DNA of 64,000 bases from Paragemmobacter straminiformis. GTDB taxonomy: Bacteria > Pseudomonadota > Alphaproteobacteria > Rhodobacterales > Rhodobacteraceae. The stretch is from contig NZ_JACLQD010000005.1 in NCBI RefSeq assembly GCF_014243445.1, positions 1 to 64,000 of the forward strand, read 5' to 3'. This document shows positions 1 to 64,000 of the stretch, in pieces (positions within the stretch are counted from its first letter, which is position 1; each line of letters begins with the position of its first letter). The notes beneath the pieces were generated by a model. The model was not told the origin of the DNA, did no database searches, and worked only from the letters and a program-made list of their open reading frames with translations. A program made the position numbers and the translations under genes.

Positions 1-400
1 TCTGCCCCGTGGCGTTCATGTCATTGTCGATGGCCTGCTTGCCGCAAAGCACCAGACCCGGACCCTCTTCCTTGACCACGGCCGCCAGCAGCTTGGCCAC
101 GGAAAGGGGTTCGATGTCGGTATGCACGTCCGCCGCCGCCTCGATCAGGATGGCACGGTCGGCACCCATCGCCAGCGCGGTCCGCAAGGTCTCCTGCGAC
201 TGCTTCACGCCGATCGAGACCACGACAACCTCGGTCGCGATCCCCTTCTCGCGCAGACGAATCGCCTCTTCCACGGCAATCTCGTCAAAGGGGTTCATCG
301 ACATCTTCACATTCGCCAGATCGACCCCCGATCCGTCCGCCTTAACACGGACCTTCACGTTGTAGTCGATCACCCGTTTGACAGGCACCAGAACCTTCAT
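1..400 (-). CDS. etfB: Electron transfer flavoprotein beta subunit, N-terminal part
   Basis: The gene runs off the left edge, so only about the first 133 residues are present. The start is the ATG at 398-400 (minus strand), giving [16 protein letters not shown]. The sequence continues with [14 protein letters not shown] and [16 protein letters not shown], both typical of the ETF beta chain. EtfAB is a soluble FAD/AMP heterodimer that takes electrons from acyl-CoA and related dehydrogenases and passes them to ETF-ubiquinone oxidoreductase. etfA is expected just outside the window. The upstream neighbour on the same strand is the cobalamin adenosyltransferase, about 130 bases away. The identification rests on the family signature; the missing C-terminus simply reflects the window edge. 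Confidence 0.93.
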
Positions 401-532
401 GCGGAAATCTCCCTGTTCGGGCCCGCGCGGGGCCTATTCAAGCTCTCGCGGCCTAAGTAATGAATCGCGCGGGCAGACAACAGACCAAATGCGACAGCAA
501 ATCGCGGCGCTACGTCGCGTTCTACCGGCCGT

Positions 533-1111
533 TCACCCCTCGCGGGTCAGTCCGGGCACCCAAAGGACATCATCCTTGCCGTCGTTGTTGGCGATCCGGC
601 CTGCGACGAAGAACCAGTCCGACAGCCGGTTGAGGTATTTGACCGCCTCGGGGTTGACCGATTCCATCGTCGCCGTCTCGACCACCAGCCGCTCGGCGCG
701 GCGGCAGACGGTGCGGCACAGGTGCATCTGCGCGGCCAACCGCGACCCGCCCGGCAGGATGAACGACCGCAGCGGCGTCAGCCGCGTGTTCATCGCGTCG
801 ATCTCGCGCTCCAGCCGCAGCACCTGCGCCTCTTGCATCCGCAAGGGCGTATAGGGCAACTGCGCGTCAAGATGCATGTCGGGCGTGCAAAGGTCGGCCC
901 CCAGATCGAACAGATCGTTCGACACCCGCGCCAGCGCAAGTTCGATCTCGCCTTCCGCGAATTGCCGCGCCAGACCGACGGTGGCATTGGTTTCGTCCAC
1001 CGTCCCGTAGGCCGAAACCCGCAGCGAGTGTTTTGCGACCCGCGCGCCGTTGCCCAGCGCGGTTTCGCCCGCGTCACCCGTCTTGGTGTAGATCTTCGAC
1101 AGAACGACCAT
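533..1111 (-). CDS. PduO-type ATP:cob(I)alamin adenosyltransferase
   Basis: 192 residues. It transfers the 5'-deoxyadenosyl group of ATP to cob(I)alamin, making adenosylcobalamin in the cytoplasm. The N-terminal ATP-binding stretch IYTKTGDAGETAL and the C-terminal motif YLNRLSDWFFVAGR are the hallmarks of the PduO/MMAB family, which is distinct from the CobA/BtuR fold. The length is normal for the family. Its ATG overlaps the stop of the upstream HIG1-domain gene in a TGATG junction, so the two are probably translated together. The order etfB, adenosyltransferase, HIG1 protein is familiar from Rhodobacterales genomes (recalled, not searched). No B12 riboswitch was recognised upstream. Confidence 0.93.
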   Translation of the reverse strand: MVVLSKIYTKTGDAGETALGNGARVAKHSLRVSAYGTVDETNATVGLARQFAEGEIELALARVSNDLFDLGADLCTPDMHLDAQLPYTPLRMQEAQVLRLEREIDAMNTRLTPLRSFILPGGSRLAAQMHLCRTVCRRAERLVVETATMESVNPEAVKYLNRLSDWFFVAGRIANNDGKDDVLWVPGLTREG

Positions 1112-1314
1112 CAGCGACCCCCGTGGAAATAGGCAAAAGCCACGATCACCGCCACCGCCACCGCCTGCGCGATGATCCGGTAGCGCATCAGCTTGTTGGC
1201 ATTCCTGCGGTTGAACTCGCCCCCTTTGGCGAAGCTGCCGATGCCGAACATCAGGATCGCCAGCACGACAAGCGCCGAAACCGAGGCGAGAATGAACAAC
1301 GGGTCGCCCGACAT
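1111..1314 (-). CDS. HIG1-domain twin transmembrane protein
   Basis: 67 residues. There are two hydrophobic helices, roughly residues 5-25 and 46-63, joined by a short basic loop containing GGEFNRRNANKLMRYRI. That loop resembles the RRN...LMR signature of the HIG_1_N family, whose eukaryotic members assist respiratory supercomplexes. The bacterial role is not established, so only an inner-membrane location is inferred. The gene ends in a one-base overlap with the start of the adenosyltransferase gene. The short length is normal for the bacterial twin-TM form. Confidence 0.8.
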   Translation of the reverse strand: MSGDPLFILASVSALVVLAILMFGIGSFAKGGEFNRRNANKLMRYRIIAQAVAVAVIVAFAYFHGGR

Positions 1315-1408
1315 GGCAGTGATCCTTTCCGTAATCTCTCTGGGCGTGATCTAGGGGGGATCGGGCAAAAAGCGAAAGGGGAAAACGAGAAATCTTTTCC
1401 CCGACGCC

Positions 1409-2233
1409 CTAGCCGTTCCGCGCGATCACAAGGTCAAGCGCCCATGTCGGCAGAATGCGGCGCAACAGCCCCGCGATATGCGTCGGCGTGGTGACGTAAT
1501 AGCGCGCCCTTGGCCGCGCGCTTTCCACCGCATGCACCAGCTTTTCGGTCACCGCACTTGGCGCAAGCTCAAAGGCATCCGGCCCGCGCCTGTTGTAAAG
1601 CCGGTCGCGCAGCCTTTCGTAATCGGCACGGCGGGCCGACGCCTCCCAGTCGATCCATTTCTCGAAATGCGGGATGGCGTTCTGGCGGAATTTCGTCCCG
1701 ATGGGGCCCGGCTCGATCAGCGCCACCGCGATCCCGGTTCCGGCCAGTTCCATCCGCAGCACATCGGTCAGCCCCTCGAGGCCGAATTTCGTCGCCACAT
1801 AGGCCCCGCGCCAGGCTGCCCCCACGATGCCCAGAACCGACGAGCATTGCACGATCCGCCCATGCCCCTGCGCCCGCATCACCGGAATGACGCGCCGCGT
1901 CAGGTCGTGCCAGCCGAACAGGTTCACCTCGAAAATCTCGCGCAAGGCGCCGCGCGGCAAATCCTCGACGGCACCGGGCACGGCATAGGCCCCGTTGTTG
2001 AACAGCGCGTCAAGCGTGCCGCCCGTGCGGTCCAGCACTTCGGCCAATGCGGTCTCGATGCTGGCCTCGTCGGCATAGTCCAGCCGGAAACTCTCGAACC
2101 CCTCGCCGCGCAGCCTGTCGCAATCGGCCTCTTGCCGGCAGGTGGCAAAGACGCGCCAGCCCCGCGCCCGCATCCCCAAGGCCGCATCCAGCCCGATGCC
2201 CGAGGAACAGCCCGTAATCAGGATCGACCGCAT
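1409..2233 (-). CDS. SDR family oxidoreductase
   Basis: 274 residues, starting at the ATG at 2231-2233 ([14 protein letters not shown]). An in-frame ATG exists 60 bases further upstream, but the chosen start puts the Rossmann beta-strand directly at the N-terminus as usual. The glycine motif TGCSSGIG binds NAD(P), LFNNGAY stands for the NNAG motif, and YVATK is the catalytic Tyr-x-x-x-Lys. The substrate cannot be read from sequence; the C-terminal extension ([18 protein letters not shown]) resembles the retinol/short-chain dehydrogenase-like branch that handles hydrophobic substrates. The 5' region carries a 13-bp minisatellite that also contains the stop codon of the next gene upstream. Confidence 0.88.
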
Positions 2234-2298
2234 AGCAAACTCTCCCCGCGAAACGCGACAGGCTTTCTTAGGCGCTGGGGCGGCGCTTGGCAAATCCC

Positions 2299-2363
2299 GG
2301 CCCCGTCATTTGGCCCCGTCATTTGGCCCCGTCATTTGGCCCCGTCATCCGGCCCCGTCATCC
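2299..2363. repeat. 13-bp tandem repeat, five copies
   Basis: Five head-to-tail 13-base units with the core GGCCCCGTCAT. The first three end in TT and the last two in CC. The array lies between the SH3-protein gene and the SDR gene, both on the minus strand. The TGA stop of the SH3 gene (2358-2360) is inside the last unit. Unit length is not a multiple of three, which fits a non-coding minisatellite. A second 13-bp array occurs at 49753-49798. Confidence 0.95.
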
Positions 2364-2912
2364 GGCCGTGGCCAGTCGCGTTTCCGCAGGGGGTGCATCG
2401 GTCAAAAGCGACTTGTGGACAAAGCCCGCAACGGTGCCATCGGCGGCGCGCAGGCGCACCCAGCCGTTCGGCTCGGACCACAGCACCCAGACTTCGCCCC
2501 CGCGACCGATCTTGCCGGCAAGGGCGCTGCGCTTGTTCGGGCCAGAGCGGACATTGGCGGTATTGGCCGTAACCCAGCGCCGCGCGAGGTTGGCAGGTTC
2601 GGCGGGCGCCATCGCGGTCTTGTGGCGGTCAAGCGTCGCCAGCACCAGCGCCGCCAGCCTTTCGTTCGCCGTGACGCGCGCGGGCAAATTTTTTGCGGCA
2701 GGCACCGCCCCGCCATGCCCCGCGGCTTCGGTCACCTGCGGGCCGATCCGCACGGGGCGCTTCGGCGCGGGCAAGACGCGGATGCCGCTTTCGCGTCCTT
2801 GCGCGGCCATGACCACGGGCGCGACCGCCGAAGTTTTCCGCGCGGGGCCATCGCCCCAGATCACCATGCCGCAATACAGCGCCAGACACAGCGACACCAA
2901 CAACTTGAACAC
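2358..2912 (-). CDS. Secreted or membrane-anchored SH3-domain protein
   Basis: About 184 residues from the GTG at 2910-2912 ([20 protein letters not shown]), which is preceded by a GGGGTAAGAG stretch that can serve as ribosome binding site. Longer ATG starts at 2966 and 3005 stay open, but they would put a basic tail before the signal or anchor helix and run toward parC. The N-terminus is one hydrophobic helix. The C-terminal half has a bacterial SH3 (SH3b) pattern: [23 protein letters not shown], read here as blocks around TANVRSGP and GWVRL. Such proteins bind cell-wall or periplasmic partners; no specific role is known. The stop codon sits in a 13-bp tandem repeat. Divergent from parC. Confidence 0.75.
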
Positions 2913-3047
2913 GACTCTTACCCCGAAACCGGCTACCGCGCGTTGAATAGCACGGCCCCGTGCCATCGCGTCAACGATTCCCGCCCTTGCGGCAGGCGTC
3001 CCCATTTCCGGCTGGACCGGACCGCTGCGGCGAATTACACAACATCC

Positions 3048-5351
3048 ATGTCAGAATTGCCCGAAGACCCCAATACTCAGTCCGTTACCCTGTCCGAACC
3101 GCTGTCCCGCGCCATCGGCGAGCGGTATCTGACCTATGCGCTGTCCACCATCATGCACCGCGCGCTTCCCGATGCGCGCGACGGGCTGAAACCGGTTCAC
3201 CGCCGCATCCTCTATGCGATGCGCGAATTGCGGCTGTCCGCGACGGGGGGCTTTCGCAAATCGGCCAAGATTTCCGGCGACGTCATGGGCAACTACCACC
3301 CGCATGGCGACGCCGCGATCTATGACGCGATGGCCCGTCTGGCGCAGGACTTCAACGTCCGCTACCCGCTGGTCGACGGGCAGGGCAACTTCGGCAACAT
3401 CGACGGCGACAATCCGGCCGCCTCGCGCTACACCGAAGCCCGCCTGACCGCGATCGCCGAAACCCTGATGGAGGGTCTGGCCGAGAACGCGGTCGACTTC
3501 CGCCCCAATTACGACGGCACGCTGGAAGAACCCGTGGTCATGCCCGCGTCCTTCCCGAACCTGCTGGCCAACGGCTCGTCGGGCATCGCGGTCGGCATGG
3601 CCACGAACATCCCGCCGCACAACCTCGACGAACTGGTGTCGGCCTGTCAGGCGATGCTGAAAGACCCCGATCTGTCCGACAGCGCCATCGTCGCCCTCGT
3701 TCCCGGCCCCGATTTCCCGACCGGCGGCGTGCTGGTCGAACCGCGCGAGAATATCCTCGAAGCCTATCGCACGGGGCGCGGATCCTTCCGCCTGCGTGCG
3801 AAATGGGAGGTCGAGGATCTCGGTCGCGGCATGTGGCAGATCGTCGTCACCGAAATTCCCTATCAGGTCGCGAAATCCAAGCTGATCGAAAAACTGGCCG
3901 AGGTGATCCAGACCAAGAAGGTTCCGATCCTCGCCGATGTCCGTGACGAATCCGCCGACGATGTCCGCATCATCCTCGAACCGCGCACCCGCACGGTCGA
4001 ACCCGAGATGCTGATGCAGATGCTGTTCCGCAACACCGATCTCGAGACCCGTTTCGCGCTCAACATGAACGTGCTGATCGACGGCAAGGTGCCCAAGGTC
4101 TGCTCGCTCAAAGAGGTGCTGCGCGCCTTCCTCGACCACCGCCGCGACGTGCTGAAACGCCGCTCCGAACACCGCGTCGAAAAGATCGACCACCGGCTCG
4201 AGGTGCTCGAAGGGCTTATCATCGCCTATCTGAACCTTGACCGCGTGATCGACATCATCCGCTACGACGAAGATCCCAAGGCCGCGCTCATGGCCGAAGA
4301 CTGGGGCAAGCCGCACAAGCGGGCCATGTCGGAAAAAGACTATGTCCCCCCCGCCGCAGCCGAGGGCGAGCTGACCGAACTGCAGGCCGAGTCGATCCTG
4401 AACATGCGCCTGCGGTCCTTGCGGCGTCTCGAAGAGATCGAGCTGAACCGCGAACGCGACACGCTGATGAAGGAACGCGCCGATCTGGCCGACCTTCTGG
4501 AAAGCGACCGCCGCCAGTGGAAGCGCATCGGCGAGGAACTCGAGGACATCCGCAAGAAATTCGGCAAGGACGCCCCCGGCGGCGCCCGCCGGACCCTCTT
4601 TGCCGACATGGGCGATGTCGAGGAAGTCCCCTTCGAGGCGATGATCGACCGCGAGCCGATCACCGTCATATGTTCGAAAATGGGCTGGATCCGCGCCATG
4701 AAAGGCCATGTCGCGCTGGATTCCGATGTGAAATTCAAGGACGGCGACGAAGGCCGCTTCCTGTTCCACGCCGAAACCACCGACAAGATCCTGCTTATCG
4801 GCTCGAACGGGCGCTTTTACACGCTCCTCGGCGCGAACCTTCCCGGCGGGCGCGGCATGGGCGAACCTGTGCGCCTGATGGTCGACCTGCCCAACGAATG
4901 CGAAATCACCGATCTGATGATCTTCCGCTCCGGCGAGAAGCTGCTGGTGGCCTCGACGGCGGGCGACGGTTTCATCGTCCCCTCTGAAGAGGTTCTGGCC
5001 CAGACCCGCGCGGGCAAGGCGGTTCTGACCCTGCGCGATGGCGTCAAGACCGCGCTGTGCCGCCGCGTCACGGGCGATACCGTCGCCGTGGTGGGCGACA
5101 ACCGCAAGGTTCTGATCTTCCCCTTGGCGGAACTGCCCGAAATGGCCAAGGGCAAGGGTGTCCGGCTCCAGAAATACAAGGACGGTGGCCTGTCGGACGC
5201 CATCACCTTCACGCTGGCCGATGGCCTGTCATGGAAAGACCCCGCAGGCCGCACCCGCACCGAAACCGTCCTGACCGACTGGCAAGGCCCCCGCGCCGGT
5301 TCGGGCAAGATGGCCCCGCGCGGCTTCCCGCGCGACAACCGCTTTACCTGA
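3048..5351 (+). CDS. parC: DNA topoisomerase IV subunit A
   Basis: 767 residues from ATG 3048 ([10 protein letters not shown]). With ParE it decatenates and relaxes DNA using ATP. The winged-helix/tower core includes [12 protein letters not shown] (residues 78-88) and the catalytic tyrosine Tyr128 in ASRYTEARL. It is called ParC rather than GyrA because it lacks a GyrA-box (QRRGGKG), is shorter than alphaproteobacterial GyrA, and has the [11 protein letters not shown] and [13 protein letters not shown] stretches typical of ParC. The residue equivalent to E. coli ParC Ser80 is alanine (Ala89), a position linked to quinolone sensitivity. The start was chosen over a long upstream open frame because that extension is a shadow of the minus-strand SH3 gene. 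Confidence 0.92.
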
Positions 5352-5391
5352 CGGGCGACCCCCAACAACGAAACGCCCCGAAACGAAACGC

Positions 5392-5415
5392 CCGGAACCA
5401 AGGGCATGGCTCCGG
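5392..5415 (+). terminator. Possible weak terminator hairpin after parC
   Basis: CCGGA (5392-5396) can pair with TCCGG (5411-5415), with a further CCA/TGG pairing inside. No U-run follows, so termination is unproven. The spacer 5352-5555 otherwise shows a short direct repeat (GAAACGCCC twice near 5380-5393) and no gene. Confidence 0.25.
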
Positions 5416-5555
5416 GACGCGCACTCGTACGACACATACTCTTTACGGCCGCCGTTGGGCGGTATCGATATTCCTATACAAAAGTGCAACAAGCACAACC
5501 TATCCGAAAGTTCCCGCGCGCCAAGTCAAGTGCACGTGGCAAGGATGTGACACAG

Positions 5556-6914
5556 TCACACGGGCGTCGCCTGCAACCAGACCCCGCCTTCGGGCCGTAG
5601 CGTCAGGATCATGACGGGCTTCGGATCGCGACCGCGCACGGGGTCGAAACGGAACCGCGCCAGCAGCGTCGCAAGGATGATTACCGCCTCTTGCAGCGCG
5701 AAATTCGCCCCGATGCAGATGCGCGGCCCGTCGCCGAAGGGCAGATAGGCGAAGCGCTCGCCCTTGTAGCCGCCGGCAAAACGGTCGGGGTCGAAGCGGT
5801 CGGGGTCGGGCCACAGCTTGTGGTGGCGATGCAGCGCATAGATGGGCAAGATCACCGTATCCCCGCGCCGCACCTCGCGCCCGCACAGCTCGTCTGCCGC
5901 CCGCGCCGTGCGCGACAGGAAGGCGGCGGGCGGATACATCCGCAACGCCTCGTCCACCACTTGCCGGATATAGGGCAGGGCGGCCACATCCGCCGCCACC
6001 GCCGCCCGATCTCCCAGCACGCCCCGCGCCTCGGCCCGCGCCCGCTCTTGCACGGTTTGGTCAAAGGCGCACAGGTAAAGCGACCATGCCAACGTCAGCG
6101 CGGTCGTCTCGTGCCCCGCGACGATAAAGGTCAGCAGGTTGTCGCGCAGCTCGGCCGTCGTCATCCGGCGGCCGCTCTTGGGGTCCGCGCCCTCCATCAT
6201 CAGGTCCAGCAGGTCCGGAATCTCCGGCCCGCCCTCGGCCTTGCGCCGCTCGATTGCGCCATCGGCCACCCGCTTCATCTCGCGCACACCGCTCTGCGAC
6301 AGCATCCGCGACGGGCGCGGCAGCCATGTCGGCGCGCCGATCACATCCAGAAACGACACTTTCGCCGTCTGCGAAATGTAGCTCTCGATGGATTTGTGGA
6401 TCGCGTCACGGTCAAACCCGCCCCCGCCCGAAAAGGTCACATCCGAAATCACCTCGAAGGTCGCGGTCACCATCTCGTCGAACACATCGACCGCGCGGCC
6501 CACCGTGCCGCCGATCCGCGCCACCGCCCGCGTCGCCGCCGCCGTCATCACGGGGGCCAGCGCCGCCACGTTGCGATGGCTGAACACGGGCGCCGCCGTC
6601 CGCCGCTGCCACAGCCATTCCTGCCCCTCGGCCACGAACATCGACTTGCCGATGCCGGGCTCCAGAATCAGCTTGGTCACATCCGACTTCGGATACTCCT
6701 CGACCTTGTCGCGCAGGATCCGCTTCAGCGCCTCGGGGTCCATCACCATATGCCACCGTTTGCCCGTCACCCCCGAGATGATCGGCGCATGGGTGGCGAT
6801 TTCGGGGATCAGCTCCAGCACGTTCCGCCGCCCTGCCCGCAGGGTTCCGAACACGCCCAAAGGCTCGGTCGCCAAGGGCACGCGCACAGGCAGAATGTCG
6901 GGCGAGTCGAGCAT
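5556..6914 (-). CDS. Cytochrome P450
   Basis: 452 residues from the ATG at 6912-6914 (MLDSPDILPV). The frame is open further upstream but that part overlaps the divergent lipoprotein gene. The I-helix oxygen-activation motif is AGHETTAL, the K-helix ExxR is in EALRMYPP, and the heme-thiolate loop is FGDGPRICIGANFA, with the cysteine as axial ligand. The protein is a soluble monooxygenase of the E-class type by its heme loop. No ferredoxin or ferredoxin reductase gene lies beside it, so its redox partner must be elsewhere. Substrate unknown; relatives with similar loops act on fatty acids or terpenoids, which is only a guess here. Confidence 0.92.
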   Translation of the reverse strand: MLDSPDILPVRVPLATEPLGVFGTLRAGRRNVLELIPEIATHAPIISGVTGKRWHMVMDPEALKRILRDKVEEYPKSDVTKLILEPGIGKSMFVAEGQEWLWQRRTAAPVFSHRNVAALAPVMTAAATRAVARIGGTVGRAVDVFDEMVTATFEVISDVTFSGGGGFDRDAIHKSIESYISQTAKVSFLDVIGAPTWLPRPSRMLSQSGVREMKRVADGAIERRKAEGGPEIPDLLDLMMEGADPKSGRRMTTAELRDNLLTFIVAGHETTALTLAWSLYLCAFDQTVQERARAEARGVLGDRAAVAADVAALPYIRQVVDEALRMYPPAAFLSRTARAADELCGREVRRGDTVILPIYALHRHHKLWPDPDRFDPDRFAGGYKGERFAYLPFGDGPRICIGANFALQEAVIILATLLARFRFDPVRGRDPKPVMILTLRPEGGVWLQATPV

Positions 6915-7050
6915 GTGAACCTCATTTCCGTTCCCTGTAAGATAGGCGCTGCCCCCCTTTCGGAAAGGCCACGATTGCGCGACGGGGCGGCTGCGGCTAT
7001 CCAGACCAGCGGGCTCTTGCTCGGCCCCCCACACAGGAACCGGAAAATCC

Positions 7051-7710
7051 ATGCGCGCACTCCGTCTGACGGCCCTCTGCCTTGGCCTTGCCCTGACCGC
7101 GGCCTGCCAGAAGAACGACCTCAAGGATCCTCCGGCCCCCTTGGGCAACTTCGCCCTCGGGCTGAACATCGTCGTGGCCGACAACGTGCAGAAAGTGCCG
7201 ATCTCGCGCAACGCGACCCCCGACGAATGGGAGACCGCGATGAAACAGGCCGTCTCCGACCGTTTCGGGCGCTACTCGGGCAGCAAACTCTACAACATCG
7301 GCATTTCCGTCGACGGCTACGCGCTTGCGCCTCCGGGCATTCCCGTCGTCGCCGCGCCGAAATCGGTGCTGGTCATCACGGCCAACATCTGGGACGACGC
7401 CGCCCAGACCAAACTGAACGTCGAGGGCAAGCAGATCACCGTTTTCGAAAGCCTCTCGGGCGAGACCGTGATCGGCACGGGCCTGACGCGCAACAAGAAG
7501 CAGCAGATGGAAGCCCTGTCCTACAACGCCGTGAAGAAGGTCGAGGAATGGTTGCTCGACAATCCCGAATGGTTCGGCCTTCCGCCCGGCTATCGTCCCT
7601 CGGGGCCGCGCACCGCGCCCAAGTTCGACATGGACGCCCCGCCGCTGCCCGCAGCCGACCCCTCGGCCCGCCCGCCGGTGCGGCCGGTCGTTCCCGCTCC
7701 GGCGGGCTGA
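7051..7710 (+). CDS. Predicted lipoprotein, function unknown
   Basis: 219 residues. A signal peptide (MRALRLTALCLGLALTAAC) ends in a lipobox with Cys19 as the lipidation site, so the protein should be anchored to a periplasmic membrane face. The middle part alternates beta-like segments with a helix (PDEWETAMKQAVSDRFGRY), and the C-terminus is proline-rich (PAADPSARPPVRPVVPAP). I do not recognise a characterised family; similar lipoproteins seem common in Rhodobacterales (recalled). It is divergent from the P450 gene and followed by the tuf promoter region. Confidence 0.75.
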   Translation: MRALRLTALCLGLALTAACQKNDLKDPPAPLGNFALGLNIVVADNVQKVPISRNATPDEWETAMKQAVSDRFGRYSGSKLYNIGISVDGYALAPPGIPVVAAPKSVLVITANIWDDAAQTKLNVEGKQITVFESLSGETVIGTGLTRNKKQQMEALSYNAVKKVEEWLLDNPEWFGLPPGYRPSGPRTAPKFDMDAPPLPAADPSARPPVRPVVPAPAG

Positions 7711-7741
7711 ACCGCGCCCCCGCGTCATTGCGCCTTTCGGC

Positions 7742-7770
7742 TTGATTTTCCCCTTGCGGCGGCATAAGTC
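7742..7770 (+). promoter_or_regulatory. Candidate promoter of tuf copy 1
   Basis: TTGATT at 7742-7747 and TAAGTC at 7765-7770 are separated by exactly 17 bases. The same pair of hexamers, with one change, is seen before tRNA-Trp, and TAAGTC recurs before rpsM. A GCGGCG/CGCCGC inverted repeat overlaps the downstream half. Confidence 0.5.
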
Positions 7771-7822
7771 GCCGCCCGTGTAGCACAGGGCCACATCGGC
7801 CCCCCAAATTCGAGGCCCGACC

Positions 7823-8998
7823 ATGGCAAAGGCAAAGTTTGAACGGACCAAACCGCACGTCAACATCGGCACGATCGGCCACGTTGACCACGGCAAGACG
7901 ACGCTGACGGCGGCGATCACCAAGTACTTCGGCGAATTCCGCGCTTACGACCAGATCGACGGCGCCCCGGAAGAGCGCGCGCGCGGGATCACGATCTCGA
8001 CGGCGCACGTTGAATACGAGACCGAGAACCGTCACTACGCGCACGTCGACTGCCCCGGCCACGCCGACTATGTGAAGAACATGATCACGGGCGCCGCCCA
8101 GATGGACGGCGCGATCCTCGTCTGCGCCGCGTCCGACGGCCCGATGCCGCAAACGCGCGAGCACATCCTGCTCGGCCGCCAGGTGGGTATCCCCTACATG
8201 GTCTGCTACATGAACAAGGTCGACCTTGTTGATGACGCGGAACTGATCGAACTCGTGGAAATGGAACTGCGCGAGCTGTTCTCGTCCTACGAATACCCGG
8301 GCGACGATATCCCGATCATCAAGGGCTCGGCCCACCAGGCGATGATCGGCGAGCGCAAGGACATCGGTGAAGACTCGATCCGCGCGCTTCTGGCGGCGGT
8401 CGACTCCTACATCCCGACGCCGGCGCGTGCGATCGACCAGCCCTTCCTGATGCCGATCGAAGACGTGTTCTCGATCTCGGGCCGTGGCACGGTTGTGACG
8501 GGCCGCATCGAGCGTGGCGTGATCAACGTCGGCGACGAAGTCGAAATCGTCGGCATCCGCGACACGAAGAAATCGACCTGCACGGGCGTCGAGATGTTCC
8601 GCAAGCTGCTTGACCGCGGTGAAGCCGGCGACAACGTCGGCGTGCTGCTGCGCGGCATCGACCGCGAAGGCGTCGAGCGCGGCCAGGTGCTGTGCAAGCC
8701 GAAGTCGGTGAACCCGCACACGAAGTTCGAAGCCGAAGCCTACATCCTGACCAAGGAAGAAGGCGGCCGCCACACCCCGTTCTTCGCCAACTACCGTCCG
8801 CAGTTCTACTTCCGCACGACCGACGTGACCGGGACCGTGCAACTGCCGGAAGGCACCGAGATGGTGATGCCGGGCGACAACCTGAAGTTCAACGTCGAAC
8901 TGATCGCCCCGATCGCGATGGAAGAGAAGCTCCGCTTCGCCATCCGTGAAGGCGGCCGCACCGTCGGCGCAGGCGTCGTCTCGAAAATCATCGAGTGA
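7823..8998 (+). CDS. tuf: Elongation factor Tu, copy 1
   Basis: 391 residues. It is a GTPase that delivers aminoacyl-tRNA to the ribosomal A site. The G1 loop [10 protein letters not shown], the [11 protein letters not shown] switch II segment and NKVD are intact, followed by the two beta-barrel domains. The protein is identical to copy 2 at 31451-32626. By eye the two genes differ at one silent base (T at 7945, C at 31573). This copy stands alone with its own candidate promoter and a strong terminator, close to tRNA-Trp and secE-nusG, the same neighbourhood as tufB of enteric bacteria. Confidence 0.98.
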
Positions 8999-9024
8999 CC
9001 GTCTGATCCGGTCGGACCGAACGG

Positions 9025-9055
9025 AACGCGCAGGGGGCAACCCCTGCGCGTTTTG
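9025..9055 (+). terminator. Rho-independent terminator of tuf copy 1
   Basis: A perfect 12-bp stem (9025-9036 with 9041-9052) closes a GCAA tetraloop and runs into TTTTGCTTT. It lies 26 bases after the tuf stop and points on the plus strand. Confidence 0.88.
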
Positions 9056-9058
9056 CTT

Positions 9059-9280
9059 TCAGGCCGTCAGCCGCCCGACGATGCGCCGCGCGATCGGCGC
9101 TACGACCAGCACGGTCGGAAAGGCCAGCGCCCATGACACCGCCCAGTTTCCCGCCCAAAGCGCGGGAAAATCGGGGCCAAGCCCGAGGGCGCGAAAGGTC
9201 GACAATCCCGACACGATGCAGGACATCAGCCCCGACAGGATGAAGCCGAACAGGATTTGCGAATAGCGGGCGGGGATCAT
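9059..9280 (-). CDS. DUF2798 family small membrane protein
   Basis: 73 residues from the ATG at 9278-9280 (MIPARYSQILFGFILSGLMS). Two transmembrane helices are visible, about residues 8-30 and 45-65. The RY...LFGFILSGLMSCIVSG start and the LWAGNWAVSWALAFP stretch between the helices match the DUF2798 pattern. Function unknown; inner-membrane location inferred. It is convergent with tuf copy 1 and lies between the tuf terminator and the tRNA-Trp promoter. Confidence 0.8.
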   Translation of the reverse strand: MIPARYSQILFGFILSGLMSCIVSGLSTFRALGLGPDFPALWAGNWAVSWALAFPTVLVVAPIARRIVGRLTA

Positions 9281-9359
9281 GGGGCAGGGGCCTTCCGAAG
9301 GAAAATGCAGCCCCCGCAATAGACCGCCATTTTCCCCGCGCCAAGCGCCCATTCGCCCC

Positions 9360-9388
9360 TTGATTTCCCCCCGCCCATGCCGTAACTC
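9360..9388 (+). promoter_or_regulatory. Candidate promoter of tRNA-Trp
   Basis: TTGATT (9360-9365) and TAACTC (9383-9388) have a 17-base spacer. The expected start of transcription falls a few bases before the tRNA at 9401. Confidence 0.6.
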
Positions 9389-9400
9389 GCCCTCAGGCCT

Positions 9401-9476
9401 AGGAGTTTAGCTCAGTTGGTAGAGCATCGGTCTCCAAAACCGAGGGTCGTGGGTTCGAGTCCCCCAACTCCTGCCA
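9401..9476 (+). tRNA. tRNA-Trp (anticodon CCA)
   Basis: 76 bases including an encoded CCA end. The acceptor arms 9401-9407 and 9466-9472 pair fully. The anticodon arm has TCGGT/ACCGA around the loop CTCCAAA, with anticodon CCA at 9434-9436, and the T-loop reads GGTTCGAGTCC. Its place between tuf and secE-nusG is conserved in many proteobacteria. Confidence 0.98.
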
Positions 9477-9625
9477 TCTTTCCCCCCGCCGTGTGATTTC
9501 GGGGGTGAAAGCGGGCCTTGCCGTCAAAAAGCCATAATTGACCCCGCCACTTGACCCCATGCGCCGCGTTTCGGGCGCAGCGGTCTTTTATCCGACGTCT
9601 GTCTTGTGTCTGTGCGAGTGATCCC

Positions 9626-10786
9626 ATGTCCCTTTTCCGCCTTGCCCTGGGCCGGTTTTTCGCAGCCCTTCTGGCCCTTGCCCTTCTTTCCCTGTCGCTC
9701 GGCGCTCTGTCTCTGGCCCGCCAGCACCACGCCGCCCGCAGCGCGGCACTTGACGCGCCGCCCCCGGACCTCATCCCCTTGGGCGCGCTTCCCCCCGATA
9801 CTCCGCCCTTGGCCGAAGTGAACCTGCGCGCCGCCATCGCCGCCGCCGTCGATGTGGCCCTTCCCGTCGGCAACGGCAGGCTTTACCTTCTTGCCGATCC
9901 CGCGCGGCCGACCGCCGCGCCGCAGGCCGCCCTTCTGGTGCCCCCCTCCGACCTCGCCGCCGCCGAAAGCCTGATCGCGCAAGCCACCCTCGGCACCGCG
10001 CAGGGCGGCGGTCCGGTCATCGCGCTGAACGGCACGCTTTCCACCCCGATCTGGATCCGGCAGGCCGAAGCCGCTGCCGCCGATGCGCATCGCCCCCTTG
10101 CCGCCGATATGCCCTTCATCCGCCCCTTCTACGACGGGCGCGCCGCAGGTCTTGCGCCCTCGCCGTTGGACTATGCGGTTCCGGCGGTCTGCTTTTCGCT
10201 GTTTCTCGCCTTCATGGCCGTGCAGGTCGCGCAGGCCCTGCGCCTGAACCACGCGCGCCATGTCCTGCGCGGCCTGTCGCAGCTTGACGCGCAGGTCGAG
10301 AAGATGGCCGTCGCCTCGGCCGATACCGCGCCCGAGGGGATGCACTGGGCCACCCTCGCCGCCCGCCGGTCGGAATTGCGCCAGCGCCGCCAGCGGCTCG
10401 AAGCGCAGCTGCATCGCGGCAGAACCGACAGCCGTGGCCCGTGGCTCTGGGTCGGGCTGATCGTGGCCGGTGGCGCCGCAGGTCTCGTGCCGCAGCGGCT
10501 CTTGTCGGAACGCGTGGCCTCCCATCTGCTCGGGGCCGACCTGACCGGCCTTCTGGCCCGCACGGGTCATGCGGCACAGGGCCTTGGCCTCGACAGCCTC
10601 GCGGCACTTCCGGGCGACCTTCTGGCCCAGGGCGTGCTTTTGCTGCTCGGCCCGCAATCCATCGGTCTTGCCGGAACGCTGCGCATGCTGCCCGTCACGG
10701 TCTGGATCGCGCTCCTCGCCATTCTCGTGCTGGTGCTGCAACGCCGCGCCGAAAACCGCCGCGCCGAACGGGGCCACCTGCGCTGA
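9626..10786 (+). CDS. Predicted membrane protein, function unknown
   Basis: 386 residues from ATG 9626 (MSLFRLALGRFFAALLALALL). Hydrophobic segments are visible at about 8-30, near 180-200 (VPAVCFSLFLAFMAVQV), near 270-290 (LWVGLIVAGGAAGLV) and at the C-terminus (VTVWIALLAILVLVLQ). The long segment between the first two helices should be periplasmic. A charged helix with RSELRQRRQRLEAQLHR may form a coiled coil, so a sensor-like or scaffold layout is possible, but no HAMP or kinase domain is recognised. It separates tRNA-Trp from secE, an unusual insertion. I cannot assign a family. Confidence 0.65.
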   Translation: MSLFRLALGRFFAALLALALLSLSLGALSLARQHHAARSAALDAPPPDLIPLGALPPDTPPLAEVNLRAAIAAAVDVALPVGNGRLYLLADPARPTAAPQAALLVPPSDLAAAESLIAQATLGTAQGGGPVIALNGTLSTPIWIRQAEAAAADAHRPLAADMPFIRPFYDGRAAGLAPSPLDYAVPAVCFSLFLAFMAVQVAQALRLNHARHVLRGLSQLDAQVEKMAVASADTAPEGMHWATLAARRSELRQRRQRLEAQLHRGRTDSRGPWLWVGLIVAGGAAGLVPQRLLSERVASHLLGADLTGLLARTGHAAQGLGLDSLAALPGDLLAQGVLLLLGPQSIGLAGTLRMLPVTVWIALLAILVLVLQRRAENRRAERGHLR

Positions 10787-10808
10787 CCCGCGCCCCCGCC
10801 CAGCGTGC

Positions 10809-10837
10809 TTGAATTCCCGCGCCGCAGCAGATATCTG
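10809..10837 (+). promoter_or_regulatory. Candidate promoter of secE-nusG
   Basis: TTGAAT (10809-10814), a 17-base spacer and TATCTG (10832-10837) lie 37 bases before the secE start. Confidence 0.6.
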
Positions 10838-10873
10838 GGGCGCTGATCTATCCCTCCCACCGGACCGGACCCA

Positions 10874-11065
10874 ATGGCAAGCAAGACCACCCCCTTCCAG
10901 TTCCTCCAGCAGGTCCGCACCGAAGTCGGCAAGGTCGTCTGGCCCTCGCGCCGCGAAGTCGTGCTGACCACGATCATGGTCTTCATCATGGCCGCGCTGA
11001 CCGCGACCTTCTTCAGCCTCGTCGACATGGCCATCCGTTTCGGCTTGCGGTTGATCCTCGGCTAA
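10874..11065 (+). CDS. secE: Preprotein translocase subunit SecE
   Basis: 63 residues, the short single-helix form of SecE. It has the conserved amphipathic segment QQVRTEVGKVVWPSRREV followed by one transmembrane helix (TTIMVFIMAALTATFFSLV). SecE clamps SecY (43647-45005) in the inner-membrane translocon. It is followed by nusG after 163 bases, the classical secE-nusG pairing. Confidence 0.96.
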   Translation: MASKTTPFQFLQQVRTEVGKVVWPSRREVVLTTIMVFIMAALTATFFSLVDMAIRFGLRLILG

Positions 11066-11228
11066 GGGCGAAACCGCCGTTTCTCCTTGAAATCGGGGGG
11101 CCGGGCCTGTATTCGCCCCCTGTTCGTGGAACATCCGGCGCGCAGCGATTCGTGTTGCGCGCTGTTTTTTGTTCCGGAAACACCAAGAATTGCAGGGGGC
11201 ACTTGCCCCGAAACGTAAGGGACGAAGC

Positions 11229-11762
11229 ATGGCCAAGCGCTGGTATTCGGTAAGCGTTCTCTCGAACTTCGAGAAGAAGGTTGCCGAGCAGATCAAGCAA
11301 GCCGTGGCGGACGCCGGTCTTCAGGAAGAGATCGACGAAGTGCTCGTGCCCACCGAAGAGGTGCTCGAAGTCCGTCGCGGCAAGAAGGTGACGTCCGAAC
11401 GCCGCTTCATGCCGGGCTACGTTCTGGTGCGGATGGAAATGACCAACCGCGGCTACCACCTCATCTCCTCGATCAACCGCGTCACGGGCTTCCTTGGCCC
11501 GCAGGGCAAGCCGATGCCCATGCGCGACGCCGAGGTGAACTCGATCCTGAACCGCGTGGAAGAGGGCGAGGTTGCACCCCGCAACCTGATCCGCTTCGAG
11601 ATCGGCGAGAAAGTCAAAGTGACCGATGGCCCGTTCGAGGGCTTCGACGGCATGGTGGAAGAGGTCGACGAAGACCACAGCCGCCTGAAAGTCTCGGTCT
11701 CGATCTTCGGCCGCGCAACGCCGGTCGAACTGGAATTCACGCAGGTCACCAAAGGGGCCTGA
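11229..11762 (+). CDS. nusG: Transcription termination/antitermination factor NusG
   Basis: 177 residues from ATG 11229 (MAKRWYSVSVLSNFEKKV). The N-terminal NGN domain carries WYSV and MPGYVLVRMEM and binds the RNA polymerase clamp. The C-terminal KOW domain carries VKVTDGPFEGFDG and contacts Rho or ribosomal protein S10. Length is typical. The frame is open 60 bases further upstream, but the chosen ATG has AAGGGACGA before it and gives the usual N-terminus. It sits upstream of rplK with a 92-base spacer. Confidence 0.97.
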   Translation: MAKRWYSVSVLSNFEKKVAEQIKQAVADAGLQEEIDEVLVPTEEVLEVRRGKKVTSERRFMPGYVLVRMEMTNRGYHLISSINRVTGFLGPQGKPMPMRDAEVNSILNRVEEGEVAPRNLIRFEIGEKVKVTDGPFEGFDGMVEEVDEDHSRLKVSVSIFGRATPVELEFTQVTKGA

Positions 11763-11854
11763 GTGCATCGCGTGGGAGGCGAGCGCCCTGTTACGGGGTG
11801 ACGGACCGGACCACTAAACCGCACCATCCGGTGCTGTGAAAAAGGAGATGGCCT
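11763..11854 (+). promoter_or_regulatory. Leader between nusG and rplK
   Basis: A 92-base spacer with potential to fold (GCCCTGTTACGGGGTGACGG region at 11784-11803) and a purine-rich AAAAAGGAGATGG site just before rplK. The position and length suit an L1 or L11 leader that could support feedback by ribosomal protein, but no known motif was matched. Confidence 0.3.
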
Positions 11855-12307
11855 ATGGCCAAGAAGATTATCGGCAGCCTCAAGCTGCAAGTCAAAGCGG
11901 GTCAAGCCAACCCGTCCCCGCCGGTCGGTCCGGCACTGGGCCAGCGCGGCCTGAACATCATGGCGTTCGTCAAGGAATTCAACGCCAAGACCGCCGACAT
12001 CGCGCCGGGCACGCCCACGCCCGTCATCATCACCTACTATCAGGACAAGTCGTTCAGCCTCGAATTCAAGACGGCTCCGGCTTCCTTCCTGCTCAAGGCC
12101 GCCGCGGGCCTGCCCCCCGTGGGCAAGCGCAACCGCGCCAAGGGCTCGTCCAAGCCCGGCCGCGAAGTTGCGGGTTCGGTGACGGTCGCGCAGGTGCGCA
12201 AGATCGCTGAAACGAAGATGAAGGACCTCAACGCCAACTCGATCGAGGCTGCGATGCAGATCATCCTCGGTTCGGCGAAGTCCTGCGGCATCGAAGTGAA
12301 GGGCTGA
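11855..12307 (+). CDS. rplK: 50S ribosomal protein L11
   Basis: 150 residues, slightly longer than the usual 141-142. The proline-rich N-terminal motif [18 protein letters not shown] is intact and forms the part that contacts elongation factors near the GTPase-associated centre. The C-terminal rRNA-binding domain contains [18 protein letters not shown]. It is followed by rplA four bases later, the conserved L11-L1 pair. Confidence 0.97.
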
Positions 12308-12311
12308 CACC

Positions 12312-13010
12312 ATGGCAAAGCTCGGCAAGCGCACCAAAGCTGCGCAAGAAGTCTTCGGCACCGCGATGAACGTCTCGGTCGAAGAAGCACTGGCCCTGAT
12401 CAAAAAGGGCGCCACCGCGAAATTCGACGAGACCGTCGAAATCGCCATGAACCTCGGCGTCGACCCGCGCCACGCAGACCAGATGGTCCGCGGCGTGGTC
12501 CAGCTGCCGAACGGCACGGGTAAAACCGTCCGCGTCGCCGTCTTCGCCCGTGGCGCCAAGGCTGATGAAGCCAAGGCCGCAGGGGCTGACATCGTCGGCG
12601 CCGAAGACCTGATGGAAACCATCATGTCCGGCAAGATCGAGTTCGACCGTTGCATCGCGACGCCGGACCTGATGCCGCTGGTCGGCCGTCTCGGCAAGAT
12701 CCTCGGCCCGCGCAACCTGATGCCGAACCCCAAGGTCGGCACCGTGACGATGGACGTGAAAACCGCTGTCGAAGCGGCCAAGGGCGGCGAAGTGCAGTTC
12801 AAGGTCGAAAAAGCGGGCGTCATCCACGCCGGCGTCGGCAAGGTCTCGTTCGACACCGAGAAACTGGCGCAGAACATCCGCGCTTTCGTCGATGCCGTCA
12901 CCCGCGCCCGTCCGTCGGGTGCCAAGGGCGCTTACCTGAAAAAGGTCTCGCTCTCGTCCACGATGGGCCCCGGCGTTTCGGTCGACCTGTCCTCGGCCAC
13001 GGCCAACTGA
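12312..13010 (+). CDS. rplA: 50S ribosomal protein L1
   Basis: 232 residues. It builds the L1 stalk that moves deacylated tRNA from the E site, and in other bacteria it represses its own L11-L1 message. The conserved [15 protein letters not shown] motif in domain II and the closing segment GPGVSVD are present. It is followed by a hairpin terminator, so rplKA forms a unit separate from rplJL. Confidence 0.97.
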
Positions 13011-13033
13011 TCCGGCCCTTCGGGCCAAACGGG

Positions 13034-13065
13034 GGGCGGTCCGCAAGGGCCGCCCTTCGTCTTTC
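13034..13065 (+). terminator. Probable terminator after rplA
   Basis: A 9-bp stem (13034-13042 with 13047-13055, one G-U pair) closes a GCAA loop and is followed by TTCGTCTTT. The U-run is broken, so readthrough into rplJ is likely. Confidence 0.6.
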
Positions 13066-13168
13066 CGCCGTCCCGTTCCGGCAGGGCTTTACGCCGCCCG
13101 ATTTTTGCGCTGAACTGTGCCGCACAATCAGGAACGGACAGACCCGCTGCAAAACTTGCAAGCCGGGC

Positions 13169-13197
13169 TTGGAAACCGCCGCGTTAGCCTCTATAGC
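13169..13197 (+). promoter_or_regulatory. Candidate promoter of rplJ-rplL-rpoB-rpoC
   Basis: TTGGAA (13169-13174) and TATAGC (13192-13197) are spaced by 17 bases. It lies after the rplA terminator and before a leader of about 230 bases. Confidence 0.55.
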
Positions 13198-13204
13198 CAC
13201 AATC

Positions 13205-13430
13205 TGCGCTGTCTGACCGATTCGTCGGTTGGTCCGCGCATTTCGTCCGAGACGGTGGGTGCAGGGCAAATGCCTTCGCTTAATTTCCCTCCTGAGATGA
13301 GAGAACGAGACAAATTTCCGGGGGGTTCCCTCGGGCGATATTGGCCTCGGGACATCATTCGGACCCGAACGCCCCCGCTTCTTGGGGGATAAATGAGCCG
13401 GGGGGAAACCCCCACACTTGGAGTGAAACT
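13205..13430 (+). promoter_or_regulatory. Structured rplJ leader
   Basis: The gene-free stretch 13011-13430 holds the rplA terminator, a promoter and this leader. The leader contains two G/C hairpins just before the ribosome binding site: CCCCC 13372-13376 with GGGGG 13384-13388, and the GGGGG/CCCCC pair around AAA at 13406-13408. In other bacteria L10 complexed with L7/L12 binds the rplJ leader to repress translation; this leader is placed to do the same, but no Rfam L10-leader match could be made by eye. Confidence 0.45.
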
Positions 13431-13946
13431 GTGGATAGAGCCCAGAAAGAGAAAGTGGTCGAGGAACTCGGCCAGATCTTCGAAAGCTCTGGCGTTGTGG
13501 TGATCGCTCACTACACGGGTATGACGGTTAAACAGATGCAGGACCTGCGCGCCAAAATGCGCGAAGTTGGCGGGTCCGTACGCGTTGCCAAGAACAAGCT
13601 CGCCAAGATCGCCCTTGAAGGGAAACCCGGCGTCAAGATGGGTGACCTGCTCACGGGCATGACCGTGCTCGCCTATTCGGAAGACCCTGTCGCAGCCGCG
13701 AAGGTCACCGAAGCCTATGCCAAGGGGAACGACAAGTTCGTGATCCTCGGCGGGGCAATGGGCGATACCGTTCTTGACCAGGCTGGTGTGAAAGCCGTGG
13801 CCTCCATGCCGTCGCGCGAAGAGCTCATCGCTCAGATCGTGTCGTGCATCGGTGCGCCCGCCTCGAACATCGCCGGTGCGATTGGCGCGCCTGCTTCGAA
13901 CATCGCAAGCATCCTGTCGACCATCGAGGAAAAGGCTGCAGCGTAA
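13431..13946 (+). CDS. rplJ: 50S ribosomal protein L10
   Basis: 171 residues using GTG at 13431 as start ([15 protein letters not shown]). The upstream frame stays open to an ATG at 13341, but that tail is not L10-like. GGAG lies 7 bases before the GTG. The N-terminal domain binds 23S rRNA; the C-terminal helix ([17 protein letters not shown]) carries L7/L12 dimers. A short repeat, IGAPASNIA twice, is visible near the C-terminus. A GTG start together with a folded leader fits a gene whose translation is held low or feedback-controlled. Confidence 0.95.
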
Positions 13947-14018
13947 GCTGCGTCCCGCCCTTACCCGCGTGAGAAACCCTCACAGCGTTGGACCCCATCT
14001 TTATAACGGAATGAGCAA

Positions 14019-14396
14019 ATGGCTGATCTGAACAAACTCGCCGAAGACATCGTCGGTCTGACCCTCCTGCAGGCGCAGGAACTCAAGACCATCCTGAAAG
14101 ACAAGTACGGCATCGAGCCGGCTGCCGGTGGCGCCGTCATGATGGCCGCTGGCCCGGCTGCCGCTGCTGCCGCTCCGGCCGAAGAGCAGACCGAATTCGA
14201 CGTCGTCCTGACCGACGCCGGCGCGAACAAGATCAACGTGATCAAAGAAGTTCGCACCATCACCGGTCTGGGCCTGAAAGAAGCCAAGGACCTCGTGGAA
14301 GCTGGCGGCAAGGTCAAAGAGCAAGTCTCGAAAGCCGACGCCGAAGGCTTCAAGAAAACCCTTGAAGCTGCTGGCGCCAAGGTCGAGCTCAAGTGA
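14019..14396 (+). CDS. rplL: 50S ribosomal protein L7/L12
   Basis: 125 residues. The N-terminal dimerisation part is followed by an alanine-rich hinge ([15 protein letters not shown]) and the factor-binding C-terminal domain with [24 protein letters not shown]. It is the multi-copy stalk protein that recruits translational GTPases. It is needed in excess over RpoB, and a strong hairpin right after the gene may reduce transcription into rpoBC. Confidence 0.97.
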
Positions 14397-14438
14397 TCGT
14401 GTTGGGTGCGTTGACGCGCACCTGAACCGAAAATTCAA

Positions 14439-14468
14439 GGCTGGGTCCGGTCCAATCCGGGCCCAGCC
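14439..14468 (+). terminator. Attenuator hairpin between rplL and rpoB
   Basis: A 12-bp stem (14439-14450 with 14457-14468, one G-U pair) closes TCCAAT. No U-run follows, so it is better seen as a partial terminator or RNase processing site. Further hairpins lie at 14405-14422 (GGTGCG/CGCACC), 14487-14500 (GCACC/GGTGC) and 14531-14552 (GCTTTCC/GGAAAGC) within the 248-base spacer. Confidence 0.55.
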
Positions 14469-14644
14469 GAACCTGTCTTGAAAGGGGCACCGACAGGTGC
14501 ATCTTTCTAGGCGTGGTTCAAGGTTCGGGAGCTTTCCGGTGGGACGGAAAGCATGAATGGAACCTGACACCCCTTTCGCCAAGCGGCGCGACCGTGGCCC
14601 CGACGGATGCGCCCCTGCGACACGAGAAAAAGGTGACGACGAGC

Positions 14645-18778
<4,134 letters not shown>

Positions 18779-18810
18779 CGCGGTAGGTGCGCCCTAGGGC
18801 ACACCGCAAC

Positions 18811-18833
18811 GGGTGCGCGCCAGCCGCGCACCC
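18811..18833. repeat. Palindromic hairpin element between rpoB and rpoC
   Basis: GGGTGCGCG (18811-18819) and CGCGCACCC (18825-18833) form a perfect 9-bp stem. A second, imperfect GGTGCGCCC/GGGCACACC pair lies just upstream (about 18786-18805). It belongs to the dispersed GGTGCG family seen in other spacers. Confidence 0.7.
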
Positions 18834-18878
18834 CCACCGCCGACAATCCCCCGCCGCCCCCATTCATAAGGCTATGAA

Positions 18879-23114
<4,236 letters not shown>

Positions 23115-23135
23115 TCTTGCGGAAATGACATGACA

Positions 23136-23173
23136 GGGGCCGTCGCAGCGATGCGGCGGCCCCTTCGCTTTTG
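23136..23173 (+). terminator. Rho-independent terminator of rpoC
   Basis: A 12-bp stem (23136-23147 with 23152-23163, one G-U pair) closes GCGA and is followed by TTCGCTTTT. Confidence 0.8.
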
Positions 23174-23221
23174 GCCCCGCCGCTGCTAGGCTTGCCCCTG
23201 TCGTGCAAGGGACCAGTGCAA

Positions 23222-24037
23222 ATGACGTTCAAGAACCGCATCGCCGGGTTGATCCGCTTTTCCTACCCCGCGCTTTCCGGCTTCAGCGTCAAGCCCGACG
23301 ATCCCTCGCGCTTGCAGGCGATGCTTTATGACCGCCCCCGCCTTGAACGCCGCTTCGCCCTGTTCGAGGCGCTCTGCCTCCCCTCGCTGCTGGCGCAAAG
23401 CGACCCCGATTTCGAAACCCTCATCCTTGTCGGAACCGATCTGCCCGACTGGGCGCGCGACAGGTTGCTGTCGGGGATCGCGCCGCTTGGCGCGCGCCTC
23501 GTCGCACTGCCGCCGATGCACCATTATCCGGCCGTCCAGACCGCATTCGCCAGCCTCGCCGATAGGGGCCACAGCCATCTCACCAGCTTCCGCCTCGACG
23601 ATGACGACGCGCTCGACCGCGACCATATCGCCCGGCTGCGCCGCATCGCGCAGGGCGTTGCGGCCTTTACCGCAACCCCCTTTGCCGTCACGCAGAATCG
23701 CGGCCTTTTCGTCGACCTGACCGGCAAGGAACCGCAGTTCGTCGAAGCCACCGAAAAGATGCCGCTGTCGGTCGGCGTGGCACTTTGCGCGCCCGCCGGC
23801 TATGGCGACAACATCTTCCGCCGCAACCACCGCCTCTTGCCGCAGTTCTTCACCACCTTTTCGGACGCCACCGAAATGGCCTACCTGCGCAGCATCCACG
23901 GCGGCAACGACAGCACCGCCCACACCACCGGCGTCGTGACCGACCGTTCCCCGGCCGAGGCGTCGGCCCTGCTTGGCGCGCATTTCGCCACGACCCCCGC
24001 CATGCTGAACCGTCTGGTTTCGGCCCTCCGCTCCTGA
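23222..24037 (+). CDS. Putative rhamnosyltransferase
   Basis: 271 residues from ATG 23222 (MTFKNRIAGLIRFSYPALSGF). The domain pattern, with RFALFEALCLPSLLAQSDPDF, then an acidic DDDDALDRDH stretch where a sugar-nucleotide-binding DxD is expected, and GGNDSTAHTTG later, matches the putative rhamnosyl transferase family of Rhodobacterales. It probably adds sugar to a surface polysaccharide, with donor and acceptor unknown. It starts directly behind the rpoC terminator and heads a cluster of envelope genes. No transmembrane segment is seen, so it should be cytoplasmic. Confidence 0.75.
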   Translation: MTFKNRIAGLIRFSYPALSGFSVKPDDPSRLQAMLYDRPRLERRFALFEALCLPSLLAQSDPDFETLILVGTDLPDWARDRLLSGIAPLGARLVALPPMHHYPAVQTAFASLADRGHSHLTSFRLDDDDALDRDHIARLRRIAQGVAAFTATPFAVTQNRGLFVDLTGKEPQFVEATEKMPLSVGVALCAPAGYGDNIFRRNHRLLPQFFTTFSDATEMAYLRSIHGGNDSTAHTTGVVTDRSPAEASALLGAHFATTPAMLNRLVSALRS

Positions 24038-24061
24038 TAGCCATCCGCACAGGAGAGACCC

Positions 24062-24937
24062 ATGCCCATATCCGACAACCTGCGCGGCGCGCTTTACATG
24101 AACGTCGCCATGGCAGGCTTCACGCTGAACGACGCCTGCATGAAGGCCGCGACGCAAAGCCTGCCGCTCTGGCAATCCATCGCCATGCGCGGGATGCTCA
24201 CGCTCGGCCCGCTCGTTCTGGTGGCGCTGCATCAGAGCGGTCTGCGCCTGCGCCTGCCGCGCCGCGACTACAAGATGATCGGCCTCCGCTCGGTGGGCGA
24301 GGTGGCAAGCACCCTGCTTTTCCTTGCAGCCCTCGTGCATATGCCCATCGCCAGCCTGTCGGCCATCATGCAGTCGCTGCCGCTTGCCGTCACCCTTGCC
24401 GCCTGGGCGATCTTTGGTGAAAAGGTGGGCTGGCGCCGCCTGACCGCCATCCTGATCGGCTTTGCAGGCGTGCTCATCATCATCCGCCCCGGACCCGAAG
24501 GCTTTGACCACTGGTCGCTGATGGGTCTGGCTTCGGTGGCCTTCGTCGTGGTGCGCGACCTCTCCACGCGCGAGATGTCCGCCGCGGTGCCGTCCAGCAC
24601 GGTCGCGGTCCTCGCCTCGCTCTCGGTCACGGTGACAGCACTTGTCCTGTCGCTGCTCGAAGGCTGGCAGGCCGTATCGCTGAACGAGGGGCTGACCATC
24701 CTCGCCGCCGCCGCCTCGCTTGTCGTCGGGTATAACTTCGTCGTCATGACGATGCGCGTCGGTGATATCGGCTTCGTGGCACCGTTTCGCTACACCTCGC
24801 TGCTCTGGGCGATCTTTCTGGGATGGGCCGCTTTCGGAACGCTGCCCGATGCGCTAACGCTGCTGGGTGCCGCTCTGGTTGTCGGATCGGGCATTTTCAC
24901 CCTTTGGCGCGAGCGCAGGGTAAAGTCGAAACGCTGA
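24062..24937 (+). CDS. DMT-superfamily (EamA) transporter
   Basis: 291 residues with about ten transmembrane helices in two repeated halves, the EamA layout. Recognisable blocks are LPLWQSIAMRGMLTLGPL, LSAIMQSLPLAVTLAAW and the mirrored FRYTSLLWAIFLGWAAFG. Such proteins export metabolites or sugars across the inner membrane; the substrate is not predictable. It lies 24 bases after the glycosyltransferase gene and 12 bases before the GT2 gene, so co-transcription is likely. Confidence 0.88.
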   Translation: MPISDNLRGALYMNVAMAGFTLNDACMKAATQSLPLWQSIAMRGMLTLGPLVLVALHQSGLRLRLPRRDYKMIGLRSVGEVASTLLFLAALVHMPIASLSAIMQSLPLAVTLAAWAIFGEKVGWRRLTAILIGFAGVLIIIRPGPEGFDHWSLMGLASVAFVVVRDLSTREMSAAVPSSTVAVLASLSVTVTALVLSLLEGWQAVSLNEGLTILAAAASLVVGYNFVVMTMRVGDIGFVAPFRYTSLLWAIFLGWAAFGTLPDALTLLGAALVVGSGIFTLWRERRVKSKR

Positions 24938-24949
24938 AACAGGCAGAAT

Positions 24950-25675
24950 ATGACCGACCTTTCGATCGTCATCCCCGCAAAGAACGAGGCGGAAAACCTT
25001 CCCGCCCTGATCGACGAGATCGTGGTCGCGCTGTCCGGCGAACCCGATTTCGAGGTGATCGTGGTCGATGACGGATCGACCGACGGCACGGCGCAGGCCC
25101 TTCTTGCCGCCCGCGCCCGCTTTCCCATGCTGCGCGTGCTGCGGCACGAAACCTCGGGCGGGCAAAGCGCCGCCGTGCATTCCGGCGTGCGCGCCGCGCG
25201 GGGCGCGATCATCGCCACGCTCGACGGCGACGGGCAAAACCCGCCCGCGAACCTTCCGGCGCTGATCGCCCCGCTGCGCGCCGCCGGTGCGGGGCGTATC
25301 GGCATCGTCGCAGGCCAGCGCGTCGCGCGGCAGGACACGCTGTCGAAACGGCTGGCCTCGCGCTTCGCCAACGCCCTGCGCGGCGCGATGCTCGACGACG
25401 GCACGCGCGACACGGGCTGCGGTCTGAAAGCCTTCCGCCGCGAGGCGTTTCTGGAACTGCCCTTCTTCAACCACATGCACCGCTACCTTCCCGCGCTGTT
25501 CAAGCGCGACGGCTGGACCGTGGCGCATGTCGATGTCACCCACCGTGGCCGCGGGGCGGGCCGATCAAATTACAGTAACCTTCAGCGCGCGCTCGTCGGA
25601 ATTGTTGACCTTTTCGGCGTGATGTGGCTGATCCGGCGTCGCAAGACCGCCACCCCGCGCGACCTCAGCGAATAA
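24950..25675 (+). CDS. Glycosyltransferase family 2 (ArnC/DPM1-like)
   Basis: 241 residues. The GT2 fold is shown by SIVIPAKNEAENLPALIDEI, VIVVDDGSTDGT and the metal-binding LDGDGQNPP. DTGCGLKAFRREAF and VDVTHRGRGAGRSNY are shared with dolichol/undecaprenyl-phosphate mannose synthase-like enzymes. The likely role is to load a sugar onto a polyprenyl phosphate at the cytoplasmic membrane face, providing the donor for the GT39 enzyme two genes downstream. The C-terminus has only a short hydrophobic stretch and no ArnC-like double helix. Sugar and lipid are inferred from the family only. Confidence 0.88.
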   Translation: MTDLSIVIPAKNEAENLPALIDEIVVALSGEPDFEVIVVDDGSTDGTAQALLAARARFPMLRVLRHETSGGQSAAVHSGVRAARGAIIATLDGDGQNPPANLPALIAPLRAAGAGRIGIVAGQRVARQDTLSKRLASRFANALRGAMLDDGTRDTGCGLKAFRREAFLELPFFNHMHRYLPALFKRDGWTVAHVDVTHRGRGAGRSNYSNLQRALVGIVDLFGVMWLIRRRKTATPRDLSE

Positions 25676-25686
25676 GGAACCTTGCC

Positions 25687-26004
25687 GTGCACACAGTGAT
25701 GAGCCTTTTCGGCGCGGAAACCGCAGCCGACGCCACATGGCTTGTCATCGGCCTTCTGGGCCAGCTCATGTTCACCGCCCGCTTCGTCGTGCAATGGATC
25801 GCATCCGAAAGGGCAGGGGCCTCGGTCATGCCCGTCGCCTTCTGGTATTTCTCGCTGATCGGCGGAACCATCGTGCTGATCTACGGCCTGCACAAACTCG
25901 AGCCGGTGATCATCCTCGGCCAGTTGCCGGGCGTGGTGATCTACAGCCGCAACCTCTGGCTCATCCACAAGGGACGGCAGGTCGATGCCCGCACCGATAG
26001 CTGA
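25687..26004 (+). CDS. LAB_N-domain membrane protein
   Basis: 105 residues from GTG 25687, which has AAGGAA seven bases upstream; the next ATG (25699) has no spaced ribosome binding site. Three hydrophobic helices are visible (TWLVIGLLGQLMFTARFVVQWI, FWYFSLIGGTIVLIYG, VIILGQLPGVVIYSRNLWLI, given here as separate segments). It matches the lipid-A-disaccharide-synthase N-terminal (LAB_N) domain found as a free protein beside GT2 and GT39 genes. Its role is probably flipping or presenting a glycolipid, not proven. The stop overlaps the next gene by 20 bases, so the two are translationally coupled. Confidence 0.85.
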   Translation: MHTVMSLFGAETAADATWLVIGLLGQLMFTARFVVQWIASERAGASVMPVAFWYFSLIGGTIVLIYGLHKLEPVIILGQLPGVVIYSRNLWLIHKGRQVDARTDS

Positions 26005-27415
26005 CGATTGGCGCCGCCTTGCGCTGCGGCTTGTCATCGCCGTCACCGCGGCGCGGCTGGTCCTTCTGGCCTTCGACCGCACCGATCTTTACGTCGATGA
26101 AAGCCAGTACTGGCTCTGGGGCCAGCATTTCGCCTTTGGCTATTACTCGAAACCCCCGCTGATCGCCTGGGTGATCGGCCTGTCCACCTGGATCGGCGGC
26201 GACAACGCCTATTTCGTCCGCGCGCCCTTTGCGCTGTTCCACGGGGCGACCGCGCTGATCCTTGCCGCACTCGCCGACCGCATCTACGGGCCGCGGGTCG
26301 CCATGCTGACCGCGCTGACCTATGTCACCCTGCCGATGGCCGCCGTGGGCAGCCTGCTCGCCTCGACCGACACGATCATGGCGCCTTTCTTCGCGGGCGC
26401 GCTCTACTACTGGCACCGCCTTGCGCAAGAGCGGCGGACGCATCTTGCCGTGCTTGGCGGGCTCTGCCTCGGCCTTGCTTTCCTTGCGAAATATGCCTCG
26501 ATCTATTTCCTGCTCGGCGCAGGGCTGGCCGTCGTGATCCATCCGTCGCTGCGCATCGGCTGGCGCAACGCGCTCTGGCTGCTTTTGGCCTTTGCGGCCG
26601 TCGCCACCCCCAACATCGTCTGGAACGCGCTGAACGGCTTCGCCACCGTCTCGCACACGGTCGACAACGTCAGCTGGATCCGCCAGCCCAGCCCGCTGGG
26701 TGCGATCTCTCCGCTCAGCCTCGTGCAATTCCTCGGCGCGCAATTCGCCGTTGCCGGCCCTCTCGTCTTTGCCGCCACGCTGGCCGCGATCTTCCGGCCG
26801 CAGACGGCACGGCTTGCCGTGTTCGCCCTGCCGCCGCTGGTCATCGTCAGCGTTCAGGCGTTGCTCGAACAGGCCTATGCCAACTGGGCCGCCTCGGCCT
26901 ATTTTGCCGGAACCGTCGCCGCCGTGGCCCTCTTGTCGCACCGCCCGCGCCTGATGGGCGCATCGCTTGCGATCAACGGCGCGCTCAGCCTGATTGTGCC
27001 CTTGCTGACCATCTTCCCGACCTTCTCGCTCGGCGACCGGCCCATTCTCGTCCGCTACCTCGGTCAGGCCGAGATGAGCCGCCAGATCATCGATCTCGCC
27101 ATCGACAACGACGGCCTGCCGATCGTCGCAAGCCGCCGCGATGTGCTGGCAGACCTGTTCTTCACAGGGGCCGAAAGCAACCTCGCCTTCTATGCCGTGC
27201 CGCCCAAGGGGCGGGCGTTGAACCATTATGAACAGGTCTACCCCCTTCCGGCAGACATCACGGGCAAGGTTCTTTACATCGCGGGCCGCCCGCCGGCCTG
27301 TCCCGAAGCGGAAACACCGGCAGAACGCTTGCCCCTCGACGCGGGGCAGGGCACCTATTCCAGGATGGAACTGAAGGCCTTCATCATCGACGCCGCCTGT
27401 ATTCATGGAAATTGA
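25985..27415 (+). CDS. GT39/ArnT-like membrane glycosyltransferase
   Basis: 476 residues. After the first helix comes the periplasmic DESQYWLWGQHFAFGYYSKPPLIAW segment, here split as DESQYW, WGQHFAFGYYSK and PPLIAW; the acidic DE and the YYSKPPL stretch are hallmarks of the ArnT/PMT_2 group. About ten further helices follow. The enzyme should transfer a sugar from a polyprenyl phosphate to lipid A or a protein on the periplasmic side. It overlaps the LAB_N gene and is followed directly by a PAP2 phosphatase. The acceptor is unknown. Confidence 0.88.
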   Translation: MPAPIADDWRRLALRLVIAVTAARLVLLAFDRTDLYVDESQYWLWGQHFAFGYYSKPPLIAWVIGLSTWIGGDNAYFVRAPFALFHGATALILAALADRIYGPRVAMLTALTYVTLPMAAVGSLLASTDTIMAPFFAGALYYWHRLAQERRTHLAVLGGLCLGLAFLAKYASIYFLLGAGLAVVIHPSLRIGWRNALWLLLAFAAVATPNIVWNALNGFATVSHTVDNVSWIRQPSPLGAISPLSLVQFLGAQFAVAGPLVFAATLAAIFRPQTARLAVFALPPLVIVSVQALLEQAYANWAASAYFAGTVAAVALLSHRPRLMGASLAINGALSLIVPLLTIFPTFSLGDRPILVRYLGQAEMSRQIIDLAIDNDGLPIVASRRDVLADLFFTGAESNLAFYAVPPKGRALNHYEQVYPLPADITGKVLYIAGRPPACPEAETPAERLPLDAGQGTYSRMELKAFIIDAACIHGN

Positions 27416-27416
27416 C

Positions 27417-28094
27417 ATGCCCAACCCCCTGCGCGTCGCCCTTCTTGCCATTCTGGCGATGCTGCCCTTCGTGATCTTCCCGCGCCTCGATCTGGCGGTG
27501 TCCGACCTGTTCTTCGCCAAGGGCTGGATGGACAGCCCCGCCTCCGAGGGGATCCGCTTCGCCCTCTGGCGCCTGTCCGGCGTGGTCCTGCTGGCCGCCT
27601 TCGTCCTCTGGCTTCTCGCTCTGGTCAGGAAACGCGCCATCCTGCGCGGCCCCGCCCGGCTTTGGGGGCTGATCGTGCTGACCTATGCGCTCGGCCCCGG
27701 CCTGCTTGTCGATACGCTGCTCAAACGCCACTGGGGCCGCGCCCGCCCCGCCGATGTGGCCGAATTCGGCGGCAGCCTGACCTACTCGCCCCCGTGGTGG
27801 CCGTCGGACCAATGCCTGTCCAACTGCTCCTTCGTCTCGGGCGAGGTGTCGGGTGCAACCGCCACCGCCATCGCGCTTTTGCTGGTGCTGGGTCTCTGGC
27901 GCGACCGCCTCTCGCCCCTTGCCCTGCGCGTGCTGGCCGTGCTTGCCGCCGCCCTCCCCTTGGTCACGGCGCTGCAACGGCTTTCGACGGGGCGGCATTT
28001 CCTGTCGGACACGCTTTTCGCGATGCTTTTCACCCTGCTACTCGCAAGCCTCTTGCACCGCGCCCTGATCCGTCGCAAACCCCTCGGGAATTAG
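27417..28094 (+). CDS. PAP2 family membrane phosphatase
   Basis: 225 residues from ATG 27417; another ATG at 27405 overlaps the previous stop. The three phosphatase motifs are KRHWGRARP (KX6RP), CSFVSGEVSG in place of the usual PSGH block, and RLSTGRHFLSD (RX5HX3D). The glutamate where histidine is usual may mark a subfamily. Several transmembrane helices surround the site. PAP2 enzymes dephosphorylate lipid A, undecaprenyl pyrophosphate or phosphatidyl lipids; the neighbouring GT genes suggest recycling of a polyprenyl carrier or lipid A 1-phosphate removal. Confidence 0.85.
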   Translation: MPNPLRVALLAILAMLPFVIFPRLDLAVSDLFFAKGWMDSPASEGIRFALWRLSGVVLLAAFVLWLLALVRKRAILRGPARLWGLIVLTYALGPGLLVDTLLKRHWGRARPADVAEFGGSLTYSPPWWPSDQCLSNCSFVSGEVSGATATAIALLLVLGLWRDRLSPLALRVLAVLAAALPLVTALQRLSTGRHFLSDTLFAMLFTLLLASLLHRALIRRKPLGN

Positions 28095-28127
28095 CGCCGC
28101 ACCGCCCGCCGGGCCCGCCGCCGCCCG

Positions 28128-28156
28128 TTGACATCCCCCGCGACTCCCCCTATACG
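28128..28156 (+). promoter_or_regulatory. Promoter of the str operon (rpsL)
   Basis: A consensus TTGACA -35 (28128-28133), a 17-base spacer and TATACG (28151-28156). It stands about 225 bases before rpsL and is the best sigma-70-type promoter in the window. The gene-free stretch 28095-28381 holds this promoter and a long leader. Confidence 0.82.
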
Positions 28157-28333
28157 CCCGCTACCTCGTCCTGCGACCTTTGGGTTTTGCTGATTGGGTG
28201 CCTAAAATTGAGTGGTCATGATCCGGGCCGAAACGCTCCGATCCTCTGGAATTCCACCGCGTCGTCCCCGCGTAGGGGGCGTATGCGGTTTTGGTGTTTT
28301 TGCGATAGGCGCAAAGGCACCGTCGAGAAGCAG

Positions 28334-28351
28334 CGCACCGGATCCGGTGCG
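28334..28351 (+). promoter_or_regulatory. 18-bp perfect palindrome in the rpsL leader
   Basis: CGCACCGGATCCGGTGCG is its own reverse complement and lies 30 bases before the rpsL start. It may be an RNA hairpin acting on str-operon expression or a protein-binding site; nothing in the sequence decides this. Confidence 0.6.
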
Positions 28352-28381
28352 AGTATTGACAGCGCAACACGGGGAACGTGA

Positions 28382-28753
28382 ATGCCGACTATCCAACAGC
28401 TGATCCGCAAACCGCGGGAGGCGAAAGTACGACGCTCCAAGTCGCAGCACTTGGAATCCTGCCCGCAGAAGCGTGGCGTGTGCACCCGCGTGTACACCAC
28501 GACGCCGAAGAAACCGAACTCCGCTATGCGTAAGGTCGCCAAGGTGCGCCTGACCAACGGGTTCGAGGTCATCAGCTACATTCCCGGCGAAAAGCACAAC
28601 CTTCAGGAACACTCCGTGGTTCTGATCCGTGGTGGCCGCGTGAAAGACCTTCCCGGTGTGCGTTACCACATCCTGCGCGGTGTTCTGGATACCCAGGGCG
28701 TCAAAGAACGTCGTCAGCGCCGCTCGAAATACGGCGCCAAGCGTCCGAAGTGA
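28382..28753 (+). CDS. rpsL: 30S ribosomal protein S12
   Basis: 123 residues, the standard length. It lines the decoding centre. The streptomycin-related loops [13 protein letters not shown] and [12 protein letters not shown] are wild type, so no rpsL-based resistance is expected. It is the first gene of the str operon and rpsG follows 11 bases later. Confidence 0.98.
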
Positions 28754-28761
28754 GGAATTAA

Positions 28762-29235
<474 letters not shown>

Positions 29236-29244
29236 GGGGTCACC

Positions 29245-31368
29245 ATGGCACGCGAATATCCGCTGGAACGTTACCGTAACTTCGGGATCATCGCCCACAT
29301 CGACGCGGGCAAGACCACGACTTCGGAACGCATCCTCTACTACACCGGCAAGTCCCACAAGATCGGCGAAGTCCATGACGGCGCCGCAACGATGGACTGG
29401 ATGGAGCAAGAGCAAGAGCGTGGCATCACGATCACCTCGGCTGCGACCACCACCTTCTGGGAACGCACCGTTGATCCGGGCCTCGAGCATGCACGTGCCG
29501 ACAAGTTCCGTTTCAACATCATCGACACCCCCGGCCACGTCGACTTCACCATCGAAGTCGAGCGTTCGCTGGCCGTGCTCGACGGCGCTGTGGTTCTGCT
29601 CGACGGCAACGCCGGCGTCGAACCCCAGACCGAAACCGTGTGGCGTCAGGCTGACCGCTACAAGGTTCCGCGCATCGTGTTCGTCAACAAGATGGACAAG
29701 ACCGGCGCCGACTTCTTCAACTGCGTCCGCATGATCAAGGACCGGACTGGCGCCAACGCCATGCCGATCGCCCTGCCCATCGGTGCGGAAGACAAGCTCG
29801 AAGGCATCATCGACCTCGTGACCATGGAAGAATGGGTCTACCAGGGCGAAGACCTCGGCGCTTCCTGGGTTCGCCAGCCGATCCGGGCTGAGCTGAAAGC
29901 CAGCGCGGACGAATGGCGCATGAACCTGATCGAGACCGCTGTCGGTCAGGACGATGCCGCGATGGAAGCCTATCTCGAAGGCACCGAACCCGACGCCGAA
30001 ACGCTGCGCGCGCTGATCCGCAAGGGCACGCTCGCGATCGACTTCATCCCCGTGATGGCTGGCTCGGCATTCAAGAACAAGGGCGTGCAGCCCCTCCTGA
30101 ACGCCGTGATCGACTATCTGCCCTCGCCGCTCGACGTTCCGCCCTACATGGGCTTCGCGCCGGGTGACGAGACGGAAACCCGCAACATCGCGCGTTCGGC
30201 CGATGACGACCAGCCCTTCTCGGCGCTGGCCTTCAAGATCATGAACGACCCCTTCGTCGGCTCGCTGACCTTTACCCGCATCTACTCGGGCAAACTGGCC
30301 AAGGGCGACGGCATGCTGAACGCGACCAAGCAGCGCAAAGAGCGCGTTGGCCGCATGATGATGATGCACGCCATCGAGCGTGAGGAAATCTCGGAAGCCT
30401 TCGCCGGCGACATCATCGCGCTCGGCGGTCTGAAGGAAACCACCACCGGTGACACGCTGTGCGATCCGGCGGCGCCCGTCGTTCTCGAAACCATGACCTT
30501 CCCGGTCCCGGTCATCGAAATCGCCGTGGAACCCAAGACCAAGGCCGACCAGGAAAAGATGGGCATCGCACTTGCCCGTCTGGCTGCCGAAGACCCGTCC
30601 TTCCGCGTCGAGACCGACCTCGAGTCGGGCCAGACCATCATGAAGGGCATGGGCGAACTTCACCTCGACATCCTCGTCGACCGCATGCGTCGCGAGTTCA
30701 AGGTCGAGGCGAACATCGGTGCCCCGCAGGTTGCCTACCGCGAGACCATCTCGCGCGAGCACGAAATCGACTACACCCACAAGAAGCAGACCGGCGGTAC
30801 GGGCCAGTTCGCCCGCGTCAAGCTGGTGATCACCCCGACGGAACCGGGCGAGGGCTACTCGTTCGAATCCAAGGTCGTCGGCGGCTCGGTGCCCAAGGAA
30901 TACATTCCCGGCGTCGAAAAAGGCATCAAGTCCGTCATGGACTCGGGCCCGCTCGCAGGCTTCCCGGTGATCGACTTCAAGGTGCAGCTGATCGACGGCG
31001 CGTTCCATGACGTCGACTCCTCGGTCCTCGCCTTCGAAATCGCCTCGCGCGCCGCAATGCGCGAAGGTCTGAAGAAGGCCGGTGCGAAACTGCTCGAACC
31101 GATCATGAAAGTCGAAGTCGTCACGCCGGAAGAATACACCGGCGGCGTCATCGGCGACCTGACCTCGCGTCGGGGCATGGTGACCGGACAGGACAGCCGC
31201 GGCAACGCCAACGTCATCTCGGCGATGGTCCCGCTGGCCAACATGTTCGGCTACATCAACACGCTGCGTTCGATGACCTCGGGCCGCGCCGTGTTCTCGA
31301 TGGAGTTCGACCATTACGACGCCGTTCCGCAGAACATCTCGGACGAAATCCAGAAGAAATACGCGTGA
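29245..31368 (+). CDS. fusA: Elongation factor G
   Basis: 707 residues. This translocation and ribosome-recycling GTPase has G1 [13 protein letters not shown]2/G3 [11 protein letters not shown] and DTPGHVDFT, and NKMD at G4. Domain IV includes the segment [16 protein letters not shown]. The length is typical of the housekeeping EF-G. An 82-base spacer with two palindromic hairpins separates it from tuf copy 2. Confidence 0.98.
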
Positions 31369-31374
31369 TTTGGC

Positions 31375-31426
31375 GGTGGGCGGTAACGCCCACCCTACCC
31401 CTGTAGGGTGCGTGACAGCACGCACC
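31375..31426. repeat. Pair of palindromic hairpins between fusA and tuf copy 2
   Basis: GGTGGGCG/CGCCCACC (31375-31382, 31387-31394, loop GTAA) is followed by GGTGCGTG/CACGCACC (31407-31414, 31419-31426, loop ACAG). The two are joined by CCTAC...GTAGG, which can pair as well. It is a clear example of the dispersed palindromic family. Confidence 0.85.
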
Positions 31427-31450
31427 GCAACCGAATGAAGGATAGCCATC

Positions 31451-32626
31451 ATGGCAAAGGCAAAGTTTGAACGGACCAAACCGCACGTCAACATCGGCAC
31501 GATCGGCCACGTTGACCACGGCAAGACGACGCTGACGGCGGCGATCACCAAGTACTTCGGCGAATTCCGCGCCTACGACCAGATCGACGGCGCCCCGGAA
31601 GAGCGCGCGCGCGGGATCACGATCTCGACGGCGCACGTTGAATACGAGACCGAGAACCGTCACTACGCGCACGTCGACTGCCCCGGCCACGCCGACTATG
31701 TGAAGAACATGATCACGGGCGCCGCCCAGATGGACGGCGCGATCCTCGTCTGCGCCGCGTCCGACGGCCCGATGCCGCAAACGCGCGAGCACATCCTGCT
31801 CGGCCGCCAGGTGGGTATCCCCTACATGGTCTGCTACATGAACAAGGTCGACCTTGTTGATGACGCGGAACTGATCGAACTCGTGGAAATGGAACTGCGC
31901 GAGCTGTTCTCGTCCTACGAATACCCGGGCGACGATATCCCGATCATCAAGGGCTCGGCCCACCAGGCGATGATCGGCGAGCGCAAGGACATCGGTGAAG
32001 ACTCGATCCGCGCGCTTCTGGCGGCGGTCGACTCCTACATCCCGACGCCGGCGCGTGCGATCGACCAGCCCTTCCTGATGCCGATCGAAGACGTGTTCTC
32101 GATCTCGGGCCGTGGCACGGTTGTGACGGGCCGCATCGAGCGTGGCGTGATCAACGTCGGCGACGAAGTCGAAATCGTCGGCATCCGCGACACGAAGAAA
32201 TCGACCTGCACGGGCGTCGAGATGTTCCGCAAGCTGCTTGACCGCGGTGAAGCCGGCGACAACGTCGGCGTGCTGCTGCGCGGCATCGACCGCGAAGGCG
32301 TCGAGCGCGGCCAGGTGCTGTGCAAGCCGAAGTCGGTGAACCCGCACACGAAGTTCGAAGCCGAAGCCTACATCCTGACCAAGGAAGAAGGCGGCCGCCA
32401 CACCCCGTTCTTCGCCAACTACCGTCCGCAGTTCTACTTCCGCACGACCGACGTGACCGGGACCGTGCAACTGCCGGAAGGCACCGAGATGGTGATGCCG
32501 GGCGACAACCTGAAGTTCAACGTCGAACTGATCGCCCCGATCGCGATGGAAGAGAAGCTCCGCTTCGCCATCCGTGAAGGCGGCCGCACCGTCGGCGCAG
32601 GCGTCGTCTCGAAAATCATCGAGTGA
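31451..32626 (+). CDS. tuf: Elongation factor Tu, copy 2
   Basis: 391 residues, identical in protein sequence to the copy at 7823-8998. It is the str-operon copy, in the order rpsL, rpsG, fusA, tuf. Only one silent difference was seen against copy 1, at 31573. Similarity stops at the coding borders: the flanks differ, and this copy has the ribosome binding site GAAGGATAG and palindromic spacers on both sides. Such identity over 1176 bases points to gene conversion. Confidence 0.98.
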
Positions 32627-32637
32627 CATCTACCCGC

Positions 32638-32705
32638 GGCGGGGTTAAAGCCCCGCCTCGGATACCAAGTTAACCAGAACCTCTTGGGTGGGCCGATGCC
32701 CACCC
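32638..32705. repeat. Two palindromic hairpins between tuf copy 2 and rpsJ
   Basis: GGCGGGG/CCCCGCC (32638-32644, 32651-32657) and GGGTGGGC/GCCCACCC (32686-32693, 32698-32705, loop CGAT). Neither has a U-run. The second ends in CTACG like the elements at 31394 and 37522. Confidence 0.8.
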
Positions 32706-32728
32706 TACGTTCTAAGAAGGACTGAAAG

Positions 32729-33037
32729 ATGCAAGGTCAGACCATCCGCATCCGGCTGAAAGCCTTCGATTACCGCGTTCTGGATGCCAGCACGCAGGAA
32801 ATCGTCAACACGGCCAAGCGGACCGGCGCGCAAGTGCGCGGCCCGATCCCGCTGCCGAACAAAATCGAGAAGTTCACGGTTCTCCGTGGTCCGCACATCG
32901 ACAAGAAGTCGCGCGACCAGTGGGAAATCCGCACGCACAAGCGCCTTCTCGACATCGTCGATCCGACCCCCCAGACCGTGGACGCGCTGATGAAGCTCGA
33001 CCTCGCCGCTGGCGTGGACGTCGAGATCAAGGTGTAA
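32729..33037 (+). CDS. rpsJ: 30S ribosomal protein S10
   Basis: 102 residues, head protein of the 30S subunit and, as NusE, partner of NusG and NusB in antitermination. It begins with [18 protein letters not shown] and has the long loop [20 protein letters not shown]. First gene of the S10 cluster. It is separated from tuf copy 2 by 102 bases without a clear promoter, so it may be read from the str promoter. Confidence 0.98.
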
Positions 33038-33049
33038 GGAGCAATGACC

Positions 33050-33775
33050 ATGCGTTCTGGTGTTATCGCCAAGAAGCTGGGCATGACCCGGCTTTTCCTC
33101 GAGAACGGCGCACAGGTTCCTGTGACCGTCCTCCAACTCGACAGCCTTCAGGTCGTCGCCCAGCGCACCGCTGACAAGGATGGCTACACCGCCGTCCAGC
33201 TCGGCGCGGGCTCGGCCAAGGCCAAGCGGACCACGGCAGCCCAGCGCGGCCACTTCGCCAAGGCCAATGTCGCTCCCAAGCGCAAGATCGCGGAATTCCG
33301 CGTCTCGCCCGACAACCTGATCGAAGTGGGCGCGGAAATCACCGCCGACCACTACCTTGCAGGCCAGTTCGTCGACATCGCCGGCACCTCGATCGGTAAA
33401 GGCTTTGCCGGCGCCATGAAGCGCCACAACTTCGGCGGTCTTCGCGCCTCGCACGGTGTGTCCGTGTCGCACCGTTCGCACGGTTCGACCGGCCAGTGCC
33501 AGGACCCCGGCAAGGTGTTCAAGGGCAAGAAGATGGCGGGTCACCTCGGCTCCGTCCGCACCACGACCCAGAACCTGCAAGTCGTCCGTACCGACGCCGA
33601 CCGTGGCCTGATCATGGTCAAGGGCGCCGTCCCGGGCTCGCGCGGTGGCTGGGTCACCATCAAGGATGCGGTCAAGAAGGCTCCGTTCGCCGACGCGCCG
33701 CGTCCGGCCGCGATCCGCGCCGCAACCGCTGCTGCTCCGGCTGCCGAAGTGGCCGCCGAAGGGGGTGAAGCATGA
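33050..33775 (+). CDS. rplC: 50S ribosomal protein L3
   Basis: 241 residues from the ATG at 33050 ([16 protein letters not shown]). A second ATG at 33044 is only two bases behind the AAGGAG site, whereas 33050 has eight bases, so the latter is preferred. The conserved loop near the peptidyl transferase centre includes [16 protein letters not shown], with a glutamine in the usual methylated position. The C-terminus has an alanine-rich tail ([18 protein letters not shown]) longer than in enteric L3. It overlaps rplD by four bases (ATGA). Confidence 0.95.
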
Positions 33776-34392
33776 AACTTGACGTAATCAAGCTCGACGG
33801 CGGCAAGGCCGGTTCCATCGATCTCGACGAAGCGCTCTTCGGCCTCGAGCCGCGCGCCGACATCCTGCATCGCGTGGTCCGTTGGCAGCGCGCCAAATCG
33901 CAGGCCGGTACGCACTCGACGCTGACGCGCGCCGAAGTGTCCTACTCGACCAAGAAGATCTATCGCCAGAAAGGCACCGGCGGCGCTCGTCACGGTTCCA
34001 AGAAGGCCCCGATCTTCCGTCACGGCGGCGTTGTGAAGGGCCCGACCCCGCGGTCGCACGCCCATGATCTGCCGAAGAAGTTCCGCGCGCTTGGCCTTCG
34101 CCATGCGCTCTCGGCCAAGGCGAAAGCCGGCGAACTGGTGATCGTGGACAGCCTCGCGCTGGCCGAAGCCAAGACCGCCATCCTCGCCAAAACCGTGCAG
34201 GAACGTGGCTGGAAGCGCGTGCTGATCATCGACGGTTCGGACATCGACGCGAACTTCGCGCTCGCTGCCCGCAACATCGAAGGGATCGACGTGCTGCCGA
34301 CCATCGGTGCGAACGTCTATGACATCCTGAAGCGTGACACGCTCGTGATCACCAAAGCAGGTGTCGAAGCCTTGGAGGCTCGCCTGAAATGA
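33772..34392 (+). CDS. rplD: 50S ribosomal protein L4
   Basis: 206 residues. Its extended loop reaches the exit tunnel and contains [15 protein letters not shown], here complete. In enteric bacteria L4 also represses the S10 operon. ATGA overlaps join it to rplC upstream and rplW downstream, so the three genes are tightly coupled. Confidence 0.97.
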
Positions 34393-34685
34393 GCGCGAAA
34401 CCCGAACACTACGACCTGATCAAGAAGCCGATCATCACCGAGAAAGCCACTATGGTCTCGGAAAATGGCGCGGTGGTCTTTCAGGTGGCGATGGATGCAT
34501 CCAAGCCGATGATCAAGGAAGCCGTGGAAGCGGTTTTCGGCGTCAAGGTCAAAGCGGTCAACACCGTCGTGACCAAGGGCAAGGCCAAGAAGTTCCGCGG
34601 TCGCGCAGGCGAACGCTCGGACAAGAAAAAGGCCTATGTCACGCTTGAAGCGGGCAACACTATCGACGTTGCCACGGGCCTCTGA
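34389..34685 (+). CDS. rplW: 50S ribosomal protein L23
   Basis: 98 residues. It sits at the tunnel exit and docks trigger factor and [18 protein letters not shown] and the basic [18 protein letters not shown] loop are typical. It is followed by an unusually long 168-base gap with a hairpin before rplB. Confidence 0.97.
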
Positions 34686-34706
34686 TAGAAGCCCAGCGAA
34701 TCTGGC

Positions 34707-34736
34707 GGCCCCGGTTTTCCGGGGCCTCCGATTTTT
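34707..34736 (+). terminator. Hairpin with U-run between rplW and rplB
   Basis: GGCCCCGG (34707-34714) and CCGGGGCC (34719-34726) close a TTTT loop, followed by TCCGATTTTT. It could end part of the transcription after rplW. No convincing -35/-10 pair was found between it and rplB, so some readthrough must occur. Confidence 0.5.
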
Positions 34737-34853
34737 CGGCCATATCCCCGTGCAATTGCAGCCCGACGGATCGCCGAACACCTCCCCGGGGATCTTCGGA
34801 GCCCTATAACTTGGGTCGCAAACGACCCCTTTAGCTGACGGAAGACAGAGAGC

Positions 34854-35690
34854 ATGGCACTCAAGTCGTATAAACCGACGACGCCTGGCCAGCGTGGGCT
34901 GGTTCTGATCGACCGTTCGGAGCTGTGGAAAGGACGCCCCGTCAAATCCCTTACCGAGGGTTTGACCAAGACGGGTGGCCGGAACAACACCGGACGTATC
35001 ACGATGTGGCACAAGGGTGGGGGCGCCAAGCGTCTCTATCGCATCGTGGACTTCAAACGCCGCAAATTCGACATCGCGGCGACCGTGGAACGGATCGAAT
35101 ACGACCCCAACCGCACCGCATTCATCGCGCTGGTCAAATATGCCGATGGCGAGCTGTCCTACATCCTCGCGCCGCAGCGTCTGGCTGTGGGCGATCAGGT
35201 CATCGCCGGCGCCAAGACCGACGTGAAGCCCGGCAACGCGATGCCCTTCTCGGGCATGCCGATCGGTACCATCGTCCACAACGTCGAACTGAAGCCCGGC
35301 AAGGGTGGCCAGCTGGCCCGCGCTGCCGGCACCTACGCACAGTTCGTCGGCCGTGACGGCGGCTACGCCCAGATCCGCCTTTCGTCGGGCGAACTGCGCA
35401 TGGTCCGTCAGGAATGCATGGCCACCATCGGTGCCGTGTCGAACCCCGACAACTCGAACCAGAACCTCGGCAAGGCCGGTCGTCGTCGCCACATGGGCAT
35501 CCGCCCGACCGTCCGCGGTGTTGCGATGAACCCGATCGACCACCCGCATGGTGGTGGTGAAGGCCGGACTTCGGGTGGCCGTCACCCGGTCACTCCGTGG
35601 GGCAAGGGCACCAAGGGGAACAAGACCCGGTCGAACAAGAAGACGGACAAGTACATTGTCCGCTCGCGTCACGCGAAGAAAGGGCGCTAA
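34854..35690 (+). CDS. rplB: 50S ribosomal protein L2
   Basis: 278 residues. It is a core protein of the peptidyl transferase region. The conserved [19 protein letters not shown] and [21 protein letters not shown] parts are present; the latter carries the histidine linked to activity. rpsS follows three bases after the stop. Confidence 0.98.
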
Positions 35691-35693
35691 TCC

Positions 35694-35972
35694 ATGGCAC
35701 GTTCTATCTGGAAGGGCCCGTTCGTCGACGCTTACGTCCTGAAAAAGGCCGAAAAGTCGCGCGAGTCGGGCAAGAACGAAGTGATCAAGATCTGGTCGCG
35801 CCGTTCGACGATCCTGCCGCAGTTCGTCGGCCTCACCTTTGGGGTCTACAACGGCAAGAAGCACATTCCCGTTGCAGTCACCGAAGAAATGATCGGTCAG
35901 AAGTTCGGTGAATATTCGCCGACCCGGACCTATTACGGTCACGCTGCCGACAAGAAAGCGAAACGGAAGTAA
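35694..35972 (+). CDS. rpsS: 30S ribosomal protein S19
   Basis: 92 residues. It forms part of the 30S head near the A-site finger. Starts [17 protein letters not shown]; the segment [20 protein letters not shown] is conserved. Spacing to both neighbours is three bases. Confidence 0.98.
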
Positions 35973-35975
35973 GCC

Positions 35976-36356
35976 ATGGCAAACGAAAAGAATCCGCGCC
36001 GCGTGGCCGATAACGAAGCAATGGCGATCTCGCGCATGCTTCGCACTTCCCCGCAGAAACTCAACCTCGTCGCCGCCCTCATCCGCGGCAAGAAGGTGGA
36101 CAAGGCTTTGGCCGACCTCACCTTCTCGAAGCGCCGCATCGCGGGCGACGTGAAAAAGTGCCTTCAGTCGGCGATTGCCAACGCTGAAAACAACCACGGT
36201 CTCGATGTCGACACGCTTGTCGTCGCAGAAGCCTGGGTCGGCAAGAACCTGGTGATGAAGCGTGGCCGTCCGCGGGCACGTGGCCGCTTCGGCAAGATCA
36301 TGAAACCGTTCAGCGAAATCACCATCAAGGTGCGTCAAACCGGGGAGACTGCATAA
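35976..36356 (+). CDS. rplV: 50S ribosomal protein L22
   Basis: 126 residues. Its beta-hairpin lines the exit tunnel; the tip is in the [17 protein letters not shown] stretch. The family macrolide-related hairpin shows no deletion. The stop overlaps the start of rpsC by one base (TAATG). Confidence 0.97.
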
Positions 36357-37072
36357 TGGGTCAGAAGGTCAACCCGATCGGGATGCGTCTTCAGGTCAAC
36401 CGGACCTGGGACAGCCGCTGGTTCGCCGAGTCGAAAGATTACGGCAACCTTCTGCTTGAAGACCTCAAGATGCGTGAATTCATCCACGAGGAATGCAAGC
36501 AGGCCGGCGTCAGCCGTGTGATCATCGAGCGTCCGCACAAAAAGTGCCGCGTCACGATCCACACCGCGCGTCCGGGCGTCATCATCGGCAAAAAAGGCGC
36601 CGACATCGAAACGCTGCGGGCCAAGCTCGCCGCCTTCACCAAGTCGGACCTGCACCTGAACATCGTCGAAATCCGCAAGCCGGAAATGGACGCCCAGCTG
36701 GTGGCCGAGTCGATCGCCCAGCAGATGGAACGTCGCGTCTCGTTCCGTCGCGCGATGAAGCGCGGCGTGCAGGGTGCGATGCGCATGGGGGCCCTCGGCA
36801 TCCGTGTGAACGTCGCCGGTCGTCTGGGTGGTGCGGAAATCGCGCGTACCGAATGGTACCGCGAAGGCCGCGTGCCGCTGCATACGCTGCGCGCCGACAT
36901 CGACTATGCGCTGTCCGAAGCCGTGACGCCCTATGGCATCATCGGCGTCAAAGTGTGGATCTTCAAAGGCGAAATCCTCGAGCATGATCCGCAGGCACAC
37001 GATCGCCGTCACGCCGAAGCGCAAGAGGGCGCCGTTCCTCGCGCTCCGCGTCGCGACCGCGAACGCGCGTAA
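36356..37072 (+). CDS. rpsC: 30S ribosomal protein S3
   Basis: 238 residues. The KH domain holds [12 protein letters not shown], the GXXG-type nucleic acid loop, and later comes [17 protein letters not shown] at the mRNA entry site. Start [11 protein letters not shown] is canonical. The C-terminal tail is basic and rich in alanine ([21 protein letters not shown]). Confidence 0.98.
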
Positions 37073-37084
37073 GGGAGAGAAAAG

Positions 37085-37498
37085 ATGCTGCAACCGAAAC
37101 GGACTAAGTTCCGCAAACAGCACAAGGGCCGTATCCACGGCGAAGCGAAGGGCGGCTTCCTGCTGAACTTCGGCTCCTTTGCGCTGAAAGCCACCGAGCC
37201 CGAGCGTGTGACCGCGCGGCAGATCGAAGCGGCCCGCCGCGCGATCACCCGCCACATGAAGCGTCAGGGCCGTGTCTGGATCCGGATTTTCCCGGATGTT
37301 CCGGTCTCGTCGAAGCCTACCGAAGTCCGCATGGGTAAAGGTAAAGGCTCGATCGATTACTGGGCAGCCAAGGTGAAACCCGGCCGCATCATGTTCGAGA
37401 TCGACGGCGTGTCCGAAGTGATCGCACGTGAAGCCCTGCGTCTGGGTGCCATGAAACTTCCGGTCACGACCCGCGTCGTCGCCCGCGAAGACTGGTAA
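37085..37498 (+). CDS. rplP: 50S ribosomal protein L16
   Basis: 137 residues, normal length. It organises the A-site tRNA region of 23S r[21 protein letters not shown] and [19 protein letters not shown] are the family hallmarks. Here it is the last gene of its transcription unit: a terminator follows, whereas in most bacteria rpmC comes directly after. Confidence 0.98.
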
Positions 37499-37501
37499 GC
37501 C

Positions 37502-37522
37502 GATGCGCCGTAAAGGCGCATC
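37502..37522. repeat. Palindromic element after rplP
   Basis: GATGCGCC (37502-37509) and GGCGCATC (37515-37522) with loop GTAAA, followed by CTACGG. It is a variant of the dispersed spacer palindromes. Confidence 0.65.
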
Positions 37523-37532
37523 CTACGGAATG

Positions 37533-37565
37533 AACCCCTGCCGGAAACGGCGGGGGTTTTTTCTT
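37533..37565 (+). terminator. Rho-independent terminator of the S10 unit
   Basis: An 11-bp stem (37533-37543 with 37548-37558, one G-U pair) closes GAAA and is followed by a run of T from 37557 to 37562 and TTC. It is one of the strongest terminators in the window and separates rplP from rpmC. Confidence 0.9.
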
Positions 37566-37688
37566 TCCGGGGGCTTTGCCGGCGCAAGGGATTGTCCCTT
37601 GGCCCAAGGTCGCATAGCGCCCGCATCCCGGCCCGCAGGGCGGGCGCACCCTTTTCGCCCCCTTTGTTTTATGGCCGCAAATCATTCC

Positions 37689-37717
37689 TTGCGTCCCTCC
37701 GGCCCCTCCCGTATAGG
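37689..37717 (+). promoter_or_regulatory. Candidate promoter of rpmC and the spc genes
   Basis: TTGCGT (37689-37694), a 17-base spacer and TATAGG (37712-37717), 119 bases before rpmC. Together with the terminator just upstream, it makes rpmC the head of a new unit. The gene-free stretch 37499-37835 contains this pair, the palindrome and nothing else recognised. Confidence 0.65.
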
Positions 37718-37835
37718 GACGCATCCTGCGGTTCCGGGGCGACTCGGAATCGTTAGATTGTCATTTGATCCACCGGGTTCAGGGTCACCCTTCCACAAAG
37801 GGGCCCTCTGGTGATTGAGAAAAAGGAAAAGGCGT

Positions 37836-38036
37836 ATGCTCGCCAGCGAACTGAAAACCAAGACGCCCGACCAGCTGCGCGATCAGCTTGTCGCGCTCAA
37901 GAAGGAAGCGTTCAACCTGCGCTTCCAGCAGGCCACCGGCCAGCTCGAAAACACCGCCCGTATGCGCAACATCCGCAAGGACGTTGCCCGCATCCACACG
38001 GTGTTGACCCAAAAAGCCGCTGAAGCCGCGAAGTAA
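37836..38036 (+). CDS. rpmC: 50S ribosomal protein L29
   Basis: 66 residues from ATG 37836 ([19 protein letters not shown]). The frame is open from an ATG at 37815, but AAAAAGGAAAAGG before 37836 gives a proper site. It is a helical hairpin protein near the tunnel exit; the segment [18 protein letters not shown] is conserved. rpsQ follows 12 bases later. Confidence 0.97.
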
Positions 38037-38048
38037 GAGGATCACAAA

Positions 38049-38282
38049 ATGCCCAAGCGTATCCTGCAAGGTGTCGTGACCTCGGACAAGAACGAGCAGA
38101 CGATCACCGTCCTCGTCGAGCGTCGCTTCAAGCACCCGTTGCTGCAAAAGACGGTTCGTAAGTCCAAGAAGTATCGGGCTCACGACGCCGAGAACAAGTT
38201 CAAGGTCGGTGACTCGGTTCGCATCGAAGAATGTGCGCCGATCTCGAAAACGAAACGCTGGACGGTGGTGCTCGAGGCGTAA
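38049..38282 (+). CDS. rpsQ: 30S ribosomal protein S17
   Basis: 77 residues, an OB-fold primary binder of 16S r[21 protein letters not shown] and the [19 protein letters not shown] region are conserved. An 80-base spacer with an imperfect GGGACCGT hairpin separates it from rplN. Confidence 0.97.
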
Positions 38283-38362
38283 GCCAAGACCCTCCGTTCG
38301 GCTCGAACGAAACCCTGGGACCGTTACGATCATGACGGTTCCCAAAGGTCGGGAGTAATCCA

Positions 38363-38731
38363 ATGATCCAGATGCAGACCAATCTGGATGTGGCTGACAA
38401 CTCCGGCGCTCGCCGGGTTCAGTGCATCAAGGTTCTGGGCGGTTCGCACCGCCGCTACGCATCCGTGGGCGACATCATCGTGGTGTCGGTCAAGGAAGCG
38501 ATTCCGAAAGGCCGTGTCAAAAAGGGCGACGTGCGTAAAGCCGTTGTCGTTCGCACCGCCAAGGAAGTCCGCCGTGAAGACGGCACCTCCATCCGTTTCG
38601 ACCGTAACGCCGCCGTCATCCTGAACAACCAGGGCGAACCGGTCGGCACCCGTATCTTCGGGCCGGTCGTGCGCGAGCTGCGTGCCAAGAACTTCATGAA
38701 GATCATCTCGCTGGCTCCGGAGGTGCTCTGA
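38363..38731 (+). CDS. rplN: 50S ribosomal protein L14
   Basis: 122 residues, standard. It binds at the subunit interface. [19 protein letters not shown] and [17 protein letters not shown] are family signatures. The stop overlaps the rplX start by one base (TGATG). Confidence 0.98.
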
Positions 38732-39036
38732 TGGCTGCGAAACTCAAAAAAGGTGACACCGTCATCGTGCTGACCGGCCGCGACAAGGGCAAGACGGGCG
38801 AAATCGCCTCGGTCAACCCCACCGCGAACAAGGCAGTGGTCGAAGGCGTGAACGTCGCGATCCGTCACACCAAGCAGACCCCTTCCTCGCAGGGCGGCCG
38901 CATCCCCAAGGCGATGCCGATCGACCTGTCGAACCTCGCCATCGTCGACAAGAACGGCAAACCGACCCGCGTCGGCTTCCGCGTCGAGGGCGACAAGAAG
39001 GTGCGTTACGCCAAATCCACCGGGGAGGCGATCTGA
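38731..39036 (+). CDS. rplX: 50S ribosomal protein L24
   Basis: 101 residues with the KOW motif [18 protein letters not shown]. It starts 50S assembly. Coupled by one-base overlaps to rplN and rplE. Confidence 0.97.
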
Positions 39037-39596
39037 TGCTCGATACCGCAACCTACACTCCCCGCGCCAAGGCCGAATACAAGGGTCGCATCCGTGCGGC
39101 CATGAAAGAAGAGTTCGGCTACAAGAACGACATGCAGATCCCGCGTCTGGACAAGATCGTCCTGAACATGGGCGTCGGCGAAGCCGTCAAGGACACCAAG
39201 AAGGTGAAAGCCGCAGCCGAAGAGCTGTCGCTGATCGCCGGCCAGAAAGCTGTCATCACCCACGCCAAGAAGTCGATCGCCGGCTTCCGCGTCCGTGAAG
39301 AGATGCCGCTCGGCTGCAAGGTGACCCTGCGTGGCGACCGTATGTATGAATTCCTCGACCGTCTGATCACGGTGGCGCTGCCCCGCGTCCGCGACTTCCG
39401 CGGCGTGAAAGGCTCCTCCTTCGACGGCCGTGGCAACTACGCGATGGGACTCAAGGAACACATCGTGTTCCCGGAAATCAACTTCGACAAGGTCGATGAA
39501 GTGCTGGGGATGGATATCATCATCTGCACCAACGCAAAGACCGATGCCGAAGCCAAGGCACTGTTGAAGCATTTCAACATGCCCTTCACGTCCTGA
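39036..39596 (+). CDS. rplE: 50S ribosomal protein L5
   Basis: 186 residues. It binds 5S rRNA and touches the P-site t[22 protein letters not shown], then [19 protein letters not shown] and [14 protein letters not shown] are conserved. Overlap with rplX by one base; rpsN follows after 17 bases. Confidence 0.98.
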
Positions 39597-39613
39597 TCGC
39601 GAGGAATCCAGAT

Positions 39614-39919
39614 ATGGCAAAGAAATCCATGGTGAACCGCGAAGTGAAGCGCGCCAAGCTCGTGCAACAGCACGCAGCCAAGCGCGCCGCTCTCAAGGCG
39701 GTGATCAATGACCAGTCCAAACCGGTGGAAGACCGCTTCAAGGCGACTCTGAAACTGGCTGAACTGCCCCGCAACTCGTCGGCGACCCGGCTGCACAACC
39801 GGTGCCAGCTCACGGGCCGTCCCCATGCTTACTACCGTAAGCTCAAACTCTCGCGGATCATGCTGCGCGAACTGGCCTCCTTCGGCCAGATCCCGGGCAT
39901 GGTAAAGTCGAGCTGGTAA
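39614..39919 (+). CDS. rpsN: 30S ribosomal protein S14 (zinc-free form)
   Basis: 101 residues, the long form without the two CxxC zinc pairs, as expected in Alphaproteobacteria. [19 protein letters not shown] and [16 protein letters not shown] are the binding parts. It is followed by rpsH after 12 bases with a strong AAGGAGG site. Confidence 0.97.
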
Positions 39920-39931
39920 GGAGGTCGAGAA

Positions 39932-40330
39932 ATGTCGATGAACGATCCTCTCGGCGATATGCTGACCCGCATCCGCAACGCGCAACTGCGCGGCAAGTCC
40001 ACCGTTTCGACCCCGGCTTCCAAGCTGCGGGCCTGGGTGCTGGACGTTCTGGCGGGCGAAGGCTACATCCGTGGCTACGAGAAGAACACGACCGAGAACG
40101 GCCAAGGCGAACTGGTCATCTCGCTCAAGTACTTCGAAGGCACCCCTGTCATCCGTGAAATCAAGCGCGTGTCCAAGCCGGGCCGTCGCGTGTACATGGG
40201 CGTCAAGGATATCCCGACCGTGCGTAACGGTCTTGGCGTCTCCATCGTCTCCACGCCCAAGGGCGTGATGTCGGATGCAGCGGCTCGCTCTGCCAATGTT
40301 GGCGGCGAAGTCCTCTGCACCGTATTCTAA
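39932..40330 (+). CDS. rpsH: 30S ribosomal protein S8
   Basis: 132 residues from ATG 39932 ([18 protein letters not shown]); ATG 39938 is also possible, but AAGGAGG is well placed for the first. S8 binds 16S rRNA early and represses the spc operon in enteric bacteria. The C-terminal [16 protein letters not shown] is conserved. Confidence 0.97.
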
Positions 40331-40343
40331 GGGGGGGATGGAA

Positions 40344-40877
40344 ATGTCTCGTATTGGCAAAAAACCGGTCGAACTGCCCAAGGGCGTTACGGCTACCGTG
40401 TCGGGCCAGGCGATCGAAGTGAAGGGGCCGAAAGGTACCCGCAACTTCACCGCCGGTGACGATGTGACCATCACCATCGAAGGCACCACCGTTTCGGTGA
40501 CGCCGCGCGGCACGTCCAAGCGGGCGCGCCAGCAGTGGGGCATGGTCCGGTCGATGGTCGCGAACCTCGTAGAGGGCGTGACCACGGGCTTCAAGAAAGA
40601 GCTGGAAATCCAGGGCGTCGGTTACCGCGCCGCTGTGGCCGGCAACGTCCTGAAACTCTCGCTCGGCTACTCGCACGAAGTGAACTTCGACGTTCCGAAG
40701 GGCGTGACCGTCACGTCCCCGAAACAGACCGAAATCATTGTGGAAGGCATCGACCAGCAGCTTGTTGGTCAGGTTGCTGCGAACATCCGCGACTGGAAAC
40801 GCCCCGAGCCCTACAAAGGCAAAGGCATCCGGTACAAGGGTGAATTCGTCTTCCGCAAGGAAGGCAAGAAGAAGTAA
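40344..40877 (+). CDS. rplF: 50S ribosomal protein L6
   Basis: 177 residues from ATG 40344 ([15 protein letters not shown]). The upstream frame is open but is a shadow of rpsH. Two similar domains end in [17 protein letters not shown], the family signature. It lies near the sarcin-ricin loop where elongation factors bind. Confidence 0.98.
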
Positions 40878-40888
40878 GGGGCGCAATC

Positions 40889-41248
40889 ATGGCGAACAAC
40901 AAGAGAGAGCTGTTCCTCAAGCGCCGCCTGCGCGTGCGGAACAAGATCAAGGCAATGTCCAACGGGCGCCTGCGCCTGTCGGTCCATCGCTCGTCCAAAA
41001 ACATCAGCGCCCAGCTGATCGACGATGTCAAAGGGGTCACCGTTGCGGCCGCTTCGACGCTCGAAAAGGATCTGGGCTTTGTTGGCAAGAACAACGTCGA
41101 GGCTGCGGCCAAGATCGGCGCTGCGATTGCAGAGCGGGCAAAGAAAGCCGGTATCGAAGAGTGCTACTTCGATCGCGGCGGCTTCATCTTCCACGGCAAG
41201 ATCAAGGCTTTGGCCGATGCTGCACGTGAAGGTGGCCTGAAGTTCTAA
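40889..41248 (+). CDS. rplR: 50S ribosomal protein L18
   Basis: 119 residues, 5S rRNA binder. [18 protein letters not shown] and the C-terminal [20 protein letters not shown] are conserved. A 119-base spacer with a hairpin follows, longer than the other gaps in this run. Confidence 0.97.
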
Positions 41249-41256
41249 GCAAAAGC

Positions 41257-41285
41257 GGGCGGCGTCTCCGACAGGATCGCCGCCC
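41257..41285 (+). other. Hairpin between rplR and rpsE
   Basis: GGGCGGCG (41257-41264) pairs with CGCCGCCC (41278-41285) around a 13-base loop. There is no U-run; it may be a processing or stabilising element. Confidence 0.4.
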
Positions 41286-41367
41286 CGATGATCCGGGGAC
41301 GCCTCGTGCCTCCACCAGGATTGGCCGATAACGGCGCTGTGCCGCGCCAAGATGTAAGGAATGCCTT

Positions 41368-41943
41368 ATGGCAGAACGTGATAACCGCCGGGAAGGCCGT
41401 GGCAACGACCGCCGCGACAATCGCCCGGAAGAAACGCCCGAATTCGCTGACCGTCTGGTCGCGATCAACCGCGTGTCGAAAACCGTCAAGGGCGGCAAGC
41501 GCTTTGGCTTTGCAGCACTCGTCGTCGTCGGCGACCAGCGTGGTCGTGTCGGCTTCGGCAAGGGCAAGGCCAAGGAAGTGCCGGAAGCGATCCGCAAGGC
41601 CACCGAACAGGCCAAGCGCAGCCTCGTCCGCGTCCCGCTGAAAGACAGCCGCACCCTGCACCACGATATCGAGGGCCGTCACGGCGCCGGTAAAGTGGTC
41701 ATGCGCACCGCCGTTGCCGGTACCGGCATCATCGCCGGTGGTCCGATGCGCGCCGTGTTCGAAATGCTTGGCGTGCAGGACGTTGTTGCCAAGTCGATCG
41801 GCTCGGCCAACCCCTACAACATGATCCGCGCGACCATCGACGGTCTGAAGCAGGAAGCCTCGCCCCGCCATGTCGCGAACCGTCGCGGCAAGAAAGTGGC
41901 CGAGATCCTGAAGAAGCCCGAAGCCGAAGTCGTGGAGGGCTGA
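41368..41943 (+). CDS. rpsE: 30S ribosomal protein S5
   Basis: 191 residues. An N-terminal extension of about 25 residues ([20 protein letters not shown]) is basic and acidic, longer than in enteric S5. The double-stranded-RNA-binding part contains [16 protein letters not shown] and the later [16 protein letters not shown]. It maintains decoding accuracy at the mRNA entrance. rpmD follows after two bases. Confidence 0.98.
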
Positions 41944-41945
41944 AC

Positions 41946-42140
41946 ATGACCGCCAAGAAAACCATCGTCGTCAAGCAGGTGGCCTCGGCCGCCCGCCGTC
42001 CGGCCATCCAGACCGCGACCCTCAAGGGTCTTGGCCTGAACAAGATGAACCGCACCCGCGAACTCGAAGATACGCCTTCGGTCCGTGGCATGGTCCGCAA
42101 GATCCAGCACCTCGTGCAGATCATCGAAGAGCGCGGCTGA
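41946..42140 (+). CDS. rpmD: 50S ribosomal protein L30
   Basis: 64 residues. [30 protein letters not shown] and [12 protein letters not shown] are typical. It ends a transcription unit here because a terminator follows; in most bacteria rplO would be next. Confidence 0.96.
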
Positions 42141-42148
42141 TATAGGTC

Positions 42149-42169
42149 GGTGCGCAGCACCCGCGCACC
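42149..42169. repeat. Palindromic element after rpmD
   Basis: GGTGCGC (42149-42155) and GCGCACC (42163-42169) flank a 7-base loop. It belongs to the dispersed GGTGCG family and precedes the rpmD terminator. Confidence 0.7.
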
Positions 42170-42183
42170 CCAGGCCTGACAAG

Positions 42184-42216
42184 ACGCCCTGTCGCAAGAC
42201 GGGGCGTTTTTCTTTT
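42184..42216 (+). terminator. Rho-independent terminator after rpmD
   Basis: A 10-bp stem (42184-42193 with 42198-42207, one G-U pair) closes GCAA and is followed by TTTTTCTTTT. Confidence 0.9.
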
Positions 42217-42433
42217 GTGCAAACCTGGCCTTGGCGCGCAGCTTTCCCTTGTCTGCGCCCCGCGTCCCGCGCCTGTGCCATCGGGTCATGGCCCGCCGCT
42301 GGCGGCACCTTGCGCCATGTCGCACTTGACCCCGTCCATGTCGCCCTTCGAAGCTATCGCCCCCGCCCCGCTTCGTCTAACTTTCGTATAGGCCGTGCCA
42401 TAAGACGCGGCCACGAACGCAGGAGGAGACACC

Positions 42434-42871
42434 ATGTCCAAATACACCGGGGGCTGCGCCCATGTGCATGTCACCGCTTCCGCCGAGCCGATCGACAATC
42501 ACGAATGCCACTGCAACGTCTGCAAGTCGGTGACGAAACAGCAGCACACCCATGTCGCCTTTTTCAACTATGGCGATGTGACCGTCGATCACCCCGAAAA
42601 GATCAAGCGCGTGCCCTTCAACGCGCAAAACCCCGATGGCCCGCTTGAAATCTGCCTCTGCGCCGAATGCGGGGCCGCGCTGATGCTCGACGACAAGCAA
42701 AAGCGCATCCGCGTCGCCGTGCCGAACGTCATGGGCTATGACGATGCCGCATTCCCCAAGGCGACCTATCACGCCTTCTGGGACGAGACGAAAGGCTATG
42801 CCAAGCCCGCCGACGGCCGCCCCGTCTATGACAGCCTGCGCCCCGAATTCCGCTGGCCCGCAGGGGCCTGA
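42434..42871 (+). CDS. GFA/CENP-V family zinc protein
   Basis: 145 residues. Cysteines C8, C25, C27 and C30 (HECHCNVCK) and then C74, C76 and C79 (CLCAECGAAL) match the zinc-binding pattern of the glutathione-dependent formaldehyde-activating enzyme family. Many members have no proven formaldehyde activity, so the family name is not a function. A good AGGAGGAG site precedes the ATG. It is inserted between rpmD and rplO, with a terminator before it, so it is not simply part of the spc operon. The 293-base gap upstream holds only the rpmD palindrome and terminator; no clear promoter was seen. Confidence 0.85.
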   Translation: MSKYTGGCAHVHVTASAEPIDNHECHCNVCKSVTKQQHTHVAFFNYGDVTVDHPEKIKRVPFNAQNPDGPLEICLCAECGAALMLDDKQKRIRVAVPNVMGYDDAAFPKATYHAFWDETKGYAKPADGRPVYDSLRPEFRWPAGA

Positions 42872-42887
42872 CGCAGCGGCTGCGCGG

Positions 42888-42912
42888 GCTGACCGCGCAG
42901 CCCGTCTGCCGC
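42888..42912 (+). terminator. Strong hairpin after the GFA gene
   Basis: A perfect 10-bp stem (42888-42897 with 42903-42912) closes GCTGA 16 bases after the stop. There is no U-run, so termination may be factor-assisted or the hairpin may protect the 3' end. Confidence 0.45.
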
Positions 42913-42938
42913 CCCATCTGCGCCTGTGAAATCGCACC

Positions 42939-42967
42939 TTGCCGCAATGCCGCTGCGGGGCTATACG
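42939..42967 (+). promoter_or_regulatory. Candidate promoter of rplO-secY-adk
   Basis: TTGCCG (42939-42944), 17 bases, TATACG (42962-42967), 97 bases before rplO. Same -10 as the str promoter. Confidence 0.65.
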
Positions 42968-43063
42968 CCCCCGGTGGCGCTTTGCGCTACAGAATCAAGC
43001 AAGAAACGCCGCGTTGCCCTTCATCCGTCGCAGGATGGGCATTCCGGCTTAGGAGTATGCGAC

Positions 43064-43540
43064 ATGAAACTGAATGAACTGCACGACAATCCCGGCGCCG
43101 CCAAGAAGCAGAAGCGCGTGGCGCGTGGTCCGGGTTCGGGCAAGGGTAAAACCGCCGGCCGCGGTATCAAGGGTCAGAAATCGCGTTCGGGCGTCGCCAT
43201 CGGCGGCTACGAAGGCGGCCAGATGCCCCTCTACCGTCGTCTTCCCAAGCGCGGCTTCAACAAGCCGAACCGCATGGAATACGCCGTCGTGAACCTCGGC
43301 CTGATCGAGAAATTCATCGGCCTCGGCAAGCTCGACGCGAAATCGGAAATCACCGAAGACGTGCTCGTCGCCGCCGGCCTGACCAACCACAAGCGTGATG
43401 GCATCCGCATTCTCGGCAAGGGCACCATCAAAACCGCCGTCAAGCTGAACGTGACCGGCGCTTCCGCCTCGGCCATCGAAGCTGTCGCGGCTGCCGGTGG
43501 CACCCTGACCGTGAAGCCGGCGCGCGTCGCCGCTGAATAA
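43064..43540 (+). CDS. rplO: 50S ribosomal protein L15
   Basis: 158 residues from ATG 43064 ([19 protein letters not shown]), with AGGAG 8 bases before. The glycine- and lysine-rich rRNA-binding start ([20 protein letters not shown]) and [17 protein letters not shown] are typical. The frame is open upstream from 42926, but that stretch overlaps the promoter and is not L15-like. Confidence 0.97.
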
Positions 43541-43592
43541 GGTGTTGTGAGCGGCCCTTAGACCGCTTACATCACAAGGCGAAGTTTTCCCG

Positions 43593-43629
43593 CGCCGCCG
43601 ACCGGAAAACGGTTCGGCGGCGTTTCCTT
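43593..43629 (+). terminator. Attenuator-like hairpin between rplO and secY
   Basis: CGCCGCCGACCG (43593-43604) pairs with 43610-43622 with one bulged base, loop GAAAA, followed by TTTCCTTA. It may lower secY expression relative to rplO. Confidence 0.55.
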
Positions 43630-43646
43630 ATGAAAGAGATCTGGGC

Positions 43647-45005
<1,359 letters not shown>

Positions 45006-45014
45006 GGGGGCGGT

Positions 45015-45665
45015 ATGGTCAATATCATCCTCCTCGGCCCTCCCGGCGCAGGGAAGGGCACTCAGGCCAAACGTCTGGTCGACGGGCGCGGCATGGTCCA
45101 GCTTTCCACCGGCGACATGCTGCGCGAGGCCAAGACCAGCGGCACCGAAATGGGCAACCGCGTGGCCGAGGTGATGGCCAAGGGCCAGCTCGTCACCGAC
45201 GAGATCGTCATCGGCCTGATCGAGGAAAAGATCACCGGCCATGCGGGCGGCGGTTTCATCTTCGACGGCTTTCCCCGCACCTTGCCGCAGGCCGACGCCC
45301 TTGGCGCGCTGCTGGCCCGCACCGGCCAGACGCTCGACGCCGTGATCGAGATGCGGGTGGATGACACCGCCCTCGTCTCGCGCATCACGGGCCGCTACAC
45401 CTGCGGCAGCTGCGGCGCGGTCTATCACGATGCGACCAAGCCCACCGCCAAGGCCGGGGTCTGCGACGTCTGCGGCAGCACCGAAATGGTGCGCCGCGCC
45501 GACGACAACGAAGATGCGCTCAAGCAGCGGCTGATGGAATATTACAAGAAAACCTCGCCCCTGATCGGCTACTACTATGCCAAGGGCAAGCTTTCCTCGG
45601 TCGACGGTCTGGCCGAGATGGACGCCGTCGGCGCCGCCATCGCATCGGTGCTTGACAAGCGTTGA
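45015..45665 (+). CDS. adk: Adenylate kinase
   Basis: 216 residues, the long-lid form. It converts AMP and ATP to two ADP. The P-loop is GPPGAGKGT (residues 8-16). [16 protein letters not shown] binds AMP. The lid carries [10 protein letters not shown] and CDVCGSTE, four cysteines that probably hold a structural zinc, a trait more usual in Gram-positive enzymes but known in Alphaproteobacteria too. Coupled to secY. Confidence 0.97.
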
Positions 45666-45695
45666 GAAACCCGCCGTCAGGGCTGCCTTCTGCCC

Positions 45696-45724
45696 TTGAC
45701 GGGCAGGGGAAAACCCCATAAGTC
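45696..45724 (+). promoter_or_regulatory. Candidate promoter of the rpsM-rpsK-rpoA-rplQ unit
   Basis: TTGACG (45696-45701), 17 bases, TAAGTC (45719-45724), about 140 bases before rpsM. The -35 lies in a small CTGCCC/GGGCAG hairpin (45690-45706). Confidence 0.5.
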
Positions 45725-45865
45725 ACGGCGTCCCGTATGGGAATCGTCCGGCCTATCTGATGCTTGGCATGGGCAGATTGAATCGGCGCCGAACTTCCGG
45801 TTTGGCGTCAAGTTGTGAAAAAAGGTTCTGGCATCACGGAACCGCAACGAAAAGGAAGACACGCT

Positions 45866-46234
45866 TTGGCACGTATTGCTGGCGTCAACATCCCGACCGC
45901 GAAACGGGTTCCGATCGCGCTGACCTACATCACCGGCATCGGTCCGCACAATGCAGACACCATCTGCACCGCGCTGAACATCGACCAGTCGCGCCGCGTG
46001 AACCAACTCTCCGACGCCGAAGTGCTCGCCATCCGCGAATACATCGACGCGAACTTCACCGTCGAAGGCGACCTTCGCCGTGAAGTCTCGATGAACATCA
46101 AGCGTCTGATGGACCTCGGCTGCTACCGTGGCCTGCGCCACCGCAAGAACCTTCCGGTTCGCGGCCAGCGCACGCACACCAATGCGCGCACGCGCAAAGG
46201 TCCGGCCAAAGCCATCGCCGGCAAGAAGAAATAA
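45866..46234 (+). CDS. rpsM: 30S ribosomal protein S13 with TTG start
   Basis: 122 residues from TTG 45866 ([19 protein letters not shown]), exactly the usual S13 length. AAGGAAG at 45852-45858 is well spaced. An in-frame GTG at 45815 would add 17 residues unlike any S13. There is no ATG near the true N-terminus. The helix-two-turn-helix signature [11 protein letters not shown] and the basic tail [19 protein letters not shown] are intact. A TTG start in an essential, highly expressed gene is uncommon and may tune the alpha operon, which S4 controls in enteric bacteria. Confidence 0.93.
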
Positions 46235-46248
46235 GAGGGGCATAGATC

Positions 46249-46647
46249 ATGGCACGCGATACCAAGAACGCCGCCCGTCTGAAGAAAAAAGAACGCAAGA
46301 ACATCGCCGCCGGCGTTGTTCACGTGAACTCTTCCTTCAACAACACCAAAATCCTGATCTCCGACGTGCAGGGCAACGCGATCTCGTGGTCGTCCGCCGG
46401 CACGATGGGTTTCAAGGGTTCGCGCAAATCGACCCCCTATGCCGCGCAGATGGCCGCCGAAGATGCGGGCCGCAAGGCACAGGAACATGGCGTGAAAACG
46501 CTGGAAGTCGAAGTGCAGGGCCCCGGTTCGGGCCGTGAATCGGCGCTGCGCGCCCTTGCTGCCGTCGGTTTCAACATCACCTCGATCCGTGATGTGACCC
46601 CGCTCGCGCACAACGGCTGCCGTCCGCCGAAGCGCCGCCGCGTCTAA
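46249..46647 (+). CDS. rpsK: 30S ribosomal protein S11
   Basis: 132 residues. It binds the Shine-Dalgarno helix on the platform. [20 protein letters not shown] and the final [18 protein letters not shown] are conserved. rpoA follows after 115 bases; rpsD is not in this cluster, as is usual in Alphaproteobacteria. Confidence 0.98.
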
Positions 46648-46762
46648 GGCATTTCTATCTGGTTGGGCCGTGCGATTCCGCGCGGCCCAATTTCCGTTTT
46701 TCTGATCCTCGGGCGTCTGCCGCTTATGGACATGGGCAGCAGACTGGTATGGAGGCGACAGC

Positions 46763-47779
46763 ATGATCCACAAGAACTGGCAAGAACTCATCAAGCCGAC
46801 GCAGTTGGTGGTGCGCCCCGGCGCCGATCCGGCGCGCGTGGCGACCGTGATCGCCGAACCGCTTGAGCGTGGCTTCGGCCTGACGCTCGGCAACGCGCTG
46901 CGGCGCGTGCTGATGTCGTCCCTTCAGGGCGGCGCGATCACGAGCGTGCAGATCGACAACGTCCTGCACGAGTTCTCGTCGGTCGCCGGTGTGCGTGAAG
47001 ACGTCACCGACATCGTGCTGAACCTCAAGGGCGTCGCGCTCAAGATGGAAGTCGAAGGGCCCAAGCGCCTGTCCATCTCGGCCAAGGGTCCGGGCGTGGT
47101 CACCGCCGGTGACATCTCGGAATCCAACGGGATCGAGGTTCTGAACAAGGACCACGTGATCTGCCACCTCGACGACGGCGCCGATGTGTTCATGGAACTC
47201 ACCGTGAACACCGGCAAAGGCTATGTCGCGGCCGACAAGAACAAGCCCGAAGATGCGCCCATCGGCCTTATCGCCATCGACGCCATCTTCTCGCCGGTCA
47301 AGAAAGTCAGCTACGAAGTGACCCCGACCCGCGAAGGTCAGGTTCTCGACTACGACAAGCTGACGATGAAAATCGAAACCAACGGCGCGCTGACCCCCGA
47401 TGATGCCGTGGCCTATGCCGCGCGCATCCTTCAGGACCAGCTGTCGATCTTCGTCAACTTCGACGAGCCGGAATCGGCGCTCAAGGGCGAAGTGGACGCG
47501 GGGCTGGAATTCAACCCGCTTCTGCTGAAGAAGGTCGACGAGCTGGAGCTTTCGGTCCGTTCGGCCAACTGCCTGAAGAACGACAACATCGTCTACATCG
47601 GCGACCTGATCCAGAAAACCGAAGCCGAGATGCTCCGCACCCCGAACTTCGGCCGCAAGTCGCTCAACGAGATCAAGGAAGTGCTTTCGGGCATGGGTCT
47701 GCATCTCGGCATGGAAGTCGAGGATTGGCCGCCGGAAAACATCGAAGATCTGGCCAAGCGTTTCGAAGACCAGTTCTGA
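46763..47779 (+). CDS. rpoA: DNA-directed RNA polymerase subunit alpha
   Basis: 338 residues. The N-terminal dimer domain starts the assembly of RNA polymerase ([20 protein letters not shown]); the C-terminal domain ([38 protein letters not shown]) binds UP elements and activators. Typical length. A stable hairpin without U-run (47785-47793 with 47800-47808) lies between it and rplQ. Confidence 0.98.
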
Positions 47780-47784
47780 CTATC

Positions 47785-47808
47785 GCGGGGCGGCGCAATC
47801 CGCCCCGC
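47785..47808 (+). other. Hairpin between rpoA and rplQ
   Basis: GCGGGGCGG (47785-47793) and CCGCCCCGC (47800-47808) pair perfectly around CGCAAT. The lack of a U-run suggests an attenuator or mRNA processing site rather than a full stop. Confidence 0.5.
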
Positions 47809-47913
47809 AGCAAATGCCCGGACTGCCGGGGAACACATGGGCAATCCCGCCCCAACGAAGCCCGGCCCTACGCAGGCTTGGCAACACAAAGCATAAACGT
47901 CCAGGAGACTATC

Positions 47914-48333
47914 ATGCGTCACTCGAACGGCTACCGTAAGCTGAACCGCACCCACGAACACCGCAAGGCGATGTTCGCGAACATGTCCGGCTCGCTCATC
48001 GAACACGAACAGATCAAGACCACCTTGCCGAAAGCCAAGGAACTGCGTCCGATCGTCGAAAAGCTCATCACCCTCGCCAAGCGCGGCGACCTGCACGCCC
48101 GCCGTCAGGCGCAGGCTGCGCTCAAGGAAGACAAGCACGTCGAGCGGCTCTTCGCCATCCTCGGCCCGCGCTACCAGTCGCGTCAGGGCGGTTATGTCCG
48201 CATCCTGAAGGCCGGCTTCCGCTATGGCGACATGGCCCCGATGGCCATCATCGAATTCGTCGACCGCGACACCTCGGCCAAAGGCGCAGGCGACCGCGCC
48301 CGCATCGAAGCCGCGGAAGCCGCTGACGAATAA
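47914..48333 (+). CDS. rplQ: 50S ribosomal protein L17
   Basis: 139 residues from ATG 47914 ([20 protein letters not shown]) with AGGAG 9 bases before. The frame is open further upstream but has no L17 similarity. The last gene of the ribosomal superblock, closed by a strong terminator. Confidence 0.97.
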
Positions 48334-48362
48334 GACATTCGGCTCTGGCCTGCCAGACCGTG

Positions 48363-48391
48363 AAAAGCCCGCTTCGGCGGGCTTTTCTTTT
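48363..48391 (+). terminator. Rho-independent terminator after rplQ
   Basis: AAAAGCCCGC (48363-48372) and GCGGGCTTTT (48377-48386) close a TTCG loop, followed by CTTTT. Perfect stem, canonical. Confidence 0.95.
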
Positions 48392-48426
48392 GCCACGGGG
48401 CGAGTCATGACTTGCCAGCAGATGTG

Positions 48427-48436
48427 GAACATGTTC
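48427..48436. promoter_or_regulatory. Short palindrome upstream of luxR
   Basis: GAACATGTTC is a perfect 10-base palindrome 70 bases before the luxR start. It is shorter than a usual 18-20 bp lux box, so a regulator site is only a guess. Another palindrome, GTCATGAC, lies near 48405. Confidence 0.2.
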
Positions 48437-48506
48437 AATCTGGAATTGTGGGGCTGTATTTCCCGCAATCCAGAATAGTAATCAGGGGGCCCTGTTCGGG
48501 CAGCAT

Positions 48507-49121
48507 ATGGCGGAACGCAAAGCGATCATGCTTCTGTTGGACCAACTCGACCAGCTTGCCCCCCTGGGCTACACGGTCGGCCTTCACATCCGCTTCGCCT
48601 CTCCCCTCATCTACAAAAGCTCCTATCCCGCCGCTTGGGTGGACCAATACAATTCCCAGTCCTACTACCTCCGCGACCCCCTCGTTTTCTGGGGCGTCGG
48701 GGTCGAGGGCACCACCCGCTGGAGCGCGATCCCCCTGCCAGACCCCTTCAGCGTGATGAAGAAGGCGGCGACGCACGGTCTCCGCTACGGTGCAGTGTCC
48801 TCTTATGGCCCGATCACCTCGCGCTCGATCGTGGGCATTGCCCGCGGCGACCGCGAATTCACGGATGGGGAACTGGACCGACTGCGCGAAGCCACGATCC
48901 AGCTCCATATCGAGGCAAAGCCACCCTCCGATCTGACACGGGCCCAGATCGAGGCGCTGCGATGCCTTGCCAACGGGGACAGGCACGCGGCGGCGGCAGA
49001 AAAACTGGGGATTACCGAAAGTGCGTTCAAGGCGCGGCTCAAATCCGCGCGTATCCGGCTTGAGGCCCGAACCACCTCCGAAGCCATCCGAAAGCTGCGC
49101 GAGTATCGCCAGCTCGACTGA
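48507..49121 (+). CDS. LuxR-family quorum-sensing regulator
   Basis: 204 residues, shorter than the usual 230-250. The N-terminal autoinducer domain keeps the key residues: W44, Y48, D57, P58, W62 or W72, and G95. The C-terminal LuxR-type helix-turn-helix covers about 143-204 (LTRAQIEALRCLANG, AAAAEKLGITESAFKARLKS). The part normally reading TV..HL is SAFKARL, so the domain is somewhat divergent. It should bind an acyl-homoserine lactone and control target genes, among them probably the adjacent luxI. No strong ribosome binding site is visible before the ATG. It stands alone after the rplQ terminator. Confidence 0.85.
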   Translation: MAERKAIMLLLDQLDQLAPLGYTVGLHIRFASPLIYKSSYPAAWVDQYNSQSYYLRDPLVFWGVGVEGTTRWSAIPLPDPFSVMKKAATHGLRYGAVSSYGPITSRSIVGIARGDREFTDGELDRLREATIQLHIEAKPPSDLTRAQIEALRCLANGDRHAAAAEKLGITESAFKARLKSARIRLEARTTSEAIRKLREYRQLD

Positions 49122-49157
49122 CAGTGCCGGTCCCTTCAACCCTGAAGGAGACTGACG

Positions 49158-49745
49158 ATGCAAGTGACGACCCTGTCTTTCGACAACCTGCACCAGCACG
49201 GTGCGCTTTTCGCCAACCTCTTGCGCGCGCGACACCGCACCTTCATCGACGGTGCGGGATGGGATCTGCCCCAGGCCGACGGGATGGAGTTCGACCAGTA
49301 TGACACCCCCGCCAGCCGCTGGGTCGCCGTCCATGAACGCGGCGAAATCCTTGCCGGCGTGCGCCTGACGCCCACCACCCACCGCTGCGGCATCTACAGC
49401 TACATGATCCGCGACGCGCAGGCGGGATTGCTTCCCTCGATCCCGCGCGACCTGCTGTCCTTCCCCGCGCCCGTCTCGTCCACCGTCTGGGAATCGAGCC
49501 GCGTTTTCGTCTCGGATTCGGTCCCCGCGGCCGACCGGATGCGGGTGCAGATGCAACTGATCCACGAAATGGTCATCTCGGCCCGCACCTTGGGTGCTGT
49601 GACCCTGCTTGGCATCATTCCCGAACATTCGTGGCGGCTGGCGCGGCGTGTCGGCCTCGATTGCGTCGCGGCGGGGCCGGTGATGGACACGGGCGGGTTG
49701 CGGTCGGTCTGCGTGACGATCTCGATGCAGACCAAGCTGCACTGA
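49158..49745 (+). CDS. LuxI-type acyl-homoserine-lactone synthase
   Basis: 195 residues. It makes an N-acyl-homoserine lactone from S-adenosylmethionine and an acyl carrier. The invariant residues are present: R25, F29, W35, D46, D49, R69, E112 and R115 (in RARHRTFIDGAGW, EFDQYD, GVRLTPT, WESSRVFV). GAAGGAGA lies before the ATG. The gene is 36 bases downstream of luxR on the same strand, so both may be on one transcript. Acyl chain length cannot be told. The length is a little short of the common 200-220 but all core parts are there. Confidence 0.92.
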   Translation: MQVTTLSFDNLHQHGALFANLLRARHRTFIDGAGWDLPQADGMEFDQYDTPASRWVAVHERGEILAGVRLTPTTHRCGIYSYMIRDAQAGLLPSIPRDLLSFPAPVSSTVWESSRVFVSDSVPAADRMRVQMQLIHEMVISARTLGAVTLLGIIPEHSWRLARRVGLDCVAAGPVMDTGGLRSVCVTISMQTKLH

Positions 49746-49752
49746 ACCCAAA

Positions 49753-49798
49753 CACCGGCCCGACGCACCGGCCCGACGCACCGGCCCGACGCACCGGC
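49753..49798. repeat. 13-bp tandem repeat after luxI
   Basis: Three full units of CACCGGCCCGACG and a partial fourth (CACCGGC). Same unit length as the array at 2299-2363, and both contain GGCCC. It lies between luxI and the Deg-type protease gene. Confidence 0.92.
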
Positions 49799-49815
49799 TT
49801 GTGAACGCAGCGCCC

Positions 49816-49844
49816 TTGCGCGGCTTGCCCTTGGGTTCCATACC
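49816..49844 (+). promoter_or_regulatory. Weak candidate promoter of the Deg-type protease gene
   Basis: TTGCGC (49816-49821), 17 bases, CATACC (49839-49844), 34 bases before the ATG. The -10 is poor. Confidence 0.3.
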
Positions 49845-49877
49845 CAAGGGCGGCTTCCGCATCGCCAAAGGTCCGTC

Positions 49878-51257
49878 ATGCTTCGCACCGTTTTCGCCGT
49901 GTCGCTCTGCCTGCTTCCCCTTGCAGCCCCCGCCCAGACCGTGCCCACCTCCGAAGGGCAGATCGCGCAAAGCTTCTCGCCGGTCGTCAAGGCGACTGCC
50001 CCGGCGGTGGTGAACATCTACGCCACCCGCGTCGTGCAGGACCGTGCCAGCCCCTTTGCGGGCGATCCATTCTTCGAGCAATTCTTCCAGAACTTCGGCC
50101 CCTCGCAGCCCCGCGTGCAGAACTCGCTCGGCTCGGGCGTCGTCCTTTCGGCCGATGGCATCGTGGTGTCGAACTACCATGTCGTCGGTCAAGCCACCGA
50201 AATCCGCGTCGTGCTGAACGACCGCCGCGAATATGCCGCCTCGGTCATTCTGGGCGACGAAGCGTCTGACCTTGCCGTCCTCAGGCTGCAAGGGGCCAGC
50301 GACCTGCCCTTTGTTCCCCTGCGCAATTCCGACGAGGTCGAGGTGGGCGATCTTGTCCTTGCCATCGGCAACCCCTTCGGCGTCGGGCAAACCGTGTCCT
50401 CGGGCATCATCTCGGGACTTGCCCGCTCGACCCTGCAGCTTGGCAACGGGTCGGGCTATTTCATCCAGACCGATGCCGCCATCAACCCCGGCAACTCTGG
50501 CGGCGCTCTGGTCGATACCCAAGGCCGCCTCGTCGGCATCAACACCGCCATCCTGTCGCGCGGGGGCGGATCGAACGGCATCGGGTTCGCCATCCCGTCA
50601 AACCTTGTCGCCAGCATCGTGGCGCAGGCCGAAGCGGGCTCCACCACCTTCCAGCGCGCCTGGGCGGGCATCACCGGGCAGGCGATGGACGCGAGCCTTG
50701 CCGAATCGCTCGGCCTGCCGCGCCCCGATGGCGTGCTGGTCTCGGCGCTCCACCCCGCCAGCCCCTTTGCCGCTGCGGGGCTGCAAACCGGCGATGTCAT
50801 CCTGTCGCTGGGCGGAGAGCCGACGAACACCCCTCAGGAAATCATGTTCCGCCTGTCCTCTCTCGGCCTCGGGGCCAGCGCCCGCGTCGAATGGCTGCGC
50901 GATGGTGCGCCCATGTCGGCCGATGTCACCCTCGCCACGGCGCCCGACACGCCCGACCGCGAGGCGCTGACCGTGACCGAAGACGTCGCTCTCAACGGCC
51001 TTAGCGTCGCGCTCATCAACCCTGCGGTCATGGCCGAACTCGAACTGCCCTTCGATGCCACCGGCGTCGTAGTGACCGATGCGCAATCCCTGTCGGCCCG
51101 CGCGGGCCTGCAACGGGGCGATATCGTCACCGCCATCAACGGCAATTCCATCGCCACGACCGCCGATGTCGCCGCCGCGGCGCAGGAACCCACCCGCATC
51201 TGGGCGGTCGATCTGGTCCGGCAGGGCCGCGCCATCCGCCTGCGCTTCCGCTTCTGA
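49878..51257 (+). CDS. Periplasmic Do-family serine protease (DegP/DegQ type)
   Basis: 459 residues. A signal peptide covers about residues 1-19 (MLRTVFAVSLCLLPLAAPA). The trypsin-like triad is His101 (SNYHVV), Asp131 (SDLAVL) and Ser207 (GNSGGAL). Two PDZ domains follow, the first with PDGVLVSALHPASPFAAAGL and the second with ATGVVVTDAQSLSARAGL. It degrades or refolds damaged periplasmic and outer-membrane proteins. It lies downstream of luxRI and 38 bases before rarA. The precise paralogue (DegP, DegQ or DegS) is not decided; two PDZ domains argue against DegS. Confidence 0.93.
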   Translation: MLRTVFAVSLCLLPLAAPAQTVPTSEGQIAQSFSPVVKATAPAVVNIYATRVVQDRASPFAGDPFFEQFFQNFGPSQPRVQNSLGSGVVLSADGIVVSNYHVVGQATEIRVVLNDRREYAASVILGDEASDLAVLRLQGASDLPFVPLRNSDEVEVGDLVLAIGNPFGVGQTVSSGIISGLARSTLQLGNGSGYFIQTDAAINPGNSGGALVDTQGRLVGINTAILSRGGGSNGIGFAIPSNLVASIVAQAEAGSTTFQRAWAGITGQAMDASLAESLGLPRPDGVLVSALHPASPFAAAGLQTGDVILSLGGEPTNTPQEIMFRLSSLGLGASARVEWLRDGAPMSADVTLATAPDTPDREALTVTEDVALNGLSVALINPAVMAELELPFDATGVVVTDAQSLSARAGLQRGDIVTAINGNSIATTADVAAAAQEPTRIWAVDLVRQGRAIRLRFRF

Positions 51258-51295
51258 CCTTTCCACCCTGCGGCCCTGCGGCTAGTCTGGCCCGC

Positions 51296-52606
51296 ATGGC
51301 CGATCTGTTCGACAGCACCCCCAAGGATACGCCCGAAGGCCCGCGCCCTCTGGCCGACCGCCTGCGCCCGCGCCGTCTGTCCGACGTGATCGGGCAGGGG
51401 CATGTCCTGTCGCCCGAAGGTCCGCTTGGGGCCATGCTGGCCGCGCACAGCCTGTCGTCGCTTGTCCTCTGGGGGCCGCCCGGCGTGGGCAAGACGACCA
51501 TCGCCCGCCTGCTTGCCGATGAAACCGACCTCGCCTTCGTGCAGATATCGGCCATCTTCACCGGCGTTCCCGACCTGAAGAAGGTGTTCGAACAGGCCCG
51601 CATCCGCCGCCAGAACGGGCAGGGGACGCTTTTGTTCGTCGATGAAATCCACCGTTTCAACAAGGCCCAGCAAGACGGCTTCCTGCCCCATATGGAGGAT
51701 GGCACCATCCTGCTTGTCGGGGCGACTACCGAAAACCCCAGCTTCGAACTGAACGCGGCACTTCTGTCGCGCGCGCAGGTCATCGTGCTGGAACGGTTGG
51801 GTCTGACCGACCTCGAACTCATGGCGCAGCGGGCCGAGAAAGAGATGAACCGCAACCTTCCCCTGACGGGCGAGGCGCGCGAGGCGCTTTTGGAAATGGC
51901 CGATGGCGATGGCCGCGCGCTGCTCAACCTCATCGAACAGGTCGCCGCGTGGAAGGTCGACCGCCCGCTTGACCGCGCGGCACTCTCCACCCGCCTGATG
52001 CGGCGGGCCACGCGATACGACAAATCCGGCGACGAGCATTACAACCTCATCTCGGCGCTGCACAAATCCATCCGTGGCTCGGACCCCGACGCTGCCCTTT
52101 ACTGGTTTGCCCGCATGCTCGAAGGCGGCGAGGACCCCCGCTTCCTTGCCCGCCGCCTGACGCGGATGGCGGTCGAGGACATCGGCCTTGCCGACCCGCA
52201 GGCGCAGGATGTCTGCCTGCAAGGCTGGCAAACCTATGAACGGCTCGGCTCGCCCGAGGGCGAACTGGCGCTGGCGCAGGCGGTCGTCTACCTCGCCCTC
52301 GCGCCGAAATCGAACGCGGTCTACACCGCCTACAAAGCCGCCCGCGTGGCGGCGCGGGAAACGGGAAGCCATGCCCCGCCCAAGCACATCCTGAACGCGC
52401 CGACCCGCCTGATGAAAGACATCGGCTATGGCGCAGGCTACGCCTATGACCACGACCAAGAAGACGCCTTCTCGGGACAGGACTACTTCCCCGAGGGCAT
52501 GAAGCGCCCGGTCTGGTATGCGCCCCCCGAACGCGGGTTCGAGCGCGAGTTGAAAAAACGCATCGAATATTTCGCCAAACTCCGTGCCAAGCGTCAGGGC
52601 CAGTGA
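51296..52606 (+). CDS. rarA: Replication-associated recombination protein A (AAA+ ATPase)
   Basis: 436 residues. Walker A is GPPGVGKTT (60-68), Walker B is FVDEIHRFNKAQQD, and sensor 1 is GATTENPSFELN. The C-terminal tetramerisation part with LTRMAVEDIGLADPQA and FSGQDYFPEGMKRP is typical of RarA/MgsA/WRNIP1. It acts at stalled replication forks. Same strand as the protease gene, with no evident terminator between them. Confidence 0.95.
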   Translation: MADLFDSTPKDTPEGPRPLADRLRPRRLSDVIGQGHVLSPEGPLGAMLAAHSLSSLVLWGPPGVGKTTIARLLADETDLAFVQISAIFTGVPDLKKVFEQARIRRQNGQGTLLFVDEIHRFNKAQQDGFLPHMEDGTILLVGATTENPSFELNAALLSRAQVIVLERLGLTDLELMAQRAEKEMNRNLPLTGEAREALLEMADGDGRALLNLIEQVAAWKVDRPLDRAALSTRLMRRATRYDKSGDEHYNLISALHKSIRGSDPDAALYWFARMLEGGEDPRFLARRLTRMAVEDIGLADPQAQDVCLQGWQTYERLGSPEGELALAQAVVYLALAPKSNAVYTAYKAARVAARETGSHAPPKHILNAPTRLMKDIGYGAGYAYDHDQEDAFSGQDYFPEGMKRPVWYAPPERGFERELKKRIEYFAKLRAKRQGQ

Positions 52607-52869
52607 CCCGCCCCGTCTTGCCCGCGGGCCTTCCCGTGGCGGAAGGATCGGTGACAGGGCGCGGCCTTTCCCGCCTCGACCTTCGCGCGAAACCATGAAC
52701 ATTGTCTTAAGCCGGCGTTTGCCGCGTCTGCATCACCTGTGCATCCGCGAATCCCCGTTTTCGCGCCTGTCCCCTCTCGGCCTCAGGCGCAAACTGTCTG
52801 CATCGGTTGTGCATTGCTGCAAGGCCAGCAAAGGTTGACAAATCCGCCCCGTGGGCCGACAGACAGGGC
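52607..52869. other. Gap between rarA and crcB
   Basis: 263 bases without a supported gene. No fluoride riboswitch consensus was recognised, although crcB genes often have one. Short open frames here overlap in several directions and look like high-GC noise. Confidence 0.5.
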
Positions 52870-53232
52870 ATGATCTCGACCCTTCTCCAAGTCGCCCTTG
52901 GCGGTGCCATCGGCTCTGTCGCCCGTTACCTGACCGTGCTTGGCGCGGCGCGGGTCGTGCCCGGCTGGCCCATTGGAACACTGGTCGTGAACCTTGCCGG
53001 ATGTTTCGTCATGGGGGTGCTTTTCGCCCTTGTCGGCCCGCGCAACCACCCGCTGCTGATGACCGGAATCCTTGGCGGTTTCACCACATTCAGCGCCTTC
53101 TCCCTCGACGCCCTCAAGCTGTGGGAGGGCGGGGCCCCCGCCCAAGCCGCGCTTTACGTCGCCCTGTCGGTGGCGCTTTCCCTTCTCGCCTGCGCCCTCG
53201 GCGCGGCCCTTGCCCGCGGAGCCCTGACATGA
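52870..53232 (+). CDS. crcB: Fluoride channel CrcB/Fluc
   Basis: 120 residues from ATG 52870 (MISTLLQVALGGAIGSVARY). Four hydrophobic helices. TLVVNLAGCFVMG gives the pore asparagine and GILGGFTTFSAFSLD the phenylalanine and TFS track typical of Fluc. It works as a dual-topology dimer exporting fluoride across the inner membrane. The frame is open upstream to 52807, but the hydrophobic start fits 52870. Its stop overlaps the next start by four bases (ATGA). Confidence 0.92.
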   Translation: MISTLLQVALGGAIGSVARYLTVLGAARVVPGWPIGTLVVNLAGCFVMGVLFALVGPRNHPLLMTGILGGFTTFSAFSLDALKLWEGGAPAQAALYVALSVALSLLACALGAALARGALT

Positions 53233-54275
53233 GCGGCGTGAAACTTCTGACCGTCTCCGAAGACGAAGGCGAACAGCGCCTCGACCGCTGGTTCAAGCGG
53301 CGTTTCCCCCAGATCACCCAGGGGGCGGTCGAAAAGATGTGCCGCACGGGGCAGGTCCGGGTTGATGGCGCACGGGCCAAAGGCTCTGACCGGATCATCC
53401 CCGGCCAGACCATCCGCGTCCCGCCGCTGCCCGACAGCGAAGCCCCCTCGCGCCCCAAGCCCGATGGTGTAAGTGCCGCTGACACAAAGATGATTCAGGA
53501 CTGCGTCATCTTCAAGGACGAGCATATGATCGTCCTGAACAAGCCGCCGGGCCTGCCTTCGCAGGGGGGCTCGGGTCAGGGCGACCGCCACGTCGACGGC
53601 CTGACCGAGGCGCTGAAGTTCGGCTACAAGGACCGCCCCAAGCTGGTCCACCGCCTCGACAAGGACACCTCCGGCGTCCTCATGCTCGCCCGCACCGACC
53701 GCGTAGCCCGGGCCCTGTCCGAGGCGCTGCGCCATCGCAACACCCGCAAGATCTATTGGGCCGTCGTGGCAGGGGTGCCGAACCCGCGCAAAGGGTCGAT
53801 CAAATACGGTCTGATGAAAGCCCCGGGCCACGGCAAGCGGGGCGAGGGCGAAAAGATGATCTGCGTCCATCCTGCAAAGATGGACGAATTTCCCGATGCA
53901 AAACGAGCACATACCGATTTCTTCACGCTCTGGTTCCTTGGCACCCGCCTGTCGTGGATGGCGCTTGAACCTGTGACGGGCCGCACCCACCAGCTCCGCG
54001 CGCATATGGCCGAAATCGGCCATCCCATCCTTGGCGATGGCAAATACGGCGGCGGCGAGCAAGAGAACCTCGGCGATGGCTGGGGGGCCTCGATCGGGGG
54101 GGATCTCAGCCGCAAGCTGCACCTTCACGCCCGCATGTTGACCGTCGAACACCCGATCACCAAAAAGCTGATGACCTTCACGGCCCCGCTTCCCGACCAC
54201 ATGGCCCGCACGTGGAAGACCTTGGACTGGAAGGAAAATGACGTCCCCGCCGACCCGTTCGAGGTGTTCAAGTGA
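53229..54275 (+). CDS. RluA-family 23S rRNA pseudouridine synthase
   Basis: 348 residues. An N-terminal S4 RNA-binding domain (RLDRWFKRRFPQITQGAVEK) precedes the catalytic domain with HRLDKDTSGVLMLART, in which the aspartate attacks uridine, and GRTHQLRAHMAEIGHPILGD. With an S4 domain it is nearer RluC or RluD than RluA; which uridines it modifies is not told by sequence. Coupled to crcB upstream and to the ATP12 gene downstream by four-base overlaps. Confidence 0.93.
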   Translation: MSGVKLLTVSEDEGEQRLDRWFKRRFPQITQGAVEKMCRTGQVRVDGARAKGSDRIIPGQTIRVPPLPDSEAPSRPKPDGVSAADTKMIQDCVIFKDEHMIVLNKPPGLPSQGGSGQGDRHVDGLTEALKFGYKDRPKLVHRLDKDTSGVLMLARTDRVARALSEALRHRNTRKIYWAVVAGVPNPRKGSIKYGLMKAPGHGKRGEGEKMICVHPAKMDEFPDAKRAHTDFFTLWFLGTRLSWMALEPVTGRTHQLRAHMAEIGHPILGDGKYGGGEQENLGDGWGASIGGDLSRKLHLHARMLTVEHPITKKLMTFTAPLPDHMARTWKTLDWKENDVPADPFEVFK

Positions 54276-54979
54276 GCGCATGGAAGGCCAAGCGTTTCTG
54301 GAAGGAAGCCGCTGTCGAATCCGTCGGGCCGGGCTACACCGTCCGTCTTGACGGACGCCCCGTAAAGACCCCTGCCAAGACGCCGCTCGTCGTGCCGACC
54401 CTCGCCCTGGCCGAGGCCATCGCCGCCGAATGGGATGCCCAGCAGGGTGCTGTCCGCCCCGAGACGATGCCCTTCACCCGCGCGGCGAATTCGGCGCTCG
54501 ACAAGGTCACGCCGCAGTTCGACGCCGTGGTCGACATGCTTGCGGCCTACGGTGGCACCGACCTTTTGTGCTACCGCGCCACGGGCCCCGAGGCACTGGT
54601 CGCGCGGCAGGCGGCGGCATGGGACCCGCTGCTTGACTGGTCGGCCACGGCCCTTGGTGCCCCCCTGCGCGCCGTTGCCGGTGTGATGCACATCGCGCAA
54701 GCCCCCGCCTCGCTTGACGCGCTGCGCCAGCCGGTCGCCGATATGACCCCGTTCCAGCTTGCCGCGTTCCACGACCTTGTGGCCATTTCCGGCTCGCTGG
54801 TTCTGGCGCTGGCGGTCATCCGTGGGCGGTTGCCCTGCGAAGCGGCGTGGGAGCTTTCGCGCATCGACGAAAACTGGCAGATCGAACAATGGGGCGACGA
54901 CGAAGAGGCGGCTCTTCTGACCGCCGTGCGCCACACCGATTTCCTGCAAGCGGGCCGATTCTACGCATTGTGCGGGTGA
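54272..54979 (+). CDS. ATP12-family F1-ATPase assembly chaperone
   Basis: 235 residues from GTG 54272, which overlaps the stop of the pseudouridine synthase gene; no in-frame ATG is available near. WKAKRFWKEAAVESVGPGY and VRLDGRPVKTPAKTPLVVP start the domain, followed by MPFTRAANSALDKV and the TDLLCYRA motif. Mitochondrial Atp12 binds the F1 alpha subunit; the alphaproteobacterial form is likely to help assemble the ATP synthase F1 in the cytoplasm. Confidence 0.92.
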   Translation: MSAWKAKRFWKEAAVESVGPGYTVRLDGRPVKTPAKTPLVVPTLALAEAIAAEWDAQQGAVRPETMPFTRAANSALDKVTPQFDAVVDMLAAYGGTDLLCYRATGPEALVARQAAAWDPLLDWSATALGAPLRAVAGVMHIAQAPASLDALRQPVADMTPFQLAAFHDLVAISGSLVLALAVIRGRLPCEAAWELSRIDENWQIEQWGDDEEAALLTAVRHTDFLQAGRFYALCG

Positions 54980-55219
54980 CAATCCTGCTTATTTTCTGCG
55001 CAGCCCTTGCGCCTCTTGCCTTGCGACATAGCTAAATGCCTGTCTGGCAAGCAGTTTCACCTGTTTGCAGGCTTGGGCTTGACCTTTCAAACCGCTTTCG
55101 GGGAAACTGTGCGGTACCGATGAGGGTCTTTCCCAACGGGAACCTCCCCCCTGCCACGGCGGGGGATAGAAAAAACGCCGTCCTATAGAAGGGGCGGTTC
55201 AACTCAGGAAGAGGTAAGA
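54980..55219. other. Gap before the bzt operon
   Basis: 240 bases without a gene. It has an AT-richer stretch with TATAGA at about 55193 and a CCCCC/GGGGG hairpin near 55148-55166, but no convincing -35 and no sigma-54 GG-N10-GC pair was found. It presumably holds the bzt promoter. Confidence 0.4.
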
Positions 55220-56236
55220 ATGAAAAAATCCGTATTCCTCGGTGTCGTCGCTGCGACCGCGATGACCGCAGGCTTCGCTTCGGCTTCGACCCTTGATGAC
55301 GTCAAGGCGCGTGGCGAGCTGCTCTGCGGGTCGAACACCGGGCTGACCGGCTTCGGCGCACCCGATGCAAACGGCAACTGGGTCGGTTTCGACGTGTCGC
55401 TGTGCCGCGCTGTCGCCGCCGCCGTTCTGGGCGATCCGGCCAAGGTCAAATTCGTTCCGACCACGGGCGAGACGCGTTTCACCGCGCTTGCCTCGGGCGA
55501 AGTCGACCTGCTGGTCCGCAACTCGACCTGGACCTTCAGCCGCGACAATGACCTCAAGCTCGATTTCGTCGCCGTCAACTACTACGACGGTCAGGGCTTC
55601 ATGGTCAAAAAGGACCTCGGCGTTTCGTCGGCCAAGGAACTCGACGGTGCCACCGTCTGCATCCAGACCGGTACCACGACCGAACTGAACCTTGCCGACT
55701 TCTTCAAGTTCAACAACATCAGCTACACCCCCGTCACCGTGCAGGACGACTCGGAAGCGCAGCGCCAGTATCTGGCCGGTGCTTGCGACGCCTACACCAC
55801 CGACGCTTCGGGTCTGGCTGCCTCGCGCGCGACGATGGCCGATCCGGAAAACCACATCATCCTTCCGGAAATCATCTCGAAAGAGCCGCTTGGTCCGGTT
55901 GTGCGCCACGGTGACAACCAGTGGGGCGATATCGTCCGCTGGACCTATTTCGCGCTGCTGATCGCCGAAGAAAAAGGCATCACCAAAGCGAACATCGAAG
56001 AAGTCGCGGCTTCCTCGACCGACCCCGAAGTGCGCCGCCTGCTGGGCGTCGAGGGTGACTCGGGCGTGATGATGGGCCTCGACAACAACTGGGCCAAGAA
56101 CGCCATCGCCGCCAACGGCAACTATGGCGAAATCTTCGAAGCCAACATCGGCGCTTCGACCCCGATCGGTCTGGCCCGCGGCCTGAACGCGCTGTGGACC
56201 CAAGGCGGCCTGCAGTACGCGCCGCCGCTGCGCTGA
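55220..56236 (+). CDS. bztA: Amino acid ABC transporter, periplasmic binding protein
   Basis: 338 residues. A signal peptide of about 22 residues ends in AGFASA. The family-3 solute-binding fold shows VKARGELLCGSNTGLTGFG, FDVSLCRAVAAAVLGD, TTGETRFTALASGEVDLLVRN (split here as TTGETRFTALASGE and DLLVRN) and a DDSEAQRQYLAGACDAYT hinge part. It is closest in layout to BztA/AapJ, which bind glutamate, glutamine, aspartate and asparagine. First of four genes in the Bzt/Aap order. A terminator-like hairpin follows at 56247. Confidence 0.93.
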   Translation: MKKSVFLGVVAATAMTAGFASASTLDDVKARGELLCGSNTGLTGFGAPDANGNWVGFDVSLCRAVAAAVLGDPAKVKFVPTTGETRFTALASGEVDLLVRNSTWTFSRDNDLKLDFVAVNYYDGQGFMVKKDLGVSSAKELDGATVCIQTGTTTELNLADFFKFNNISYTPVTVQDDSEAQRQYLAGACDAYTTDASGLAASRATMADPENHIILPEIISKEPLGPVVRHGDNQWGDIVRWTYFALLIAEEKGITKANIEEVAASSTDPEVRRLLGVEGDSGVMMGLDNNWAKNAIAANGNYGEIFEANIGASTPIGLARGLNALWTQGGLQYAPPLR

Positions 56237-56246
56237 TCTGAAACGG

Positions 56247-56275
56247 GGGCGCGTGGGAAACCGCGCGCCCTTTTT
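56247..56275 (+). terminator. Partial terminator between bztA and bztB
   Basis: A 10-bp stem (56247-56256 with 56261-56270, one G-U pair) closes GAAA and is followed by TTTTT. Such hairpins behind binding-protein genes keep the binding protein in excess over the membrane parts. Confidence 0.85.
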
Positions 56276-56367
56276 CCACCCACCTAAATGACATTCGGCC
56301 CCGCAGTCAGCCTGCGGCATAACCGGCGGAAAGCCGGAGCATGGGCCGGAAACAGGGGAATATGACG

Positions 56368-57669
56368 ATGGCGATGGCCTCCGAGGCGCCGAAAGATGGC
56401 TTTCGGCTTTCCATGCTCATTTACGATACGCGCTTCCGGTCTTTCACCATTCAGGTGATCGTGCTGCTTCTGGTGCTGCTGGGCATTGGCTGGCTGGTTG
56501 ACAATACGATTGCGAACCTTGCCGCCAAGGACAAGGACATCAACTTCGGCTTCCTGTGGAACCGCGCCGGATACGACATCGAGCAGCAGCTCATCCCCTA
56601 TACCAACGACAGCACCCACGGCCGCGCCGCGATCATCGGGTTGTTGAACACGCTTGTCGTGGCCTTCTGGGGCTGCATCTTTGCCACCGTCATCGGGGTT
56701 TTCGTCGGTGTCCTGCGCCTGTCCAAGAACTGGCTCGTCGGTCGCCTGATGACCGTCTATGTCGAAGCCTTCCGCAACGTGCCGCTGCTGTTGTGGATCA
56801 TCGTCGTCTTTGTCGTGACCTCGGAAACCGCGCCGCAGCCCAAGGATTTCAAGGTGACCGCCGAAATGGTGCAAACCGGCGCTGAACCGGCCGCGCAAAA
56901 GATCCTGTTCAACACCATCGCCATAACCAACCGCGGCTGGAACATTCCCGGCCCGTTGTTCGAGCGCCCGCTGCCGACCGTGCATCTGGGATCGGTGCCG
57001 TTGAACCTGACCTTCCTTGCCATCATCGCGGCGGTGGTGGGCTCTTTCGTGGCGAACCGGCGCGTCCTGCGCCATGCCCGACTGGTGCAAGAGGACACCG
57101 GCATCCGGCCCGTGACGTGGTGGAAAAGCCTGCTGATCCTGATCGCCCCGATTGTGATCCTGCTGGTTGCTCTGGGCTTCCATCTGGATATTCCCGCCTT
57201 TCCCGCCGACGAGAACGGCGTGTCAAAGGGCTTCAACTTCCAGGGTGGCATTCTTGTCCAGCATTCGTTCAGCGCGCTGCTGATTGCCCTGTCCCTTTAT
57301 ACCGGTGCCTTCATCGCCGAGGCCGTTCGCGCGGGTGTCATGGCCATCAGCCGTGGCCAGACCGAGGCGGCCTATGCCCTCGGGCTGCGCCCCGGTCGCA
57401 CGATGAACCTGATCATCCTGCCGCAGGCGCTGCGGGTCATCATCCCGCCGCTGATCTCGCAATATCTGAACCTGACAAAGAACACCTCGCTTGGCATCGC
57501 GGTCAGCTACCTTGATCTGCGCGGTACGCTGGGGGGCATCACGCTGAACCAGACGGGGCGCGAGCTTGAGTGTATGCTCTTGATGATGCTGACTTATCTC
57601 ATCATCAGCCTTATCATCTCGTCGCTGATGAACGCTTTCAACTCTGCCGTAAAACTGAAGGAGCGTTGA
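56368..57669 (+). CDS. bztB: Amino acid ABC transporter permease
   Basis: 433 residues from ATG 56368 (MAMASEAPKDGF), 8 bases after AGGGGA. ATGs at 56341 and 56362 are too far or too near the site. The long periplasmic insert between the first helices and the EAA-type loop EAVRAGVMAISRGQTEAAYALG identify the AapQ/BztB type of HisM-related permease. Inner-membrane partner of the following permease. Confidence 0.92.
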   Translation: MAMASEAPKDGFRLSMLIYDTRFRSFTIQVIVLLLVLLGIGWLVDNTIANLAAKDKDINFGFLWNRAGYDIEQQLIPYTNDSTHGRAAIIGLLNTLVVAFWGCIFATVIGVFVGVLRLSKNWLVGRLMTVYVEAFRNVPLLLWIIVVFVVTSETAPQPKDFKVTAEMVQTGAEPAAQKILFNTIAITNRGWNIPGPLFERPLPTVHLGSVPLNLTFLAIIAAVVGSFVANRRVLRHARLVQEDTGIRPVTWWKSLLILIAPIVILLVALGFHLDIPAFPADENGVSKGFNFQGGILVQHSFSALLIALSLYTGAFIAEAVRAGVMAISRGQTEAAYALGLRPGRTMNLIILPQALRVIIPPLISQYLNLTKNTSLGIAVSYLDLRGTLGGITLNQTGRELECMLLMMLTYLIISLIISSLMNAFNSAVKLKER

Positions 57670-57671
57670 GC

Positions 57672-59105
57672 ATGTCCGACACCCGTGCCGAAACGGCCTT
57701 CATCCGGACCGAGATGCTGGCCCCCGAACTTCCGCCCGTTACCGAACGCGGAATCATCAAATGGCTGCGCGAAAACCTCTTCGCGGGGTGGCTGAACAGC
57801 GCCTTGACCATCGTCAGCCTTCTGGTCGTGTTCCTTTTGCTGAAATCCGCGCTGCCCTGGTGGCTGAACGGGGTGTGGAACGCAACGTCGCTGGGCGAAT
57901 GCCGCACCATCGCCGGCCCCGAGGGAGGGGCCTGCTGGGCGGTCATCAAAGCGCGCTGGCACCAGTATATCTTTGGTTTCTACCCGCAGGACGCCTATTG
58001 GCGGCCCATCCTTGCCTTTGCGCTGATGTTCGTCGCGCTGGCGCCGGTGCTTTACTACGGGCTGCGCAACGGTGCCAAACTGATCGGGACGGTCGCTGTT
58101 CTGACGGTGCTGTCGCTTGCGCTGCTCGACCATGATGTGACGCATGTCGTGTTGATCGCGGTTTTGATGGCAGTGCTTTTCGCCGTTTCATGGATCGCGC
58201 CGAAGCGGCTTGTCTATGTCACGCTGCTTTACCCCTTTGTCGCCTTCTGGCTTCTTTGGGGCGGATCGGTCTGGAAGCCGGTCGCCACGCTGCTTGGCTT
58301 TGGCGTGATGGTTCTGGTCTACCGGCTGATCCAGCCGCGGCTCGGGGTCATCATGGGAACGGCCATCGGTTTTCTGGCGGCCTGCTTTTACTGGCTGTTC
58401 GTGCAAGGCATCATCACCGGAGCCTTGGGCAGCCTGCCACCCGGCCTTGCAGGCGTGAACTCCGACCAGTTCGGCGGGTTCCTTCTTGCCTTTGTCATCG
58501 GCGTCACGGCCATCACCTGTTCGTTGCCCATCGGCATCCTGCTGGCCTTGGGGCGGCGGTCGGACATGGTGTTGATCAAGACGCTGTCGGTCGGCTTCAT
58601 CGAATTCATCCGTGGTGTGCCGCTGATCACGATGCTTTTCACCGCATCGCTGCTCTTGCAGTATTTCCTGCCGCCGCAGACCAATTTCGACCTTATCCTG
58701 CGGGTCGTCATTCTGGTGACGCTGTTCGCCGCGGCCTATATCGCCGAGGTGATCCGAGGGGGCCTCGCCGCCCTGCCGCGCGGGCAGTATGAAGCGGCCG
58801 ATGCGCTGGGGCTGGATTACTGGCAGGCGCAGCGGCTGATCATCATGCCGCAGGCTTTGAAGATTTCCATTCCGGGAATCGTCTCGACCTTCATCGGGCT
58901 GTTCAAGGACACCACTCTGGTCAGCTTTGTCGGCCTGCTCGACCCGCTGCGCGGGGTGACCCAGATCGTCCGCGCCGACATCAACTGGAAGGGCATCTAC
59001 TGGGAGCCCTACATCTTTGTCGGCGTCATCTTCTTTCTCATCTGCTTCGGCATGTCCCGATACTCGATGTATCTGGAACAGAAGCTGAAGACCGACCATC
59101 GCTGA
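57672..59105 (+). CDS. bztC: Amino acid ABC transporter permease
   Basis: 477 residues from ATG 57672 (MSDTRAETAFIRTEMLAPEL). It has extra helices in the middle compared with bztB and the EAA loop EVIRGGLAALPRGQYEAADALGLDYW, broken here as EVIRGG and LPRGQYEAADALGL. Matches AapM/BztC. It begins two bases after the bztB stop, so the permeases are made together. Confidence 0.92.
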   Translation: MSDTRAETAFIRTEMLAPELPPVTERGIIKWLRENLFAGWLNSALTIVSLLVVFLLLKSALPWWLNGVWNATSLGECRTIAGPEGGACWAVIKARWHQYIFGFYPQDAYWRPILAFALMFVALAPVLYYGLRNGAKLIGTVAVLTVLSLALLDHDVTHVVLIAVLMAVLFAVSWIAPKRLVYVTLLYPFVAFWLLWGGSVWKPVATLLGFGVMVLVYRLIQPRLGVIMGTAIGFLAACFYWLFVQGIITGALGSLPPGLAGVNSDQFGGFLLAFVIGVTAITCSLPIGILLALGRRSDMVLIKTLSVGFIEFIRGVPLITMLFTASLLLQYFLPPQTNFDLILRVVILVTLFAAAYIAEVIRGGLAALPRGQYEAADALGLDYWQAQRLIIMPQALKISIPGIVSTFIGLFKDTTLVSFVGLLDPLRGVTQIVRADINWKGIYWEPYIFVGVIFFLICFGMSRYSMYLEQKLKTDHR

Positions 59106-59117
59106 GGGATCAAGCAC

Positions 59118-59885
59118 ATGGCTGAAGCACAGAAAATGCAGGTTACCGACGAAGTCGCGATCAGCATCAGCAACATGAACAAGTGGTATGGCACCTTTCA
59201 CGTGCTGCGCGACATCAACATGACGGTGAACCGTGGCGAGCGGATCGTGATCTGCGGCCCGTCAGGTTCCGGCAAATCGACGTTGATCCGCTGCATCAAC
59301 CGGCTCGAGGAACACCAGCAGGGCCAGATCGTCGTCGATGGCACCGAGCTGACGAGCGATTTGAAGAATATCGACAAGGTACGCTCGGAAGTCGGCATGG
59401 TGTTCCAGCACTTCAACCTGTTTCCGCATCTGACGATTCTGGAAAACTGCACCCTCGCGCCGATCTGGGTTCGCAAGATCCCCAAGCGCGAAGCGGAAGA
59501 GACGGCGATGCATTTCCTGACCAAGGTTAAGATCCCCGAGCAGGCGAACAAGTATCCCGGCCAGCTTTCGGGCGGGCAGCAACAGCGCGTGGCGATTGCG
59601 CGGTCCTTGTGCATGAAGCCCCGGATCATGCTGTTCGACGAGCCGACCTCGGCCCTTGACCCCGAGATGATCAAAGAGGTGCTCGACACCATGATCGCGC
59701 TTGCCGAAGAAGGGATGACCATGCTTTGCGTGACGCACGAGATGGGCTTTGCCCAAGCTGTGGCGAACCGCGTGATCTTTATGGATCAGGGCCAGATCGT
59801 CGAACAGAACGAGCCGAAAGAGTTCTTCAACAACCCCAAGAGCGACCGGACCAAGTTGTTCCTGTCACAGATCCTCGGGCATTGA
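59118..59885 (+). CDS. bztD: Amino acid ABC transporter ATP-binding protein
   Basis: 255 residues. Walker [10 protein letters not shown] (47-55), the signature [15 protein letters not shown], Walker [15 protein letters not shown] and the switch histidine in VTHEMGF are intact. Its close kin are GlnQ, HisP and AapP. Powers the BztBC channel. Followed by palindromic elements of the GGTGCG family. Confidence 0.95.
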
Positions 59886-59889
59886 GGCC

Positions 59890-59963
59890 GGTGCGCAAAA
59901 GCTGCGCACCCCGTTTCCTGTCAGCCGTTATGCCTGCATAGGGTGCGCAGTTCCTGAGCACCC
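59890..59963. repeat. Two palindromic hairpins after bztD
   Basis: GGTGCGCA/TGCGCACC (59890-59897, 59903-59910) and GGGTGC/GCACCC (59941-59946, 59958-59963, with inner CAG/CTG pairs). The first may act as 3' end of the bzt message. Convergent gene ends meet here. Confidence 0.8.
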
Positions 59964-59965
59964 GC

Positions 59966-60469
59966 CTATGCTACGATTTCACTCGGAATGATAAAGTCTA
60001 CCGTGGTCGCCTGACCGAAGGCGGCGTCGTCCCAGATGTCGATCGAGAAGTCGCAGACAAGGGTCGCGCCGGTGGGGTAGCGGGCGAATTCGGGGTTGTT
60101 GGGTTCGCGGGCGACAAGGCGGCGGGCGAAGTCGGCGATGCCGGGGTTATGGCCGATCATCATCACCGTGTCAGCGGTGGCATGGCGCAGCACGGCAAGC
60201 ATCACTTCGGCCCCGGCGTGATAAAGGGCTGGTTTCAAATGCAAAATCGGCGTGCCGGGCAGGGCGGGGGCGATGCCGCTCCATGTTTTGCGGGTGCGAA
60301 GGGCGTCCGAGCAAAGCACCTCGTCGGGCACATAGCCGCGCGACGAGAGCCATATGCCAAGGTCGGCGGCGGCGGCCTTGCCGCGTTCGTTGAGCGGGCG
60401 GTCATGGTCGGGGGTGAGCGGGTCGTCCCAGCTTGATTTGGCGTGCCGAGTCAGGATCAGACGCTTCAT
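59966..60469 (-). CDS. SixA-like histidine phosphatase
   Basis: 167 residues from the ATG at 60467-60469 (MKRLILTRHAKSSWDDPLTPD). The RH of TRHAKS (positions 8-9) is the phosphohistidine site, and MMIGHNPGIADFARRL holds the second catalytic histidine. Small SixA-type members remove phosphate from histidine-containing proteins such as HPt domains or NPr; the target here is unknown. An ATG 129 bases upstream is in frame, but the product would start with a basic tail unlike the family. Confidence 0.9.
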   Translation of the reverse strand: MKRLILTRHAKSSWDDPLTPDHDRPLNERGKAAAADLGIWLSSRGYVPDEVLCSDALRTRKTWSGIAPALPGTPILHLKPALYHAGAEVMLAVLRHATADTVMMIGHNPGIADFARRLVAREPNNPEFARYPTGATLVCDFSIDIWDDAAFGQATTVDFIIPSEIVA

Positions 60470-60501
60470 ATCGTGGTGCCCCCCTTTTTTGGCGGGATGG
60501 T

Positions 60502-61143
60502 TCAATCCACCCCGTGGAATCGGCGCATGTGGTAGGCCGACTGTTCTGCAAGTCTTGCATAGCCTTGCGAGAGCGGGCAAGCGCGACGGGGGTGGCAACC
60601 TTCGTTAAGGCAATCTGAACCCGTGTCGAGATAGGCGTGGCAGGCTGGCACGTCGTAACCAAGGTTAGTTAACGCCCCCACCGGACAGGCCGAAAGGCAG
60701 GGTTTTGCCACGCAGCCATCGCAGGGCCTTGCGGCGGGGGGAGCAAGGTCGATGCGGTCGCGCAAGGCAAGCGCGCCGCGAAAGCTGACCATAAGCCCTT
60801 GATGTTCATGGACCAGCAGCCGAACGGGGCTTTCCCAGATGCGCCCCGTCCGCAAGGCCCAGCGGTAGAAGGGGTGATAGGGCGGGCCGCCAAAGGGAAA
60901 GATCGCGGTCGCGGAATGGGCCGAAGCGATATTAACCAAGACCCGTTCCGACCAGCGGTCGACCGGATCGCGCTGGCCGTCGCGCCATTCGGGCTGGGCC
61001 GTCAGATGCGCCCAAAAGCCCGGTTCGGCCGGACCGACCAAGAGCAGGGTTCCCGTGCCGGGAGGGGCTGAATCCTCGGGCTCGGGGTAGAATCCGCCCA
61101 ATATTTCAAGATGATGGGCGGCGAGGGCCTGCGCCAGTGTCAC
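60502..61143 (-). CDS. Ferredoxin-like protein with eight cysteines
   Basis: 213 residues. The C-terminal half has [18 protein letters not shown] (C-x2-C-x4-C-x3-C-P) and then [23 protein letters not shown], given here as [14 protein letters not shown] and CHPRRACP, with four more cysteines. This suggests two 4Fe-4S clusters. The layout, with an N-terminal part of about 140 residues and a C..YL motif, recalls the epoxyqueuosine reductase QueG half, but spacing differs and no B12 site is seen. I cannot assign a reaction. Its ATG overlaps the argB stop (ATGA), so the two genes are translated together, though no link to arginine synthesis is known. Confidence 0.75.
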
Positions 61144-62039
61144 CGCTTGACGCGGGGTTTGACCCGCGGTTCGGTGCTGCGGATCTGGCTGCCTGCGCCG
61201 TGGTCGGTGAACAACTCCATCAGGCAGGCATTGGCGACGCGCCCGTCAAGAATAGTTACCGCGCGCACGCCTTCCTCGAGGGCCAGAAGGGCGGTTTCGG
61301 TCTTGGGAATCATGCCACCGCCGATGGTGCCATCTTTTATCATTTCGCGAACTTCTTCGGGGGTGATCGCGGTCATGATCTCGCCCGCGGCGTTCTTCAC
61401 GCCGGAGACATCGGTGAGCAAAAGCAGGCGGTCGGCCTTGAGCGCGCCCGCGATGGCGCCAGCGGCGGTGTCGCCGTTGACATTGAACGTCTCGTTATCG
61501 GCCATGCCGGTTGCCACGGGGGCGACGACGGGGATGATGCCGGCGTTGTAGAGGTCGCGCAGAACCTGCACGTTCATTTCGATGGGGCGGCCCACGAAGC
61601 CAAGCTCGGGGTCGTCGGCTTCGCAGACCATCAGGTCGTCGTCCTTGCCCGAAATGCCCACGGCGCGGCCACCGGCATCCATGATCGCCTGCACGATGCG
61701 CTTGTTGACAAGGCCCGACAGGATCATTTCGACAACCTGCACAGTGGCCTTGTCGGTCACCCGTTTCCCGCGCACGAAGTTCGACTTTATGCCAAGCTTT
61801 TCAAGCATTTCGTTGATCATCGGCCCGCCGCCGTGAACCACGACGGGGTTGACCCCGACCTGCCGCATCAGCACGATGTCGCGGGCGAATTCGGCCATTG
61901 CGGCGTCGTCGCCCATGGCGTTGCCGCCGAATTTCACCACCACCACCGCGCCGGAATAGCGTTGCAGGTAGGGCAGGGCTTCGGAGAGCATCTTGGCGGT
62001 GAAGGCGGCGTCGGACATGGTGCTCGTCTGCGGTTTCAT
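61140..62039 (-). CDS. argB: Acetylglutamate kinase
   Basis: 299 residues. It phosphorylates N-acetylglutamate in arginine synthesis. [13 protein letters not shown] is the ATP loop, [14 protein letters not shown] the substrate part, and [16 protein letters not shown] plus [15 protein letters not shown] the remaining binding sites. The N-terminal helix ([20 protein letters not shown]) is the type that supports hexamers inhibited by arginine. MKPQTST start, with a second ATG seven codons later. Stop overlaps the next gene by four bases. Confidence 0.97.
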
Positions 62040-62173
62040 GGGGGGCCTTTGGTCAGGGCGACTGCGGGTTCTGATTAGACCGATGCGACGGGTCTGCCAA
62101 GCGGGTTTGCGGGCTTCGGCGCTTTCCTTTCCCGAGGGTGCGCCCTAGGATTGCATCCAAAGGGGAGTGACGC

Positions 62174-62905
62174 ATGACAGGGCAGAAAACCATAGTCCTT
62201 ACAGGGGCTTCGCGCGGGATCGGCCATGCCACGGTGAAGCGGTTCTCGGCCGAAGGGTGGCGCGTGCTGACCTGTTCGCGCCAGCCCTTCGATCCGCGCT
62301 GCCCCTGGCCGGGGGGCGAGGAGAACCATATCCAGATCGACCTTGCCAGCCCCGACAAGACCATCGCCGCCATCGAGACGATCAAGGCCAAGGTCAATGG
62401 CCGGGTCGATGCCTTGGTGAACAATGCCGGCATCTCGCCCAAGGGCGAGGGGGGCAAGCGGTTGAATACATTGGAAACCGACCTGCGGACCTGGGGGCAG
62501 GTGTTCCATGTGAACTTCTTTGCCTCGGTCATCCTTGCGCGGGGGCTGAAGGACGAGTTGGCGGCGGCCAAGGGGGCCATCGTCAACGTCACGTCGATTG
62601 CGGGGGTGCGGGTGCATCCCTTTGCCGGTGCGGCCTATGCCACGTCAAAGGCGGCGCTGGCGGCTTTGACGCGGGAAATGGCGCATGATTTCGGGCCTTT
62701 GGGCGTGCGGGTCAATGCCATTGCCCCCGGCGAGGTGGAAACCGCCATCCTGTCGCCGGGGACAGACAAGATCGTCGAGAAACTTCCCATGCAGAGACTC
62801 GGCCAGCCGCGCGAAGTGGCGGATGTGATCTGGTTTTTGTGCTCGGACCAGTCGTCCTATATCTCGGGTGCCGAGATCGAGGTTAACGGCGCGCAGCACG
62901 TCTAG
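62174..62905 (+). CDS. SDR family oxidoreductase
   Basis: 243 residues. TGASRGIGHATVKRF binds NAD(P), ALVNNAGISPKGEG holds NNAG, SIAGV and YATSK hold the catalytic Ser-Tyr-Lys, and NAIAPGEVETAI follows. The GAEIEVNGAQHV C-terminus is the classical SDR end. Substrate unknown. It is divergent from argB with 134 bases between, and followed by a 130-base gap to the entericidin-like gene. Confidence 0.9.
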   Translation: MTGQKTIVLTGASRGIGHATVKRFSAEGWRVLTCSRQPFDPRCPWPGGEENHIQIDLASPDKTIAAIETIKAKVNGRVDALVNNAGISPKGEGGKRLNTLETDLRTWGQVFHVNFFASVILARGLKDELAAAKGAIVNVTSIAGVRVHPFAGAAYATSKAALAALTREMAHDFGPLGVRVNAIAPGEVETAILSPGTDKIVEKLPMQRLGQPREVADVIWFLCSDQSSYISGAEIEVNGAQHV

Positions 62906-63038
62906 GGCGGCGAAAAACATGCAGAGACGATATGCACAGTCTATGCAGACGCGGCCTTTGGCGGATTAGGGATTTCTTCGGAATTTGCGGGCGGCTTCCG
63001 GGGCCGCCCGATCCGGGTGCCAAGCCCCGGCGCTGCGG

Positions 63039-63179
63039 TCAGAGACCGGCTTGCGCCTGATTGCTTTCCTGCTGGATCGTCTCGCCCGTGGTTTCGACGT
63101 CACGCCCCAGACCTTGTATCGTCTCGCAGGCGGTCAGGGTCATCAGGGCGGCAAGGGTCAGGGCGAAGCGTAGGGTCAT
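63039..63179 (-). CDS. Entericidin-like small lipoprotein
   Basis: 46 residues from the ATG at 63177-63179 (MTLRFALTLAALMTLTACETIQG). The lipobox LTAC makes Cys18 the lipidation site. CETIQGLGRDVETTGETIQQ matches the EcnA/EcnB entericidin family, peptides linked to envelope stress in enteric bacteria. A longer frame to 63287 is open, but the short start is the family form. Confidence 0.88.
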   Translation of the reverse strand: MTLRFALTLAALMTLTACETIQGLGRDVETTGETIQQESNQAQAGL

Positions 63180-63333
63180 GGCAGTCTCCGGTTGAAAGAT
63201 ATTGACAGCAAACGCGGCGCGGCCCGAGAGGTTCCCGCGGCGGAACAGCGCCGGTGCGGGCAAAGGCCGACATTGCCGCAGGTGCAAAGGGTGCTTTCGG
63301 TGTTACGCTGCGTCGCAGCATCGGGGGATTCGC

Positions 63334-63954
63334 ATGGGCGTCGTCGTCACCATCGCGCAGCAGAAGGGCGGGTCGGGCAAGACCACGCTGGCCGCGAACC
63401 TTGCGGTTGCCTTTCAGCGGCAGGGTTTGCGGGTGGCGGTGCTTGACACCGATCCGCAGGGATCGCTGGGGCGCTGGTTCATGCTGCGGCGCGAGAGGGG
63501 CGCGGCGGGGATCGAGTTTTCGACCGCTTCGGCCTGGGGGGTCAGCTATGAATGCGAAAAGCTGCGGCGGCTGTCGGATGTGGTGATCATCGACACGCCC
63601 CCCAAGGTGGATGCCGATTTGCGGCCCGCGCTGCGCGAGGCCGATCTTGTGCTGGTGCCTGTCGCGTCGAGCCATGTGGATCTGTGGGCGCTGGAGGGCG
63701 TGCTGGATCTGGTATCGCGCGAGGGGCGGCGGGCGGTGATCGTGCTGAATCAGGCGCGCGCCGGAACGCGGTTGACGGCGGATGTGGCGGCGGCGGCGGG
63801 AAGCCATGCGGCCGTGGCCGCTTCGCGTCTGGGGCAGCGGGTGGTCTTTGCCGAAAGCCTTGGGGCAGGGCAGGGCGTGGCCGAGCTGGGCCGCAGCGCC
63901 GCGCGCGACGAGGTCGAGGCGCTGGCGGCGGAAGTGCTGGCCCTGCTGGGGTGA
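63334..63954 (+). CDS. Orphan ParA-family ATPase
   Basis: 206 residues from ATG 63334 (MGVVVTIAQQKGGSGKTT). The deviant Walker A loop KGGSGKTT (11-18), DTDPQGSLGRW and VVIIDTPPKVDADLR identify the ParA/Soj/MinD group. It is shorter than chromosomal ParA and has no ParB gene next to it. Orphan ParA proteins can position chemoreceptors, carboxysomes or other cargo; MipZ is larger. The function is open. The upstream frame (from 63202) is not ParA-like. Overall GC-rich, like its neighbours. Confidence 0.88.
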   Translation: MGVVVTIAQQKGGSGKTTLAANLAVAFQRQGLRVAVLDTDPQGSLGRWFMLRRERGAAGIEFSTASAWGVSYECEKLRRLSDVVIIDTPPKVDADLRPALREADLVLVPVASSHVDLWALEGVLDLVSREGRRAVIVLNQARAGTRLTADVAAAAGSHAAVAASRLGQRVVFAESLGAGQGVAELGRSAARDEVEALAAEVLALLG

Positions 63955-63955
63955 T

Positions 63956-64000
63956 TCAGCCGCGCTTTTGCAGGATGAGGACGTAGCCCGCATAGGCGCC
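63956..64000 (-). CDS. C-terminal end of an unknown gene
   Basis: The last 14 codons and the TGA of a minus-strand frame enter from the right edge (GAYAGYVLILQKRG). It meets parA tail to tail with one base between the stops. The fragment is too short to name; the look of the end is compatible with many cytoplasmic enzymes. Confidence 0.45.
   Translation of the reverse strand, partial: GAYAGYVLILQKRG

Follow-up and report, generated by a model that had tools for sequence, protein, structure and literature searches.

The window, as we call the whole stretch of 64,000 nucleotides of Paragemmobacter straminiformis DNA analysed here, carries on its minus strand a gene that starts with GTG (61143-61141), stops with TGA (60504-60502) and follows argB so closely that the bases GTGA at 61143-61140 are common to both, the argB stop being TGA at 61142-61140 (Table 1). 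The frame and its four-base overlap with the argB stop are as the original prediction had them, and the same holds for the C-terminal pattern of eight cysteines: the encoded protein has exactly eight (residues 141, 144, 149, 153, 168, 178, 183, and 189), all in its C-terminal third. A short-chain dehydrogenase gene lies upstream of argB in divergent orientation, and near the window end a frame on the plus strand (63202-63954, IAQQKGGSGKTTLAANLA) was named by eye as a ParA/MinD-like ATPase.

Table 1. Features of the argB locus, with positions in the window.
Feature	Position	Strand	Basis or remark
Gene for a protein with a CblC/QueG-type corrinoid domain and two 4Fe-4S clusters (both predicted)	60502..61143	-	213 aa, GTG start; frame, model, fold
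N-terminal domain, residues 1-139, CblC type, predicted to be corrinoid-binding, with H112 and R122	60727..61143	-	
C-terminal putative dicluster module, C141-x2-C144-x4-C149-x3-C153-x14-C168-x9-C178-x4-C183-x5-C189-P190	60574..60723	-	Cysteine conservation; analogy with QueG
Overlap GTGA (4 bases) of family-gene start and argB stop	61140..61143	-	
argB, N-acetylglutamate kinase, Rhodobacterales neighbour of the family gene	61140..62039	-	AA_kinase E 3e-46 (Pfam)
Histidine phosphatase superfamily gene, next downstream on the same strand	59966..60469	-	His_Phos_1 E 6.7e-9 (Pfam)

With the single protein as query, matches were obtained in 36 of 61 genomes among relatives (own genome counted), and a profile of two homologues recovered one homologous copy each in 133 of the 149 genomes of the order sample at E 6.4e-27 or better; with another profile 135 genomes were counted, two of which (G162 and G229) gave a weak match only. 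Conservation of the gene in its order, Rhodobacterales, exceeds chance. One genome of the window's genus (G003, 1.5 Mb) has a broken copy, with a short frame and an internal stop, at a locus (L042, G003:C14) where argB is matched at full length. In an alignment of 189 rows, made of non-redundant homologues collected by tblastn alone, thinned at 85% identity and passed through no motif filter, each of the eight cysteines is found in nearly every row (in order, 189, 189, 189, 188, 188, 185, 188, and 189), R122 and R186 are invariant (189/189), H112 is kept in 152 rows, and residue 62, the sole conserved acidic or amide position reported, is Asp in 180 rows and Asn in 9. Asn takes the place of H112 in a divergent branch from another class of the same phylum, found in 16 genomes of the taxonomic family f162 (E about 1e-27 to 1e-37), in which neither R122 nor any of the eight cysteines has changed in the 15 rows counted and the neighbouring genes vary from locus to locus (L249-L260, L264-L267). 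An intermediate, weak homologue (G297:C65:3470-3988, L229; E 2.4e-14) may represent another branch of the family. Few branches of the family tree were supported; 13 of the 14 sequences labelled as argB-linked fell in one set, the fourteenth (L192) later proving to be mislabelled, and sequences linked to mtg genes were scattered over the tree (4 changes).

The original prediction had named profile search and structure prediction as checks, and it was the family profile and the fold that were informative, not the single-protein searches: taken alone, the window protein found nothing significant in Pfam, NCBIfam, or the PDB sequences. The AlphaFold2 model, computed from the window protein and 73 relatives, reached a pLDDT of 94.2 and a pTM of 0.90, with no residue below 50. 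In a Foldseek search of the PDB the best 24 rows were all MMACHC or QueG, followed by reductive dehalogenases, and the MMACHC rows had a probability of 1.00, the best E being modest at 2.4e-3 and none reaching 0.001. When the 116 chains returned by Foldseek were realigned with VIA, from which all Z scores given here derive, the best match was human MMACHC with methylcobalamin (Z 12.9 over 185 residues, nearly the whole length), seven MMACHC entries lay at Z 11.9-12.9 with 173-185 residues aligned, QueG reached 11.5 (178 residues) and RdhA 8.3 (172 residues), and the next rows were nitroreductases at 3.2. The modelled protein can be assigned to the CblC/QueG/RdhA fold with high confidence, and we regard this assignment as firm. 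As the model matches MMACHC, QueG, and RdhA, the N-terminal half is a likely corrinoid-binding domain, which speaks against the earlier statement that the protein has no visible cofactor site; judging from the model, the cysteine pattern does not stand alone either, MMACHC, QueG, and RdhA being its relatives in fold.

The eight conserved cysteines map in order on the eight ligands of QueG, and two 4Fe-4S clusters are therefore likely, as had been proposed from the cysteine pattern. By analogy, C141, C144, C149, and C189 would hold the distal and C153, C168, C178, and C183 the proximal cluster. QueG and RdhA are described as having a domain that binds base-off cobalamin followed by two clusters, one of which touches the corrin (PMC4646009). 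Fold and cysteines suggest the same succession of a corrinoid domain and an eight-cysteine, two-cluster module, that of the Class III B12/4Fe-4S enzymes, in the window protein, which would combine both halves in minimal form. The resemblance to QueG noticed in the cysteine pattern proved to be real beyond the structural match, since hhalign aligned 76 columns of the family profile, from residue 95 onward, with the QueG of the own genome (E 4.6e-6, probability 86). The same profile found QueG-sized frames, presumed to be QueG, in many genomes (E 1.6e-9 to about 1e-4); at E <= 0.001 the own-genome QueG was absent among the matches of this search.

This distant homology by structure and hhalign is what would favour a second epoxyqueuosine reductase, to which we give next to no chance. 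Against the QueG model TIGR00276 the window protein scored 12.1 bits (residues 102-171 of a 212-aa query) with a cut-off of 200, and a full QueG that scores 428.5 bits is already encoded elsewhere in this genome (G000:C8:1160069-1160263; L001:1210-2250, minus strand), so that a queuosine role is unlikely and a second enzyme of this kind is not needed. The DYH motif present in the own-genome QueG is absent from the window protein, whose chain ends 24 residues past the last cysteine and thus misses the QueG-specific C-terminal domain, and within the second half of the module the spacing is x9, x4, and x5 in the family against x25, x2, and x3 in S. thermophilus QueG (PMC4646009). 

More generally, the protein might be an enzyme of the QueG or RdhA kind, in which cob(I)alamin and two clusters reduce some organic substrate. 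Domain order and cluster pattern are as in both, and the conserved Asp/Asn at residue 62 helps a little; this position may correspond to the active-site Asp of QueG (D130 in S. thermophilus) and lies ahead of the hhalign match, which begins only at residue 95. RdhA has the corrinoid domain and the two clusters that are predicted for the family protein, but the latter is much shorter, and no dehalogenation context was seen. PMC4646009 describes an active-site Tyr common to QueG and RdhA, for which column conservation gave no counterpart, the best N-terminal Tyr column (residue 89) reaching 53% of the 189 rows. The chain of 213 aa also has no substrate-binding tail, and the gene is tied to methyltransfer genes, not to a catabolic set (see below). 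We consider such an enzyme improbable.

Human MMACHC (CblC) is a cyanocobalamin reductase and alkylcobalamin dealkylase that works with flavin or glutathione. The Pfam family MMACHC (PF16690, curated cut-off 27 bits) did not match the window protein itself, yet 13 of 37 N-terminal domains, the window's own not among them, matched it with E values of 1 or less (best 1.1e-4), and every other Pfam family was matched by two of the 37 at most. When ten N-terminal domains were scanned singly, eight matched it with 10.8-16.4 bits; a PF16690 search of 58 genomes gave no match anywhere and, as its controls were also silent, is uninformative. Searches of the PDB sequences depended on the profile: with that of the whole protein ferredoxins dominated, with that of the 37 N-terminal domains no relative was found, and with a ten-member N-terminal profile six of the seven matches were MMACHC (E 0.26-0.51), a result that is suggestive only; each member had been chosen for a prior Pfam MMACHC match, and the profile is biased accordingly. 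In its alignment the family motif H-x3-G-x5-R-G lies on MMACHC IHPRFGGWFAIRG (chains 9mrs_A and 3sbz_A), so that R122 would correspond to Arg161 and H112 to His151; in the hhalign alignment these two positions are taken by Leu and Ser in the own-genome QueG. Arg161 belongs to the glutathione pocket of MMACHC and anchors glutathione (PMC10740964). There are also clear differences, as identity in the structural alignment is only 15-16% and MMACHC has no iron-sulfur clusters, its C-terminal part being replaced in the family protein by the predicted ones; according to PMC4646009 MMACHC 'lacks the corresponding ferredoxin domain' even though it binds cobalamin like QueG and RdhA. As R122 and H112 fit MMACHC and the shared Tyr is missing, the protein appears to be built like a Class III enzyme but with a pocket that leans to CblC. 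None of the tests placed it under MMACHC, QueG, or RdhA, and it apparently represents an undescribed family of this group. Homologues are named 'ferredoxin' or 'hypothetical protein' in database records, which would suit an electron-transfer ferredoxin without corrinoid whose N-terminal domain is a docking module; with a CblC-like fold and an invariant Arg located in precisely that domain, we find this very improbable.

Indications of a client for the putative corrinoid protein come from gene clusters. On plasmids of Sinorhizobium meliloti (pSymB), Paracoccus aminovorans (plasmid IV), and Shinella, homologues follow an MttB-family (mtgB-type) gene and are surrounded by genes for a corrinoid protein, DUF1638, and a methyl-THF:cobalamin methyltransferase, joined in the stretches seen of Paracoccus and Shinella by a RamA-like ASKHA gene; these three were examined out of seven plasmid matches, the other four being three further Sinorhizobium records and a second one of Paracoccus aminovorans. 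A Dyp-type peroxidase gene and an encapsulin shell gene lie a few kb from the mtg cluster of Paracoccus aminovorans plasmid IV (L188, 13759-15584). On chromosomes, the family gene is divergent from mtgC-like and DUF1638-like genes at two loci (L223, L224), stands just 5' of an mtgC-like gene with DUF1638 behind at another (L225), and is directly followed by mtgD-like and RamA-like genes at a fourth (L234). It also comes after an mtgB-type gene at L263 and L268, from two genomes of one genus that may be Sinorhizobium, Paracoccus, or Shinella. By similarity and annotation, the genes of these clusters are putative mtg orthologues; in Ruegeria pomeroyi the mtg genes serve methionine synthesis and glycine-betaine demethylation (PMC12478193). 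At E 1e-10, mtg genes were near the family gene in none of 80 named Rhodobacterales loci (the best 80 of 582) and in none of 20 distant loci (L167-L186). None was found nearby at the 16 loci of the divergent branch either; in later sets they were nearby at 4 of 14 loci, a set selected in part for contigs that also carry DUF1638, and at 2 of 20. In the own genome, mtgE-like (bmt), mtgC-like (B12-binding), and DUF1638 genes stand together at G000:C12:388-393 kb (8382-12671 of L226, G000:C12:380000-398000), about 330 kb from the family gene on the same contig; RACo is encoded on C9 and PF02514 is present, and the MetH activation domain PF02965 is absent from this genome and from the two other members of the order sampled with it (G061, G094).

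The distribution across genomes agrees with these clusters, the family gene travelling with the corrinoid-methyltransferase reactivation set in Alphaproteobacteria. Among 240 alphaproteobacterial genomes 49 were carriers (E < 1e-20), a count that scores G297 (E 2.4e-14) as non-carrier and includes several fragmentary copies from incomplete genomes. Of the 56 genomes that encode DUF1638 or a RamA-like activase, 38 have the gene, and of the 184 that encode neither, 11 do; taken separately, the figures are 32/43 with and 17/197 without DUF1638 (Fisher, p 2e-18), and 37/55 with and 12/185 without the RamA-like RACo_C_ter (Fisher, p 1e-19), the latter including three weak or partial matches (G043, G258, G408). 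The link with PF02514 is weaker (38/93 with, 11/147 without), and PF02514 is a loose mark of B12 synthesis because the CobN family also covers magnesium chelatase. Within the 93 PF02514 genomes the links with DUF1638 and RACo persist (p 4e-10 and 1e-9, respectively). As relatedness inflates Fisher p values, we also counted by taxonomic family (p 1e-11 for DUF1638 and 6e-15 for RACo, assuming 148 families) and, in the order sample, where the family gene is missing from 8 of the 10 genomes that have no DUF1638 (p 1e-7), after excluding the genus g81, which holds five of them (p 0.003). Exceptions to DUF1638 in the order go both ways, with 8 genomes having DUF1638 without the family gene and two of one genus (G116, G206) the reverse, so the gene is not strictly needed. 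In the class sample, 18 of the 56 genomes with DUF1638 or RACo miss it, and 11 of the 49 carriers have neither; PF02965 is present in 10 of these 11 and PF02514 absent from 7.

Both RamA/RACo (PF14574) and DUF1638 (PF07796) resemble the family in that they co-occur and sometimes cluster with it, but RamA/RACo is an ATP-dependent ASKHA protein and the family protein is modelled with a corrinoid-domain fold; neither of these Pfam families nor PF02965 matched the window protein or sets of 25 and 37 relatives. RamA-like and DUF1638 proteins have been proposed as B12 reactivators in Phaeobacter and Ruegeria (PMC5764234, PMC12478193). Phaeobacter inhibens, which like the window's genome is without PF02965, has RamA-like and DUF1638 mutants that methionine rescues; what DUF1638 does was left without a specific proposal by the authors of that study (Price et al., 2018; PMC5764234). 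A simple replacement of the MetH activation domain by the family gene was considered and rejected, as there is no overall link, and hence no overall anticorrelation, with PF02965 in the class sample (p 0.53); among PF02514 genomes the correlation is negative (p 0.007).

From the computed fold, cysteines, CblC-like motif, co-occurrence, and clusters we infer that the protein binds a corrinoid, in which direction electrons pass, and which client it serves at which step, and we propose, in what we judge an evenly balanced case, a CblC-type corrinoid oxidoreductase with a built-in ferredoxin whose main Rhodobacterales client is MtgC of MtgBCDE. Electrons from a cellular reductant would enter the distal cluster, pass to the proximal one and from there to the corrinoid cobalt, the cofactor sitting base-off in the N-terminal pocket. 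They would reduce cob(II/III)alamin there or remove its upper ligand and in this way restore or deliver the active corrinoid. The recipient would be MtgC, which carries the corrinoid in the split methionine synthase/glycine-betaine methyltransferase, a system that is widespread in marine Rhodobacterales; in the own genome, a RamA-like activase and DUF1638 may stand in the place of the reactivation domain built into MetH. Tentatively, and with somewhat less than even confidence, the protein could be seen as a third, so far undescribed factor in bacterial corrinoid reactivation, namely a CblC that brings a ferredoxin of its own, reduces or reloads the Mtg corrinoid and links the human B12 chaperone structurally to QueG and the dehalogenases.

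A broader function is conceivable, in which cyano, alkyl, or aquo ligands would be removed from incoming or oxidised cobalamin, with the protein's own ferredoxin, on behalf of all B12 enzymes. MMACHC being the closest fold and the one Pfam family with matches from more than two of the 37 N-terminal domains would suit it, as would R122 and H112, which fit MMACHC, unlike the own-genome QueG. The 11 carriers without DUF1638 and RACo point the same way, the 7 without PF02514 possibly importing B12, and most of the distant loci show no common neighbour. Yet few genomes that lack the Mtg reactivation genes carry the family gene (11/184, and 4/46 even among PF02514 genomes), which is repeatedly placed in mtg clusters, and we rate general B12 processing as rather unlikely, though it is the main rival. 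In view of the co-occurrence exceptions and the mtg-less divergent branch a broader B12 role stays alive, Mtg then being the commonest alphaproteobacterial client.

The authors of a QueG structure consider further B12/4Fe-4S families possible and a distinct cobalamin-binding motif lacking to find them (PMC4646009). The present family, small, single-copy, near-universal in one order, and inherited along with B12-dependent methyl transfer, looks like one of these; no description of it was found in the open-access literature searched, the sections seen of PMC5764234, which reports the methionine-rescued RamA-like and DUF1638 genes, leave it unmentioned, and neither 'ferredoxin' nor 'argB' occurs in the main text of PMC12478193. 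If the proposal is true, there would be a concrete gene for two questions: by what means aerobic bacteria keep a split methionine synthase reduced when it has no reactivation domain of its own, and in what way a CblC-like fold operates together with iron-sulfur clusters in the same chain.

The position beside argB, from which the original prediction started, seems to be a habit of the lineage rather than a clue to function. In Rhodobacterales the linkage expected in relatives was found, with argB on the same strand at a gap of up to about 1.7 kb in 75 of 80 named loci (the best 80 of 582; three of the 75 argB neighbours have implausibly long overlaps, probably frame errors) and on the same strand in 28 of 30 loci from the order sample, those with the best scores, but outside the order it was near the family gene in 0 of 27 loci (1.5 kb flanks, two shortened by contig ends). 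When neighbouring genes were clustered for loci outside Rhodobacterales, no general partner emerged, and most of the distant loci were without a common neighbour. Since none of the 27 outside loci shows the linkage, the pairing with argB is an arrangement of one order, not a general partnership, and does not point to a function. A role in arginine synthesis, for which the gene would be translated together with argB, could draw on the nearness, shared strand, and frequent overlap within the order; given their absence elsewhere, and a gene that follows corrinoid genes across the class, it is extremely improbable. At all six wide-gap Rhodobacterales loci examined (L060, L073, L080, L091, L104, L110) the two genes are moreover separated by a hydrophobic ORF of 233-264 aa, which by eye we take to resemble a sterol desaturase. 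The overlap itself is nearly fixed in the window's genus (17 of 18 loci, the broken copy of G003 excluded); over all 36 loci of that comparison four bases are shared at 22, and among the 80 named loci (best 80 of 582) at 23; the eighteenth locus of the genus (L014) has a possible GTG at the overlap position.
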